Shown: positions 1 through 53,895 of the stretch, one piece after another | Layout: the number at the start of each line of letters is the position of its first letter | Numbering within the stretch: position 1 is the first letter of the stretch | Source of the DNA: a virus | Virus record (IMG/VR): IMGVR_UViG_3300020472_000035 | Coordinates: 1-53,895 of that record | DNA: 53,895 bases | Strand: one strand, 5' to 3' | Notes under the pieces: generated by a model | Seen by the model: only the letters and a program-made list of their open reading frames with translations | The model's database searches: none | What the model was told of the DNA's origin: nothing | Made by a program: the position numbers and the translations under genes

Positions 1-1576
1 CTTGTACTTTACCAGCAGCATCTGATGCAGTGATTGTAACAGCATTCTCTGCACCAATAATTACTTTACTATCACCACCACCTAAGTTAGTTGCAAAAAT
101 GCTTAACGTTCTAAGAGAACCTGAGTTCTGTGTAGTCTGGAATGTTAGATTACCATCTCCAGTCTTGTCTAGAGTTTGTGCAACCCCTCCGTCGAGGGTA
201 ATGTCAGGATCACTGATATAGGTGCGGACGTTGATGTCAACCTCTCCAGCACTACTATCACCCGTATTATTTGCACTAAACAGAAGATTGCCGCTTGTAT
301 CATTAACCTTGACATAATTTAGATAGTTGAATCCACGATAACCTGTGGTGGCGGTAAGTTCTTGATCTAATGCGAAGTCTTCTTTGGTGTTACCATCTGC
401 AAAGGAAACTCTACTGTTTTGTAATTGACCATTGTCAACACCAGCAGCAGCAATACTAACATGACCTGTTGCTGCTACATCAAAATCTTCTTGAGCAAAT
501 GATGCTAAACCTTTTTGTTTAGTTGTAACTGCACCAAGATATCTCCAACTTCCAGTATCACTAGTATCTGAATGAGTTGGAGCAGCTTCACCAGCAGCAA
601 TTCCTAATAGTGCTTGATAGAGTTTTGATGCATTAGTAATTTTATCTTCACGAACATAGGTAGTACCTGCATTATAAGCAAGTGCTTCGGTTCCTTCTAC
701 TGCTGTTGCAATAGGAAGATTTGTAGCAGAAGTTAATCTACCATCTTCGTTAACTGTAAATTTCGTAGCGTTTACAGTTTCTGTTCCAAATGGTTCGCTG
801 TTAGATCCAACAGCATTTACTGATGTTAAAGATTCAGTATTATAATCACCTGAAGTTACAGAAGTTGTTATAAGATTGATGGTTGGGTTACCATTAACAC
901 CCGCACCATTATTAATTTGTATTTTTCCAGCAGTACCAGTAATGGTTCTGGTTGCCATAGAACCACCACTGGTTCTAGCAAGCATACCCGTCGTTGTAAG
1001 ACCTGCAATTGCAACTAAGTCTAAATCATACGGCTGAGCAGAAGAACCCTCTACAGTCCCGTCTAGACCGTATGCAGCAAGGGTTCCGTTATTAGTTGCA
1101 GTATAGTCTATAGCATTGGTAATTCTACCTTTAGCATCTACAGTAACTATATTGTATACACCTGTAGAACTTGATGTTCCATCATAATGAGGAAGAGTTG
1201 AAACTAGACCAAGTTCCGTTGAAAGATTTAAGTTTGCAGAACCGTCAAATGTTCCTGAAGCAGTAATATCATCAGATAGAGTTATTTGTCGAGTAGATGA
1301 TAATCTAGCAGCAGTTGAAGCGTTACCAATTAGAGTTGCAGTAATAACACCAGCAGCAAAATTACCGTCGGCATCCCTTTGTACTAATGTATTTGCTGTA
1401 TTAGATATTGATTCTACTGGTCTTTCATACCGTAATGTGTTCCATGCCGATACACCATCACCTATCTTAAAGCGACCAGTATCTAATTCGATACCTAATT
1501 CACCTTGAGCAAGTGTCGGGTTAGCGTTTGCCCACTCCTGAGCACCACCTCGCCTTAATTGAATTCTATTTGCCAT
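1..1576 (-). CDS. Tail-fibre-like structural protein with Mtd-type N-terminus, partial
   Basis: The gene starts at ATG 1576 and stays open to the left edge, so about 525 residues of the N-terminal part are present and the C-terminus is missing. The first 40 residues (MANRIQLRRG, then WANANPTLAQGELGIELDTG and FKIGDG) match the short N-terminal domain found in the Bordetella phage major tropism determinant (Mtd_N family) and in many phage fibre proteins. The rest is low-complexity, rich in Thr, Ser, Ala, Gly and Asn with beta-type repeats (for example ITASGTFDGSANLNLST), typical of trimeric fibre shafts. It has its own late promoter (1616-1622) and lies after a terminator, so it is a separate late unit. 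A role as a tail fibre or fibre-attachment protein is inferred; the receptor-binding end is outside the window. Confidence 0.8.
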   Translation of the reverse strand, partial: MANRIQLRRGGAQEWANANPTLAQGELGIELDTGRFKIGDGVSAWNTLRYERPVESISNTANTLVQRDADGNFAAGVITATLIGNASTAARLSSTRQITLSDDITASGTFDGSANLNLSTELGLVSTLPHYDGTSSSTGVYNIVTVDAKGRITNAIDYTATNNGTLAAYGLDGTVEGSSAQPYDLDLVAIAGLTTTGMLARTSGGSMATRTITGTAGKIQINNGAGVNGNPTINLITTSVTSGDYNTESLTSVNAVGSNSEPFGTETVNATKFTVNEDGRLTSATNLPIATAVEGTEALAYNAGTTYVREDKITNASKLYQALLGIAAGEAAPTHSDTSDTGSWRYLGAVTTKQKGLASFAQEDFDVAATGHVSIAAAGVDNGQLQNSRVSFADGNTKEDFALDQELTATTGYRGFNYLNYVKVNDTSGNLLFSANNTGDSSAGEVDINVRTYISDPDITLDGGVAQTLDKTGDGNLTFQTTQNSGSLRTLSIFATNLGGGDSKVIIGAENAVTITASDAAGKVQ

Positions 1577-1615
1577 TTTATTCTAGGACAACTCTATGAG
1601 AACATGCTTCCAAGT

Positions 1616-1622
1616 TATTTAT
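1616..1622 (-). promoter_or_regulatory. T4-type late promoter (ATAAATA core)
   Basis: On the minus strand the sequence reads GGCATAAATAACTTGG, matching the T4 late promoter core (TATAAATA, read by gp55/gp33 with host polymerase). It lies about 40 nt upstream of the fibre gene start at 1576 and just after the terminator of the upstream unit. The same core occurs at three other transcription-unit boundaries in this window. Confidence 0.75.
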
Positions 1623-1628
1623 GCCACT

Positions 1629-1653
1629 AAAAAAGGGGAACTGCGTTCCCCTT
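1629..1653 (-). terminator. Rho-independent terminator after the gp8/DUF4815 unit
   Basis: On the minus strand a perfect 9-bp stem AAGGGGAAC / GTTCCCCTT with a 3-nt loop is followed directly by a run of T. It starts 6 nt after the stop codon of the 79-residue coiled-coil gene and separates that operon from the fibre gene's late promoter. Confidence 0.9.
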
Positions 1654-1658
1654 GATTA

Positions 1659-1898
1659 TTATTCAGTTTCAGTCAATTCAGGGGATCCATCGGTAACATC
1701 GTCTCCTTCGATTTCGGGAGGTGTTTCCTCTGGTGGAGCATAATATTCTAGTGCTTCTATAGCACCCTGAAGCTTGAGTGCTTGCACTTCATTCTTTTTA
1801 ATTGATTCAGCAAGTTGCTGATTTTCAGTAATCAGGTTTGAGTATCGGTCTTTAAATTGAACGAGCATCTCATCCTGAGAGATCTTATCCATAGTCAT
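1659..1898 (-). CDS. Small coiled-coil protein with acidic tail
   Basis: A 79-residue protein, last gene of the gp8/DUF4815 unit. Residues about 10-50 (FKDRYSNLITENQQLAESIK and on) show the heptad pattern of a coiled coil. The C-terminal 25 residues are Pro-, Glu- and Asp-rich (PPEETPPEIEGDD). Its start overlaps the end of the preceding 73-residue gene by 4 nt, so the two are probably translationally coupled and may form a complex. No family is recognised. A second in-frame Met at residue 3 is an alternative start. A minor structural or assembly role is inferred only from position. Confidence 0.75.
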   Translation of the reverse strand: MTMDKISQDEMLVQFKDRYSNLITENQQLAESIKKNEVQALKLQGAIEALEYYAPPEETPPEIEGDDVTDGSPELTETE

Positions 1899-2116
1899 GA
1901 TTTGTCAGCTAACGTTAGTAACAGTGATTTTATCTCACCTATTTCTGATTTTAACCCAGAAACATCATTTTGTAAAGTCTGGAATTCTTCCTTCTCCTTT
2001 TGCTCTGCTTTATATGCTGCCATGTATTGCTTATACTTGGCATCATCAGAGCATTGCACTGATCCATTTGCATCATCTTTGAACCAACCGTCAAGATCTT
2101 TAATAGGAACTTTCAT
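1895..2116 (-). CDS. Small hypothetical protein with C-terminal coiled coil
   Basis: A 73-residue protein immediately downstream of the DUF4815 gene: its start at 2116 touches that gene's stop. The N-terminus (MKVPIKDLDGWFKDDANGSV) is followed by a Lys/Glu-rich helix (AAYKAEQKEKEEFQTLQNDV) and a heptad-like segment ending in SLLLTLADKS. With the following 79-residue gene it forms a pair of short helical proteins closing a late operon. Function is unknown; such pairs may be assembly helpers or fibre accessory proteins, but nothing in the sequence proves this. Confidence 0.75.
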   Translation of the reverse strand: MKVPIKDLDGWFKDDANGSVQCSDDAKYKQYMAAYKAEQKEKEEFQTLQNDVSGLKSEIGEIKSLLLTLADKS

Positions 2117-5100
2117 TATACTGCTAAGGCGATTACTCTCAAGTCTTTAATAATAGGTGAGTATGCTTGGTTTGGAGATACGAACACAATTTTTATTTGA
2201 TATTGTGCGAAGTCTAAACCAGCAACTTCATATTCATAGTCACTGAATATTGTTATATCAGATGTTTGTGGTATCTTAGCATTACTAGTGTCAAAGAATT
2301 CCCATCCTAAAGTATCAATAGAATCAGTAGAACCAGAAGGAAGTACTCTATATAGAGGTTTAATCTCAGTATTAGGTGGACGGTAACCTGCAAAGATCAA
2401 CTTAATAGAAGATGATGGATTACTTAGATCTGCGATCTTAGTAATATAACATCCATTATGATCATCACCAACTGGTAATGTTGCTGTATTTGAATCTGCT
2501 GGTGAATTAATTCTTTGACTGATTGTCGTAATAGACATTCTGTCAGTATCAATAACAGGACTTACATTATCCTTTTCACTGAATAATGTTAGATCCATTC
2601 TAAATGACTTAGCACCACTTAATTCAGCAGACTCATTAATTTGTGAACAAACTAATTGTGGAGCAACAAAGTAATTGTCCTCCCCTAGGTTAACATCATA
2701 GAACTCTCCAGTATTACTAAAGGAGTTCTGTGGTAATGATTGACCATTATTAATAGATGTACCAGTAATTGTATTAACCCTTGCTGTGACTAGGGTCTTA
2801 GGCAGAACCATCTTCTGAATCTGCGGTGATAGAATCTCATACTGAATATTTTGTGTTGCCACTACGCTGCTATCACCTGATCTAATACCTAATCTGGCAA
2901 TAGATGATGTAGCAAGATCGTAACTATCTAAAGTAGGATTCATAATAGCAGGATGAGTCTTATTGATCTCAATTAGAGGAATACCATCTAAGTTATAGCA
3001 TTCAACTATTGATTCATCAGTATGACTTGCTGCTGTAGTTCCATCAAGTCCTCTTTCAGCAACAGTTATAGTCTTAGCAGTTCCACTAATAGCAGTGTAG
3101 GACATGATCTCATCATCAATCTTAATATATCCAAGGTTTAATGTTCCAACATTAGCACCATTAATAACAGTATGGAATGCTGTTGCATCATTAACTTGAA
3201 TAGCAGTATCGGAATCTGATATTGATGATGTCAAATATGTATCAGATACTTCAGATTTAATACCTTCAAGAATAACATTGTTATCTGTATCATGCATACC
3301 ATGATGGGAATGTTGAACAGTAATTCTTCTTTGTGATGTAGTATATGTTGGTGTGCTTGCAGGATATGCATTTTGAACAACACTAGATGATACGTTATCT
3401 CCAGAGTAAGTTACAGAAGCAACAGTTGCAGTCTTACCAGAGTCAGCACCAGTAATCTGTTCTGAAGTTGCTGTAAAGACTGTAGAAACATATTTAAGTG
3501 TTAATGATCCATTACCACCACCATTATCTGTCCAAGTAATAACCTCTGCAGTAGGTGCAGCAGCACTGTTACCAGTGATTATTTCACCTACAGTAAAGTC
3601 ACCTGATGCACTACTTACTGTCATTGTGCAAAGAGTCTTAGAAGAAACCAATCTGTTAATAACTGTTCCACCAGTAGCAGAACCAGATTGCCATGTTCCA
3701 GAGATATCATTAATAGTCAACAATACTCCAGCATTACTATCTGTAACTTCTTTAACTGTTCCTTGGGCAAGAGTCGTTTTCTGATAAACACGAGCACCAA
3801 CTGTATAAGGAAGAGTTGCAGAAACAGCATTCATAACCAATTGCAATTCAGGTTGATATGTCTGAATTGGATCAGTTCTTAATACGAGTTTACCACCATT
3901 ACCTGTATCCAGAGGAGCATTATTAAGTGTAAGTTGAGAGGCAACTCCAGTATTGAATACTGCCTTATACACAACAAACTTAAGGTCTTCGTACTGGTCT
4001 GCTGTCCATGTAGTTGCGTTCTGTGATTTAAATAGAACACCAGCGTAAGGCTGTTCAGATATAGTTCTGTCTCCAGTAATATCTAATTCACCCATCCTAG
4101 AGATCCAAACTTGATATTCATTAGAGTCTGAGAAGAGAACAAAGCAATGTTCAATAGACTGTGGAATATAAACAGGTGCTTGGAATGTAAATTTAGTTGC
4201 AATAGCACCAGTTTCAGATGTCTGAATAGTATCAGGTGTTACCGTAACATCGGAGAATGGGAGAATAGCAGTTGTTGGATAACCATTTTCCATCGTTCTG
4301 ATCTGCATAGAGATCGGAATGTTACTATCTTTAGCATTGAAGTAAACATCAACAGAAGTAATGAATACACCACCCTCTTCATCAACCAAGAATGATTGTG
4401 CTAGAGGATCCCACCAACCAACCTGACGTGACTCAGTTCTAGTTGTTCTAACAGTTCTGTCTTGTGTTACTGTGTCTACAACAAGTTCAGCATTTCTAAC
4501 TGCTAATACGTTTTCTTGTAAGGTATTGAGTGTACCTGTTGCTGCATATTCTGTCTGTGCAGCAGATGCGACTGTTCCTGCAGTCCTTGCATCATCTTTA
4601 TTTGTTGTTAATCTTAATAATCTTGTACCAGTAGCCCAACGAGGGTTAGTGCTAACTTGAGGTGGTGGAATAAAGAGTGATCCTTTCCACTGTCCTAATC
4701 TATCTGTAATTAATCTACGATCTCTTACAACTGCTCTAGCACCAGAAGAAGCAAGTAATACTTCACCAACTTGGATATTACCATAGTATTGTCCAACTGC
4801 TTGTGCTGCAAGTGACTCAGTATCAACATTTATAAAGTTAGTTGTTGATGAGTAAGATGAAGGCATATCAGTATCATCATATGGATTCCACTTATAGAAA
4901 TCATTAGGTGAACCAACTCTAAATCTGGCACCACTTGTTAAACCTCTAACTGTTTCACCAATAACAAATGGTGTTGAGTTAGTTCTACTATCAGTGCTAG
5001 GATCTTTAATTACTTCAAGAACCTTCGGCATCAAATAATCACCAACCTTAGTTCCATCGAAGAATCCATAGAACGTAGTTCTAGGCTTCATACGAGCAAC

Positions 5101-8100
5101 AGTTACTTGAATATTTCTAGAACGAATCCAAGGAATAGAAGTTGAAGATACAGTTCTATCTCCCATAGATTGACGATCAATCCTAGGAACTACTCTAGTT
5201 CTAATACCACGTCTGGTTTGTTGATTCGTCGTAGTAACCGTTCTCGATCCCATAACACGACGACCTCTACCACGGACATAGTTCGCAAAGGTGTGTTCTC
5301 TCCATGTACTCCATCCACCACTTGAAGTTCCACTCCATGTAGTATTCCATGATCCCCATTGAATAGGAGCAAATCCATTTTGATCTGCACCTTGCTCTCT
5401 AAATGTGGCTTCAAAATCTCCTTCAATATCAATTACATTGACAGGTAAACGATTAGTATCTACCCAGTCATCTGAAGCAGGAAGTAAATCAATACGACCA
5501 ATATAAGCAAACACGTTAAATGGGTTTACATTCTCTACACGTGATGCATAAGACTGTGTAATTAATGCTAATTCAGTATAAGGTAGAGTAATTAAAGGAC
5601 CAGTCTTTTGATAATTTGCAGATAGGGACTCATTAATTAATAGTGCTACGTTAGTAGTATAGTGTGAAGACTGACAGGTTCCGTTCTCATAACTGAGAGC
5701 AGCACTGTAGTCTGCGTTAACTGTACTGGATTTAGAATGATCTGTAAAGTCATCAACTATAAATCCATTCTTCAAACGATTCTTACCAGAAGAATCCATT
5801 ATCTCAGTATTAAATGTATCACTCTCTAACATGTTGAGTGATGTATAATACTCAACTTGGTCAATACGTTTCTCTAACTTACCAATGTCACGCATGGTAT
5901 AACGTCTGTTATCAGACTTTTCAACAATAACATCAGATGCAGGATCAAATCCATATGGAGCATGGATCAAAGTAGCTAGAAGCATACCATCCTGTAAGTT
6001 GTCTGGTGGAGAAGGAAGCTGCGCTGACTTACCTTTAACAACCTGGAATTCTCCATTAGGTAATAAGAATAGTTTATCAACCCTAGGAAGATACCAATCA
6101 AAGTCACATCTGAAATCACTATTGACTTTAGGAACGTCAAATAGAGTTGCAGCTGGACTACCTGCTGTTGGGAATGTTCTGTGCTTAAAGTCTAATGTAG
6201 CAGCATTTACATATGCTGGAGATGCAACAGATCCTGTTCCAGTAAATAGATTTTTAACACCTGGACGGAAGTCTAAGTAATCAGGTAAGAAGAATTCTTG
6301 GTAATATGGAATGTCTGCATATGCAGTATCCAAGTATGATTGTCCACCGAAGTAGTCTCCAGTAGCAGCATGTGCATAGTAATCTAGAACAATCTTAACT
6401 TTTCTAATTGGTTGTGCAACACCTTTCTTTCTTACAAGTCTTGAAACTCCATATATGAAATTGGTTTGACCAGTTTCTAGTGTATAACGATCTGTAATAA
6501 CTTTAGATCCATCAATAATAGATCCAGTAGAGTCATTAATAATACCTTGAATAGCAATGTTGCTGGTATTATATCCATCAACAGTTTCACCAGAGATGAA
6601 CTTACCACTAAGATAAACAAGTGATAGTTTTAAAGTGCTTGAGTTAAAGTCAACTACTCGTGCTCTAGCACCAGAAGTCTTACCAACAACAACACTCTTA
6701 GTTGCAAAGAACGTTGGTTCAACTAAAGTAATTGAAGGTATTACAGGATCACTATCATCCAATGATTCATAAACAGCATGAACATTGAATACGTCTGTTA
6801 TACCTAATGATATATCTCTATCTTCAATTCTAATTCCGTATACTCCAGAATATGCTAAACCATAGTTTTGCTTATCAAGATTCTGAATTGTTTGATTCAC
6901 CTTCAATACAAACATGTTTGTAGGTGATTTTGTCTTCTTGGTAGTAACGTTTTTAGATATAGATGCAGTAACCTTAACAGAAGTAATTGCACCACCATCA
7001 CCAGTAACATCCAAGTTAACTACCTGAATAGTAGTTCTATCAGCAGAGGTAAATGTTGTATAACCTATAGCACCAGAGTTTACAGTATCAATAGGAATCT
7101 GCTTACCTACAGGATATGCTGCAGAGGTACTACCCATAACAGTGAATGAATATGCGGAGTTTGATATTGCTTCAAACTGTTCATTCTCAGGTAGCGTAAT
7201 TGATATAGCGTTTGCAGCAACTGTCTGTGCATCAAACGTTCTCCTAACAATACATGATTCATCCGAAATGGATTTAACATATGGGCTAGGCATTTCTTTG
7301 AGAAGATTTGCATTCTCAGTCTCCCAAAGTTTTCCTCTATATCTAAGAAGTGTATTATATGTTCCAGCAGCAGGATAGTTAGAACCTGGAGGAGTTACAT
7401 TAACTACTTGAGTAGTAAAGGTAAAGATGTTATTGATATTTGATGAACCTAGGTTAGAAGGATTAACAAAATCAACATCAACATACTTTGTTTCTGAGAA
7501 GTAAATTCTATCGCCAGGTCTTAAGTCTGCAGCGAAATTAGAATTTAAACCAGTAATCTTTTCTGAACCACCAGTAGCATCATATGTAAATGTAGCACCT
7601 TGAAGGAATTTTAAATCTTCTAATATAAGGTCAGAAGTAAATTCTACTGCTAAAGTAGATTCATCCCTACCAACTATCTGACGTGTATCAGAATACTTAT
7701 AGGTATGAACATTAGTAATAGTATCTAAATTTAATCCATCTAGAGTAACCATTTCTCCTTTCTGGAACGCTCCTTCCACCTGATAAACAGGAAGGTGTGT
7801 TGCAGCAGATACGTTATCAATAAGATATGCTCTAGCACCAGAAGATGCTCCCACAACAACTGATCCTCTATTATCTGCAGCACCAGTACTAATTGTTTGA
7901 GCACTACCTAACTGTAGGACAGTGAACATTTGCACATCAAATAAGTGCAAATTATACTTGTCATCTGTATTACCAAAGGTTGTATCTGGATCTTGAAGGA
8001 ATTCTAAGGATGCTGCACGTGCATATCCAATAAGATTACCTTGTGCATCACCAGGAGTTGCTGTGAAGTTATCACGTAATTCTACTGTTTGATATGCATT

Positions 8101-9342
8101 AGCAATCGTAGATCCAGCAGTGTTTAAGAATCCCCAAAGATTCTTAACTTTAGAGTAGTTACCTAAAGTAAATGGGATGATAGTGTTCTGAGCAGCATCA
8201 GTATCCCTTGGTTTTGCTAAGTCAACATAGGTTGGTGATAGAGTCTTAAGTCTATATCCTCTAACATATGCAACACCTGGACCCATCTCAAGAGCATAAT
8301 TGCTTTCTGCTGCATAATTTCCTTGAGCAGTAGTATCACCACTACTGTACACACCATTATTGAACCCATCATTTAGGTTCTCTCTCATAGTAATCTGGAA
8401 ATCTTGCACAACATAGTCACCAGACTCTTCATAAGTTCTGGTAGCAAGAGACCTTTCTAATTCATCATATGCACTACGATCAACTAATTTCTCAATCTTA
8501 TTACCATTGATACGTAGTAATTCGATGAAGTCTTTATCTGCTTCATCTGTAAGTAATTTCTTAACTAGGTTAGTAGTTATTCGGAACCTGTGAGAACCAG
8601 GAGCAGCATAATTAGATGTTCCTGCAGCGTTATCATTGAGGGATAAGTCATCTTCTGGGGTGATGATTGACTCAAGGATTTCAAGTCCGATTCTGTATTT
8701 TGGTGAGCTTCCATACTGATCAAGGAGAATATACTGATATGGTACGTCTACGAAGAAACCACGAATGAAATAAACACCTTCCTGAACATATGCAACAGAA
8801 CCAATTTGAGTTGCTTCAGTAGGAAGTAATTGTGCAAATGGTGATCCAACTTCAATTAGAGTTGTACCAAAAGTGATTTCAGTATCAGTGATTAACTGTT
8901 CATTATTTGTAAATGTATCTTGATTATTTTCTGCTCCACCAGATTCAATGTATTTAAGATAGAGTGTAATATACCCTTTATCTGAATCTGTCGATGAAAT
9001 ACTATAAAGAACCTTGGCTTTAACACCAGAGGTCAAACCTGTAATAATTTTTCCTGTAATCTGACTTCTATAACTTTCAACGTCGGCACCCAAGAATGAC
9101 TCCTGGACCATAATGGCATTAACATTTAAGTCATATCCTACCTGACCTGGAATAACCATCGAACCATCTTTGAATAGATGAGTTCCCATATTCTCAACCT
9201 GATTCTGTAGAATAGATTGAGACTGTGTTAATTCTCTTGCCTGTATTGGAAATCCAGGACGAAATAAAACCCGATAAAAGTTCTTTGCTTTATCAAAGTC
9301 GTCGTAATACGGGGTTACATTTAAATTAGTATTTTGTGCCAT
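2116..9342 (-). CDS. DUF4815-type virion structural protein (2,408 aa)
   Basis: The N-terminus (LNVTPYYDDFDKAKNFYRVL, then FRPGFPIQARELTQSQSILQ) is the hallmark of DUF4815 proteins, which are large virion proteins of T4-like marine phages. Further conserved blocks are PWIRSRNIQVTV with RTTFYGFFDG near residues 1400-1430, and WWDPLAQSFLVDEEGG near 1640, followed by a beta-rich region with PVYIPQSIEH and MGELDITG. Several short modules of the type TSGARARVV recur along the chain. The C-terminal third is beta-rich and Thr/Ser-rich. It follows the gp8-like gene by 6 nt and is co-transcribed from the 10,907 late promoter. A baseplate-peripheral or fibre-connecting role is inferred from position. 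The exact T4 counterpart is uncertain; gp9-gp12 occupy comparable positions. Confidence 0.85.
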   Translation of the reverse strand: MAQNTNLNVTPYYDDFDKAKNFYRVLFRPGFPIQARELTQSQSILQNQVENMGTHLFKDGSMVIPGQVGYDLNVNAIMVQESFLGADVESYRSQITGKIITGLTSGVKAKVLYSISSTDSDKGYITLYLKYIESGGAENNQDTFTNNEQLITDTEITFGTTLIEVGSPFAQLLPTEATQIGSVAYVQEGVYFIRGFFVDVPYQYILLDQYGSSPKYRIGLEILESIITPEDDLSLNDNAAGTSNYAAPGSHRFRITTNLVKKLLTDEADKDFIELLRINGNKIEKLVDRSAYDELERSLATRTYEESGDYVVQDFQITMRENLNDGFNNGVYSSGDTTAQGNYAAESNYALEMGPGVAYVRGYRLKTLSPTYVDLAKPRDTDAAQNTIIPFTLGNYSKVKNLWGFLNTAGSTIANAYQTVELRDNFTATPGDAQGNLIGYARAASLEFLQDPDTTFGNTDDKYNLHLFDVQMFTVLQLGSAQTISTGAADNRGSVVVGASSGARAYLIDNVSAATHLPVYQVEGAFQKGEMVTLDGLNLDTITNVHTYKYSDTRQIVGRDESTLAVEFTSDLILEDLKFLQGATFTYDATGGSEKITGLNSNFAADLRPGDRIYFSETKYVDVDFVNPSNLGSSNINNIFTFTTQVVNVTPPGSNYPAAGTYNTLLRYRGKLWETENANLLKEMPSPYVKSISDESCIVRRTFDAQTVAANAISITLPENEQFEAISNSAYSFTVMGSTSAAYPVGKQIPIDTVNSGAIGYTTFTSADRTTIQVVNLDVTGDGGAITSVKVTASISKNVTTKKTKSPTNMFVLKVNQTIQNLDKQNYGLAYSGVYGIRIEDRDISLGITDVFNVHAVYESLDDSDPVIPSITLVEPTFFATKSVVVGKTSGARARVVDFNSSTLKLSLVYLSGKFISGETVDGYNTSNIAIQGIINDSTGSIIDGSKVITDRYTLETGQTNFIYGVSRLVRKKGVAQPIRKVKIVLDYYAHAATGDYFGGQSYLDTAYADIPYYQEFFLPDYLDFRPGVKNLFTGTGSVASPAYVNAATLDFKHRTFPTAGSPAATLFDVPKVNSDFRCDFDWYLPRVDKLFLLPNGEFQVVKGKSAQLPSPPDNLQDGMLLATLIHAPYGFDPASDVIVEKSDNRRYTMRDIGKLEKRIDQVEYYTSLNMLESDTFNTEIMDSSGKNRLKNGFIVDDFTDHSKSSTVNADYSAALSYENGTCQSSHYTTNVALLINESLSANYQKTGPLITLPYTELALITQSYASRVENVNPFNVFAYIGRIDLLPASDDWVDTNRLPVNVIDIEGDFEATFREQGADQNGFAPIQWGSWNTTWSGTSSGGWSTWREHTFANYVRGRGRRVMGSRTVTTTNQQTRRGIRTRVVPRIDRQSMGDRTVSSTSIPWIRSRNIQVTVARMKPRTTFYGFFDGTKVGDYLMPKVLEVIKDPSTDSRTNSTPFVIGETVRGLTSGARFRVGSPNDFYKWNPYDDTDMPSSYSSTTNFINVDTESLAAQAVGQYYGNIQVGEVLLASSGARAVVRDRRLITDRLGQWKGSLFIPPPQVSTNPRWATGTRLLRLTTNKDDARTAGTVASAAQTEYAATGTLNTLQENVLAVRNAELVVDTVTQDRTVRTTRTESRQVGWWDPLAQSFLVDEEGGVFITSVDVYFNAKDSNIPISMQIRTMENGYPTTAILPFSDVTVTPDTIQTSETGAIATKFTFQAPVYIPQSIEHCFVLFSDSNEYQVWISRMGELDITGDRTISEQPYAGVLFKSQNATTWTADQYEDLKFVVYKAVFNTGVASQLTLNNAPLDTGNGGKLVLRTDPIQTYQPELQLVMNAVSATLPYTVGARVYQKTTLAQGTVKEVTDSNAGVLLTINDISGTWQSGSATGGTVINRLVSSKTLCTMTVSSASGDFTVGEIITGNSAAAPTAEVITWTDNGGGNGSLTLKYVSTVFTATSEQITGADSGKTATVASVTYSGDNVSSSVVQNAYPASTPTYTTSQRRITVQHSHHGMHDTDNNVILEGIKSEVSDTYLTSSISDSDTAIQVNDATAFHTVINGANVGTLNLGYIKIDDEIMSYTAISGTAKTITVAERGLDGTTAASHTDESIVECYNLDGIPLIEINKTHPAIMNPTLDSYDLATSSIARLGIRSGDSSVVATQNIQYEILSPQIQKMVLPKTLVTARVNTITGTSINNGQSLPQNSFSNTGEFYDVNLGEDNYFVAPQLVCSQINESAELSGAKSFRMDLTLFSEKDNVSPVIDTDRMSITTISQRINSPADSNTATLPVGDDHNGCYITKIADLSNPSSSIKLIFAGYRPPNTEIKPLYRVLPSGSTDSIDTLGWEFFDTSNAKIPQTSDITIFSDYEYEVAGLDFAQYQIKIVFVSPNQAYSPIIKDLRVIALAV

Positions 9343-9348
9343 TCGATT

Positions 9349-10881
9349 TTAGAACTCGATTACGATTTTAATATCTTCTACCTGGTCATTTGCACGACTA
9401 ATAGATCTTCTATTATCTATGTAAACAACGTCACCGCTACTTGAAGCAACTTCAGGTTTTGCATAACCATTATTGAATTTCATACCCAAGTCATATTCAG
9501 TGTTGTTAATAGTCCTAGAAGAGGAGTTTGGTATGGCGGGGAAGTTAACATCAGGTTGACCAGCAGCACCAGATGTAGCACCATTAATAACGTTAGATCC
9601 ATCAAATTCATTCTGTGTTCCAGTAACTTCAGGGAAGATACCGTCAACAGCATTTTGATAGTATTTTAGTAGTTTTGTTGTAGCGTTCCAAGAAACAACA
9701 CGAGCACGTGCAGTAACGTTTGTTCCACCAACAACTCTTGTTTGGGTAATAATCTCATCAGGAACATAATTTCCTTGGAATGTAGGTGAGAATATAACTG
9801 CCTTAGTAGCAGATACAGTCAGGTCTGAAATTAATTCCTCAGTTCCATACTTAAGTGGGTTTGTAATCAAACCAATACGACGATAATCGTTATCAACTGG
9901 GAAGTCTCCAGCACCTTCATCATATGAGAGTTTAGCGTTGATCATAACTCGGAAAGCACCAAGTTCTACAACAGCATCAGCACCATGACCACCAGGAGGT
10001 GGAACTATGACATCGACTTGAGCACCCGTGCCAGTACCAATACCAGTAATATTATCAACAGAAATTTTACCAAAGGTATACCCAGTACCTCCAGAGGTAA
10101 CAGTAGCAGAAATAATTTTACCGCCATCAACCACGATACTAACCCGACCACCAGTGCCATCACCGTTGATAGCAACGTTGTCGTAGGTACCGTTATTGTA
10201 ACCAGAACCAGCAGCGTTAATAACAACAGTATCAATTTCACCAGCAACAGCATTTGTTTTCACCGCATCATTTGTAAATACGGGCATATAGTCGTTCGAG
10301 AAGAACTTCAAAACACTTGCAACTGGAATAGTGTAAACATACTTCCAACGATAAGAATCACCAGTAGTGATAATCGAGGTAGATGTTCCTGTTGGTTCAA
10401 CAGTTGAGGGTTTTCCGTTAGGATCACTAGGAGAAGTTCCGTTATAGATGCACTTATAACATTGATACTGACTGTTTACAACGTAAAAATCAGAATCATA
10501 TAGTTTAGTAGCACCAGAAGCAGCAGTTTTACTTGGAGAATAATCATGACGATACATGTCATAAGTAAATCCCAAACCACCAGTAGTTTGTTCTGGGGAA
10601 ACCCAGTCAATTCTACGAACAACTTGCACAGTGTCAGAAGCCAGCACACGCTTCATTGAAACCATATCATCATAAGAACCAGAAAATTCTGAGAATGAAT
10701 CAACTGCCTGTGGAGGCGAGTTTTCATTATCCCAGCTTTGTGGTCTACCTATGAAAAGGTATAACCTGTCTCTTGTGGCACCTGCGACTTCATCACTTTG
10801 AGTTGCAACTGGACCTTCAAGAGCCTTAATGAATTTTTGTGCTGAAAAAATTCTAAATTGATCAGTTAATAGAGCTGCCAT
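9349..10881 (-). CDS. 8: Baseplate wedge subunit gp8-like
   Basis: A 510-residue protein, first in the unit driven by the 10,907 late promoter. The N-terminal part (LYLFIGRPQSWDN, DDMVSMKRVL, YDMYRHDYSPSKT, LYDSDFYVVNSQYQCYKCIY, YRWKYVYTIPVASVLKFF) matches the pattern I associate with cyanophage gp8 baseplate wedge proteins. T4 gp8 is about 334 residues, so this version is longer. The extra length is Gly-rich, containing IDTVVINAAGSGYNNGTYD and SGGTGYTFG repeats like those in the giant protein, and an ARARVVSWNATTK module. gp8 joins gp6, gp7, gp10, gp53 and gp25 in the wedge. Its position after the gp6/giant-protein block agrees with T4 order. Assignment is by remembered family features, not by search. 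Confidence 0.72.
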   Translation of the reverse strand: MAALLTDQFRIFSAQKFIKALEGPVATQSDEVAGATRDRLYLFIGRPQSWDNENSPPQAVDSFSEFSGSYDDMVSMKRVLASDTVQVVRRIDWVSPEQTTGGLGFTYDMYRHDYSPSKTAASGATKLYDSDFYVVNSQYQCYKCIYNGTSPSDPNGKPSTVEPTGTSTSIITTGDSYRWKYVYTIPVASVLKFFSNDYMPVFTNDAVKTNAVAGEIDTVVINAAGSGYNNGTYDNVAINGDGTGGRVSIVVDGGKIISATVTSGGTGYTFGKISVDNITGIGTGTGAQVDVIVPPPGGHGADAVVELGAFRVMINAKLSYDEGAGDFPVDNDYRRIGLITNPLKYGTEELISDLTVSATKAVIFSPTFQGNYVPDEIITQTRVVGGTNVTARARVVSWNATTKLLKYYQNAVDGIFPEVTGTQNEFDGSNVINGATSGAAGQPDVNFPAIPNSSSRTINNTEYDLGMKFNNGYAKPEVASSSGDVVYIDNRRSISRANDQVEDIKIVIEF

Positions 10882-10906
10882 TTCCTAAGACTATTGTCCT
10901 CCTGTT

Positions 10907-10913
10907 TATTTAT
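10907..10913 (-). promoter_or_regulatory. T4-type late promoter (ATAAATA core)
   Basis: The minus strand reads CACATAAATAAACAGGAGG. The ATAAATA core lies 25 nt upstream of the gp8-like start at 10881, and the following AGGAGG provides a ribosome binding site region. It sits between the 1,397-residue gene's stop and gp8. Confidence 0.75.
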
Positions 10914-10924
10914 GTGTATTCTGC

Positions 10925-13900
10925 CTACTCCTTAGACTGGAGTTGTGCTTGATACTCAATTCTTTTAATTCTATAACTTGCACCAGTGTTACCAGCAATA
11001 CGTTCACCACCAAGAATCGCTTGTGCAACTGCACCAGATCCAGTGGTATCACTTGGATTATTGTTGAATGTCACTGTTGGGTGTATGTTATAACTCTCGT
11101 CAACTGACTGAACTATGCCATATCCACCATTTGTGATAGTTAAAGAAGCGACCTGGTCACCAGCAGCAGTCATATTTACTGTAGCTGTTGACTGTATATC
11201 GCCAATATTTTCTACTGCAATCGTTGGTATAGCAGTATAGTTTGTTCCTGGATTTTGAACAATGTAATCAATAACTGTTCCCTTGTCTGAGAATTCATAG
11301 AAATAACCAGCAATACCAATATTGATATTACCAGTATTATATGGAACGATATTACCAACTTCTAAAAGTCCAGTATTAGCGTCCCATCCAAGAACCGTTC
11401 CTCTTACACCTGATACATCACCAGTAACCAAATCATTAACAACAAAGTTTTGACCGTTACCAACGTTCAAATCAACATAAATGCTCAACTTTGCTGAGTG
11501 ATCTATACCATCTGTTAATGTTCCTGCAACTTCAACTGTCGCATACTTATATGGAATAGAACCATCTTTTACTTGATCACCAATAGCAAATAGAGTTGTG
11601 TTCTGACCACCTTGAGTTTCCTCAATACCATATAAAGAAGTATGTATTCCACCATCTAGTGAGATTTGATTTTCAAAATCAGTACCAGTATTAGTTAAAT
11701 CTGGAATGCCATCACCAGCACCAGCATTTTCTGCAATGTCAACAAACTTAGTATCAAGAAGTGATCCTATAGGAACAGTTAAAGTTACAATGTTTTCATT
11801 TGCAGCAAATGTAGTTGAGTGAGGTTCAAATCCATTAGGTGCACTAGCAGAAACACCTGCATCAAATTGAACAATCGCATCTATTGTTGAAGGAATACCA
11901 CCATCAATAAATGCTAATTCATCAACTTCAAATGTTACTAGTAGTTCTCTAGTTGAAGGATTCCAGTCATATACTTTAGCGACCTTATTATTTGCGTTAT
12001 CTAATCTACGAATTACTCTGTCACCAACACTAAAGTTATATGTTGATATATCTTGCTGGTTATTCTGAGATGCATCTAATATAACTCTCTGGTCATAGTT
12101 GAAATTAACACCTCTAGTTAAACCAGAGAACTTACCTTCTGCCTTAGCAGTATATGTAATAGTCTCTGTGTTAACAATAAGAGATCCAGATCCAGGGAAA
12201 CCTGTAGTAGTATCAGTAAAGATTTCTGTATCAGCAGCCGCTAAGTCTTTAACAAGACCAGTTAAGTAAATTGCTTGAGAGTTGTAAGACTGTCTTGCTC
12301 TAGTCTTACGTTTTAAGTTAATTAACTTTGTAAAGATTATGTTTGGTGGATTAATATAACCAGAACCAGGATCAGTAACATCAATCCCAACTATTACACC
12401 TTGATCAATTCTAGCAACCGCTTTAGCACCTAATCCACCACCACCTGTAATTAAAACATATGGAGGTTCTTGATAGAATTCACCTTCATCTACAATATTA
12501 ATTGAAGTAACCTTACCAAAGGTATCAATCTCAGCAGCACCTTCAGCACCTACACCACCGCCGCCACCTTCAAAGATAAGTGTTGGAGGTGTAGCATATT
12601 CTTTACCAGAACTTAATAATGATAAACCAGTAATAGTTTGTACAATAGGACTTGCTAATGCACCACTTCCTTGTCCACCTAATATTTTTGCTTGAGCAGG
12701 ACCAAAATAGTTATCACCAAATTTGGTCATCTTAACATAAGAAAGAGTTCCATCTGATTTAAGAACAACATCTCCTGCTGCACCTGATGGGAATGATTCT
12801 ACTTGTGTAGGAACCAAATCTCCTTCCTCTAAAGCTACTCCATAGAACTGTTTACCTATAGCATAAGGATAAACTGGATCACCATTAGAATCCTCAATCA
12901 TATAATAAGCATATGTTCCGTTCGGATATTCTGGAGTAGGACCAAACTTACCATTTGATGCATCAAGACTTCCTTGACCAGATTCCCAAATATAATCTTC
13001 AACTAAATCTCCGAGCACATAACCATCTTGAACTGTTCTAATACCTATATCTGGTACTGAATATCCAAAAACATACAAAGCATTAGGTGCATCAACTGGA
13101 ACATGGAAACGAACTTCTCTAGTTGTAGCAGTATTAAATGCACTAATCCAAGTAGTATAGGTAGTTTCAGCACCATCAATCCAGTAAGTTATATGAGTGC
13201 CTGGTAAAAGATATGATGTATCTCCAATAATAGGTGGTGCACCTACATGCCAACCATTTTCATTAGTACTGATGAAAATATGATTACTATCATTACTTGC
13301 ATCATCTTGATTAAAGATATATGTCTTACCTCTTTCAAGAGATAAGAAAGGAGGTCTAGAACCATCAAAAAGGAATTGATTATTAGATAATGTTACTGTA
13401 TATGTAACTGTAGAAATAGTATTAACTTGAGGACGGTTACCTGCTAGTTCACCAGTAGTTCTTAATCTATATCCACTAGTTTCTCTTACAGTTGCACCAG
13501 AGGCATTGTATCCCCAAGGTCCATAAATTGGATATCCATCATAGGACATACCCAAAACCTTAGAGTGACCATCTACATGTCTAGAATAATCAATAGTATT
13601 TGGATCATTTGCATTTGCCTGATAGTAATCAGTAAAATAATATGTGTTAACTGTTGGGTCTGGATCTATAGTAGAGTCAAGGATTAAATATCCCTCATCG
13701 CCCAGAAAACCAGACATATAACGATGATTCTTGCAGTGATAATATATCTTATTAGTCTCATCTGCATTCATCAAGAATAATGCTTGATACTCATTCTCAT
13801 AATCTGTAGCAGGTGCTTGTGTCACACCAGTACTATTATAATAAAGAGTTCCAGGTGTTGAGTTTAAAGTCCCATCAGGAGTGGTGCTAAACTGCATGGG

Positions 13901-15118
13901 ATGCTGCATTGGTGTCTTATTAGACTCATCACTTTGATCCCAAATAATTAAATAATTTCTTTGAACCTTAATATCTTCTGGAGCAAAGTAATATGTTCCT
14001 GGAGAAAATGGTCCAAATTCTTGAGCATCGGTTCCAAAATCAATATAGAAAATACCATTTGGGAATAGAGTTGGAATACCTTGAACTCTAAACTGGAATC
14101 CATTAGCACCTAAACATACATCATTCTCTCCGAAACCAACACCAGTAAGACTTCTCAAATAAATCTTAGTTACATTTCCTTGATTATCCTTAACAATCTT
14201 TGCTACTTCACCTTTAGCAGTACTACTGATACAGTCAACAACCCTACCTACTTGAACTTCACCTATAGTCTCATCTAAGTTAGAAACTTCTAATAATACG
14301 TTATCAATTTCAGTTTTAATCTTCCAAGTAAATTGTCTTATTCTACCCCAATCAAAAACTCCATTAGCTAAAGCAAATTCATTTTTTAATTTATTTGTTT
14401 GATAATAATATGTGTTACCATCAATTACTGCATCATATACATTATTAGTTTTAATATAAGGGTATTTTATTGCATCAATAGCAAACCCTGGAGGAGGATT
14501 ACCATCTTGTCCCCATTCTGGTGTATGTAATAATACACCATTTGCCATGATACCGATGCTTTTATCGTTCTCAAATTCCCTTATACCTGGGTTAGGAACG
14601 TCTTTACCACCTCTGTATATAAATGTTTGATCAAATGATCTATCTACAAGATCTCCAGACCCTCCTGGCTGTCTCTCATTTGAAAATATTTGAGATGGTT
14701 TAGGATGATTATCCGATACTATTTGTAGTCTATCAGTCTTTTGTGGTGGAGTCTCACTATCCATAGTGTGAGTTCCACTCAGAGGAGAATTTGGATGACT
14801 TTGCCAAATCCTATTAATATCAAATGACGTTACAACATTGGGAGTTTCTTGTTCAGGAACAATAGTTAAACGTAAAGGATCGTATCCTCTTCCTCTAGTA
14901 AGAACACGAACGTGTATGATCTTTCCTGAATCAGGATCAATAATTGGATATAATAACGCTTCTACGTCTGGAGTTCCACACCCAGTTATAGTAAGACGTG
15001 GTGGATCTGATTGAGAGTATCCAGTACCACCCTCTACAACTTCTACTGCACGAACTCCAAAAATCTCATCGAAAATTGGTTCAATGACAGCACCAGAACC
15101 AGGAACTTGTCTTGCCAT
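10925..15118 (-). CDS. Large virion structural protein with cupredoxin-like, YHYH and Gly-rich repeats (1,397 aa)
   Basis: The order of recognisable parts is as follows. A short Gly-rich VEGGTGYSQSDPPRLTITG repeat lies at the N-terminus. A beta-sandwich has copper-site-like residues His406 (MQHPMQF) and Cys462-His465-Met468 (YYHCKNHRYMSG). A YHYH-type segment (SYDGYPIYGPWGY, about 526-540) is followed by GPTPEYPNGTYAYYMI (about 723-740). A second cupredoxin-like fold lies between them without the Cys-His-Met set. Tandem Gly-rich repeats (about 805-930) follow, then several SGVRGTVLGWD-type modules. It is preceded 5 nt away by the 408-residue gene and both are read from the 16,370 late promoter. 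It is probably a peripheral tail or fibre component; the copper site and carbohydrate or receptor binding are inference. Confidence 0.8.
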   Translation of the reverse strand: MARQVPGSGAVIEPIFDEIFGVRAVEVVEGGTGYSQSDPPRLTITGCGTPDVEALLYPIIDPDSGKIIHVRVLTRGRGYDPLRLTIVPEQETPNVVTSFDINRIWQSHPNSPLSGTHTMDSETPPQKTDRLQIVSDNHPKPSQIFSNERQPGGSGDLVDRSFDQTFIYRGGKDVPNPGIREFENDKSIGIMANGVLLHTPEWGQDGNPPPGFAIDAIKYPYIKTNNVYDAVIDGNTYYYQTNKLKNEFALANGVFDWGRIRQFTWKIKTEIDNVLLEVSNLDETIGEVQVGRVVDCISSTAKGEVAKIVKDNQGNVTKIYLRSLTGVGFGENDVCLGANGFQFRVQGIPTLFPNGIFYIDFGTDAQEFGPFSPGTYYFAPEDIKVQRNYLIIWDQSDESNKTPMQHPMQFSTTPDGTLNSTPGTLYYNSTGVTQAPATDYENEYQALFLMNADETNKIYYHCKNHRYMSGFLGDEGYLILDSTIDPDPTVNTYYFTDYYQANANDPNTIDYSRHVDGHSKVLGMSYDGYPIYGPWGYNASGATVRETSGYRLRTTGELAGNRPQVNTISTVTYTVTLSNNQFLFDGSRPPFLSLERGKTYIFNQDDASNDSNHIFISTNENGWHVGAPPIIGDTSYLLPGTHITYWIDGAETTYTTWISAFNTATTREVRFHVPVDAPNALYVFGYSVPDIGIRTVQDGYVLGDLVEDYIWESGQGSLDASNGKFGPTPEYPNGTYAYYMIEDSNGDPVYPYAIGKQFYGVALEEGDLVPTQVESFPSGAAGDVVLKSDGTLSYVKMTKFGDNYFGPAQAKILGGQGSGALASPIVQTITGLSLLSSGKEYATPPTLIFEGGGGGVGAEGAAEIDTFGKVTSINIVDEGEFYQEPPYVLITGGGGLGAKAVARIDQGVIVGIDVTDPGSGYINPPNIIFTKLINLKRKTRARQSYNSQAIYLTGLVKDLAAADTEIFTDTTTGFPGSGSLIVNTETITYTAKAEGKFSGLTRGVNFNYDQRVILDASQNNQQDISTYNFSVGDRVIRRLDNANNKVAKVYDWNPSTRELLVTFEVDELAFIDGGIPSTIDAIVQFDAGVSASAPNGFEPHSTTFAANENIVTLTVPIGSLLDTKFVDIAENAGAGDGIPDLTNTGTDFENQISLDGGIHTSLYGIEETQGGQNTTLFAIGDQVKDGSIPYKYATVEVAGTLTDGIDHSAKLSIYVDLNVGNGQNFVVNDLVTGDVSGVRGTVLGWDANTGLLEVGNIVPYNTGNINIGIAGYFYEFSDKGTVIDYIVQNPGTNYTAIPTIAVENIGDIQSTATVNMTAAGDQVASLTITNGGYGIVQSVDESYNIHPTVTFNNNPSDTTGSGAVAQAILGGERIAGNTGASYRIKRIEYQAQLQSKE
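12330..12720 (-). repeat. Tandem Gly-rich GY/GGGG repeats in the 1,397-residue protein
   Basis: Three to four consecutive copies of a roughly 35-residue unit with the pattern L-x(3)-G-x(2)-Y-x(3)-P-x-L/V-I/F-x-G-G-G-G-x-G-A-x-A (for example PPTLIFEGGGGGVGAEG and PPYVLITGGGGLGAKA). The same unit recurs in the giant protein, indicating a shared repeat family among the virion proteins. Confidence 0.75.
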
Positions 15119-15123
15119 CTATA

Positions 15124-16350
15124 TTATGTTGCTACGTTAATAGTGCCGTTCATAGCGGCATGAAGTGTGCATTGATAATAAAGTGTCGCAGGTGAATCTA
15201 AAGGAACAGTCCAATATAAAATATTAGATCCACTACCACTTTGACCAGCAGTATATGGTGTTCCAGTTAATCCTTGAGTGCTCTGAAGCCTAAATGGATG
15301 AGCACCACCCTGAACTGAATTGTCAAAGATATAAGTAAATCCTCTATAAACATAAAGGTTAGGATCATTTACCGCACCAGTAAATCCAGGACCAGAGAAT
15401 GTATAATCAGATGAACCACTAGCGTTTAAGTTCCACCAAATAACAGGACTTCTAGAAACAACCCAATCAGTATTATTCCAATAGATTGAGTCACCTTTAA
15501 CAATTCCACTAAGATCACTATCAGTTAATCCAGCGAATGTTGTTATAGGAGTTCCAGTATAGTTAATTGTTACAGTATCACCAGAGATACTAGTTGAAAT
15601 ATCACTTCCACCAGCAAGTGTTAGTGTATCATTTTCAGCATCAGCAGTAGTAGTTCCAGTATCAGCAACAACGGATTCAAATAAATTTTGTGATCCAGCA
15701 CCAGCAAGATCATCAGCAGGTGCCCATTTACTTCCACTAGTACTCCACTTTAAAAGTTGTCCATCAGTAGGAGCAGCAGTCGTAGTATCAACATCTCCTA
15801 CAAGACCAAGACTAGAATATTCTGTTAAAACTTTTGCTTGTACATCACCTACACCACCAGCAGTGATGTTCATATTTACATACGGATTATCATCACCATC
15901 AACTGTAAAGAAATATCCTGCATATGATGCAGCAGCAGGAGCCGAACCTATATTAGCATACTCATTCTTATATTTTACCTTTGTTGGCATATCAATAATG
16001 CCATCAGTACCATTAAATGTGCTGGTAACACTACCATTTGATATGGTTACATTTCCAGTTCCATTAGGAGCAACAACAATATTACCGTTTGAAGCAGAAA
16101 TTATAGAATTACCATTTACATCAAGCGCAGAAGTTAACTGTGTATAGTCTGAAGGTAGAAAAGTTGTGCCATTATAACGCAAGACATGTCCAACAGCAGG
16201 GTTTGCAAGAGTAACCGTTAAATTACTTCCATTACCTAAAGCAGTATATACTTCGCTGAAATTGTCGTTAATCTTATCACCACCTGCACGAAGGGTATCA
16301 CCCGTATTATCGTTTGCAGCAGATCCAAGACCTAATGTTTGTTTAGCCAT
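15124..16350 (-). CDS. Structural protein with C-terminal cupredoxin-like domain (408 aa)
   Basis: The N-terminus (LGLGSAANDNTGDTLRAGG, then KINDNFSEVYTALG) is a short module common at the start of marine phage fibre and baseplate-associated proteins. The middle is Thr/Ser/Gly-rich with a GQLLKWSTSGSKWAPADDL repeat typical of fibre shafts. The C-terminal 100 residues look like a small cupredoxin: YIFDNSVQGGAHPFRLQSTQ supplies His351 and LYYQCTLHAAMNG supplies Cys394, His397 and Met400, the residue set of a type 1 copper site. Cys-x2-His-x2-Met is slightly tighter than in plastocyanin. It is first in its late unit and directly precedes the 1,397-residue protein, which carries the same motif. 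Virion location is inferred from context; copper binding is untested. Confidence 0.8.
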   Translation of the reverse strand: MAKQTLGLGSAANDNTGDTLRAGGDKINDNFSEVYTALGNGSNLTVTLANPAVGHVLRYNGTTFLPSDYTQLTSALDVNGNSIISASNGNIVVAPNGTGNVTISNGSVTSTFNGTDGIIDMPTKVKYKNEYANIGSAPAAASYAGYFFTVDGDDNPYVNMNITAGGVGDVQAKVLTEYSSLGLVGDVDTTTAAPTDGQLLKWSTSGSKWAPADDLAGAGSQNLFESVVADTGTTTADAENDTLTLAGGSDISTSISGDTVTINYTGTPITTFAGLTDSDLSGIVKGDSIYWNNTDWVVSRSPVIWWNLNASGSSDYTFSGPGFTGAVNDPNLYVYRGFTYIFDNSVQGGAHPFRLQSTQGLTGTPYTAGQSGSGSNILYWTVPLDSPATLYYQCTLHAAMNGTINVAT

Positions 16351-16369
16351 TACTCGCTACTTTTTTAGT

Positions 16370-16376
16370 TATTTAT
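16370..16376 (-). promoter_or_regulatory. T4-type late promoter overlapping the giant gene's stop codon
   Basis: The minus strand reads ACCATAAATAACTAAAAAAG. The ATAAATA core contains the TAA stop codon (16373-16375) of the 9,131-residue gene and lies 19 nt upstream of the 408-residue gene start at 16350. Confidence 0.75.
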
Positions 16377-19300
16377 GGTGTTTCGGGGTCAACTGGTTCC
16401 TCTCCGTATAGACTTAAGTCAGGAGCAGTCCAGTCATCTGGTACGCTAGTCTCAACTGAGACTATAGGATTCTCATATCCACTACCTGCATTACTAATTT
16501 CAACACCAGCAACACCAACCAGTGCGCGAATGTTACCATCAAATCCAGATATAGAGTCAACTCTTACTGTTGGTCTAGTTGTATAACCAGATCCACCAGA
16601 GGTCACCTGAACCTTCTCAATGGTTCCAGATGTTAGTTGAGCAGAACCTTTAGCATCTTGTCCGAATACAGATCCAAGATAGTCAAAGGTAATCAAAGAG
16701 TTAGAAGATTCAATAACAGCAACTTCACGATCTTCAGTCTCTCCTTGGATGTCAATAAAGTCACCAACTTCAATTGGTGGTACAACTTCTGCAGCGTCAA
16801 CGTCTGCCTCAGAACCAACGTAGGAGAATGCAACGAATGTTGATCCAACACGAGGAATCTCAGAGAAGATTATTCTAGAACCAACCAATTCAAAACCAAC
16901 GCCTGGTTCCTGAATAACACCATTCAGTGAGCATATGATATTATTTTCTGGAAGGATTGTAGAAGATTGAACACCATCAGTCAGTGTCAATGAATAGAAC
17001 ACGTCATCACGTCTCAAGTTGAATGACTGACGTAAGGAGTCGAACTCGAAGGATATATCATCCAACTGTCTCAACTTACCTACGTAGAATCCTGTGAACG
17101 ATGCACCTAGATCTGGTGCTTCAGTGAACTGAATATTATCTGAGAACGCTGTATATGCGTTTGCAGATCCAGGAGGTTGTAGAACACCATTAATAAAGAG
17201 AAGCATGTGTCCTGCTGGATCTGGGAAGTACTTCGTGCCATTCTCAATGGTTAACTTGAAGGTAGTTTGAGAACCATCAAATCCTCTGAATGCACGTTCA
17301 ACACGTCCTTTAAGATCAACCTTAGAAAGAATTGAACCCTTGTAATTATCCTTACTCATAATGCCATCTCTACCACTGAATGTTCCACGAACATCACTTA
17401 GATAGAAACGCTTATGTAAACCTGCAGTCTGTATAGCTTGAACCAAACCAGTTGCAGCACCAGTGACAACGACTCTAGTAACTACGTTTGCGTGACCTTG
17501 TGGATTTACAGGGTCAACTCCAGTTGCAAAGTCACCAACTTGATCACCATTCTGAATATCTCCTTTAACTATATCAATGTAAACCAAGTTATTATCAATA
17601 TCAACTTCAGTAATATTACCGTAGTTATTGATATCCATGATACCGTTAGTAATCTTATTAAGTTTATTACCAACTACAAATACATTCTTGTTGTCAATGA
17701 TTGAAATACCAAGTCGATAATGACCAGTAGAGGAAATTCTATGACCAATATTAAGATCTAATCCATCATACTTAAGAACATCAATATACAATTTCGATGT
17801 TGCTGGATAAATTGTTGCTGTAGTTTCAAATGTGCCCGTTAAGGTTTCAGTATCAACAGTTAGTTTACCACCACTATTATCTGTAACAGCAGCTTCTGCT
17901 TTTAAGAATCCTGTTGGAACTGCAGTTGCTCCAGAATCATATCCCTTGAATGGAATATTATCAGCAAATTCACCAACAAGATCAGTAATCTGAATTCTAT
18001 CCTCAATAGCATTGATCTGTGCTGTTGTAGTATTTGTTGCACCAACAACGTAATCCAATACAGCAAAGGTTCCACCAGTAACTGCAACATCAAGATACTT
18101 GAAGTTTTCATCTTCAAAGAATCCATAAATGCGACCAGTAACAGTTGCGTCACCTTGTTTCTGACAAGTCTCATTCATGATAAATGGACCATCAATGATA
18201 TCAGCATCAATACGGAAGCGTTGATGCACTTCAACAATTTCACCTTCATTCATACCAATGGATTCTAGTTCACCATAAGCACCGCTTGACATACCGTATA
18301 GGTAATCAGATGCGTTAAGTCCACCTGCTATTCCAACTGGAACATCTCTAGTACCATAAGTCTTAGTTGCTAACTTAATACCATGTTGAACAATAATATC
18401 AGTATAGTAAGTGCTATTTAATAATTGGTTTCTTATAATATCAAGACTATACCTTGTTAATCTAGCAATAGAGAATGGATCATAATTATTACTTGCAGAT
18501 TCACTAAAGTATGGAACGAACCCAGATTGAGCAGATGGATTTAATAATCCACCATGTAAAGCCTGATCTATCCATATTTCTAATTGATTGATAGTATAAG
18601 TCTTAATGTTATATGCTGTATCAGCATAGAATATCTCACCAGAACCAGAAGCATAAGGATCAATTACATTCTTAGTAAGTTTTTGACCCCATCCATAAAT
18701 TCCTGATGTGCCATCACCAGTGTAATTAGTCTGTCCAGTAGCATTCTTAACTATTACCTGTTGACGAAGTTGTGAGAAACCAAAGGAACAAGTAATTGTA
18801 ATATATGCTCTATACCAACCAGAACCGTAAGGAATGATACCATGATCATTAACAGTAACACCACCTTGAGGTGTAAACAGACTACCTGTAGTTCCAGTGG
18901 TTAAATCGCAATCAAAGAATGCTTGCTGTTTAGTAGCAGTATCCTCATCAAGAGAAACCATTACACGAACATTAGAAAATTCAGCAGCTTTTAAGAATAT
19001 AGAATAAGTAAATTGCTGTGAAGGTACAGTTCCTACTTCACCTGTGTCAAACGTTTCATTCGTAGTATCAAACTTAACACTGCCAGAATCCCAAGTTTCA
19101 TAAGCATTCAGACTGTAATTTCTGAACATGTTATGCTCACCTGCGATTGCAGTAGTAACAATCTTATCAGCAGTTAAACTATTATCAGGACCAACAAGAG
19201 CATTACTTGTAATAGTTGCATTTGTAAGAGTGTTTCCACTAGTAAGATCTTCTGGATACTGATAACCAATATTATTACTAACGATTTGATCTTGAACAGT

Positions 19301-22300
19301 AGAGGTAATTAACCTTGCATTTCTGAGTATTTCAACGTTTGCTGGATGTGTATACCAATCAAATGGAGCACTTACTCCATTACTTGCAATAACTCCCGCA
19401 CCTGTAGTCTGACCTTGAACAGTATTTCCTATCGCAACAGGAAGATTATTCATATAAGGTCCAATATAAAGTCTGCTATCCTTAGCATCCCATTCAAGGA
19501 TCATAGCATAACCACCAGTAGTTGAGTCAGTAAGAATTTCACCAACAATGAAATTACCAGCTACACTAGCAAGTTGTAGAACACGTGCTTCATGCTTATG
19601 TTCTATGTCAGTTGTAATAGAGTCTTGAACCATGTTTCCAAGTAACTCATCAACAAAATCATTATAAATCCACTGACCATTACCAAATTGAGTATTAACA
19701 AGATTTGTTAACTCTTCCTTATAGTAATTTGCATTGAATAGGATATTCTTCATTCCAGATCTTGCATCATCTTTGCCTGGAGCAAAGAAGTCAATTACGA
19801 TATCTACAAGTTCATTCCAACGACCAACTACTTCATCAATATCTGTAGTAGATTCTGTATCTCTATATGCAGGAGATGAAGCACCTTGAGATTGATATCC
19901 ACCGAAAGGAATAGATTCACTACTATTATAAGCATTATTTCTAACTACTTCTGCACCAACTGTCTTCAATACGGTCATACCATAAACAGTTGCTATGACC
20001 TCATCCTCAACCTGAGTAAGAGTTCCATCAGCAGCAACGTAGTATTCAAGTGCCTTAATAGTGCTGTTATTACCACCAGTCTGTAAGTCAGAGATTATTG
20101 ATTTAACAATCAATTCTACATCTCTCTCACAAGTTAGTTGTCCACTAACACCACCTGGACTTGGGAATGTAAAGGCTTGATAGTTTGCAGAACCTGCTTG
20201 ATATGTAAATTCATTTACTATGCTAGAAGTAACATCTTGTGCAATATACTCTCTATTGAAATAGAGTCTATTACCAGCAATATGATAATCTAAACCAGTA
20301 GGTGCAATAATGTCATTAACACTGGTTATCAATGCTTCAATGTTAGTCTTAACATCTGCACAATCACCAATAACACTTATTGCGTTAGAAGCAGTACCAC
20401 CTGCCCATGCGTGAACATAGTCACCACCAGCAATGATACCCTCGATATCTGCAGAAGCAAACTGATGTAGATAATCTCCACCAGATATTACAGCACCAGC
20501 AAGAGAACTTACATAATTGTGTGTAGTAGTATCGCTAATGGCACCCTGTCCACCGTTTACATTAATTGTAATTGTTCCAGCAGCCTGATCAGCACTATCA
20601 ATATTGATTGCAGTGTCATATGCATAGTCTTCTCCAGTTCCAGTTGAAGCACCTGCTGAACGTGGATATGACTTCTGAGTTACGTTTCCATCACTGTTAA
20701 AGTCACAAGTAAAGGTTAATGAATTAGGAGCAAGTTTAATGCTAGTATTAGCAACTAATCCGTGGTTAACAGCAAGAGTTAATACCATTACACCCGTAGT
20801 TGGATTGTAAGTAGCATTAGAAACATTGTGTAAAACTTTTGGAGTAGTTCCTACAAGAACACTAATAGTCTCTGCAGTTGCTTCAGTAATCTCCATAGGA
20901 AGATTATAGAAAGGATCAGTTGTTCTTGGATAAGACTTCAGAGTCATATAGTCATCCATGAAGCATCTAAACTTCAATGAATTAGGATTAATCCTAATAG
21001 GATGACCAACCTTTAAGTTGTGGTTACCAATCCAAAGTTTTAAGTTACCTCCAGTTGGGTTATACTCAGCATTTGTCGCTGTATATTTAACTTCTGGAGT
21101 AGCACCAACGTTAACTGTAATAGTTGTTGTAGTAACAGCATCGATAGTAACTGGTTTCTGATAGAAAGGATCGGTTGCACGTGGGTATGTCTTATTAGTA
21201 GCACCAGCATTCATTTGACAATTAAATGTCAATGCATCATCTGCAATTTGAATACTATCACCAACACTAAATCCGTGACCAACAGTAATACAATTGGTTG
21301 CAGAAGCAGTCAATACAAAGTTATGAGTTGTAGTGTCTGTAACAGCACCCTGACCACCGTTAACATTAACGGTAATTGTTCCACCACCTTGGTTTACAGC
21401 AGTAATAGGTAGGAAGTTATCGTATGCATAATCAGCACCATTTGTGGTATTAGCACCAAATGATCTAGGATATGCCTTCTGAGTCTGGTTGCCATTACCG
21501 TTATAATCACAAGTAAAGACTAAAGATTCTGTTTTAATTCCAATTTGATCACCGATGACTAAAGTATGAGTTCCAATTGTAAGTGATAAATCACCTGAAG
21601 TTGGGTTATAGACTGCACCTGTGACACTAAATGTTCCTGTATTAACAGCAACAGTCAACGTCATATCTCCTGTAGAAGGAATATAAGATGCGTTATAAAC
21701 ATCGTACTGTGTAGTGCTATCATTATTTGTTACACCCCAGTCACCAACGATAAGATTTTCTGTATTATCTTGTGTTAGAGTTCCATCAACTGCTTGCTTT
21801 AAGTAGTAAATTAGACGCTCATGAACATAAACTGACTGTGGAAGTTGTAATCTAATATGTTGTATTTCATCATTCAATCCAAGATAGAATCCAGCAGCAG
21901 TAATGACATTCTTATTACCACCCTGTTCAATGTCAGTGGCAATACCATCAACAACTTGTCCTAGGTCAGTCTTACAACGTTCTGTTCCATCTGTAGAACC
22001 ACCATTTTGGTTTCTTGGCATATCCTGAGCCAAAGCAGGATACTTCTGTAGCATATCATATGCAGCTTTATCAACAATTGCTCCACGGTTCTGACGAATT
22101 AGTTCGGCAGCATCACGGAATCTGTAACGACTGAATATGTCTATTCTATCTGTATAAACTAGATCAGCACCAGGATTATCATAGGTGACCTTGAATGGAA
22201 CTTCCATATAGGAGTGGATTGTTCCACCAACATATTCATGAACAGGACCAAGATCAGTAACAGTTGCTAGATGGTCAACAGGAGTTGTTAAAGCAGCATT

Positions 22301-25300
22301 TGAAATGGTATCTGTTAAGATTGAAATTAGGTTATTTGAAGTTGTATAAACATCAGAACAACTAGTAACTTTATAATCAGACTTGGTTATGCAATTAGAA
22401 TCTGCACTAACAAACTTATGATCATGTACGTTATCTGATGGAGACTTACCAACATTAACTACAAATGTATTAGCTGATGCATTTTTAACTTCTAATACTT
22501 GCTTACTTGCAGGATCAGAAGCACGTGGATAATCATGCTGAGTAGCATGGGCATCCTTAGAACAAGTGAATCTTAGAGAGTCATCAGCGATGTAAATGGA
22601 ATCACCAGCAACATGTATTCCTCTATGAGCAGCAGATACAAATGTATGAGTATATTCACCACCAGTTCTGATACCATTAGTAAGTCCAGACTTGAATGTA
22701 TGGTGATAATTACCACCTGTGGTTACTATTGCTCTTGTAATAGAATTTACAGATGAAGATTCAAATGTATGTGTATATTGATCAGCAAATGCAGCAACAC
22801 CAACATCAACAGTAAATGTATTATTAGTTGGATTGACAACTGTTAACCATCTACCACTAGCAGGGTCGGTTGTTCTTGGATATTCGTGAATACTTGAGTA
22901 TTGGTCTTTAGCACATCTAAAGGATAGACTTTCGTTAGTAATGCGAATCTTCTCACCACTCCGAATTCCGTGGAAAATACTAATACCTTGAGCACTAGCA
23001 GAAACAAAGTTATGTGCTGAAGTATCAGTAACAGCTCCACCACCGCCATTTACATTGACTGTAATTGTGGTTGCAGTTGTTGCTCTAATCGGTAAATGAT
23101 TGTTATATGCGTAGTCAGCTCCAGAAGGAGTAGCAGCACCAGTTGCTCTAGGATAAGATTTGTTTGTAGTGTTTCCATCATTATTATAATCACAAGTAAA
23201 GATTAATGAATTAGGAGCAATTAATATCTCCTGTCCAACTGCTAAAGAGTGAGATCCAACAGTTATTTCCATATCACCTGTGACAGGATTATATGTAACT
23301 GCACTAGCTGTATGCTGAGTTGTTGGAACTGTTATAGTCATATGTCCTGTAGCTGGATCATATGCAACAGTGCTTGGAGTAAATCTGTAAGGTGCTACGC
23401 TACTTAATGTATGTGCAGGAGTAAATGAAGGTGAATAACCATCCAAAGCATTAACTGTAACAGTTGTTGCACCTACTGCATCAATAGGAATTGCTTGAGC
23501 AACAAGTGGATCTCCTTGGATAATACCATCAGTATCTGAACCTGCATAAGTATGTGTTGTTGTATTTGTTGGAGTAGTTCCTTGTAGAATATCAACTTCA
23601 AACTGAGAATCGGTTACTTTACTAATGAATAACCACTTATCGCTTGCAGGATCAGTAGCACGAGGATATGTGTGTATAGTTGCGTTCTGATCTTCTAAAC
23701 ATCTGAACTTGAGTGAATTATCTTTAATCTTAATCGGTGTACCAGAAACCATACCGTGACCAAGAGTGACAGCATTAGCAGACGCAGAAACGAAATTATG
23801 CGTTGTAGTATCTGTAATAGCACCTTGACCACCATTAACATTGACCGTAATAGTATTTGAATCAGCAGCACGAACTTGAAGCCATGTGTCATATGCATAA
23901 TCTGCTCCACTAGTTGTTGTCGCACCACTTGCTCTAGGATAAGTCTTCTGAGTTGTGTTACCGTCACTGTTATAGTCACAAGTCATTGTCAAGGAATTAG
24001 GAGCAAGTTTGATCTTATTGCCTGGAATTATTCCATGACCAACCTGAATTGCACCATCAAGTGCAGAAGTAAAGGTGTGGTTACTAATATCTGTAATAGC
24101 ACCTGCTCCACCGTTAACATTAACTTCTATAGTTGTAGCACCTACAGCAGCAATATCTAACCATGTATCATATGCATAGTCAGCACCAGTTGCAGTAGAA
24201 GCACCAGCAGAACGAGGATAAGACTTAACTGTCTGGTTATTATCGTTATTAAAGTCACAAGTGAACTTAATAGACTCAGGAGTGAATTTAATCCTATCAT
24301 TAGTTGTTAAACTATGAGACCCAATAGTTAGAACCAGAGTTCCAGCAGAAGGTGAATAAGTTGCACCACTAATGTTATATGACCCTGCATTTGCAGAAAT
24401 AGTCATTGTCATATCACCCGATGTTGGGTTATATGTTACAGCAGTAGGAGTAAATGACTCAGTAGGAATATTAACTGTCAAAGCACCTGTAACTGGATTG
24501 TAAATTGTTCCAGTTCCAGCAGTATGAGTAGCAACATTACTTCTTGGATATGTGTGCTTCTCAACAGAACCATCCATTGCACAAGTCATTATCAATGAAT
24601 CAGGAGCAATCTTGATTGTTGAATTTGCCTTGCTAACACAACCTGAAACAGCACTTACGAATGTATGTGTATCAACGTTAGTAGAAGGAATTGCATCTAG
24701 AACCTGAACATCAAAAGTATCTGTAGTAACATTAAAGATTTCAATCCACTTATTGCTAACTGGATCACTTGCACGTGGATAATCTTTTTGTGCAGCACCA
24801 CCAGAGGCACCACCAAAGTTACAACTTAGTTTTAATCCACCATCAGCAATCTTAACTTTCTCACCATTAGAGAAGTTATGACCTGCAATAGTCAATGTCA
24901 TAACACCACTTACAGGATTATATGCAACATCTGTTGGTGTATGAGTTGTAGGAGCAGGGTGACTATGTGCGTCAATAGTTAATGCTAGAGCACCAGTTGA
25001 AGGATTATAAGTTGCTGCACTTGGTGTATAAGCAACAGTTGGAGTTGCACCGACATTAATAGTTACGCTATTGTCACGTTTAACAATACCATGTGGATTA
25101 GACTTAACAAATAAATGTCCAAATTGACCTTCTACACCAGCCTTACCTACAAATACTGTAAATGTGTGATCACTAGCAGCGTTAATTTTTAACCATCTGG
25201 CAGCAAATGGATCATTAGGTCTAGGATAAGCATGTTCTGTTGAATGATTATCTTTACCACATGTAAAGGTTAATGAATAATTCTCTATTCTAATTTCATT

Positions 25301-28300
25301 AGATGTTGTTAATCCATGATTCAAAATTGTCATGGTTAACATACCAGTCACTGTATTATAAGTTGCACCTTCAACAGTCATTCTAGAAGTACTACCATTA
25401 CCCCAAATTGGTAATGCTGTATTATAGAATGGATCATCAACTCTAGGATAAGAGTGATCTGTAGAATCATTATCTTGTGAACAAGTAAATGTCAAGGCAT
25501 CCTTGAGAAGTTTCAAAGTTTCACCAGATCTGGTCATTCCACCAGGAGATGCACTTATGAATTGGTGTGTATAACTACCACCAGATGTTACTGCGTTAGA
25601 AGCAGTACCACCTGCCCAAGTATGGGTATAAGGAGCACCTGCAACAACAGCACCTTTGGCAAGTCCACCTGCCCAAGTATGAGGTGCACTGGTTCCAGAA
25701 GCAATACCAACATTAAGAGTAATTTCGTAATCAGTTACTGAATCAATATTGATTGGCTTATCATAGAATGGATCAGCACCACCTACACAGTTACCGCCTG
25801 TGCAACCAGATGCACGAGGATAAGTCTTAACTTGACCACCAGCTACCTTACCAACATTAACAGTAAGTGTTCCACCAGAAACACCTTCAACTGCTATATT
25901 AGTGTTATAGAATGGATCAGTTGATCTAGGATAAGTATGACTTGAATTATTACTATCAGCATCACAAGTGAATGATAAGGAATTCGCATCAATAGTTATC
26001 ATACTTGAAGCATGTTGAATACCATTAGTGGTTGCAGAAACAAATGTATGAGCAGTTGAGTTGCTAGATGGAACAACATCTAGAACCTGAATATTATACT
26101 GATCAGCATCAACTATTCCTACAATCGCTATCCACTTATCGCTAATTGGATCAGAAGCACGAGGATAAGAATGAAGACTGATATAATTGTCTTGAGCACA
26201 CTTGAATGTTACTGCATTATCTGCAAGTTTAACTAAATCACCAGCAGCGAATCCATGACCAGTTTTCTTAATGGTCATGATACCTGTAGAAGGTTCGTAT
26301 GTAGTTCCTGCTTCTGGAGTATGAGTTGTAGGTGCAGTTATAGTAGTAGAATTAGTTGTTAATACTAATTCTCCTGTAGAATGAGTATACGTGGCATTTG
26401 TTACATTATATTGATTAGAAGTTCCAACTTCATTTACAGCATTAGATGCGGTTCCACCATTATATGTGTGATTACCACTACCGTAAGTACAACTGAATGA
26501 CAATGCATTAGCAGGGATTTTAATCTTAGTATTTGGTGTTAAATGATTCTTAGTAACTATTCCGTTAGCTGCTGCAGAAACAAAGGTGTGTGCTTCATTA
26601 CCAATTGAAATCTGACCTTGACCACCATTAACATTAACAGTAAATGATGTGCTATCATATGCTGTAATTGGAAGCCACTTATCATATGCATAGTCAGCAC
26701 CACTTGTTGTAGCAGCACCTGATGAACGAGGATATGTATTACCTGGTGAACTTACACCAACAGCACAAGTGATCGTTCCATTAAGTTGATCAACTGCTAA
26801 TATTGGAAGAGCTGTATTAAATGCAGGGTCTGTTGCTCTTGGATATGTATGATTAGATCCATGATTATCTAAAGAACAAGTAAATGTTAATGCATCCTGT
26901 GCAATTGTTATAGTATCACTAGTTGTATAACTATGAGAACCAATATTAACTATTAAGTAACCAGTTTGTGCAACATAAGATGCAAAGTTGACATCTTCAT
27001 TAGTTCCACTAACGCTAACTGCATTAGTAACGTTTCCACCAACATAATTATGAATACCTGCACCGTATGTGCAACTGAATGTTAGAGAGTTAGCTACAAT
27101 CTTAATTGAATCTGTAGTTGTTAGACTATGTGCTCCAGTCGTAATTTTTAAATTACCAGTTGAAGGATCATAAGTAGCACCTGTTGCGGTTCTTCTACCT
27201 ACCTGCAATGTCATTACACCAGATGCAGTATCAAAGGATGCATCAGAAACGTCATAATCTACTTGAGGTGCAGCACCAACATTAACAGTGATTGTTCCTG
27301 CTGTTTGATCTACAAAACTAATTGGTATAGAACTCTCATATGCTCTATCAATTCTACGAGTTATTGAATTAGCAGTAGAAGCAGTGCAAGTATGATCTGT
27401 TGTATTTGTGGGTGTTGTTCCCATTAATACATTAACGTCAAATGTAGATGCTTGACAGTTGAATACTTCGATATACTTACCACTAATAGGGTCTGTAGAT
27501 CTTGGATATGTATGAGTTGTTATATGATTATCTTCACCACAAGTAAATGACAGTGAATTATCAGCAATCGTAATCTTATCGCCATCTTGGAATCCATGAT
27601 CACCATCAGTTTGGATGGACATTACACCTGTTGTAGAGTTATAAGAAACTCCAGTGTAGTCTACAGAATGTGTTGAAGTTATATTTCTTGGATATGTCTT
27701 ATTAGCAGTATTACCATCCATTGAACATGTAAATGTCAATGCATTATTTCCGATAATAACATCATCTCCAACTTGAAGACCGTGATTAGCACCAATGGTT
27801 AACACCATATCACCACTAGCGTTATCATATGTGGCACCAGTTACATTATGCTGAACATTAGCAGTAGTACCAACATTAACATCAAATTCTGTATGAGTTA
27901 CATTACTAATAGGAAGCCATTTATTGTAATATGGGTCTGTAATTCTTGGATAGGTATGCTCACTACCATAGTTGTCCATTGAACACTTAAAGATCAATGA
28001 ATCTCTATCAAACATAACTCTATCACCAGTATAGAATCCATGCTCAACAGTAATTGGATTTGGATCTGCAGACTTAAACTTATGCTTATAATCACCACCA
28101 CATATAATTGCATCTGCAACAGCAGAATCAAATGTATGAGTTGTTGTATTACTTGATTTACCAACGTTAATAGTAATTACACCTGACTGATGTGTAAGAC
28201 CATTAGCAACAGCACTTGAGAATGTATGAGTGTCAGTATTAGTAGAAGGAACAACATCTAGAACTTGAACATCAAAATCATTTCCACTTACATTTGATAC

Positions 28301-31300
28301 TTCTAACCATCTACTACTTGCATAATCAGTAGCTCTTGGATATGTTTTAGTTCCACCACTACCGAATGAACAAGTTAAGGATAAAGTATCATCTTGAATC
28401 ATTACTTTATCGCCATTGTTGAATGAATGACCAGCACCAATTGTGATTGTCATTACACCAGTAGCACCGCTATAAGAAGCAGCAGTAATTGTATGTCTAC
28501 TTCCTACCGAATCAATATTGACAGGCATCTCATAGAACATATCACGATGTTGCTCAAGATTACCCATATATCCAACGAATGTATGAGCACTTGTATTAGT
28601 AGAAGGAACAACATCTAAAACTTGAACATCTACACTAGTAGATTGTACATTTTGAACTGGGATCCACTTACCACTGATATAATCACCAGGTCTAGGATAA
28701 GAGTGCTGTGTAGTATGATCATCCTTAGCACAAGTCATTACAATATTATAATCAGGAATTCTAACCCGATCACCATTTTTCATTCCATGACCTGCTACGA
28801 GATCTAATGTCATGATACCTGTAGTAGGATTATATGCTCCAGTAGTTACAGTATGAAGATCAACAATAGAACGAGGATAAGAATGAACACCAGTTCCATA
28901 ACCGCAAGTAAAGAGAAGACTATTAGACTTAATTCTAATTGATGTATTTTGTCTCTCTAATCCACCTGCAGCAAATGAAACGAATGAATGAGCATCAGTA
29001 TTTGTTGAAGGAATAATTGCTAGACATTGAATATCAAATGTATTTGCAGTTACATTAGTAATTGGAATAAACTTACCGCTAATTGGGTCAGTAGAACGAG
29101 GATAAGTCTTCTGTGCAGCACCACCAGTAGCACCACCAAAGTTACAACTCATGGTTAATGCATTATCAGCAAGTCTTACCTTGTCACCCTCAGCAAATCC
29201 ATGATTAGCAAGAGTAAGAGTTACAACACCTGTATTTGGATCATAAGCAGCACTAGTAGGTGAATGAACACTTGGTGCTTGTAAATCATGATCACCAACA
29301 GTTAAAGCCATTACACCTGTGGTAGGTGTGAAGGTAGCAGCAGTTGGAGTAAGAGTAACTTTTGGAGAAATTCCTACATTAACCGTAATTGATGTATCAG
29401 TTACATGTGAAACTTCAAGTTGATTATTATGTGCTGGATCACTCTGTCTTGGATATGAGTGGGTTGTTGTATGACCATCCATATCACAACTAAAGTGAAG
29501 TGAATTATCAGAAATCTTAACTTTTTGTCCTGTCTCTATATTATGAGCATCTATTGTTAGTTCTAAATCTCCACTAATTGCACTATAATCAGCATCTCTA
29601 ACATGATATTGATCATTACCAACATTCATGGTCATTACACCTGTTGACGCAGTATAGTCAGCATTATGAACACTATGCTTACTACCTGGTTTTAGATCAT
29701 TATCACCGATATCCATCGTCAAGAAACCAGTATCAGCATCATAAGTTGCACTAGCAGCAGTATAACTTATTGCAGGTGATTTACCGACATTGACATCAAA
29801 TGTTCCTGTAGCAACGTTAGAAACTTCTAACCATCCTTGTCCTGCAGGATCCTCTGGTCTAGGATAACTCTGTGAAACTGTATTATTATCACAAGTACAT
29901 GTCATTGTGATGGAATTAGGTTCAAACTTAATCCTATCTCCATTCTTCAGACCATGACCGACTGTTAAACAGTTAGATAAAGATGATGAGTAAGTATGAG
30001 CATAAGCATGACTAATAGCACCAGCACCACCATTAACATTAACTGAAATAGTTGTAGCAGTTACATCTTGAATTCTTAGATACTTGTCATATGCATAATC
30101 TTCTCCATTTGGTGTATTAGCACCTGCTGCTCTAGGATATGCACCAGTACCAACTCCACTATTATCACAACTAAATGTAATTCCACCAGTAGCGATCTTA
30201 ACGCTATCATCAGTTGTTAAAGTATGAGCACCAATAGTTAGAACCATTACACCAGTTGCATGGTCATAAGTGGCACCAGTAACGCTGACCTGACTTGTAG
30301 GAACAGTTATAGTTAATACACCTGTTGTAGCAGTATATGCAGCATTAGTTGCTGTAATATGGTGAGGACCATTTAAATTATGATTTGCAGCAGTGATTAA
30401 CATATCACCCATTGTTGGATGGTATGAAATATCAGTTGGACTATATTTCTCTAAAACTTGAGTTGTATAACCATCATTAGTAATAGAAGTATCATAATGC
30501 TGAATTAATCCATGATCACCTTGTATATCCCAAGGAGTATTAGTAACAATATACTTGATGATTCTATCTAAAACTTCAAATGTGTAGACTGTCATAGAGA
30601 CATCATCTTCAACATTCAAGATAGTAACAGGATTAGTAGTTCTATCAACATAGTATGAAGAAGCCTTCCACATATGATGATTACTACCATTACGTAAATC
30701 TTCTACAAGAGAATCAATAACATCTCTTACATCATCCTCACAATCAGACTCAGATCCAATGATAGTATGAGCAGGGTAAACCTGCTTCATGATATAAACA
30801 GATTCCTGAGCAAGTAATTCTTTGTTTAATATTAATAAATCTGCAGCATTCTTATATCTGTGAATCTTACCATTAAATCCTGTAGGAGCACCAGCGATAT
30901 TAGATTTATAAGTTACACTTAAAGCATCGTTGTTAACGAATTCACCCTTACCAAAACTCTCTCCACCAGACCAATCTTCAGTAACTGTTGCAGCATCTGC
31001 ACCATCAAAGTGGACTAGTAATTTTGTATCAGTATCTCCTTGCCAAATACCATTAGGAGAAGTAAATGGAACTGTAGCATAACGTGCAAGTCTAGAATAT
31101 CTAAATTCATCAATCCATCCAGCAAGACTATTAAGTCCCTGCCAATCAGAACCTATTCTAATTGGTTTGTTTGCTGTATAGTTACCACTATCTGTTCCAG
31201 TTCCAATCTCTGTTCCATTAGAAACGATCTTAACATCAGTACCAGTTCTTTGGATTACTAAATGATACCAAACATTATTGTTTAAAACATTTGCTCCAGT

Positions 31301-34300
31301 ATTTGCTATATCAGAACCATTAACATTTAAACGAACTTGTGCTGCCTCTAAGTAAATTCTAGGAGCAACTTCTGTCGCAGATTCCCTCATATCAACTAGA
31401 GTTATAGTTCCAGTTAATGAAGCAGCATCTAAACGAACCCAGAATTCAATAGTGTAATCACCTGTACCAGGAGCAAATTCAGAAGACTTAGGAATCTGAA
31501 CATAATCATTTGTTGCAGCATCAAGAAGCAATGAAGCAGTTCCAAACTTCTTCTGTGCAGTATCTAATTGTGCACTATTAGAGAAGTTAATTACATGATA
31601 ATCTGCACCATGTCTTAATGATCTACCAATCTTACCAAGATATATTGTATTACCTGAATAGTTAAATCCAATAACTTCAGCCTTAGTATCTCTAGTTCTA
31701 ATAATTTGACCAGTTCCGAATAATCCAGAACCTTGCTTATCTTTAAAGGTTAATTTTCTTGCTTTTCCATCTTCACCAGTAACAAAATCACCAATATTAT
31801 TTCCGTAAGAGATCTTATAATTCCTAATCATCTCTCCGACAACCAATGTTCCATTGGCATTATCGTAAGGAATTACTATATTGCTAACATATTCATTAGC
31901 AGGGAATTGTGAATCAATATCTGTTGTAAAGGTTTCATAATCAACAACACTAATTGTAGACTTAGAAATGTCATCTAAAACTATGTTTGGATATGTAATT
32001 GATGTAACTCTGTTGAATAATAGACCAAAGAATGATGAACCTTCAGATATATTGACCTGACCAATAAACTCATTGGTTGTAGGATCTTGATATGTTGCTG
32101 TAGCAGTAAGTCTTGCAACAACACCAGACTGAGCACCCATAATAACATCATCAAGAGCAAGATCAAATAGTCCAGGAGTGGACTGATATGTTCCAGTAGT
32201 CTTACTTAAAGTTAATTTGTTATTAACAGCAATACTAGTTGAATAAACAGGACCATCTTCTGCCTGTGTAAATGCAGTAGTACCAAGTTGTCCTCTAGTT
32301 ACTTCTAATGTCCAAGAATCATTATTGACAGTTATTTGAGTAACAGTTACAATTTCAGAACCAATCTGATAATTAGATGATACAACAAACGTTCCTGCAG
32401 CAGGAGGAGTATCAGGATCAGTTGAAATTTGCTTAGGTGCTACAACTTCAATAGCAGCAGTAGAAGGACCAACTCCGTAACGAAGTTGAGCAAGTGGATC
32501 TTCTGCACCACCTGCTAAGTTAATTGCTTCAACCTTAGCAGTCTGACCATCATGGTTACTAACTGTCTCACCGAATACAAATAAACCAAGATTTGAAATA
32601 TCTGAAATAGAAACGTAATTAGCAACAAATCCAGTAGCACTATTGTTTACCAATTCATTTGCTTGGAATGCAGTTCCTTCTGTAAAATAACCTTGAACAT
32701 CATCTCCAACAATTGCTGTGACAGTAAATCTGGTTAGAGATTCTTGTCCAACCATCGTATTTCCTCTAATTGGGAAAATACCACTAATATTAGTAAATAC
32801 TACTTGCTTTATATCAATTTGCTGTATATCAACATTGACGTATTTGACACTTGCAGGTGGTTGAGGTGGTTGACTGAATACAATAGAATCACCTAAAATT
32901 GTAAATGATGTCCCTGGAGTTTGAGCAACACCATTCAAAATGATCATTAACTGATTAGCATTAGCAACTACATTATCACCATTAACTTGTAGTGGGAATT
33001 GAGTCTTAACACCATCAAATTGATTAGAAATATCATCTAATCTCTGTACAACAGAAGTCAAAATGTTCTCAGAAGACGTTAGTCTCTTCTGACGGAACAG
33101 AACTTCTGAATTATTAAATTCTGAATAAACTGGTTCAACTAGGGAGAAACTTTGTATATTAGGAACAATTGCTTCTCTTGCAAGTTCAACAGCTTTTGTT
33201 ATCTGGAAATCAGTTTCCTTATTAGGAATTTGACCATAATCCGATAGATTTAACTCACCAAATACCTTAAATGATGCAGGGTGAACATTCTTAAGTAAAA
33301 TCTCTTTCCATTCACCAATAGAAACAGCAGACTTAACAGCATAGGAGAAGTCCTGATAATAGTAAGAGTCTTGAATCTTCTGAATAATTTCAGAAGGTTT
33401 ACCAATGTCATCAATGAATTGACCAGTAGTTTTGGTAATAGAACCAATTTCTAGAACACCACGAGCAACCTTTAAATCACTAATGATACCTGAAGACTTA
33501 GAAATAACACCTGTAATTCTTTGATTCTCTGAAAAATCTCCAGTGTAATCAACAATCTTAATAACTCTAGGTCCAACCTGCCAACCAGAGTTAGTTGAAA
33601 CATATCCACTAGCAGTAGCAGCATCTAATGAATCACCTTGATATACAAGTTCACCTTCAAGGAAAGTAGATGTTACAACGTTCGCAGTAGCAGCACCACC
33701 AAATGATTCGGTTAAAACAGTCTGACGACCTTCACCAGCGTTAACGAAAGTAATAGCATCACCTAAAGCAGCGTTAGAAGCAGTAATAGCAAGTTTTAAC
33801 TGGTTAGTTTCTAGTGAATTTGCAGCACCAGCAATAGCATAATAAGTGTTAGATGCATTTAATCTACCAATAGCACCAGCAGCAAGTGGGAAATCTGCCC
33901 CATCTCCAGTATCAGTAACTGTTAATGTAACTTCAGCACCATTCTGAATACCATGTGGGAAAGCAAACTGTAGTAATCCTAAGTCAAGGTTAACAACATA
34001 GTTAAAGGATGATCTTAAAGATACAACAGGAGCAGAAGAGTAACCTGAACCTGGATCTTTAACGATAATATCATCTAGACGACCGTTCTTAATAGTTGCT
34101 TCAGCAGTTGCATTAAATCCACCACCACCTGTAATAACAACAGTAGGTGATTGTGAATATCCAGAACCTGGGTCAGTAATTGTAATACTGTCTAGGATAC
34201 TTGTAGAAGTTAACTGAGCATTAATTGGGAACGAAATCTCAGGACGTAAAGTATAGTCATGAGGATAATCATAACCAAAGTTATTATTCTTAAGTTTCTT

Positions 34301-37300
34301 AATCTTACCAACCTTAGTTCCTCTGGTAAAGATTGAAGCACCTGTTCCAACAGGAGGAATAACAACTGTTAAATCTACACCAGAACCAGTTAATCCAGCA
34401 CCAAGAATACCTGAAATTGATTCAACATCAATTGTAGCAGTAGTATATCCTTTACCTGGAGAGGTAACTACAACTTCTTGAATCTGACCTGGAATTGTTA
34501 CACCATCATCATCAGTTCCATCAGCAACAGTGATTGAAACAAATCCACCTTCACCATCACCACCAATAGGAACACTATTATAAACACCTACTGCATATTC
34601 AGTACCTGGTTCATTGATTTGAACTCTTTCTATCTGTCTTGATGACTGAATTGTAGTAACAACAGGTAATCTAGTGTAGAAACCACCTGGATTAACAATA
34701 CGAATATCATTAATAGATCCAACGGCTTTTAGAGAACTAGTGCTATATGTTGTGTTAATTATATCAGCATTACCTTCTGGTTCATTAGCAAGTCTAAACT
34801 TGATAGTATCAGCACCACGAGTAATTGTTGCACCAGATATAGAATGAATCGTAAATTGACCTTTATAAGGTGAATCCGTTACATCTAAGTAACTAGAAGG
34901 AATAACTGGAGATGTTGCTGCATCAGGTCTAGATGGGTCAAAGTAATAAGAAATATTTGTAACAATATCATCATCAACTTTTAATTTAACTGTAGGAGTA
35001 GGAACACCTTGACCAGTTATACCTGGAGTTCCAACTCTTTCGATTGAGTTGAATGAATATTCTAGTTTGTATAGATTATCTTTAGAGAATGATAGGTTAC
35101 CACCAGCCATAGAAGAATGACTGACATCAAAGAGATATTGATGTCCATAATACATCTTCAAGACAGGAGATTTAACGTATATACTGACACTACTACCACT
35201 AGGTGCAGGAGAAGTAAGAGCAACCTGATTTAATTTGTAAGTAAATTCAACAGGACTTACAACACTATGAATTGGGAACGCACCATCATATTCATCATAA
35301 ACTACAGGACCAGAACCTGGGTCATAAGTTTGTGATGGGTTACCATCAACATTAATTACCTCACCTTCAGTAAGATAATGACTACTTCCAGTAATTACAT
35401 AAACTTCATCACTATTACCAACAGCAGTTACTTGTAGAGTCTTTGTGAGTGTTGCAACTAAAGTAATCTTAAGAACACCTGTTAAATTAGTAATTTGAGC
35501 AGTAGTATACTCAGAATTATAGGATATGTCACCAGAGTTAATATTGATAACAGAACCAACAATAAATGGTGAACCACCAGAAACTTCATCAATTCTTATA
35601 GAATAGTCATCATCACTATAAGGTTTCAACTTACATAGATCATCAAGGTTATTTGTTCCACCTTCAGGATGATCATAGGTGTTTAGATCAATATCAAATG
35701 TACCTGGTGTAGTATTATTAACTTGTGAGAATGTAAAGACTAATTCGTTAATATCTGCAGGAATCGGTCCAACAATACCGTAACTACTTTGCTCATTAAA
35801 TTGCTCAGTAAGTAGTTTACCAGTATTCAGATCATTAGACCAAGGATTATTATTAACAGCAAGGTAAATCTTCTTATTAACAGTATCTTGTCTAATAATG
35901 TATCCACTATTAATAAAGACATCTGAATCATTATTAAGGACTAATTTCGCACCTGTAGTAAAGACGAATTGCTGATTAAGAGTTAACTCCTGTATATTGT
36001 CTATCTTAACAGTAGGTGTAACTTTAAAGAAATACCTATCCTTAACAACAGCAGTAACTTTTAACTTTTGAGAACCTGGAGAAGGAACAGTAGCAGTTCT
36101 AGAACTCCAAACATCTTGAAGGTAATTTAATGACTCAGAATCTTGAGTCATTGAAGTATCAGCATCATCAAAGTCTAAATTCTGGAATCCAGCTTCTGCT
36201 AGAGCAAATCCAGTATTATTAATAGTTAATTCATTACCTGTTTGAATTGCAATCGCAGTTCTAGTAAATCCTAATTGAGTATTAGTTTGAGTAGTCTGAG
36301 TACCAATTCTTGTAGCATCAGCATTCTTATCAACCTTTAGACCCCAACCAGTGTAATCAATGTAATCATACTTGTTAGTATATGTGCTAAACCAAGCAGT
36401 ATCAACCCAAATATTACTCTCACCAAATCCACCAGCAACAGGATAATTAGTAACATCACCAGGAACTGTTGGAGTAACAGCTCTATTTCTTAAACGTAAG
36501 TTATCAACCCAATATTGACCCTGCTCATTAGAACGCCAATTATCTAATGTTCCACTTCTACCAGGAATATTACCAATGTATAGATCCTTATTACCAAAGG
36601 CAGTATTATCGATAGTTCCTTGAAGAACTTGTATACCATTAACATATGCTGTAAATTGTCCTCCTTCTTTCTTAAGTCCAATGAATTGCCAAGTATTATC
36701 AGCAAACATTGTAGTAACTGTAGACTGAAGAGCACCTGATGCAGAGTTAAGTGCAGTTCCACTTGCAGTAACAACTAATTGTAATTCTCCACTAGCAATA
36801 TCATAATACAACCATAGACCACCTGTGCTAACAGTTGCATCACCAATTGCTATTAATGTTTGTTGTGTCTGGTTATGAGTTTGTGTATTACTATTAGCAG
36901 TATCCTTATACAACATGAACTCAACAGTCCAGTCACTAGCCATCTTAGTTCCTAGATCTGCTCCAGCAAGTTTAATAACTGCATTTTCCCATGTAGTAGG
37001 AGTAACAGTATCCTTACCTAATAGTTTTGCAAATCCGTTTGTAGAATCAAATTTAAGTGCATCACCTTCACCTATAAAGGTTGGAGTGTAATGACCTGTG
37101 GTATCTGTAGTCTCACCATTAGTGAATTCAAGAAGAAGTTCATTTCTGTTCCAAGATGTTTGTCCATATACATGGAGATCACCAGAACTATCAGGATATA
37201 GACCATAAGCAGTAATACCTTCAACATTATTAACGTTAAAGTTATTATTAGTCTGATTCTTAATTACACCGTTATATCCGATTTTAACTGTATCTACAGT

Positions 37301-40300
37301 TTTCTCACCAGTTGCGTTTAATGACTTATTAACTGCAATGTTAAGATCACCAAAGATATCAATATGAGATCTAGCAGCAACATAAGAAGTGTATCCACCA
37401 GCAACAGCATAACGATAATTCCAAAGAATTTCACCAGAAGTGTTTAATTTACCAACCCAGAATCCATCTTTTGTGGTATTATCTGCTTTAAGTCTTGTTG
37501 AAGCAGTAATATAAAGTTCGTTAAATTCATCAACACTAAGACTTGTATCCATGAATGAATATAACGCATTATATAATTGCTTATTCCACTCAAGGGTAAT
37601 TGCACTAGTACCAAGTTGTGCTTTACCAATACCTGTATCAATCGATGCTCCATTTGGAGTACTAGCAATTTCAAATGTGTAGTAAATATCGGTTCCGTTA
37701 ACAAGTAAATCTGTAATTTTTTCAGATACATTAGTAGAAGTAATCTTTCTCTTTACAGCAAAGTTACCAACTGTGTCTACAACAGCAATATAAGCATCAT
37801 ATGGATTACCAGAGTTAGTATTTGTATAACCACCTATAGCGAATCTAGTATCAGAATACTTAGCAATAGCACTAACATTATCAGAACGAGTAGAACCAGA
37901 AATACCAGCATATCCTTTCTGATATTGTAGAGTTGCACTTAATCCGTTATCTGCCTGTGTATACTTACAAAGGATAACATCAGGGTTATATGCTTCTAGA
38001 ATGTTTGAATTTGGTCTATTATGACCAACAGCATAGATGTCATTACCATCAACAAGTATTTTCTCAAGTTCTACTTCTTGTTGACCAGTGGTGCTCTTGA
38101 TAGTCTTTTCCCAATCTTTAACACCAGTAGCAGATAATTTAGAAACAAATCCAATAGTATATCCAAAGGAATCCTTGGTTTTACCACAAATAAAGACTTC
38201 TTTAGCAGCGTTTACATAAACATCATTAATTTTCACATAATTCTCATTTTCAATCTTAGAAACATAATAATCTGCTTTCTTATAGATTTGAGGGTGTGAT
38301 AAGATAACACGTGGATTTGTAGTATAATCTTGTCCAGAGTTAAGGATTTTAACTTCTGAAATAGATCCAACAGTAGATACAACCGCTTGTAATGTAGAAC
38401 CGCTTCCATCTCCATCAATAATCATTGTTGGAGGAATTTCACTATTATATCCAGATCCTGATTGATTAACAATAATTTCTTCAACACCTTTGATTTGTTT
38501 AACAACAAATGTCTTATTGGTGTTGTTCATAATAGGTGTATAAGACACCACAACCTGATCATCAGTAACTAGATTATGAGGTAAAGCAGTCGTTAATACA
38601 CCATAATTAACACCACCTACGTTTTCAAAGCTGTAATTATTAACTGTTTCACCTTTAATATGTGAAACACGAGCAGAAACACCAGTACCATCAGTACCAG
38701 TATTATCAAAATCTAGACGGTCATTAACCTGATAAGATGTACCTGGGTTTTCAACTGTAAATCCAGTTACAGAAGCATCCTCAAATTTAGTAATAGTTTC
38801 AACTTCAATATCAACTTTAGAGTCAAACTTAACTTTAGGGAAGTAATCAAAGAGTTGTAGAGGTGATTCCTCAAAGATTTGATCTGGATCATCAGTCTCA
38901 TCTTGAGAGATAACAGCGTCCCTATTTTCGTCTTCTACCTCGAATAGGAGTAATTCACCATCTTCAGTAGTTAGAGCGTTTGTAGAGGCATTTGGTGCCC
39001 TCTCAACGTCAATATCAACGTTCTCATATGGATCACGATATCTAACAACACCAGTAGGAATATTCTGCTGAACAGCACTAGTGCTTAAGTTCCATGTATC
39101 AACAACTGAGTTGAAACTTGGTCCTAAAACATATGGGAATTCTGGGTTTCCTTGCTCAGTAGTATCAATAGTAACGAAATAACAATATCTACCAGTTGGA
39201 AACTCAGGTGTCTTACAAAAACGACCATTGTACTGGTCAAGATCACCTAAACCAAACACATAGTCATAGTCTTCAACAAACTTACCAGCAGGTTCTTCAG
39301 TCAATAAAGGACCAGCAGTTCTAACTGGATATGGATTAGTAATTACATCATATACAAGTTCTGCCTTTAACCTGTATGAAGTGTTTAATCTGTTTATTGC
39401 AGAAACTTGATCGGTAGGATCACTATAACCATAAGGACCATAAATTGGGTTACCATCAAATGCCCATCCAACTATAGGTGAGTGATCTAACTGTTCTGCC
39501 TGTTCAATTACATTTCCTATAGTAGGTTCTTGTAAATTATCACCAAGAACATACCTTAATCTTTGTGGGTTTGATAAATGAGCATATTCACCACCATATT
39601 GGTTATTATATCCTTCAAATACTCCACCTTTCGCATCATCTAACGTAGTAGTCTCTTGAAGGTTGTATGTCCACTGGAATACATTTGCTGCAAATAATGC
39701 ATCTTGACCAACTGAAGTCAAGTTAATAAGTGTAGTTCCTTGAATATATCCAATACCTCTGTTAAGAATCTCAACACTAGTAACTCTTCCTGCGTTTTCA
39801 CCATCAACATCAATACTTGCTCTAGCAACAGCACCGAAACCATCACCTTGAATACTAATTTCAGGAGCAGTAGTATATCCAGATCCAGCAGAAATGATAG
39901 CAATTGATATAATACGACCATTCTGTACAATTGCTTGAGCAACAGCACCTGATCCAGAACTTAACTTAACATCTGGTTTAGATGTATATGATGCACCACC
40001 ACTAGTTACTGAAATAGATTGAATAGGACCACGAACGTTTGCAGTAGCAGTTGCACCAGTTCCACCACCTCCAACAATGGTTATTTGAGGTTGTGAGGTG
40101 TATCCAGTTCCCCCAGAATTGATTAGAATACGTGAAACAATACCTTTGGTTATAATGGCAGTAGCAGCAGCTCCAGACCCGCCACCGCCGACTATAGAGA
40201 CCAATGGAGACGATGTATAACCAGATCCACCAGTAAGAACTTCAACTTCACTTAGAGATCCGTTAACAATTACAGATGCAGCAGCACCACTACCAGATCC

Positions 40301-43300
40301 ACCAGATATAGTGATATTTGGTGGAGATGCAGCATCATACTCCTTACCAACATTAGTAATTGAAATCCCAGTTACAGCACCAAATGTCTTGTATAAAGAC
40401 GACTTATATGACCATACAGATACACCATTAACCCAAGTTCCAATAGGACCAGGATTAATTAGATTTTTTGTAGAAATAGTTTGTGCAGTTCTTGGGAACC
40501 TATTTAATTTTCTCTGGTTACCAGGAAGAAGTGCAGATCCTGGGAAAGGACCAATGTTATAGTTTGGAATACCTGTAGAGGCAACATAAACATAGCTGTC
40601 ATTAAAGAATGTATTCTGAACGTTAGTGGTATAAGAACCAATAGCAGTTAAAATCTGATTACTTGTAGATTTACCCTTATTAAGGTCAATAGATACAAGA
40701 ATATTACCTTGAGGTATAACACCACCTGGTTGAGGTAAGTTATACTGGAAAACAGTCGAACTATCCCTAGATGTTACAAGGAATGTTCCATTATAGATGA
40801 TTGGGTTAGCACCATAAATCGTAACCTGGTCACCAACCAATAGACCATGAGCATTAGCACAAGTTACAGTAGCAGATTGATCATTAACACCACCAAATGT
40901 AATACCTGTGATCGAAATTAACTTTTTAACGTTATACAACCAAGTAATGAGTTCAGACTTGGTATCTGTTCCACCTAACTTAGAAATTGCAAGTTTATCA
41001 CCTGGTAAGTAATAAGATCCAGTGTCAGTAAGGGTTGTTTGTTGAGCATCAACAATACCAACAACATTCATTACTACTTCTTGAGCAGTTCCCTTATTAA
41101 CATAAACTTTAAAGTTTGATTTTACTTCAGTAGCAGAATCCCAGTCCTCAACTACACCATTTACTGATCTAGTACACTCAATAAACTGGTTTAAAGATTT
41201 TTCTTTATATTGAATAACTTCTGTAATATCTGATGATCCACCAATAACAAATTCACCGTTTCTTTCTGGCCAACCAATAGTAGAGTCAACAGTTATAATG
41301 CCATCTGTAGCACTAAGAGGTTCTGCTAATTTTGTTTTATATGGAACAATAAACTTCCCATCAATTGTCTCTTCTGAGAGAATTAATTCATAAATCTCAA
41401 CTTCAGATGTCTTAATAGAAATAAAGTTCTCTACAAGAGCAGTTGCTGCCTTAATATTATCATCAGCAATATCAGCATCTTGAGTTAGAAGACCATCTTT
41501 AATATCTGCAGGGTCACCAGTAACTATAGTTGCACGAAGAATTGTATCAATAGACCATGTTGCAGCAGATGGTTTAATGATTTGATCTTTAGGATATGAT
41601 ATATTAACTTGCTCACCATAAAGAAGTTTAAAGAGATAAGAAATACTATAAGAAGTTCCCTTAGCACTATAAAAGTCTTTAATTGTCTTAATTGCTGTTC
41701 TAACGTCGATTTTAGTATAATCTAACGTAGGAACATCAGGTAAGAACTGTTCTGTGTACTTGTCAAGTAATCTCTTAACAAATAATGAGTCAAGACACTT
41801 AACTGGTGCATCTAAAGCATGTGCAGCTGCAATTGTGTCATTTGTAAAATTAGCATTACCACTTTCTGTATAAGAACTGATAGCACTTGCTGCTCTAGCA
41901 CATCCTAAGAATTGTGCTTTAGTATAACCAGATCCACTTTGATTAATATTAAATCCAGTAACTTCATCTACACCAATAGTTGCAGATGCTTCTGCCTCTG
42001 GAGGTGCTTGAATAACAATTGTTGGAGGAGTAGCAGAACTATATCCAGATCCAAATTCAGTAACGTTAATATCCGTAATTTGACCATTAAAGATAGATGC
42101 TACTGCTTTTGCACCACTTCCACCAATAAAGTTTCCTCTATCATCTAATCTATTATCAACAATATAAACTGAAGGAACATCCTCATATCCACTACCACCA
42201 TTTAAAAGTTCAATTGCTGTTACTCGACCATCAGTATCGATGATAGTTTCTAAAACTTGAGCACCAACTGGGTCAATAATAGCAATTCTAGGTGTTGAAG
42301 TATATCCTTGTCCAGCATTTAAGATTGTAAGAGCACTAATAGAACCTTCTACTATAGTTGCTTGAATATTTGCTCTAACTGGGTTATCTCCAGTAGGTTC
42401 ATCAACATATACTTCAGGAGCAGTAGTATATCCAAATCCACCGTAAGTAATAGGAGGAACAGTACTAATAGAACCAGATAGAATCTGCCCAGTCCCTAAT
42501 GTAGCACCTCCAGGCTGTCTGAAAGTGATTCTAGGTGTAAATGTATATCCACTACCTGAATTCTCAATGTCAATCCTAGTAACAGCACCGTTAGTAACAG
42601 TTGCCTTTAAAGTTGCTTGTGTAGAACCATCTAATGTTGGAGACTGAACTTGAACTACTGGTGGGTTACTTTCACTATAACCATATCCACCATTTAATAG
42701 TGCTAAGGATTTAACACCATTTACTAATGCAGTAGCAGAAGCACCACTTCCACCAGTGTCAGCAGTAATTGAAACTTTAGGAGGATATGGGAATCTATAC
42801 TTAGATCCAGTTGTATTAACAGCAATACCTGTAATGGTTCCAGTATCACTAATTTGAGCATATCCAACAGCACCTGATCCAAATGAAGGAATAGGTGCCT
42901 CAATAGCATACAATGATAAAATTCTACCGTTTAATGGAGCAGTTTTGAAGATAAACTGATCACCATCAAGGAAATAATCGATCTTAGGTTGTAAAAGAAC
43001 ATTATCATAGACTGCAATAACATATTCATCTACAATTGGTTCATATCTTACACCACCCTTAGTAATGGTAAATTGTCTTTTACTTTCCCCAAATGAACCA
43101 GAAATATTATCAATAGCGACCAATTCATTCTCAATAAAACCATTCAAATAGGTAATATAGGTATATGCTGCATCATCAGCAGGAATTCTTGCTCTAGGTG
43201 GAGTTGCGAATACAATATGACTACCATCAACAGTATAATCAACATTTGGAATTAACCAATCACCGTAAATACGTACAATCAAATGTTGGGCAGATGGTGG

Positions 43301-43768
43301 TCCAACAGGATTAGACTGAGATGTTAATGGAAATCTTGAAGTAGTTCCATCAAAACTAGTTAAAGGACTTGCTAATTCAGACCATTTTAATTTTACCTGG
43401 TCATAATTAACACCAGGAGTCAGAGCAACGTTAGGAGCATGAGTAGTATTCTCATAGAAAATTACCTCATCACCAATTAAAACACTACCATTCTTATCTA
43501 AAAACCTATCAACACTCTCTACAACAATCGTATCGTCAGTTGCTGTTATCGCTTCTGTAACCTTAGTGGCACCATCTAGGATACCGATATCTAATTTATC
43601 AATATCGAGATAACCTAGAAAGTTATTTAAAATATTTTGTCCGAGACCTGTCTTTTCCTGAGAAGCATAATAGTACTCAAGAAATCTATTAAAGAGAGGA
43701 TATTCTGACTCTACGAAGTCTGGTGTCTGTGCGACTACCGCTTGTGATACCTTATTGATATTTGTCAT
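16373..43768 (-). CDS. Giant multidomain virion protein, 9,131 aa, in the gp7 position
   Basis: One uninterrupted frame of 9,131 codons (roughly 1 MDa), placed 5 nt after gp6 where T4 has gp7. Parts seen, by approximate residue: 1-40, a marine-phage N-terminal module (TPDFVESEYPLFNRFLEYYY); 310-615, Gly-rich GY repeats; 690-740, a conserved block (IKDFYSAKGTSYSISYLFKL, then YPKDQIIKPS); 1145-1350, more GY/GGGG repeats; 1430-1530, a YHYH-type segment (FDGNPIYGPYGYSDP); 1850-2210, a beta-propeller-like stretch; 2230-2430 and 4060-4260, LamG-like domains (DWTVEFMLYKD; DYTIEFWVRLDA); about 3480, a conserved GEWKEILLKNVHPASFKVFG; 4440-7800, about 29 repeats with a conserved Cys and YPR; then a beta-rich C-terminus with GSGYENP. 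It is probably a baseplate-attached fibre or wedge extension. Equivalence to gp7 rests only on position. No signal peptide or membrane segment is seen. Confidence 0.85.
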   Translation of the reverse strand: MTNINKVSQAVVAQTPDFVESEYPLFNRFLEYYYASQEKTGLGQNILNNFLGYLDIDKLDIGILDGATKVTEAITATDDTIVVESVDRFLDKNGSVLIGDEVIFYENTTHAPNVALTPGVNYDQVKLKWSELASPLTSFDGTTSRFPLTSQSNPVGPPSAQHLIVRIYGDWLIPNVDYTVDGSHIVFATPPRARIPADDAAYTYITYLNGFIENELVAIDNISGSFGESKRQFTITKGGVRYEPIVDEYVIAVYDNVLLQPKIDYFLDGDQFIFKTAPLNGRILSLYAIEAPIPSFGSGAVGYAQISDTGTITGIAVNTTGSKYRFPYPPKVSITADTGGSGASATALVNGVKSLALLNGGYGYSESNPPVVQVQSPTLDGSTQATLKATVTNGAVTRIDIENSGSGYTFTPRITFRQPGGATLGTGQILSGSISTVPPITYGGFGYTTAPEVYVDEPTGDNPVRANIQATIVEGSISALTILNAGQGYTSTPRIAIIDPVGAQVLETIIDTDGRVTAIELLNGGSGYEDVPSVYIVDNRLDDRGNFIGGSGAKAVASIFNGQITDINVTEFGSGYSSATPPTIVIQAPPEAEASATIGVDEVTGFNINQSGSGYTKAQFLGCARAASAISSYTESGNANFTNDTIAAAHALDAPVKCLDSLFVKRLLDKYTEQFLPDVPTLDYTKIDVRTAIKTIKDFYSAKGTSYSISYLFKLLYGEQVNISYPKDQIIKPSAATWSIDTILRATIVTGDPADIKDGLLTQDADIADDNIKAATALVENFISIKTSEVEIYELILSEETIDGKFIVPYKTKLAEPLSATDGIITVDSTIGWPERNGEFVIGGSSDITEVIQYKEKSLNQFIECTRSVNGVVEDWDSATEVKSNFKVYVNKGTAQEVVMNVVGIVDAQQTTLTDTGSYYLPGDKLAISKLGGTDTKSELITWLYNVKKLISITGITFGGVNDQSATVTCANAHGLLVGDQVTIYGANPIIYNGTFLVTSRDSSTVFQYNLPQPGGVIPQGNILVSIDLNKGKSTSNQILTAIGSYTTNVQNTFFNDSYVYVASTGIPNYNIGPFPGSALLPGNQRKLNRFPRTAQTISTKNLINPGPIGTWVNGVSVWSYKSSLYKTFGAVTGISITNVGKEYDAASPPNITISGGSGSGAAASVIVNGSLSEVEVLTGGSGYTSSPLVSIVGGGGSGAAATAIITKGIVSRILINSGGTGYTSQPQITIVGGGGTGATATANVRGPIQSISVTSGGASYTSKPDVKLSSGSGAVAQAIVQNGRIISIAIISAGSGYTTAPEISIQGDGFGAVARASIDVDGENAGRVTSVEILNRGIGYIQGTTLINLTSVGQDALFAANVFQWTYNLQETTTLDDAKGGVFEGYNNQYGGEYAHLSNPQRLRYVLGDNLQEPTIGNVIEQAEQLDHSPIVGWAFDGNPIYGPYGYSDPTDQVSAINRLNTSYRLKAELVYDVITNPYPVRTAGPLLTEEPAGKFVEDYDYVFGLGDLDQYNGRFCKTPEFPTGRYCYFVTIDTTEQGNPEFPYVLGPSFNSVVDTWNLSTSAVQQNIPTGVVRYRDPYENVDIDVERAPNASTNALTTEDGELLLFEVEDENRDAVISQDETDDPDQIFEESPLQLFDYFPKVKFDSKVDIEVETITKFEDASVTGFTVENPGTSYQVNDRLDFDNTGTDGTGVSARVSHIKGETVNNYSFENVGGVNYGVLTTALPHNLVTDDQVVVSYTPIMNNTNKTFVVKQIKGVEEIIVNQSGSGYNSEIPPTMIIDGDGSGSTLQAVVSTVGSISEVKILNSGQDYTTNPRVILSHPQIYKKADYYVSKIENENYVKINDVYVNAAKEVFICGKTKDSFGYTIGFVSKLSATGVKDWEKTIKSTTGQQEVELEKILVDGNDIYAVGHNRPNSNILEAYNPDVILCKYTQADNGLSATLQYQKGYAGISGSTRSDNVSAIAKYSDTRFAIGGYTNTNSGNPYDAYIAVVDTVGNFAVKRKITSTNVSEKITDLLVNGTDIYYTFEIASTPNGASIDTGIGKAQLGTSAITLEWNKQLYNALYSFMDTSLSVDEFNELYITASTRLKADNTTKDGFWVGKLNTSGEILWNYRYAVAGGYTSYVAARSHIDIFGDLNIAVNKSLNATGEKTVDTVKIGYNGVIKNQTNNNFNVNNVEGITAYGLYPDSSGDLHVYGQTSWNRNELLLEFTNGETTDTTGHYTPTFIGEGDALKFDSTNGFAKLLGKDTVTPTTWENAVIKLAGADLGTKMASDWTVEFMLYKDTANSNTQTHNQTQQTLIAIGDATVSTGGLWLYYDIASGELQLVVTASGTALNSASGALQSTVTTMFADNTWQFIGLKKEGGQFTAYVNGIQVLQGTIDNTAFGNKDLYIGNIPGRSGTLDNWRSNEQGQYWVDNLRLRNRAVTPTVPGDVTNYPVAGGFGESNIWVDTAWFSTYTNKYDYIDYTGWGLKVDKNADATRIGTQTTQTNTQLGFTRTAIAIQTGNELTINNTGFALAEAGFQNLDFDDADTSMTQDSESLNYLQDVWSSRTATVPSPGSQKLKVTAVVKDRYFFKVTPTVKIDNIQELTLNQQFVFTTGAKLVLNNDSDVFINSGYIIRQDTVNKKIYLAVNNNPWSNDLNTGKLLTEQFNEQSSYGIVGPIPADINELVFTFSQVNNTTPGTFDIDLNTYDHPEGGTNNLDDLCKLKPYSDDDYSIRIDEVSGGSPFIVGSVININSGDISYNSEYTTAQITNLTGVLKITLVATLTKTLQVTAVGNSDEVYVITGSSHYLTEGEVINVDGNPSQTYDPGSGPVVYDEYDGAFPIHSVVSPVEFTYKLNQVALTSPAPSGSSVSIYVKSPVLKMYYGHQYLFDVSHSSMAGGNLSFSKDNLYKLEYSFNSIERVGTPGITGQGVPTPTVKLKVDDDIVTNISYYFDPSRPDAATSPVIPSSYLDVTDSPYKGQFTIHSISGATITRGADTIKFRLANEPEGNADIINTTYSTSSLKAVGSINDIRIVNPGGFYTRLPVVTTIQSSRQIERVQINEPGTEYAVGVYNSVPIGGDGEGGFVSITVADGTDDDGVTIPGQIQEVVVTSPGKGYTTATIDVESISGILGAGLTGSGVDLTVVIPPVGTGASIFTRGTKVGKIKKLKNNNFGYDYPHDYTLRPEISFPINAQLTSTSILDSITITDPGSGYSQSPTVVITGGGGFNATAEATIKNGRLDDIIVKDPGSGYSSAPVVSLRSSFNYVVNLDLGLLQFAFPHGIQNGAEVTLTVTDTGDGADFPLAAGAIGRLNASNTYYAIAGAANSLETNQLKLAITASNAALGDAITFVNAGEGRQTVLTESFGGAATANVVTSTFLEGELVYQGDSLDAATASGYVSTNSGWQVGPRVIKIVDYTGDFSENQRITGVISKSSGIISDLKVARGVLEIGSITKTTGQFIDDIGKPSEIIQKIQDSYYYQDFSYAVKSAVSIGEWKEILLKNVHPASFKVFGELNLSDYGQIPNKETDFQITKAVELAREAIVPNIQSFSLVEPVYSEFNNSEVLFRQKRLTSSENILTSVVQRLDDISNQFDGVKTQFPLQVNGDNVVANANQLMIILNGVAQTPGTSFTILGDSIVFSQPPQPPASVKYVNVDIQQIDIKQVVFTNISGIFPIRGNTMVGQESLTRFTVTAIVGDDVQGYFTEGTAFQANELVNNSATGFVANYVSISDISNLGLFVFGETVSNHDGQTAKVEAINLAGGAEDPLAQLRYGVGPSTAAIEVVAPKQISTDPDTPPAAGTFVVSSNYQIGSEIVTVTQITVNNDSWTLEVTRGQLGTTAFTQAEDGPVYSTSIAVNNKLTLSKTTGTYQSTPGLFDLALDDVIMGAQSGVVARLTATATYQDPTTNEFIGQVNISEGSSFFGLLFNRVTSITYPNIVLDDISKSTISVVDYETFTTDIDSQFPANEYVSNIVIPYDNANGTLVVGEMIRNYKISYGNNIGDFVTGEDGKARKLTFKDKQGSGLFGTGQIIRTRDTKAEVIGFNYSGNTIYLGKIGRSLRHGADYHVINFSNSAQLDTAQKKFGTASLLLDAATNDYVQIPKSSEFAPGTGDYTIEFWVRLDAASLTGTITLVDMRESATEVAPRIYLEAAQVRLNVNGSDIANTGANVLNNNVWYHLVIQRTGTDVKIVSNGTEIGTGTDSGNYTANKPIRIGSDWQGLNSLAGWIDEFRYSRLARYATVPFTSPNGIWQGDTDTKLLVHFDGADAATVTEDWSGGESFGKGEFVNNDALSVTYKSNIAGAPTGFNGKIHRYKNAADLLILNKELLAQESVYIMKQVYPAHTIIGSESDCEDDVRDVIDSLVEDLRNGSNHHMWKASSYYVDRTTNPVTILNVEDDVSMTVYTFEVLDRIIKYIVTNTPWDIQGDHGLIQHYDTSITNDGYTTQVLEKYSPTDISYHPTMGDMLITAANHNLNGPHHITATNAAYTATTGVLTITVPTSQVSVTGATYDHATGVMVLTIGAHTLTTDDSVKIATGGITFSCDNSGVGTGAYPRAAGANTPNGEDYAYDKYLRIQDVTATTISVNVNGGAGAISHAYAHTYSSSLSNCLTVGHGLKNGDRIKFEPNSITMTCTCDNNTVSQSYPRPEDPAGQGWLEVSNVATGTFDVNVGKSPAISYTAASATYDADTGFLTMDIGDNDLKPGSKHSVHNADYTASTGVMTMNVGNDQYHVRDADYSAISGDLELTIDAHNIETGQKVKISDNSLHFSCDMDGHTTTHSYPRQSDPAHNNQLEVSHVTDTSITVNVGISPKVTLTPTAATFTPTTGVMALTVGDHDLQAPSVHSPTSAAYDPNTGVVTLTLANHGFAEGDKVRLADNALTMSCNFGGATGGAAQKTYPRSTDPISGKFIPITNVTANTFDIQCLAIIPSTNTDAHSFVSFAAGGLERQNTSIRIKSNSLLFTCGYGTGVHSYPRSIVDLHTVTTGAYNPTTGIMTLDLVAGHGMKNGDRVRIPDYNIVMTCAKDDHTTQHSYPRPGDYISGKWIPVQNVQSTSVDVQVLDVVPSTNTSAHTFVGYMGNLEQHRDMFYEMPVNIDSVGSRHTITAASYSGATGVMTITIGAGHSFNNGDKVMIQDDTLSLTCSFGSGGTKTYPRATDYASSRWLEVSNVSGNDFDVQVLDVVPSTNTDTHTFSSAVANGLTHQSGVITINVGKSSNTTTHTFDSAVADAIICGGDYKHKFKSADPNPITVEHGFYTGDRVMFDRDSLIFKCSMDNYGSEHTYPRITDPYYNKWLPISNVTHTEFDVNVGTTANVQHNVTGATYDNASGDMVLTIGANHGLQVGDDVIIGNNALTFTCSMDGNTANKTYPRNITSTHSVDYTGVSYNSTTGVMSIQTDGDHGFQDGDKITIADNSLSFTCGEDNHITTHTYPRSTDPISGKYIEVFNCQASTFDVNVLMGTTPTNTTDHTCTASTANSITRRIDRAYESSIPISFVDQTAGTITVNVGAAPQVDYDVSDASFDTASGVMTLQVGRRTATGATYDPSTGNLKITTGAHSLTTTDSIKIVANSLTFSCTYGAGIHNYVGGNVTNAVSVSGTNEDVNFASYVAQTGYLIVNIGSHSYTTSDTITIAQDALTFTCSLDNHGSNHTYPRATDPAFNTALPILAVDQLNGTITCAVGVSSPGNTYPRSSGAATTSGADYAYDKWLPITAYDSTSFTVNVNGGQGQISIGNEAHTFVSAAANGIVTKNHLTPNTKIKIPANALSFSCTYGSGNHTYNGGTASNAVNEVGTSNQYNVTNATYTHSTGELVLTTNSTTITAPTTHTPEAGTTYEPSTGIMTIKKTGHGFAAGDLVKLADNAVTFKCAQDNYISLHSYPRASDPISDKWIAIVGIVDADQYNIQVLDVVPSSNSTAHTFVSATTNGIQHASSMITIDANSLSFTCDADSNNSSHTYPRSTDPFYNTNIAVEGVSGGTLTVNVGKVAGGQVKTYPRASGCTGGNCVGGADPFYDKPINIDSVTDYEITLNVGIASGTSAPHTWAGGLAKGAVVAGAPYTHTWAGGTASNAVTSGGSYTHQFISASPGGMTRSGETLKLLKDALTFTCSQDNDSTDHSYPRVDDPFYNTALPIWGNGSTSRMTVEGATYNTVTGMLTMTILNHGLTTSNEIRIENYSLTFTCGKDNHSTEHAYPRPNDPFAARWLKINAASDHTFTVFVGKAGVEGQFGHLFVKSNPHGIVKRDNSVTINVGATPTVAYTPSAATYNPSTGALALTIDAHSHPAPTTHTPTDVAYNPVSGVMTLTIAGHNFSNGEKVKIADGGLKLSCNFGGASGGAAQKDYPRASDPVSNKWIEIFNVTTDTFDVQVLDAIPSTNVDTHTFVSAVSGCVSKANSTIKIAPDSLIMTCAMDGSVEKHTYPRSNVATHTAGTGTIYNPVTGALTVNIPTESFTPTAVTYNPTSGDMTMTISANAGSYNISGATYSPSAGTLVLTIGSHSLTTNDRIKFTPESIKFTCDFNNDNNQTVKSYPRSAGASTATGADYAYDTWLDIAAVGATTIEVNVNGGAGAITDISNHTFTSALDGAIQVGHGIIPGNKIKLAPNSLTMTCDYNSDGNTTQKTYPRASGATTTSGADYAYDTWLQVRAADSNTITVNVNGGQGAITDTTTHNFVSASANAVTLGHGMVSGTPIKIKDNSLKFRCLEDQNATIHTYPRATDPASDKWLFISKVTDSQFEVDILQGTTPTNTTTHTYAGSDTDGIIQGDPLVAQAIPIDAVGATTVTVNALDGYSPSFTPAHTLSSVAPYRFTPSTVAYDPATGHMTITVPTTQHTASAVTYNPVTGDMEITVGSHSLAVGQEILIAPNSLIFTCDYNNDGNTTNKSYPRATGAATPSGADYAYNNHLPIRATTATTITVNVNGGGGAVTDTSAHNFVSASAQGISIFHGIRSGEKIRITNESLSFRCAKDQYSSIHEYPRTTDPASGRWLTVVNPTNNTFTVDVGVAAFADQYTHTFESSSVNSITRAIVTTGGNYHHTFKSGLTNGIRTGGEYTHTFVSAAHRGIHVAGDSIYIADDSLRFTCSKDAHATQHDYPRASDPASKQVLEVKNASANTFVVNVGKSPSDNVHDHKFVSADSNCITKSDYKVTSCSDVYTTSNNLISILTDTISNAALTTPVDHLATVTDLGPVHEYVGGTIHSYMEVPFKVTYDNPGADLVYTDRIDIFSRYRFRDAAELIRQNRGAIVDKAAYDMLQKYPALAQDMPRNQNGGSTDGTERCKTDLGQVVDGIATDIEQGGNKNVITAAGFYLGLNDEIQHIRLQLPQSVYVHERLIYYLKQAVDGTLTQDNTENLIVGDWGVTNNDSTTQYDVYNASYIPSTGDMTLTVAVNTGTFSVTGAVYNPTSGDLSLTIGTHTLVIGDQIGIKTESLVFTCDYNGNGNQTQKAYPRSFGANTTNGADYAYDNFLPITAVNQGGGTITVNVNGGQGAVTDTTTHNFVLTASATNCITVGHGFSVGDSIQIADDALTFNCQMNAGATNKTYPRATDPFYQKPVTIDAVTTTTITVNVGATPEVKYTATNAEYNPTGGNLKLWIGNHNLKVGHPIRINPNSLKFRCFMDDYMTLKSYPRTTDPFYNLPMEITEATAETISVLVGTTPKVLHNVSNATYNPTTGVMVLTLAVNHGLVANTSIKLAPNSLTFTCDFNSDGNVTQKSYPRSAGASTGTGEDYAYDTAINIDSADQAAGTITINVNGGQGAISDTTTHNYVSSLAGAVISGGDYLHQFASADIEGIIAGGDYVHAWAGGTASNAISVIGDCADVKTNIEALITSVNDIIAPTGLDYHIAGNRLYFNREYIAQDVTSSIVNEFTYQAGSANYQAFTFPSPGGVSGQLTCERDVELIVKSIISDLQTGGNNSTIKALEYYVAADGTLTQVEDEVIATVYGMTVLKTVGAEVVRNNAYNSSESIPFGGYQSQGASSPAYRDTESTTDIDEVVGRWNELVDIVIDFFAPGKDDARSGMKNILFNANYYKEELTNLVNTQFGNGQWIYNDFVDELLGNMVQDSITTDIEHKHEARVLQLASVAGNFIVGEILTDSTTGGYAMILEWDAKDSRLYIGPYMNNLPVAIGNTVQGQTTGAGVIASNGVSAPFDWYTHPANVEILRNARLITSTVQDQIVSNNIGYQYPEDLTSGNTLTNATITSNALVGPDNSLTADKIVTTAIAGEHNMFRNYSLNAYETWDSGSVKFDTTNETFDTGEVGTVPSQQFTYSIFLKAAEFSNVRVMVSLDEDTATKQQAFFDCDLTTGTTGSLFTPQGGVTVNDHGIIPYGSGWYRAYITITCSFGFSQLRQQVIVKNATGQTNYTGDGTSGIYGWGQKLTKNVIDPYASGSGEIFYADTAYNIKTYTINQLEIWIDQALHGGLLNPSAQSGFVPYFSESASNNYDPFSIARLTRYSLDIIRNQLLNSTYYTDIIVQHGIKLATKTYGTRDVPVGIAGGLNASDYLYGMSSGAYGELESIGMNEGEIVEVHQRFRIDADIIDGPFIMNETCQKQGDATVTGRIYGFFEDENFKYLDVAVTGGTFAVLDYVVGATNTTTAQINAIEDRIQITDLVGEFADNIPFKGYDSGATAVPTGFLKAEAAVTDNSGGKLTVDTETLTGTFETTATIYPATSKLYIDVLKYDGLDLNIGHRISSTGHYRLGISIIDNKNVFVVGNKLNKITNGIMDINNYGNITEVDIDNNLVYIDIVKGDIQNGDQVGDFATGVDPVNPQGHANVVTRVVVTGAATGLVQAIQTAGLHKRFYLSDVRGTFSGRDGIMSKDNYKGSILSKVDLKGRVERAFRGFDGSQTTFKLTIENGTKYFPDPAGHMLLFINGVLQPPGSANAYTAFSDNIQFTEAPDLGASFTGFYVGKLRQLDDISFEFDSLRQSFNLRRDDVFYSLTLTDGVQSSTILPENNIICSLNGVIQEPGVGFELVGSRIIFSEIPRVGSTFVAFSYVGSEADVDAAEVVPPIEVGDFIDIQGETEDREVAVIESSNSLITFDYLGSVFGQDAKGSAQLTSGTIEKVQVTSGGSGYTTRPTVRVDSISGFDGNIRALVGVAGVEISNAGSGYENPIVSVETSVPDDWTAPDLSLYGEEPVDPETP
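20380..30440 (-). repeat. Array of about 29 divergent protein repeats (conserved Cys plus YPR) inside the giant gene
   Basis: Each unit of about 85-110 residues reads roughly: ATYNPTTGVMTLTIG, H-G-L-x(2)-G-D-x-I-K-I, a NSLTFTC core, a D/N-rich loop, TYPR, a spacer, then VNVG and HTFVSA. By eye I count 29 Cys cores; 27 keep YPR. Three subtypes are visible: TDPFYN with VNVG endings; GADYAYD with VNVNGGQGAI endings; and DPISGKW with VLDVVPSTN endings. Copies also resemble each other at DNA level (for example GAATTAGGAGCAAGTTT near 20,720 and 23,995), pointing to duplication rather than convergence. A helical module at about 21,700-22,370 interrupts the array. Confidence 0.85.
33990..34640 (-). 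repeat. Gly-rich GY repeats in the giant gene, third cluster
   Basis: The giant protein here (about residues 3040-3260) shows units such as ITDPGSGYSQSPTVVITGGG, VKDPGSGYSSAPVVSLR and VTSPGKGYTTATIDVES, the same family as the clusters near 40 kb and 42.4 kb. Spacing is less regular than in the other clusters. Confidence 0.65.
39720..40340 (-). repeat. Gly-rich GY/GGGG repeats in the giant gene, second cluster
   Basis: About five tandem units of roughly 35 residues (about residues 1145-1350), for example SGGTGYTSQPQITIVGGGGT and TGGSGYTSSPLVSIVGGGGS, each followed by GA-A-A and a short hydrophobic strand. The regularity suggests a beta-helix or fibre shaft built by tandem duplication. Confidence 0.75.
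41930..42830 (-). repeat. Gly-rich GY repeats in the giant gene, first cluster
   Basis: About seven units (residues about 310-615) of the pattern I-x-N-x-G-x-G-Y-x(3)-P-x-V/I-x-I, for example LNAGQGYTSTPRIAIIDP and LNGGSGYEDVPSVYIVD. They follow the N-terminal module and precede the conserved helical block near residue 690. Confidence 0.75.
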
Positions 43769-43773
43769 CTACT

Positions 43774-45798
43774 CTACAAACAAGATGATGTGTTTAAGTT
43801 GGTTGCTGTCTGGGTTGCGACCGTAACCGTTGAAGGTGTTTGGTCGAAAATTGTTGGTGTCAAACTATTTAGTGGGATAGTGGGAGGTGGTGCAGTTCCT
43901 ACAGCAGCTACTGTAATTTCTGGCAATACGATATTAATAATTGTCCCTGGAGTAGAAGCAGGAATACTATTAGAGTTTGAAGGGATGAACTGGACTGGTA
44001 TTTGAAGATCTACAGGAAGTAACGTAGAATCTGTAACAGATCCAGCTCCTGTTTGAGAATCAGTGATATTAACTGCAGTCAGTGATATGTTTAATCCCGC
44101 ACCAATAATAGCAATTGGTCCAAAGGCAATTTCACCAGTATCATAGTTAACAGTACCAGCATTGGCATTAGTATAGATTTTTCTGGTTCCTGTGTTATAG
44201 AACGTTCTTAAATTTCCATAACCATCATCTTCAAATTGCTGATCAACACCTGGTCTGTCAGAAGTTCTAAATGTTCCAGAAAGAAGAATTGGTTCCTTTT
44301 TACAAACGCCATCACCACCATCCTTACTTGGAGCACTATTATAGAGTGCAGAACCAGTAGAAATGGAATATGTGTTAGTTTGGTTCGTAGTAGGTTTAAT
44401 ATAACGTAAAACTGTAGTTTGAAGAGAAACGTCAGTTACACACCTATCTGCTAAAGTAATTGCTTTTTCAAACTGTGATGATCTAAACGTTGAATTAAAG
44501 TTATTGATTTGAGTCTGTGTTGCCCAAGCCTCAACAGCTGCAGATACATTTGTTTTAATTGTAGAAGTATCAGATCCACAACCAGTATCATACTGAACAA
44601 ATACTTTTGGATAAATGTATACATTCTCTGGGTCAATTACAACAGGATCAATAGATGCCATTGCATAACCCCTTAAATCAGCAGCAATACTTTTTTTAGT
44701 CTGATCATTAAGGAGTGATCCAGTTTTTGTCTTAATAGCAATGTAAACTTTACCGTAAATTGGTGGATTTAGTGAGTCACCACCATATGCAACAACAGAT
44801 TCTGCATTATCATAGACCTTTTTAGTGATAATTGAGTAATCTTGTGCTGTTACTGCTCTGTACTGAGAAGAATAGTATCTTGGAGCGTTATATTTGATAG
44901 ATTCAATAGTTTCAGCAACTTCTCCGTTACCAGACTTCATTTTCAAAGTCATAGTAATATCAGATGCTGTATAGGTTCTTGCAAGACTATCTTCGCATCT
45001 ACCAATGAAATTAAAGACATTTACGTCATTTGCTTCCGCACCATCAGTTACCAAGTATTCTAAGGTTACAACCTCACCATCAGATAGAGCACGACCTATG
45101 CTATCATCACCGAATTTTATCTCATAACGCATATCTTCACCCTCAGAGAGGAAATATACACGTGATGTAGGAGTAAGACTTGTTATAGTATCAACTTTAT
45201 TGTATAAATCTGATGTTGTAGAAGTTTCGTTTGCCTTTACATTAACAGTGAGTGTAGAAATATCACAATTTTCAGAAGGTATCTTGTAGACTTGTGAAGC
45301 AAATGTATTAACTGTGTATGAGAACTGAAGAATTGCCCCTTGCTTTACTGTAACATCATCATATGTTGCAATTCCAGTGGTAGGATCAACAGATATTGTA
45401 GTATCTGCTAAAATATTCCACATAAATGCACCACCTTGCAAGATTGCACCTTTCTTAAGGGTAACTGTGCTAGGATATGCCTCACTAGTCTTCTTAGTCT
45501 GTAAAACAAGCTTCACACACGCCCTAGCAGCGACTACAGAGCGTGGAACATAGTTTAGGAGTTTTGCTATATTAACGACGTTATCTCTTACTGTAGCAGA
45601 CGGTAGGAATGCCTCATTCATGCTCATGTTAGCATTGAATGCGGTATAGTAAGTATTGTATGCTAGAGTATCAATCAGATACGATAGCGCAGCACCTTCA
45701 AAGTCATAATCTGTAAACTCTGATCTGGTTCTTAGATATGATTTTATTGAAGACTTAATATCTCCAAAATCTAATGCTGTTAAATTGTTTGGCTGCAT
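43774..45798 (-). CDS. 6: Baseplate wedge subunit gp6
   Basis: A 674-residue protein, close to T4 gp6 (660 residues). The N-terminus (LTALDFGDIKSSIKSYLRTR and FEGAALSYLIDTLAYNTYY, then MNEAFLPSATVRDNVVNIAK and LLNYVPRS) is characteristic of the gp6/baseplate J-like family. The central part carries a FGDDSIGRALSDGEVVTLEY motif and an RAVTAQDYSIITKKVYDNA block also typical of baseplate J proteins. gp6 forms the inner ring of the T4 baseplate and joins neighbouring wedges. Its start overlaps the gp25 stop by one base (TAATG) and the giant gene follows after 5 nt, so SET protein, gp25, gp6 and the giant protein are one late unit. The C-terminal tail is Thr/Pro-rich (PPPTIPLNSLTPT). Confidence 0.9.
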   Translation of the reverse strand: MQPNNLTALDFGDIKSSIKSYLRTRSEFTDYDFEGAALSYLIDTLAYNTYYTAFNANMSMNEAFLPSATVRDNVVNIAKLLNYVPRSVVAARACVKLVLQTKKTSEAYPSTVTLKKGAILQGGAFMWNILADTTISVDPTTGIATYDDVTVKQGAILQFSYTVNTFASQVYKIPSENCDISTLTVNVKANETSTTSDLYNKVDTITSLTPTSRVYFLSEGEDMRYEIKFGDDSIGRALSDGEVVTLEYLVTDGAEANDVNVFNFIGRCEDSLARTYTASDITMTLKMKSGNGEVAETIESIKYNAPRYYSSQYRAVTAQDYSIITKKVYDNAESVVAYGGDSLNPPIYGKVYIAIKTKTGSLLNDQTKKSIAADLRGYAMASIDPVVIDPENVYIYPKVFVQYDTGCGSDTSTIKTNVSAAVEAWATQTQINNFNSTFRSSQFEKAITLADRCVTDVSLQTTVLRYIKPTTNQTNTYSISTGSALYNSAPSKDGGDGVCKKEPILLSGTFRTSDRPGVDQQFEDDGYGNLRTFYNTGTRKIYTNANAGTVNYDTGEIAFGPIAIIGAGLNISLTAVNITDSQTGAGSVTDSTLLPVDLQIPVQFIPSNSNSIPASTPGTIINIVLPEITVAAVGTAPPPTIPLNSLTPTIFDQTPSTVTVATQTATNLNTSSCL

Positions 45799-46217
45799 TA
45801 TTCAGGTCTCTGTAACACGAAATTGACGGTTTCCACAATGGGTTGGCCAACTATTCTATATTCAACAGTTACATCAAACGAATTGGTATCATCATTAGCC
45901 CTAACAGTAATTGGTCCTAAAGTTATTCTAGGCTCATACTGACCAAGAGTATTTATGATCTCATCCCGAATCGCATCTGCTGTAAACAGATCCATCGGTT
46001 CAAAAAGCAAATCGAAGACACCTGATCCAATTTCAGGTTGGAACAATTTCTCTCCCCTTTGTGTAAGTACTAAATTTTTAATTGATTGTTTGATAGCATT
46101 CTCATTCTTTACCACACCAGCGTCTTTTGTAAAGGTATTCATAAGCAACCCAATGCCTACATCCTTATATGCACGTGATAAATTGACTTTAGATCCTCTA
46201 ATCTCTTTTAACGCCAT
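45798..46217 (-). CDS. 25: Baseplate wedge subunit gp25
   Basis: A 139-residue protein of the gp25/GPW lysozyme-like family. Hallmarks are LTQRGEKLFQPEIGSGVFDL followed by LFEP (residues about 51-74) and the EPR motif at 95-97 (GQYEPRITLG), which in T4 gp25 contributes to the wedge core with gp6, gp7 and gp53. The family is about 130 residues, so this is full length. It lies directly upstream of gp6 (TAATG overlap) and downstream of the SET-domain gene (TGATG overlap), so it is translationally coupled on both sides and expressed late. Confidence 0.93.
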   Translation of the reverse strand: MALKEIRGSKVNLSRAYKDVGIGLLMNTFTKDAGVVKNENAIKQSIKNLVLTQRGEKLFQPEIGSGVFDLLFEPMDLFTADAIRDEIINTLGQYEPRITLGPITVRANDDTNSFDVTVEYRIVGQPIVETVNFVLQRPE

Positions 46218-46546
46218 CAGATTTTATAGAAAGTATAGCTCAAAAATAGTTCTTCACCTGCTTCAATAGGTCTAATGACCTTAACATAATATCTTTTTAT
46301 TGACTTATAGTGGGTTTTTGTCAAATTATACATTTTTTCGACCCTTGAACACGTTTTTTCGCAATTTGGAATGTCATTATGGTTAATAAACCCACCTAAC
46401 GGTGTTCTAACGATCTCTTCTTGCAAAATAATGTGGGAAAGACCCAGTTCAGTCCCTACTTTTAATGGAACTTTGGTAAATATACCCTGTCCTGCGACAG
46501 GACTAGCACCAATGTATAATCCTTCGGGTAATGCCTGATAAGTCAC
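46217..46546 (-). CDS. Small SET-domain protein (putative protein lysine methyltransferase)
   Basis: A 109-residue protein beginning with GTG; an in-frame stop lies just upstream and there is no earlier ATG in frame. SET-type motifs are visible: a GQG turn at 19-21 (ASPVAGQGIFTKVPLKVG), the pseudoknot motif GGFINHNDIPNCE at 51-63, and EAGEELFLSYTFY at 96-107 with the candidate catalytic Tyr104. SET domains transfer methyl groups from S-adenosylmethionine to lysines. This one is short, lacking pre-SET and post-SET cysteines. It is the first gene of the gp25-gp6-giant unit, downstream of the 46,569 late promoter, so it would be made late and may modify a virion or host protein. The substrate is unknown. 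Confidence 0.75.
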   Translation of the reverse strand: MTYQALPEGLYIGASPVAGQGIFTKVPLKVGTELGLSHIILQEEIVRTPLGGFINHNDIPNCEKTCSRVEKMYNLTKTHYKSIKRYYVKVIRPIEAGEELFLSYTFYKI

Positions 46547-46560
46547 TAATCATAATGTAA

Positions 46561-46764
46561 CTAATTATTATTTATCGAGGCAACACAGTCTTGCACAGCT
46601 TTAAGCCTTTGATATAATTTATCGCAAGCAGGTTCCGTCTTTCTAGACTTCCAAACCTGCATTACCATTAAATCGAATTCGTCATCCGTTAACCATAAAG
46701 GCATCGGATATTTTTTTGGTTTGTTTAGTCGGGACTCCGACCAAGCTTCATTTATCTCGTCCAT
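46561..46764 (-). CDS. Hypothetical protein, 67 aa
   Basis: A helical, Trp-containing protein (AWSESRLNKPKKYPMPLWLT, then DDEFDLMVMQVWKSRKTEPA). It is not recognised. Its start lies inside the end of the preceding 54-residue gene (17 nt overlap in another frame), and its last codons overlap the late promoter for the SET/gp25 unit. It is the last of the small-gene block before the virion genes. Confidence 0.75.
   Translation of the reverse strand: MDEINEAWSESRLNKPKKYPMPLWLTDDEFDLMVMQVWKSRKTEPACDKLYQRLKAVQDCVASINNN
46569..46575 (-). promoter_or_regulatory. T4-type late promoter for the SET-gp25-gp6-giant unit
   Basis: The minus strand reads TCGATAAATAATAATTAG. The ATAAATA core lies 22 nt upstream of the GTG start at 46546 and inside the 3' end of the 67-residue gene. 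It marks the switch from small genes to baseplate genes. Confidence 0.7.
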
Positions 46765-46912
46765 TTTCAGGTGTTTTGGTTAGATACTCACACTCTTCGG
46801 TCCATTCATCCATTGCTTCACGGACAATAGACTTCATTTCATCACGCCACTTCTTACGATACTCCTCATATTTCTCCATTCTCTTTTCTTTGATCTTTTT
46901 GAAGTTGAACAT
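46748..46912 (-). CDS. Hypothetical protein, 54 aa, charged helix
   Basis: The frame reads MFNFKKIKEKRMEKYEEYRK followed by KWRDEMKSIVREAMDEWTEE and ends ENGRDK. It is strongly charged and predicted to be a single amphipathic helix. It starts 2 nt after the stop of the upstream 59-residue gene and overlaps the downstream gene by 17 nt, the packing typical of this block. Function is unknown. Confidence 0.7.
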   Translation of the reverse strand: MFNFKKIKEKRMEKYEEYRKKWRDEMKSIVREAMDEWTEECEYLTKTPENGRDK

Positions 46913-46914
46913 GA

Positions 46915-47094
46915 TTATTTTTCTTTAGAACGATTTATAAGACTAATGAACTTATCAGCAGCAAATGTACCGCCAATACACACATCAATATCATCTCCGT
47001 CATCCCATACGGGTTCACCATTCTTTTTACGCATATCCAGAGCTTTCTCTAGATCATCAATTATCTTTTGCGTTATTTTCACGGATATCCTCAT
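46915..47094 (-). CDS. Hypothetical protein, 59 aa
   Basis: The frame reads MRISVKITQKIIDDLEKALD, continues MRKKNGEPVWDDGDDIDVCI and ends INRSKEK. A basic/helical N-terminal half is followed by an acidic patch (DDGDDID). Its start overlaps the end of the 46-residue gene by 38 nt in a different frame; coding support is the sensible protein composition and the tight junction with the next gene (TAA, two bases, ATG). Not recognised. Confidence 0.68.
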   Translation of the reverse strand: MRISVKITQKIIDDLEKALDMRKKNGEPVWDDGDDIDVCIGGTFAADKFISLINRSKEK

Positions 47095-47197
47095 GTAATT
47101 TGGCTAGTGCTGCACGCACTTCAGGAGTTTCATCCCACTCCCACACATTACTATGCTTAGGATTCTTTTTTTCCTGTGTCCATGTTCGTTTTGTCAT
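47057..47197 (-). CDS. Hypothetical protein, 46 aa
   Basis: The start at 47197 is chosen because GAGGAG lies 8 nt upstream; the frame is open further upstream to 47245 but without a ribosome binding site. The protein reads MTKRTWTQEKKNPKHSNVWE, then WDETPEVRAALAKLHEDIRE. The basic N-terminus and helical C-terminus suggest a small binding protein, but no family is recognised. It overlaps both neighbours by about 40 nt. Confidence 0.65.
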   Translation of the reverse strand: MTKRTWTQEKKNPKHSNVWEWDETPEVRAALAKLHEDIRENNAKDN

Positions 47198-47468
47198 AAG
47201 GTGGCTCCTCTTCTCCAACATAATGTTTGAATTTTTCCGTATCAAAGTAAGAAGTGTAGTTAAATTTACCTTCTCTCTCGTCTAATACCTCATTAAGAAG
47301 TATTTTCAACTCCTTAACATATGTATCAGTGAACAACCGACGAGGTTTCATGATAGCAGGTTTATGAACTTGCGCTTTTCCCTTATACTTTGCTGCTTCT
47401 TCAGGAGACATAGGACCACCCATTCCCTGAGTGTCTATGTAACTTCCTGGTATTGGTTTATCAGACAT
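47157..47468 (-). CDS. Hypothetical protein, 103 aa
   Basis: The start at 47468 (MSDKPIPGSYIDTQGMGGPM) is preferred over an in-frame Met 15 codons upstream, because the upstream gene's stop overlaps it by 8 nt and GAGAG lies nearby. The N-terminus is Gly/Pro-rich and probably flexible; the middle is helical (TDTYVKELKILLNEVLDERE); the end is acidic then Lys-rich. Not recognised. Its position among early/middle-type small genes gives no clear role. Confidence 0.72.
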   Translation of the reverse strand: MSDKPIPGSYIDTQGMGGPMSPEEAAKYKGKAQVHKPAIMKPRRLFTDTYVKELKILLNEVLDEREGKFNYTSYFDTEKFKHYVGEEEPPYDKTNMDTGKKES

Positions 47469-47619
47469 AATCAAATCTCTCTGCGATGCCTCTTGCGTGG
47501 CGATTGTGCTCAATTAGTTTATTTACCCATATGCGTTCAGCAAGAGTAGTATGCCGATTCAGTTTTACCTTACAACAGATTTCAACTAAACGGCATCTGT
47601 ACTCTTTACTTAGAGACAT
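47461..47619 (-). CDS. Small basic helical protein, 52 aa
   Basis: The protein reads MSLSKEYRCRLVEICCKVKL, then NRHTTLAERIWVNKLIEHNR and HARGIAERFDYV. It is helical and rich in Arg, Lys and His with paired cysteines (CC at 15-16). AAGGA lies about 8 nt before the ATG. I recognise the pattern from other T4-like cyanophages but know no function. The TGA-T-ATG junction with the upstream 48-residue gene suggests coupled translation. Confidence 0.75.
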   Translation of the reverse strand: MSLSKEYRCRLVEICCKVKLNRHTTLAERIWVNKLIEHNRHARGIAERFDYV

Positions 47620-47620
47620 A

Positions 47621-47767
47621 TCAGCGTCCTTGTCCACGATACTTCTTCTTCGCGGAATTACGAGACGATGGTGCGTATTTTGTTAAAGCACTGCGTCCTT
47701 GACGTGTTTTCTTCGGTTTTGACTCAATATAGTCCTTATTTGAGTTCCAAGCTACTGCTTTTGCCAT
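47621..47767 (-). CDS. Very basic 48-residue protein ending KYRGQGR
   Basis: The protein reads MAKAVAWNSNKDYIESKPKK, then TRQGRSALTKYAPSSRNSAK and KKYRGQGR. Fourteen of 48 residues are Lys or Arg, with only two acidic residues, which suggests nucleic-acid or ribosome binding. A GGAG lies 7 nt before the ATG. I recognise this ending from small proteins of marine T4-like phages; no function is known to me. It is coupled to the next gene by a TGA-T-ATG junction. Confidence 0.78.
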   Translation of the reverse strand: MAKAVAWNSNKDYIESKPKKTRQGRSALTKYAPSSRNSAKKKYRGQGR

Positions 47768-47785
47768 AAAATACTCCGTTTTTGG

Positions 47786-48040
47786 TTAAATTTTGCCGAA
47801 AGTGCGTGATTTTCCCTCTAAATCGTCTAATCTTTTGAAAATAGTGTCAAAAGTATCGAATAATGACAGATAATCGTCATATCCGTAGGGTTTATAGAAG
47901 GTTTTATCACTTGTTGGCTGTTCAGCTACACGTTTCTCTAGTTCATTAAGTCTATCAATGATTTGCTTTAAACCATCACCAAGAGCTTTGTTGAACTTCC
48001 ACTGTTCTAGCCAATGTTCATCATACTCGTGTTCTGACAT
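47786..48040 (-). CDS. Hypothetical protein with coiled coil, 84 aa
   Basis: The N-terminus is acidic and aromatic (MSEHEYDEHWLEQWKFNKAL), followed by a heptad-like helix (LKQIIDRLNELEKRVAEQ, about 24-41), and a second amphipathic helix at the end (YLSLFDTFDTIFKRLDDLEG). Such paired helices suggest oligomerisation. Its first 20 nt overlap the end of the preceding 57-residue gene. Not recognised. Confidence 0.75.
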   Translation of the reverse strand: MSEHEYDEHWLEQWKFNKALGDGLKQIIDRLNELEKRVAEQPTSDKTFYKPYGYDDYLSLFDTFDTIFKRLDDLEGKSRTFGKI

Positions 48041-48194
48041 TATATTCTATCACAATTTTCTTAGAAGATCTACCCGTGCTGTTTAGGGTTTCAGTTCTTT
48101 GCATTGTTCCACCTAATTCACCTGTAATGCAAAGAAGTTCAGCAATTAGTTCTCCTTCATCAAGAGAATGGAATTTATCCTCTTCAGTGGTCAT
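48021..48194 (-). CDS. Hypothetical protein, 57 aa
   Basis: The frame reads MTTEEDKFHSLDEGELIAEL, then LCITGELGGTMQRTETLNST and ends VIEYNVRTRV. It is acidic at the N-terminus with a C-terminal beta strand. The ATG overlaps the stop of the upstream gene (ATGA, 4 nt), a classic coupling junction, and its 3' end overlaps the 84-residue gene by 20 nt. Function is unknown. Confidence 0.7.
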   Translation of the reverse strand: MTTEEDKFHSLDEGELIAELLCITGELGGTMQRTETLNSTGRSSKKIVIEYNVRTRV

Positions 48195-48400
48195 TTTTTA
48201 GTACTAAAATACTTCTCGATGACTACTAACTGATCTTCATAACGTGCAATCTTATCCAATTCGCATTGAATTGCTTCTGAAATGTCAGAATGCTCTCCAA
48301 TACCTACTGGATGTTCCAGATAGACGTTAACATTCACTTTATGTTTGGCTATCTCACCTTTAGCGTGAGCAATCACTGCCGCTAACAATTGTTCTCTCAT
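48191..48400 (-). CDS. Conserved cyanophage-type small protein, 69 aa
   Basis: The start at 48400 (MREQLLAAVIAHAKGEIAKH) is preferred over an in-frame ATG at 48409, because the sigma-70 promoter at 48422-48450 would leave only about 6 nt of leader for the longer form. The protein is helical, with VYLEHPVGIGEHSDISEAIQ in the middle and a Tyr/Asp-rich helix at the end. I recognise this pattern from other cyanophages as a conserved protein of unknown function. It is the first gene of a new transcription unit running left. Confidence 0.78.
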   Translation of the reverse strand: MREQLLAAVIAHAKGEIAKHKVNVNVYLEHPVGIGEHSDISEAIQCELDKIARYEDQLVVIEKYFSTKK

Positions 48401-48421
48401 ATGTAACATGTAATTGTTTTG

Positions 48422-48450
48422 ATTATATCCTTATATATCGAAAAAGTCAA
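48422..48450 (-). promoter_or_regulatory. Sigma-70-type promoter TTGACT-N17-TATAAT
   Basis: On the minus strand TTGACT (48445-48450) and TATAAT (48422-48427) are separated by exactly 17 nt. It overlaps the last codons of the 80-residue Cys-rich gene and would start a transcript near 48415 for the 69-residue gene and those after it. Confidence 0.75.
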
Positions 48451-48673
48451 GCATTATCTCTCTATGTTTCCAAGTGAGACCGCTTGTAGACCCTTTACAA
48501 GCATTTATACACGTCTCATCACTCAATTCGTTACAAACTAGACCAGCAAGGTCATGAGGGCACGCTTCTCGTCCTGTAGCCCAGTACAATTGCCCATCTA
48601 ACCATCTCGCTTCACAACAAGGGCATTCCTTTATACTAAGACTCGTGGATCGCCGCCGACGGGGGTTACTCAT
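48431..48673 (-). CDS. Cys-rich small protein, possible zinc-binding, 80 aa
   Basis: The N-terminus is very basic (PRRRRST), followed by Cys17, Cys19 and Cys20 (KECPCCEARWLDGQLYWATG), then Cys38-Pro-His40, Cys47, Cys55 and Cys59. The Cys/His spacing suggests a small zinc-binding fold, though it is not a classical ribbon. It starts inside the last 8 nt of the 2OG-oxygenase gene, so the two are coupled. I recognise it as a cyanophage-type protein but know no role. Confidence 0.75.
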   Translation of the reverse strand: MSNPRRRRSTSLSIKECPCCEARWLDGQLYWATGREACPHDLAGLVCNELSDETCINACKGSTSGLTWKHREIMLDFFDI

Positions 48674-49262
48674 ACAATAGCTCCTTTACTGTAATAGGAT
48701 CGAATCCAGATATTCCACAATCATAAGACCCAGGTATTTCTTTTCCCATTATACCTTTATATTTAAAAATTAGCACATATCTGTTATGTAAGTAATAAGG
48801 TGTGGGTGTTCGCGCCGAATGAGGTATTCTACCATCAAATATAACAACTCGACCAGGCTTAGGTAGTATACTCTTATAGATCTCTAACTCATCATCATAG
48901 AAAATAGTCTCTCCACCGTAGTTAGGATGCCAATGTGAGTTCAAATATACCATCATAGTATATCCCTGATGTATATGAGGTGCACAGTCACAGTGGATAA
49001 CAGGCGCATCACCGAACTTAAGAACATTAACATATACAGAATAACACTCAGTCGTTGGTACAGGTATACCACATAACTCAATACGTGATAGTATATTCTC
49101 TACAAAAGGATCAGTTAACTTAAAATCCTTCGTATAATACAAAGCACGTAGATCTACATCACCTTCCTGATTATTATCATACCTTCCACAAACATAAGAA
49201 AACTGCACGAGGTCGTCATGCAGTTTCTTAGATGCTATATCAGTATCATAATATTGTATCAA
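48666..49262 (-). CDS. 2-oxoglutarate/Fe(II)-dependent oxygenase, prolyl-4-hydroxylase-like
   Basis: A 198-residue protein with the double-stranded beta-helix signature. The iron ligands are His90 and Asp92 (DAPVIHCDCAPH) and distal His148 (RIPHSART). Arg161 in HNRYVLIFKY is the expected 2-oxoglutarate-binding residue. YGGETIFYDDE (115-125) and PGRVVIFDGR (136-145) are typical flanking strands. These enzymes couple oxidation of 2-oxoglutarate to hydroxylation, often of proline; cyanophages commonly carry them. It is full length for the P4H-like group. Its start overlaps the upstream membrane protein gene by 4 nt (ATGA). The substrate is unknown, and a phage or host protein is possible. Confidence 0.88.
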   Translation of the reverse strand: MIQYYDTDIASKKLHDDLVQFSYVCGRYDNNQEGDVDLRALYYTKDFKLTDPFVENILSRIELCGIPVPTTECYSVYVNVLKFGDAPVIHCDCAPHIHQGYTMMVYLNSHWHPNYGGETIFYDDELEIYKSILPKPGRVVIFDGRIPHSARTPTPYYLHNRYVLIFKYKGIMGKEIPGSYDCGISGFDPITVKELLYE

Positions 49263-49507
49263 GCTTCTTCTTCCTTCTTAGTATTTGCATTGATACCTTT
49301 CTCAGCAGCATAAAGAGCAAAAGTTTTGGTTGCCAGACCTTGCATTAACTCTTTGATATTATCTGAGTCATTCTCATCACATGCATTAGTCTCAAAACAT
49401 CCTACTACACTCCCTGCTACAATAGCAAGTTCTACTACCACTACAGCAAATACTAATCGAAATGCCCATTGTCCAGTGTTAAAACCTTTCTTTAAGAATC
49501 CTGTCAT
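49259..49507 (-). CDS. Small single-pass membrane protein, 82 aa
   Basis: After a short basic start (MTGFLKKGFNTGQWAFR) a hydrophobic helix of about 22 residues (about 16-37, FRLVFAVVVVELAIVAGSVV) is followed by a Cys/Asn/Asp-rich stretch and a Lys/Glu-rich tail. The positive residues before the helix predict an N-in orientation. Start and stop overlap neighbouring genes by 1 and 4 nt. Phage membrane proteins of this size can act in lysis, exclusion or host-membrane modification; the sequence does not decide. Confidence 0.75.
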   Translation of the reverse strand: MTGFLKKGFNTGQWAFRLVFAVVVVELAIVAGSVVGCFETNACDENDSDNIKELMQGLATKTFALYAAEKGINANTKKEEEA

Positions 49508-49668
49508 TATTCTTCTACCTTTTTAAGTGTGAACTTATTATCTAGCACATCGTATTGAAGATCGCTGTCGGTATCCCATCCAAGTTCTTCGCAAATATCG
49601 TAGGGAATTGTTAATATCAAATCTCCGAAGTCATCTTCCTCCAGACGTGTAGTGAATCTCTTGCTCAT
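49507..49668 (-). CDS. Small AbrB/MazE-like protein, 53 aa
   Basis: The protein reads MSKRFTTRLEEDDFGDLILT, then IPYDICEELGWDTDSDLQYD and ends FTLKKVEE. The core LILTIPYDICEELGW, an acidic turn, and then a final strand resembles the swapped-hairpin AbrB fold of small DNA-binding proteins and antitoxins. If so it may be a transcription regulator. The resemblance is judged by eye only and no partner toxin gene is visible. Its stop overlaps the next start (TAATG), and its start overlaps the preceding stop by 4 nt. Confidence 0.7.
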   Translation of the reverse strand: MSKRFTTRLEEDDFGDLILTIPYDICEELGWDTDSDLQYDVLDNKFTLKKVEE

Positions 49669-49880
49669 AGTCTATTTGTTTGTGTGTACTCTCTGGGATG
49701 ACTTGATTTCCATTTCTCCCACGATGTATATAGTGCCTCCTTGTCTTCGGGTCTACCAGAGATGGCACATTGTTGTGCACACTCATACATCCGAGGGTCT
49801 AGGAACCCCTCTTTTCTGAGTAATTGCTCTAAACACCATACACGATCGTCCTGTGCTTCTTGGGCGTTCTTGTCAATCAT
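49665..49880 (-). CDS. Hypothetical protein, 71 aa
   Basis: A helical protein with three cysteines (DDRVWCLEQLLRKEGFLDPR and MYECAQQCAISGRPEDKEAL) and Trp-rich end (WEKWKSSHP). It follows the only larger non-coding gap of this block, so it is probably the first gene of its transcript. Not recognised. Confidence 0.75.
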   Translation of the reverse strand: MIDKNAQEAQDDRVWCLEQLLRKEGFLDPRMYECAQQCAISGRPEDKEALYTSWEKWKSSHPREYTQTNRL

Positions 49881-50054
49881 TTTTTTACCTGTGGAAAATT
49901 TTTAATGGTGGTAATTTTTTTATTTTTTTATTATATAACACTAGCGTTTGGGAACCTTTGTAGGTTAGGGTAGTAAGCTTTTTAATATAAACGGCCCCCG
50001 AAGGGGCAAGATCATAGACCACCACTGCGATTTGGGTGTCTATTCTTTATACTC
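49881..50054. other. Non-coding gap with hairpin and A/T tracts
   Basis: A 174-base gap without a convincing gene. It holds the terminator-like hairpin at 49994-50007, a very A/T-rich stretch (49,895-49,940) and, on the minus strand, TATATAAT at about 49,932-49,939 that could be a -10 element without a clear -35. No tRNA fold was found. It probably separates two transcripts and carries the leader of the 71-residue gene. Confidence 0.6.
49994..50007 (-). terminator. UUCG-tetraloop hairpin, probable terminator
   Basis: On the minus strand GCCCC-TTCG-GGGGC forms a very stable tetraloop hairpin 47 nt after the stop of the 76-residue gene. The following bases (CGTTTATATT) are only moderately T-rich, so termination efficiency is uncertain. 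Confidence 0.55.
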
Positions 50055-50285
50055 TCATGCTAGATTGTCAAGGTCTGATTGTAACATAAGAGCACAATCC
50101 TTGGCAGTTTGTGAACCCATCCACTTGTTAATATGTCTGCTAGTTGTTACTGACCAGAATTTGTCGGTCTTTACGTAACCCTTGCCGAAGACATATGCCG
50201 CTACTGGAGTTTTATATGAAAACAGAATCCTTGCGTCCTCTGTCTCAACTTCAGTCATGTTTGAGGCAATTGGGGTAAGTTGCAT
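50055..50285 (-). CDS. Conserved phage protein (possibly DUF8033-like), 76 aa
   Basis: The sequence MQLTPIASNMTEVETEDARI, LFSYKTPVAAYV and WSVTTSRHINKWMGS resembles a small family shared by cyanophages and other phages, which I believe is called DUF8033; the name is from memory. A strong AAAGGAG ribosome binding site precedes the ATG, and a good sigma-70 promoter (50312-50341) lies just upstream. A hairpin terminator follows. It looks like a single-gene early transcript. Function is unknown. Confidence 0.8.
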   Translation of the reverse strand: MQLTPIASNMTEVETEDARILFSYKTPVAAYVFGKGYVKTDKFWSVTTSRHINKWMGSQTAKDCALMLQSDLDNLA

Positions 50286-50311
50286 GAGTGCTCCTTTTGA
50301 TTTATACTAAT

Positions 50312-50341
50312 ATTATACATGCCTCAGAGGGGCATTGGCAA
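50312..50341 (-). promoter_or_regulatory. Sigma-70-type promoter TTGCCA-N18-TATAAT with palindromic spacer
   Basis: On the minus strand TTGCCA (50336-50341) and TATAAT (50312-50317) are 18 nt apart, placing a start about 20 nt before the ATG at 50285. The spacer ATGCCCCTCTGAGGCATG is an imperfect inverted repeat that could be a repressor site or the tail end of the upstream transcript's hairpin. Confidence 0.75.
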
Positions 50342-50354
50342 GTACTTGTAACAC

Positions 50355-50543
50355 TTAGTCTATTGGCACATGGTAGCAGAGACCTTCGGCGAGTAATCGT
50401 GTGCATGATTTGTTTATACTTTCATCCTCCGAATATTGTTCCGTATCTAACATAAATTGGCAGTAATCTACAAGGTCATTGTTGTTAAGTTGTGGAAAAC
50501 TCTCGGAGAGTTGTTTATACTTTCCTGGGAGATACATTGACAT
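50355..50543 (-). CDS. Hypothetical protein, 62 aa
   Basis: The sequence MSMYLPGKYKQLSESFPQLN, then NNDLVDYCQFMLDTEQYSED, ends LCYHVPID. It is acidic and helical, unrecognised. The first ATG (50543) is taken; a second Met two codons on is an alternative. The perfect sigma-70 promoter at 50567-50595 would give a leader of about 17 nt, so this is probably a strongly transcribed early gene. Confidence 0.75.
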   Translation of the reverse strand: MSMYLPGKYKQLSESFPQLNNNDLVDYCQFMLDTEQYSEDESINKSCTRLLAEGLCYHVPID

Positions 50544-50566
50544 TGTTGATAGTTTGTATTGATAAC

Positions 50567-50595
50567 ATTATAGACGATTTCTGATAGATTGTCAA
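50567..50595 (-). promoter_or_regulatory. Perfect consensus sigma-70 promoter TTGACA-N17-TATAAT
   Basis: On the minus strand TTGACA (50590-50595) and TATAAT (50567-50572) are separated by exactly 17 nt, both hexamers matching consensus at every base. The expected start is near 50560. It sits in the 166-base gap 50544-50709, in which I see no gene. Confidence 0.88.
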
Positions 50596-50709
50596 GTAAT
50601 TGCAGTGTGTTAAGTAACATTGACGTGTCGGTAATCTGTGCGCTAAGACTACAATTAACGGAGACATTTATCAACGTTAAAGTAAACACTAATACATTTA
50701 TATTACCAT

Positions 50710-50880
50710 TTAATTGTTTTCAACATTTTCATCATACTTTTCCACAGAGGTGTTAGAAACCTTCCACAATTTGTGTTTTCTAATGTATTCCCAAGTAATA
50801 CAAGTTGTCTCCTTAAGTGTCATAAACACATACCTAATTTGATCTGCGGAACTAACACTTTTGTTAGGTAATTTGCTCAT
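50710..50880 (-). CDS. Hypothetical protein, 56 aa
   Basis: The frame reads MSKLPNKSVSSADQIRYVFM, then TLKETTCITWEYIRKHKLWK and ends EKYDENVENN. A helical, basic centre and acidic tail. It begins 6 nt after the stop of the 96-residue gene. Coding support is its reasonable composition and position; no family is recognised. Confidence 0.65.
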   Translation of the reverse strand: MSKLPNKSVSSADQIRYVFMTLKETTCITWEYIRKHKLWKVSNTSVEKYDENVENN

Positions 50881-50886
50881 AATATA

Positions 50887-51177
50887 TTATTGTATGTCAC
50901 TGTATCTATACTCCTGTGACTTATAACTTGTTTGTGTAATCTGTTGTTCTTTCTTATCATTTTCTTCTTTAATCTTGTTACGTGTAATGAATATAAGTTT
51001 TCCCCAATCCTGTGGATAAACTAATATATTACTCTCTCTATATCCTGTCATATAATTATCATCTTTCCACCTATTTGTTGTCACTGTAATGTATAATTCA
51101 TCAATGTAATTAACCCTGCCTATATCATCATTTAATTGGACTAATTCGCCTTTAATGAAGTTATACTTAGAGAGCAT
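50887..51177 (-). CDS. Hypothetical protein with SH3-like N-terminus, 96 aa
   Basis: The start at 51177 (MLSKYNFIKGELVQLNDDIG) is preferred; an in-frame ATG at 51186 is possible. The first half (GELVQLNDDIGRVNYIDE, then YITVTTNRW, ILVYPQDWGKLIFI) is beta-rich and reminiscent of small barrel folds; the end is Lys/Gln-rich and probably disordered. Not recognised. It starts just after the stop of the 43-residue gene. Confidence 0.72.
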   Translation of the reverse strand: MLSKYNFIKGELVQLNDDIGRVNYIDELYITVTTNRWKDDNYMTGYRESNILVYPQDWGKLIFITRNKIKEENDKKEQQITQTSYKSQEYRYSDIQ

Positions 51178-51179
51178 AA

Positions 51180-51311
51180 TTACCATCCATTCTTTTGTGC
51201 TTCTCGTCTATCTAGGTAGTCTAAGTATTCATCACCTGTCATAGATTCTTCCCAACAAGATGTACTATATGCCGATGAATTTCTTTGAGTTTCTAATAAC
51301 GAGTTTGTCAT
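51180..51311 (-). CDS. Hypothetical protein, 43 aa, uncertain
   Basis: The frame reads MTNSLLETQRNSSAYSTSCW followed by EESMTGDEYLDYLDRREAQK and ends NGW. The C-terminal acidic helix looks like real protein, and the stop sits at the start of the next gene. The start is uncertain: the frame is open to 51386, but that part lies under the 50-residue gene and looks like a shadow. Overlap with the upstream gene is 47 nt. Confidence 0.5.
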   Translation of the reverse strand: MTNSLLETQRNSSAYSTSCWEESMTGDEYLDYLDRREAQKNGW

Positions 51312-51417
51312 CTGCTCGGATTTCTTCTTCAGTATCCTTGTCATATATGACGACTGTTTGTGATAGTTCTTCTGGGGAAAGTTCATTGAGTTGTTGTAAC
51401 AATTGTTGGTAAGTCAT
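51265..51417 (-). CDS. Small protein of MTYQQLL type, 50 aa
   Basis: The start at 51417 (MTYQQLLQQLNELSPEELSQ) is chosen because this opening is characteristic of a small protein family seen in cyanobacteria and phages; the frame extends upstream to 51504. The rest (TVVIYDKDTEEEIRADDKLV) is beta-type and acidic. Function is unknown. If the longer 79-residue form is used, it would overlap the upstream membrane-protein gene by 22 nt. Confidence 0.7.
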   Translation of the reverse strand: MTYQQLLQQLNELSPEELSQTVVIYDKDTEEEIRADDKLVIRNSKKFIGI

Positions 51418-51482
51418 AGTTTCTTTGTTATCTTCCTCATACTGCAATAAGTCGATTGCATGTGTTAACAATGTCCAAGGGA

Positions 51483-51629
51483 TTAGTTGGAAGTGGACTG
51501 ACATAATTCAGGGTCAATTTTACACCATTGTTGAAACTTTTCATATTGTAATTGGTGTTGCTTATCTATTATCGAGTGACCTATATTCACTCCTACGATA
51601 ACAACAACTCCTAATAAGAATAATCTCAT
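51483..51629 (-). CDS. Small membrane-anchored or secreted protein, 48 aa
   Basis: The frame reads MRLFLLGVVVIVGVNIGHSI, then IDKQHQLQYEKFQQWCKIDP and ends ELCQSTSN. Residues 3-20 form a hydrophobic helix after a single Arg, consistent with a membrane anchor or signal peptide; the remainder has two cysteines (36 and 43) that could form a disulfide outside the membrane. GGGAG lies upstream. Not recognised. Confidence 0.68.
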   Translation of the reverse strand: MRLFLLGVVVIVGVNIGHSIIDKQHQLQYEKFQQWCKIDPELCQSTSN

Positions 51630-51637
51630 AATTATAT

Positions 51638-51832
51638 CTATGCTCCCTCAAATTGTGCGCCGTCGTTATCCACAATTATGTCCCATATTTGGATATAATT
51701 AGATAACCAACTAGATTGATCTTCTGTAAGACTATTATCAGTATAGAGCAAATCATCAGCACTAATAAACTCTTTGCCTTCCTGATTGCACCAGTCTGAT
51801 AATACTTCAGTGAGAAATTCAATTTGATTCAT
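51638..51832 (-). CDS. Conserved cyanophage-type acidic protein, 64 aa
   Basis: The start at 51832 (MNQIEFLTEVLSDWCNQEGK) is preferred over the in-frame ATG at 51859, which lies close to the upstream terminator. The remainder (ISADDLLYTDNSLTEDQSSW, then LSNYIQIWDIIVDND) matches a pattern I recognise from other cyanophages, of unknown function. It is strongly acidic and helical. Confidence 0.78.
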   Translation of the reverse strand: MNQIEFLTEVLSDWCNQEGKEFISADDLLYTDNSLTEDQSSWLSNYIQIWDIIVDNDGAQFEGA

Positions 51833-51860
51833 GATAAGAATTGGGGATAAGATTAGCAAT

Positions 51861-51891
51861 AAAAAATGAAGACTTATTGTGCTAGGTCTTC
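51861..51891 (-). terminator. Probable Rho-independent terminator
   Basis: On the minus strand GAAGAC and GTCTTC (6-bp stem, 12-nt loop containing the TAA stop of the 51-residue gene) are followed by CATTTTTTATT. The stem is short, so moderate strength is expected. Confidence 0.65.
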
Positions 51892-52029
51892 AAAGCGTTC
51901 TCTAGTGATCTTTTCAGCGAGTGCCTCAATCTCCTGGTGATCGAAACAAGCAGCGAATTTATCGACTAGTTCAGAATAGACCTCTTCGTAGATGTTTTCT
52001 AGGATGGTCTCGTTTTGTAAGCATGACAT
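51874..52029 (-). CDS. Hypothetical protein, 51 aa
   Basis: The start at 52029 (MSCLQNETILENIYEEVYSE) is chosen because GGAGG lies 11 nt upstream and its ATG overlaps the previous stop (TAATG). The sequence continues LVDKFAACFDHQEIEALAEK and ends RFEDLAQ; it is acidic and helical. I recognise the MSCLQNE opening from other marine phages; function is unknown. Confidence 0.75.
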   Translation of the reverse strand: MSCLQNETILENIYEEVYSELVDKFAACFDHQEIEALAEKITRERFEDLAQ

Positions 52030-52181
52030 TAGTAGGATTGCCTCCATAGTGATTGAATTGAATTAATGATCTCAGGATCGTTGATTTGGGATAGAATAGC
52101 GTCCCACTGATCTTCTGAGAAGAAATCCCACATTAGGTTTAGTTCCTTGTGAGAATAGGTCTTACCGTTGATTTCAAACAT
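52029..52181 (-). CDS. Hypothetical protein, 50 aa
   Basis: The frame reads MFEINGKTYSHKELNLMWDF, then FSEDQWDAILSQINDPEIIN and ends LWRQSY. GGAGT lies about 10 nt before the ATG, within the end of the upstream gene (stop 52185). Trp/Phe-rich and helical; not recognised. Its stop overlaps the next start by one base. Confidence 0.73.
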   Translation of the reverse strand: MFEINGKTYSHKELNLMWDFFSEDQWDAILSQINDPEIINSIQSLWRQSY

Positions 52182-52184
52182 CGA

Positions 52185-52493
52185 TCAAACTCCTAGGTCT
52201 AGAAGTAGATCTTTGAGATAAGTCTCGGCGCAGTCCTCTGCATCTGAGATATTATCGAAACGACCGAGATCGATTTGATCACCAACAATGCAACCATTAT
52301 CGGTATAGACCATAGTACGAACTTCAAAACGGTCGTTACCGTAGTGATAGATCGCAAGATTAGGATCTAGATCGTTCTCACGTCTGTAGACATCGAACAT
52401 ATTGGTTGTTACACCACGTGACCACTCGAAACCGAGATAGTCGTCACAGAGATTGATTGACTGTGAAAAAAGAGATTTAATTGAATTTGACAT
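52185..52493 (-). CDS. Hypothetical protein, 102 aa
   Basis: A short helical start (MSNSIKSLFSQSINLCDDYL) is followed by a beta-rich centre (FEWSRGVTTNMFDVYRREND, LAIYHYGNDRFEVRTMVYTD) and a C-terminal helix (ISDAEDCAETYLKDLLLDLG). It is acidic and complete, with no recognised family. A sigma-70-like promoter (52560-52588) lies about 70 nt upstream, making it the first gene of a transcript that runs to the terminator at 51,861. Confidence 0.78.
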   Translation of the reverse strand: MSNSIKSLFSQSINLCDDYLGFEWSRGVTTNMFDVYRRENDLDPNLAIYHYGNDRFEVRTMVYTDNGCIVGDQIDLGRFDNISDAEDCAETYLKDLLLDLGV

Positions 52494-52559
52494 AATTTTG
52501 AAATTGAATGTTTGTTACCTTGTTTGGATTTGGTTTTATCCCTCATCCTTTATGCTTTA

Positions 52560-52588
52560 AGCATAGCATAGATTTAGGGAAAAATCAA
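52560..52588 (-). promoter_or_regulatory. Possible sigma-70 promoter TTGATT-N17-TATGCT
   Basis: On the minus strand TTGATT (52583-52588) and TATGCT (52560-52565) are 17 nt apart; each matches consensus at four of six bases. It lies in the 111-base gap upstream of the 102-residue gene, which contains no gene. Confidence 0.5.
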
Positions 52589-52604
52589 GCGGTCTTGTGC
52601 CACT

Positions 52605-52850
52605 TTAAGCACCTGCATAGAGTAGGTTGAAATCGTCACCAGTTCTTTCGTATCCATTCTCAGTGACCATGAAACGATCTAGTGTAGGGATGTCTAGATC
52701 AGGATCATCGAAATCAATACCTGCTGCGTGATCGACTCCCCACTCTGCTAACTCCTGAACAAACTCTGACCAGTCAGCACATACACAGGCAACATTTTGG
52801 AAATTCTCAACCTGTAGTATTCTTTGCATGATCTTGGAAGTTTTGTTCAT
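52605..52850 (-). CDS. Hypothetical protein, 81 aa
   Basis: The first ATG (52850) is used; the Met at residue 8 (MQRILQVENFQNVACVCADW) is a credible alternative start. The middle is acidic (DHAAGIDFDDPDLDIPTLDR) and the end is ERTGDDFNLLYAGA. Not recognised. It follows the terminator at 52,888, so it probably starts a new transcript; a TATAAT at 52877-52882 lacks a clear -35 partner. Confidence 0.75.
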   Translation of the reverse strand: MNKTSKIMQRILQVENFQNVACVCADWSEFVQELAEWGVDHAAGIDFDDPDLDIPTLDRFMVTENGYERTGDDFNLLYAGA

Positions 52851-52887
52851 AATGTTCTTTTCTTTGGTATATACCTATTATACACAT

Positions 52888-52910
52888 AAAAAACCCCCAT
52901 TTGGGGGTTT
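52888..52910 (-). terminator. Rho-independent terminator
   Basis: On the minus strand an 8-bp stem (AAACCCCC / GGGGGTTT, loop AAAT) runs straight into a T tract (GGGGGTTTTTTATG). It lies 15 nt after the stop of the 54-residue gene. Confidence 0.88.
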
Positions 52911-52924
52911 AGTGTGCCTCTTTG

Positions 52925-53089
52925 TCAACTGTCAACCTCTATCGGTTCTAGGTCAAACTCGAACATATAATAATCGAGTGAGACACCTGCTGCCTTTGGA
53001 CCATCGTTCAGAAATGACTTGTATGACTTCTTAGAGTCGAAGTCAAGGACGTGATACTCGGTTTCTACTCGGTGTGCTTGCTTTGCCAT
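52925..53089 (-). CDS. Hypothetical protein, 54 aa
   Basis: The frame reads MAKQAHRVETEYHVLDFDSK, then KSYKSFLNDGPKAAGVSLDY and ends FDLEPIEVDS. It is followed 15 nt later by a strong terminator, which supports its being the last gene of a real transcript. Its first 47 nt overlap the upstream 59-residue gene in another frame. Not recognised. Confidence 0.75.
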   Translation of the reverse strand: MAKQAHRVETEYHVLDFDSKKSYKSFLNDGPKAAGVSLDYYMFEFDLEPIEVDS

Positions 53090-53222
53090 TTGGATTTAAG
53101 ATCAGGTTATGTAATTTGGACAATAATGGTTTGTTGAGTTCTGGGGAATAAAACTCGTTTTGGTCTGACCCCAGAGAATAGCAGAGGTGTTTGACCTCTG
53201 CCCTTGTTAGGTTGATGTTCAT
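53043..53222 (-). CDS. Hypothetical protein, 59 aa
   Basis: The frame reads MNINLTRAEVKHLCYSLGSD, then QNEFYSPELNKPLLSKLHNL and ends NRVSRP. The N-terminal helix resembles small phage proteins that begin with a similar motif. Its ATG overlaps the stop of the 122-residue gene (4 nt), a coupling junction. The last 15 codons overlap the next gene; without it the stretch 53,090-53,218 would be empty. Confidence 0.7.
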   Translation of the reverse strand: MNINLTRAEVKHLCYSLGSDQNEFYSPELNKPLLSKLHNLILNPNGKASTPSRNRVSRP

Positions 53223-53587
53223 CTGATGTAGAGATATCCACCTGCCCAGTCAGCACGTGCTAGGCACTCCTCACGCTGATTGATAATGCGGAGATCATAG
53301 CGGACGTGCTTTGCTGGTGCCTTCCAAGATGCTGGTTTGTATACCTCACCAGTTTTCTTGTCTACGAATGCATGGACACCACCAGACCACTCTTTGCCAT
53401 CTGCTCCAATATCCTTAGTGATGATCTTCCAGTACTTGCGTCCACCGACTGCCTCGAATCTCTTATCATTATGTGAGTCAGGATACTGACGCTCGTAATT
53501 TGCCTCTAGAGCGTCACATAGATCAAGAACCCACAACTCCACTCGTGCATCAAGTGGAAGGTTTGGAATGTAAGTTGAAGCGGTCAT
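53219..53587 (-). CDS. Conserved phage protein of unknown function, 122 aa
   Basis: The protein contains RFEAVGGRKYWKIITKD, a GGVHAFVDKKTGEVYKPASW block, KAPAKHVRYDLRI and the ending RADWAGGYLYIR. I recognise this C-terminal half from many marine and T4-like phages, where it is annotated as hypothetical. It is soluble, mixed alpha/beta, full length. A GAGGAC ribosome binding site precedes the ATG. No function is known to me. Confidence 0.83.
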   Translation of the reverse strand: MTASTYIPNLPLDARVELWVLDLCDALEANYERQYPDSHNDKRFEAVGGRKYWKIITKDIGADGKEWSGGVHAFVDKKTGEVYKPASWKAPAKHVRYDLRIINQREECLARADWAGGYLYIR

Positions 53588-53656
53588 AAAGTCCTCTTTG
53601 ATTTGATACTGTTAGTATAATGGATTTTGGTCACTCATAGGAAAAATGTATGACAC

Positions 53657-53854
53657 TTAGTAAGGTGTACCATCACCATGTATTTTCCACTCATTTTTGC
53701 TTACCATCTTCTTACATGACTGGCAACCAAGAGCAGACCATGCAAAATGATGGACTCTCTGAGTAGAGTAGCATGAGGGGCACGTGATGAACTTGCCCCA
53801 GTGACCTGCTCTAGTATATCTGTCAACTGATTTCAATTCTGAAAAAATTGGCAT
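53657..53854 (-). CDS. Zinc-ribbon protein, 65 aa
   Basis: Two Cys pairs, Cys25/Cys28 (ITCPSCYS) and Cys44/Cys47 (LGCQSCKK), with a His-His-rich loop between them, make a typical small zinc ribbon. The start at 53854 is supported by a strong GGAGGAGG ribosome binding site 7-14 nt upstream, though the same frame stays open to the right edge. Zinc ribbons of this size often bind nucleic acid or protein; the role here is unknown. Confidence 0.8.
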   Translation of the reverse strand: MPIFSELKSVDRYTRAGHWGKFITCPSCYSTQRVHHFAWSALGCQSCKKMVSKNEWKIHGDGTPY

Positions 53855-53895
53855 TGGTTGATCCTCCTCCTGTTGCTGATCGTGTAATAGATGTT

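Follow-up and report, generated by a model that had tools for sequence, protein, structure and literature searches.

The stretch analysed here (the window) comprises 53,895 nt and is the entire IMG/VR record IMGVR_UViG_3300020472_000035; it contains a single SET gene. The plus strand of positions 46217–46546 is riddled with stop codons, and the open reading frame lies on the minus strand, running from 46546 to 46217. Its 109-aa product reads MTYQALPEGL...VAGQGIF...GGFINHNDIPNCE...AGEELFLSYTFYKI and also contains AGEELFLSYTFY. An earlier sequence-only reading had described a 109-residue protein with a GTG start, without naming a strand, and had quoted the motifs GQG, NHNDIPNC and EELFLSYTFY; the minus-strand frame bears out this description and carries all three motifs. 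The GTG start is retained by close relatives of the gene. The locus has the following features:

46217–46546, minus strand: gene with a GTG start for a predicted mini SET-domain methyltransferase of 109 aa (Pfam SET, PHROG 28741, AlphaFold2 model)
46484–46492, minus strand: GQG, residues 19–21, GxG part of the cofactor site in SET domains (both glycines, G19 and G21, unchanged in 58 relatives; aligned with GLG/GRG of MLL-type SET domains)
46361–46384, minus strand: NHNDIPNC, residues 55–62, NH..PN active-site element (in 58 relatives N55, H56 and P60 never vary and N61 and C62 hardly do; aligned with NHS.EPNC of MLL)
46226–46255, minus strand: EELFLSYTFY, residues 98–107, including Tyr104 as the presumed catalytic residue (all 58 relatives share E99 and Y104; aligned with GEELTYDYKF of MLL)
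45798–46217, minus strand: gp25-like baseplate wedge protein (Pfam GPW_gp25, E 1.1e-15; PHROG 261, E 4e-62)
43774–45798, minus strand: gp6-like baseplate wedge protein (Pfam Gp6-like_1st, E 2.3e-16; PHROG 219, E 7.5e-223)
16373–43768, minus strand: giant structural/tail protein of 9131 aa, following gp6 (open reading frame; same gene order in relatives)
46569–46576, minus strand: GATAAATA, match to the late-promoter consensus, 30 nt before the SET GTG (cyanophage consensus NATAAATA, PMC2984593)
47621–47767, minus strand: small Lys/Arg-rich protein ending in KKKYRGQGR, upstream border of the variable SET slot (in 447 phage records, common in cyanomyoviruses)

The SET stop codon and the gp25 start codon overlap by one base (TGATG). 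Upstream, GATAAATA matches NATAAATA, which has been described as the cyanomyovirus late promoter (PMC2984593), and several relatives retain GATAAATA near −30. The heptamer ATAAATA occurs only five times in the window compared with 23 expected occurrences, always on the minus (coding) strand, and two other copies directly precede tail ORFs starting at 16350 and 10881. Copies stand mostly just upstream of structural genes, as though the late-promoter motif were avoided elsewhere in the window. The promoter motif together with the one-base overlap makes late co-expression of SET with gp25 and gp6 plausible, and we consider it likely from these sequence features that the three genes are transcribed together late in infection, as had been proposed; the SET gene can fairly be said to open the baseplate operon. 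The 9131-aa frame that follows gp6 contains many repeats and occupies about half of the window.

Profile searches, whose failure to find SET would have refuted the sequence-only reading, upheld the assignment to the SET domain. The 109-aa frame matched Pfam SET (PF00856) with 37 bits (curated cut-off 22.4; E 4.9e-9), the alignment covering profile positions 63–104 alone, that is, the second half of the profile, and relatives of the protein likewise match Pfam SET. PHROG 28741, a family of unknown function, was matched over the full length (residues 1–109 to profile positions 1–98 of 100, E 2.3e-32). NCBIfam gave no meaningful match, and no structural-protein family was matched in Pfam, PHROGs or NCBIfam. 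When the single sequence was searched against the PDB the SET matches were weak (E 0.14 and above); a family profile built from 58 relatives matched MLL-type SET domains with E 1e-9 and vSET with E 8e-9, and the GxG, NH..PN and EL..Y elements were in register in the MLL matches. Structure prediction, a check that the sequence-only reading had suggested, also gave a SET fold: the AlphaFold2 model (pLDDT 85.9, pTM 0.77) has SET methyltransferases as its listed PDB matches (Foldseek, VIA-align) and superimposes on the chlorovirus protein vSET with a DALI-scale Z of 11.0 and 2.1 Å over 87 residues. Among viral structures, the best matches to the model were SET proteins of phages and giant viruses.

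Across 58 sequences from phages and bacteria the residues Y3, L6, S15, G19, G21, G35, H38, R47, P49, G51, G52, N55, H56, P60, I94, E99 and Y104 are invariant. The GxG element, the NH pair, P60, E99 and Y104 are features of SET domains in general; H38, R47, P49, G51 and G52, by comparison, look specific to the PHROG 28741 family and set it apart from vSET. Pairwise dN/dS values of about 0.07–0.24 indicate purifying selection on the gene. The Pfam score, the full-length PHROG match, the full-length homologues, the conserved GTG start and the dN/dS values together argue that the frame did not arise by chance, and by sequence and model it is a genuine, very compact SET-fold protein. A SAM pocket is suggested by the conserved residues and by the matches to SAM-bound SET structures. 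Only 34 residues separate GxG from NH in this family compared with about 64 in MLL4, so that the SET-I region is much reduced, and part of the peptide groove may be lost with it.

We found the PHROG 28741 family in 6 of 50,697 phage records: two each of P-RSM6 and P-SSM7, a marine single-cell virus and Pelagibacter phage Kolga. These six homologues are full-length and 36–54% identical to the window protein, and the clade of the window, compared with the cultured relatives, has about 11 residues inserted behind NH..PNC. P-RSM6 CPXG_00131, P-SSM7 PSSM7_204 (T4-like GC 716) and Kolga gp27 are all recorded as hypothetical proteins, and in P-RSM6 the order SET-gp25-gp6 is the same as in the window. 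In IMG/VR, 10 contigs carry full-length homologues of 78–80% identity, and more than 500 stretches match the family. The statement that SET proteins are unusual in phages therefore applies to cultured isolates but not to uncultured ocean viruses. Bacterial relatives are found in Pelagibacteraceae, Flavobacteriaceae and other groups. More distant kin at different loci are the annotated SET proteins of the Stenotrophomonas phages Moby and Ps15 and of uncultured Caudovirales. SET proteins are thus already known in phages and viruses, and the PHROG 28741 proteins are a well-defined, abundant and unannotated minimal family of marine phages; our literature search found no paper that joins 'SET domain' and 'cyanophage'. 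As for the source of the window, psbA is present on the contig of a close relative, and the 447 records that hold the KYRGQGR protein come without exception from cyanophages or marine viruses, which makes a T4-like cyanophage most likely.

The linkage to the baseplate genes depends on where in the family one looks. In a sample of 103 viral loci centred on the query, gp25 follows directly (+1) in 75 and gp6 stands at +2 in 78; in a second sample drawn from a distant centre (n = 67), gp25/gp6 lie downstream of only 24 copies. A universal baseplate linkage was rejected on these counts. Seen from gp25, 145 loci had upstream sequence of sufficient length; SET is directly upstream of gp25 in 24 of them, and no copy was found elsewhere in the 3-kb flanks of these loci. 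In a gp6 tree SET presence or absence changes nine times, six of them on well-supported branches, and SET distances correlate with gp6 distances (Mantel rho 0.52, p 0.001). The tree changes and correlated distances point to a long-lived accessory gene with a preferred slot and several gains or losses. P-SSM4 and Syn33 have gp25 proteins of 61–65% identity and do not figure among the carriers of SET: a 48-aa gene lies directly before gp25 in Syn33, and other genes occupy the slot in P-SSM4. An alignment of 18 divergent gp25 rows was too varied for scanning, and two narrower alignments were used.

Other genes recur around this slot. The KYRGQGR protein was detected in 45 loci, in 40 of which it is one or two genes upstream of SET (−1 or −2), and it is frequently located just before gp25. 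As a dedicated partner of SET or a clue to its substrate it was rejected, since it is present in 447 phage records and SET in six. A PAAR-like protein frequently shares the pre-gp25 slot with SET, two or three genes upstream of it (33 loci). Upstream of the slot in the window we also observed a 2OG-Fe(II) oxygenase gene (48666–49262, minus strand, Pfam E 5e-10).

Away from gp25 the family has varied neighbours. SET adjoins nrdB in P-SSM7 and an AAA gene in Kolga, and the remaining copies of the distant sample adjoin genes recognized by eye as nucleotide-sugar, polymerase, glutaredoxin, terminase or metabolic genes. On four marine virus contigs a mini-SET lies inside apparent clusters of nucleotide-sugar and asparagine-synthase-like genes. 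Among bacteria, argC and proC flank a relative within an arginine operon of Formosa. The argC-SET-proC arrangement occurs in two Bacteroidetes MAGs (positions 4001–4291 on one contig), and the family profile matches 5 of 100 genomes of the bacterial family to which these MAGs belong. Four Pelagibacteraceae contigs carry a longer relative of about 145 aa with amino-acid genes alongside in two of them, namely alanine dehydrogenase and O-acetylhomoserine sulfhydrylase.

A protein of comparable build is vSET (A612L) of the chlorovirus PBCV-1, a minimal viral SET protein of about equal size with 25% identity over the aligned part; it targets K27 of histone H3, and the virus, which infects algae, packages it (PMC7019647). 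The host of the phage, by contrast, has no histones. BurB of Burkholderia thailandensis, a SAM-dependent SET methionine S-methyltransferase (PMC12542666), resembles the window protein in being a SET-domain protein in a bacterial setting, as far as its published description allows a comparison, but acts on free methionine. BurB is absent among the PDB matches listed in the structure and profile searches, which has no bearing on kinship.

We regard it as somewhat probable, though well short of assured, that the gene encodes an active, late-expressed, SAM-dependent SET methyltransferase, most likely of protein lysine, and that its location marks an insertion slot and not a baseplate substrate. 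According to this model, SET would be transcribed late together with gp25 and gp6, SAM would bind at the GxG/NH site, and Tyr104 would stand at the channel through which the methyl group is transferred to nitrogen; the target, within the infected cell, would most likely be the side chain of a lysine in a protein of the host or of the phage. The position next to the baseplate genes would then be an accessory-gene slot that confers late expression. A slot is preferred over a baseplate substrate because the same family occurs in many other neighbourhoods. Protein lysine is the commonest SET substrate and is ranked first for this reason; the example of BurB keeps this assignment from being certain.

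Part of the same evidence can be read as pointing to the virion. The sequence-only reading had suggested that the enzyme might methylate a virion protein during assembly, for which gp25, gp6, the giant tail protein or the KYRGQGR protein could be candidates, and the frequent succession of gp25 and gp6 in the query-centred sample, the one-base overlap with gp25, the late-promoter motif and the correlated SET and gp6 distances would all fit such a role. The strength of the gp25 linkage near the query leaves this proposal a real, if rather small, chance of being correct. It is weakened by the hundreds of cyanophages, many close phages among them, that have gp25 and the KYRGQGR protein without SET, and by the occurrence of the family away from tail genes in P-SSM7, in Kolga, in most of the distant relatives and in bacterial chromosomes. 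Lysine columns of gp6 that track SET presence would have linked the two proteins; none did, in a comparison of at most six independent pairs on supported branches and hence of low power, and the idea was set aside as unsupported. A search of the literature yielded no report of methyl-lysine in phage virions. Alternatively, the substrate could be a free amino acid such as methionine or one of the basic amino acids, which would make this a metabolic auxiliary gene similar to BurB. The methionine S-methylation by BurB (PMC12542666) and the amino-acid operons of the bacterial relatives (argC/proC, alanine dehydrogenase, O-acetylhomoserine sulfhydrylase) make this a serious proposal, and the shortened SET-I region would agree with a small substrate. 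We nevertheless judge it unlikely: the cellular neighbours differ among themselves, the phage copies share no pathway, and a metabolic gene expressed late with structural genes would be unusual. A third view takes the small size at face value. With just 109 residues, neither pre-SET nor post-SET regions and a reduced SET-I, the protein might be a binding or structural module that has kept the SET fold without catalysis. This we consider very improbable, since phage and bacterial sequences alike retain GxG, NH, P60, E99 and Tyr104 without variation, and since vSET is enzymatically active at a similar size (PMC7019647).

If the favoured model of an active, late-expressed methyltransferase is extended to the family, minimal phage SET proteins might serve marine phages to reprogram cyanobacteria or Pelagibacter late in infection by methylating host proteins or free amino acids, which would be a bacterial counterpart of the vSET strategy; we put this forward as a tentative idea that is doubtful at present. 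Methylation of proteins or metabolites by phage SET enzymes is almost unstudied. The family described here is abundant in ocean viruses, has a confidently predicted fold and is still labelled 'unknown function', and with P-RSM6, P-SSM7 and Kolga there are cultured carriers in which the substrate can be searched for directly. Its identity would tell what is modified by marine phages: their own tails, or the proteins or the amino acids of the host.
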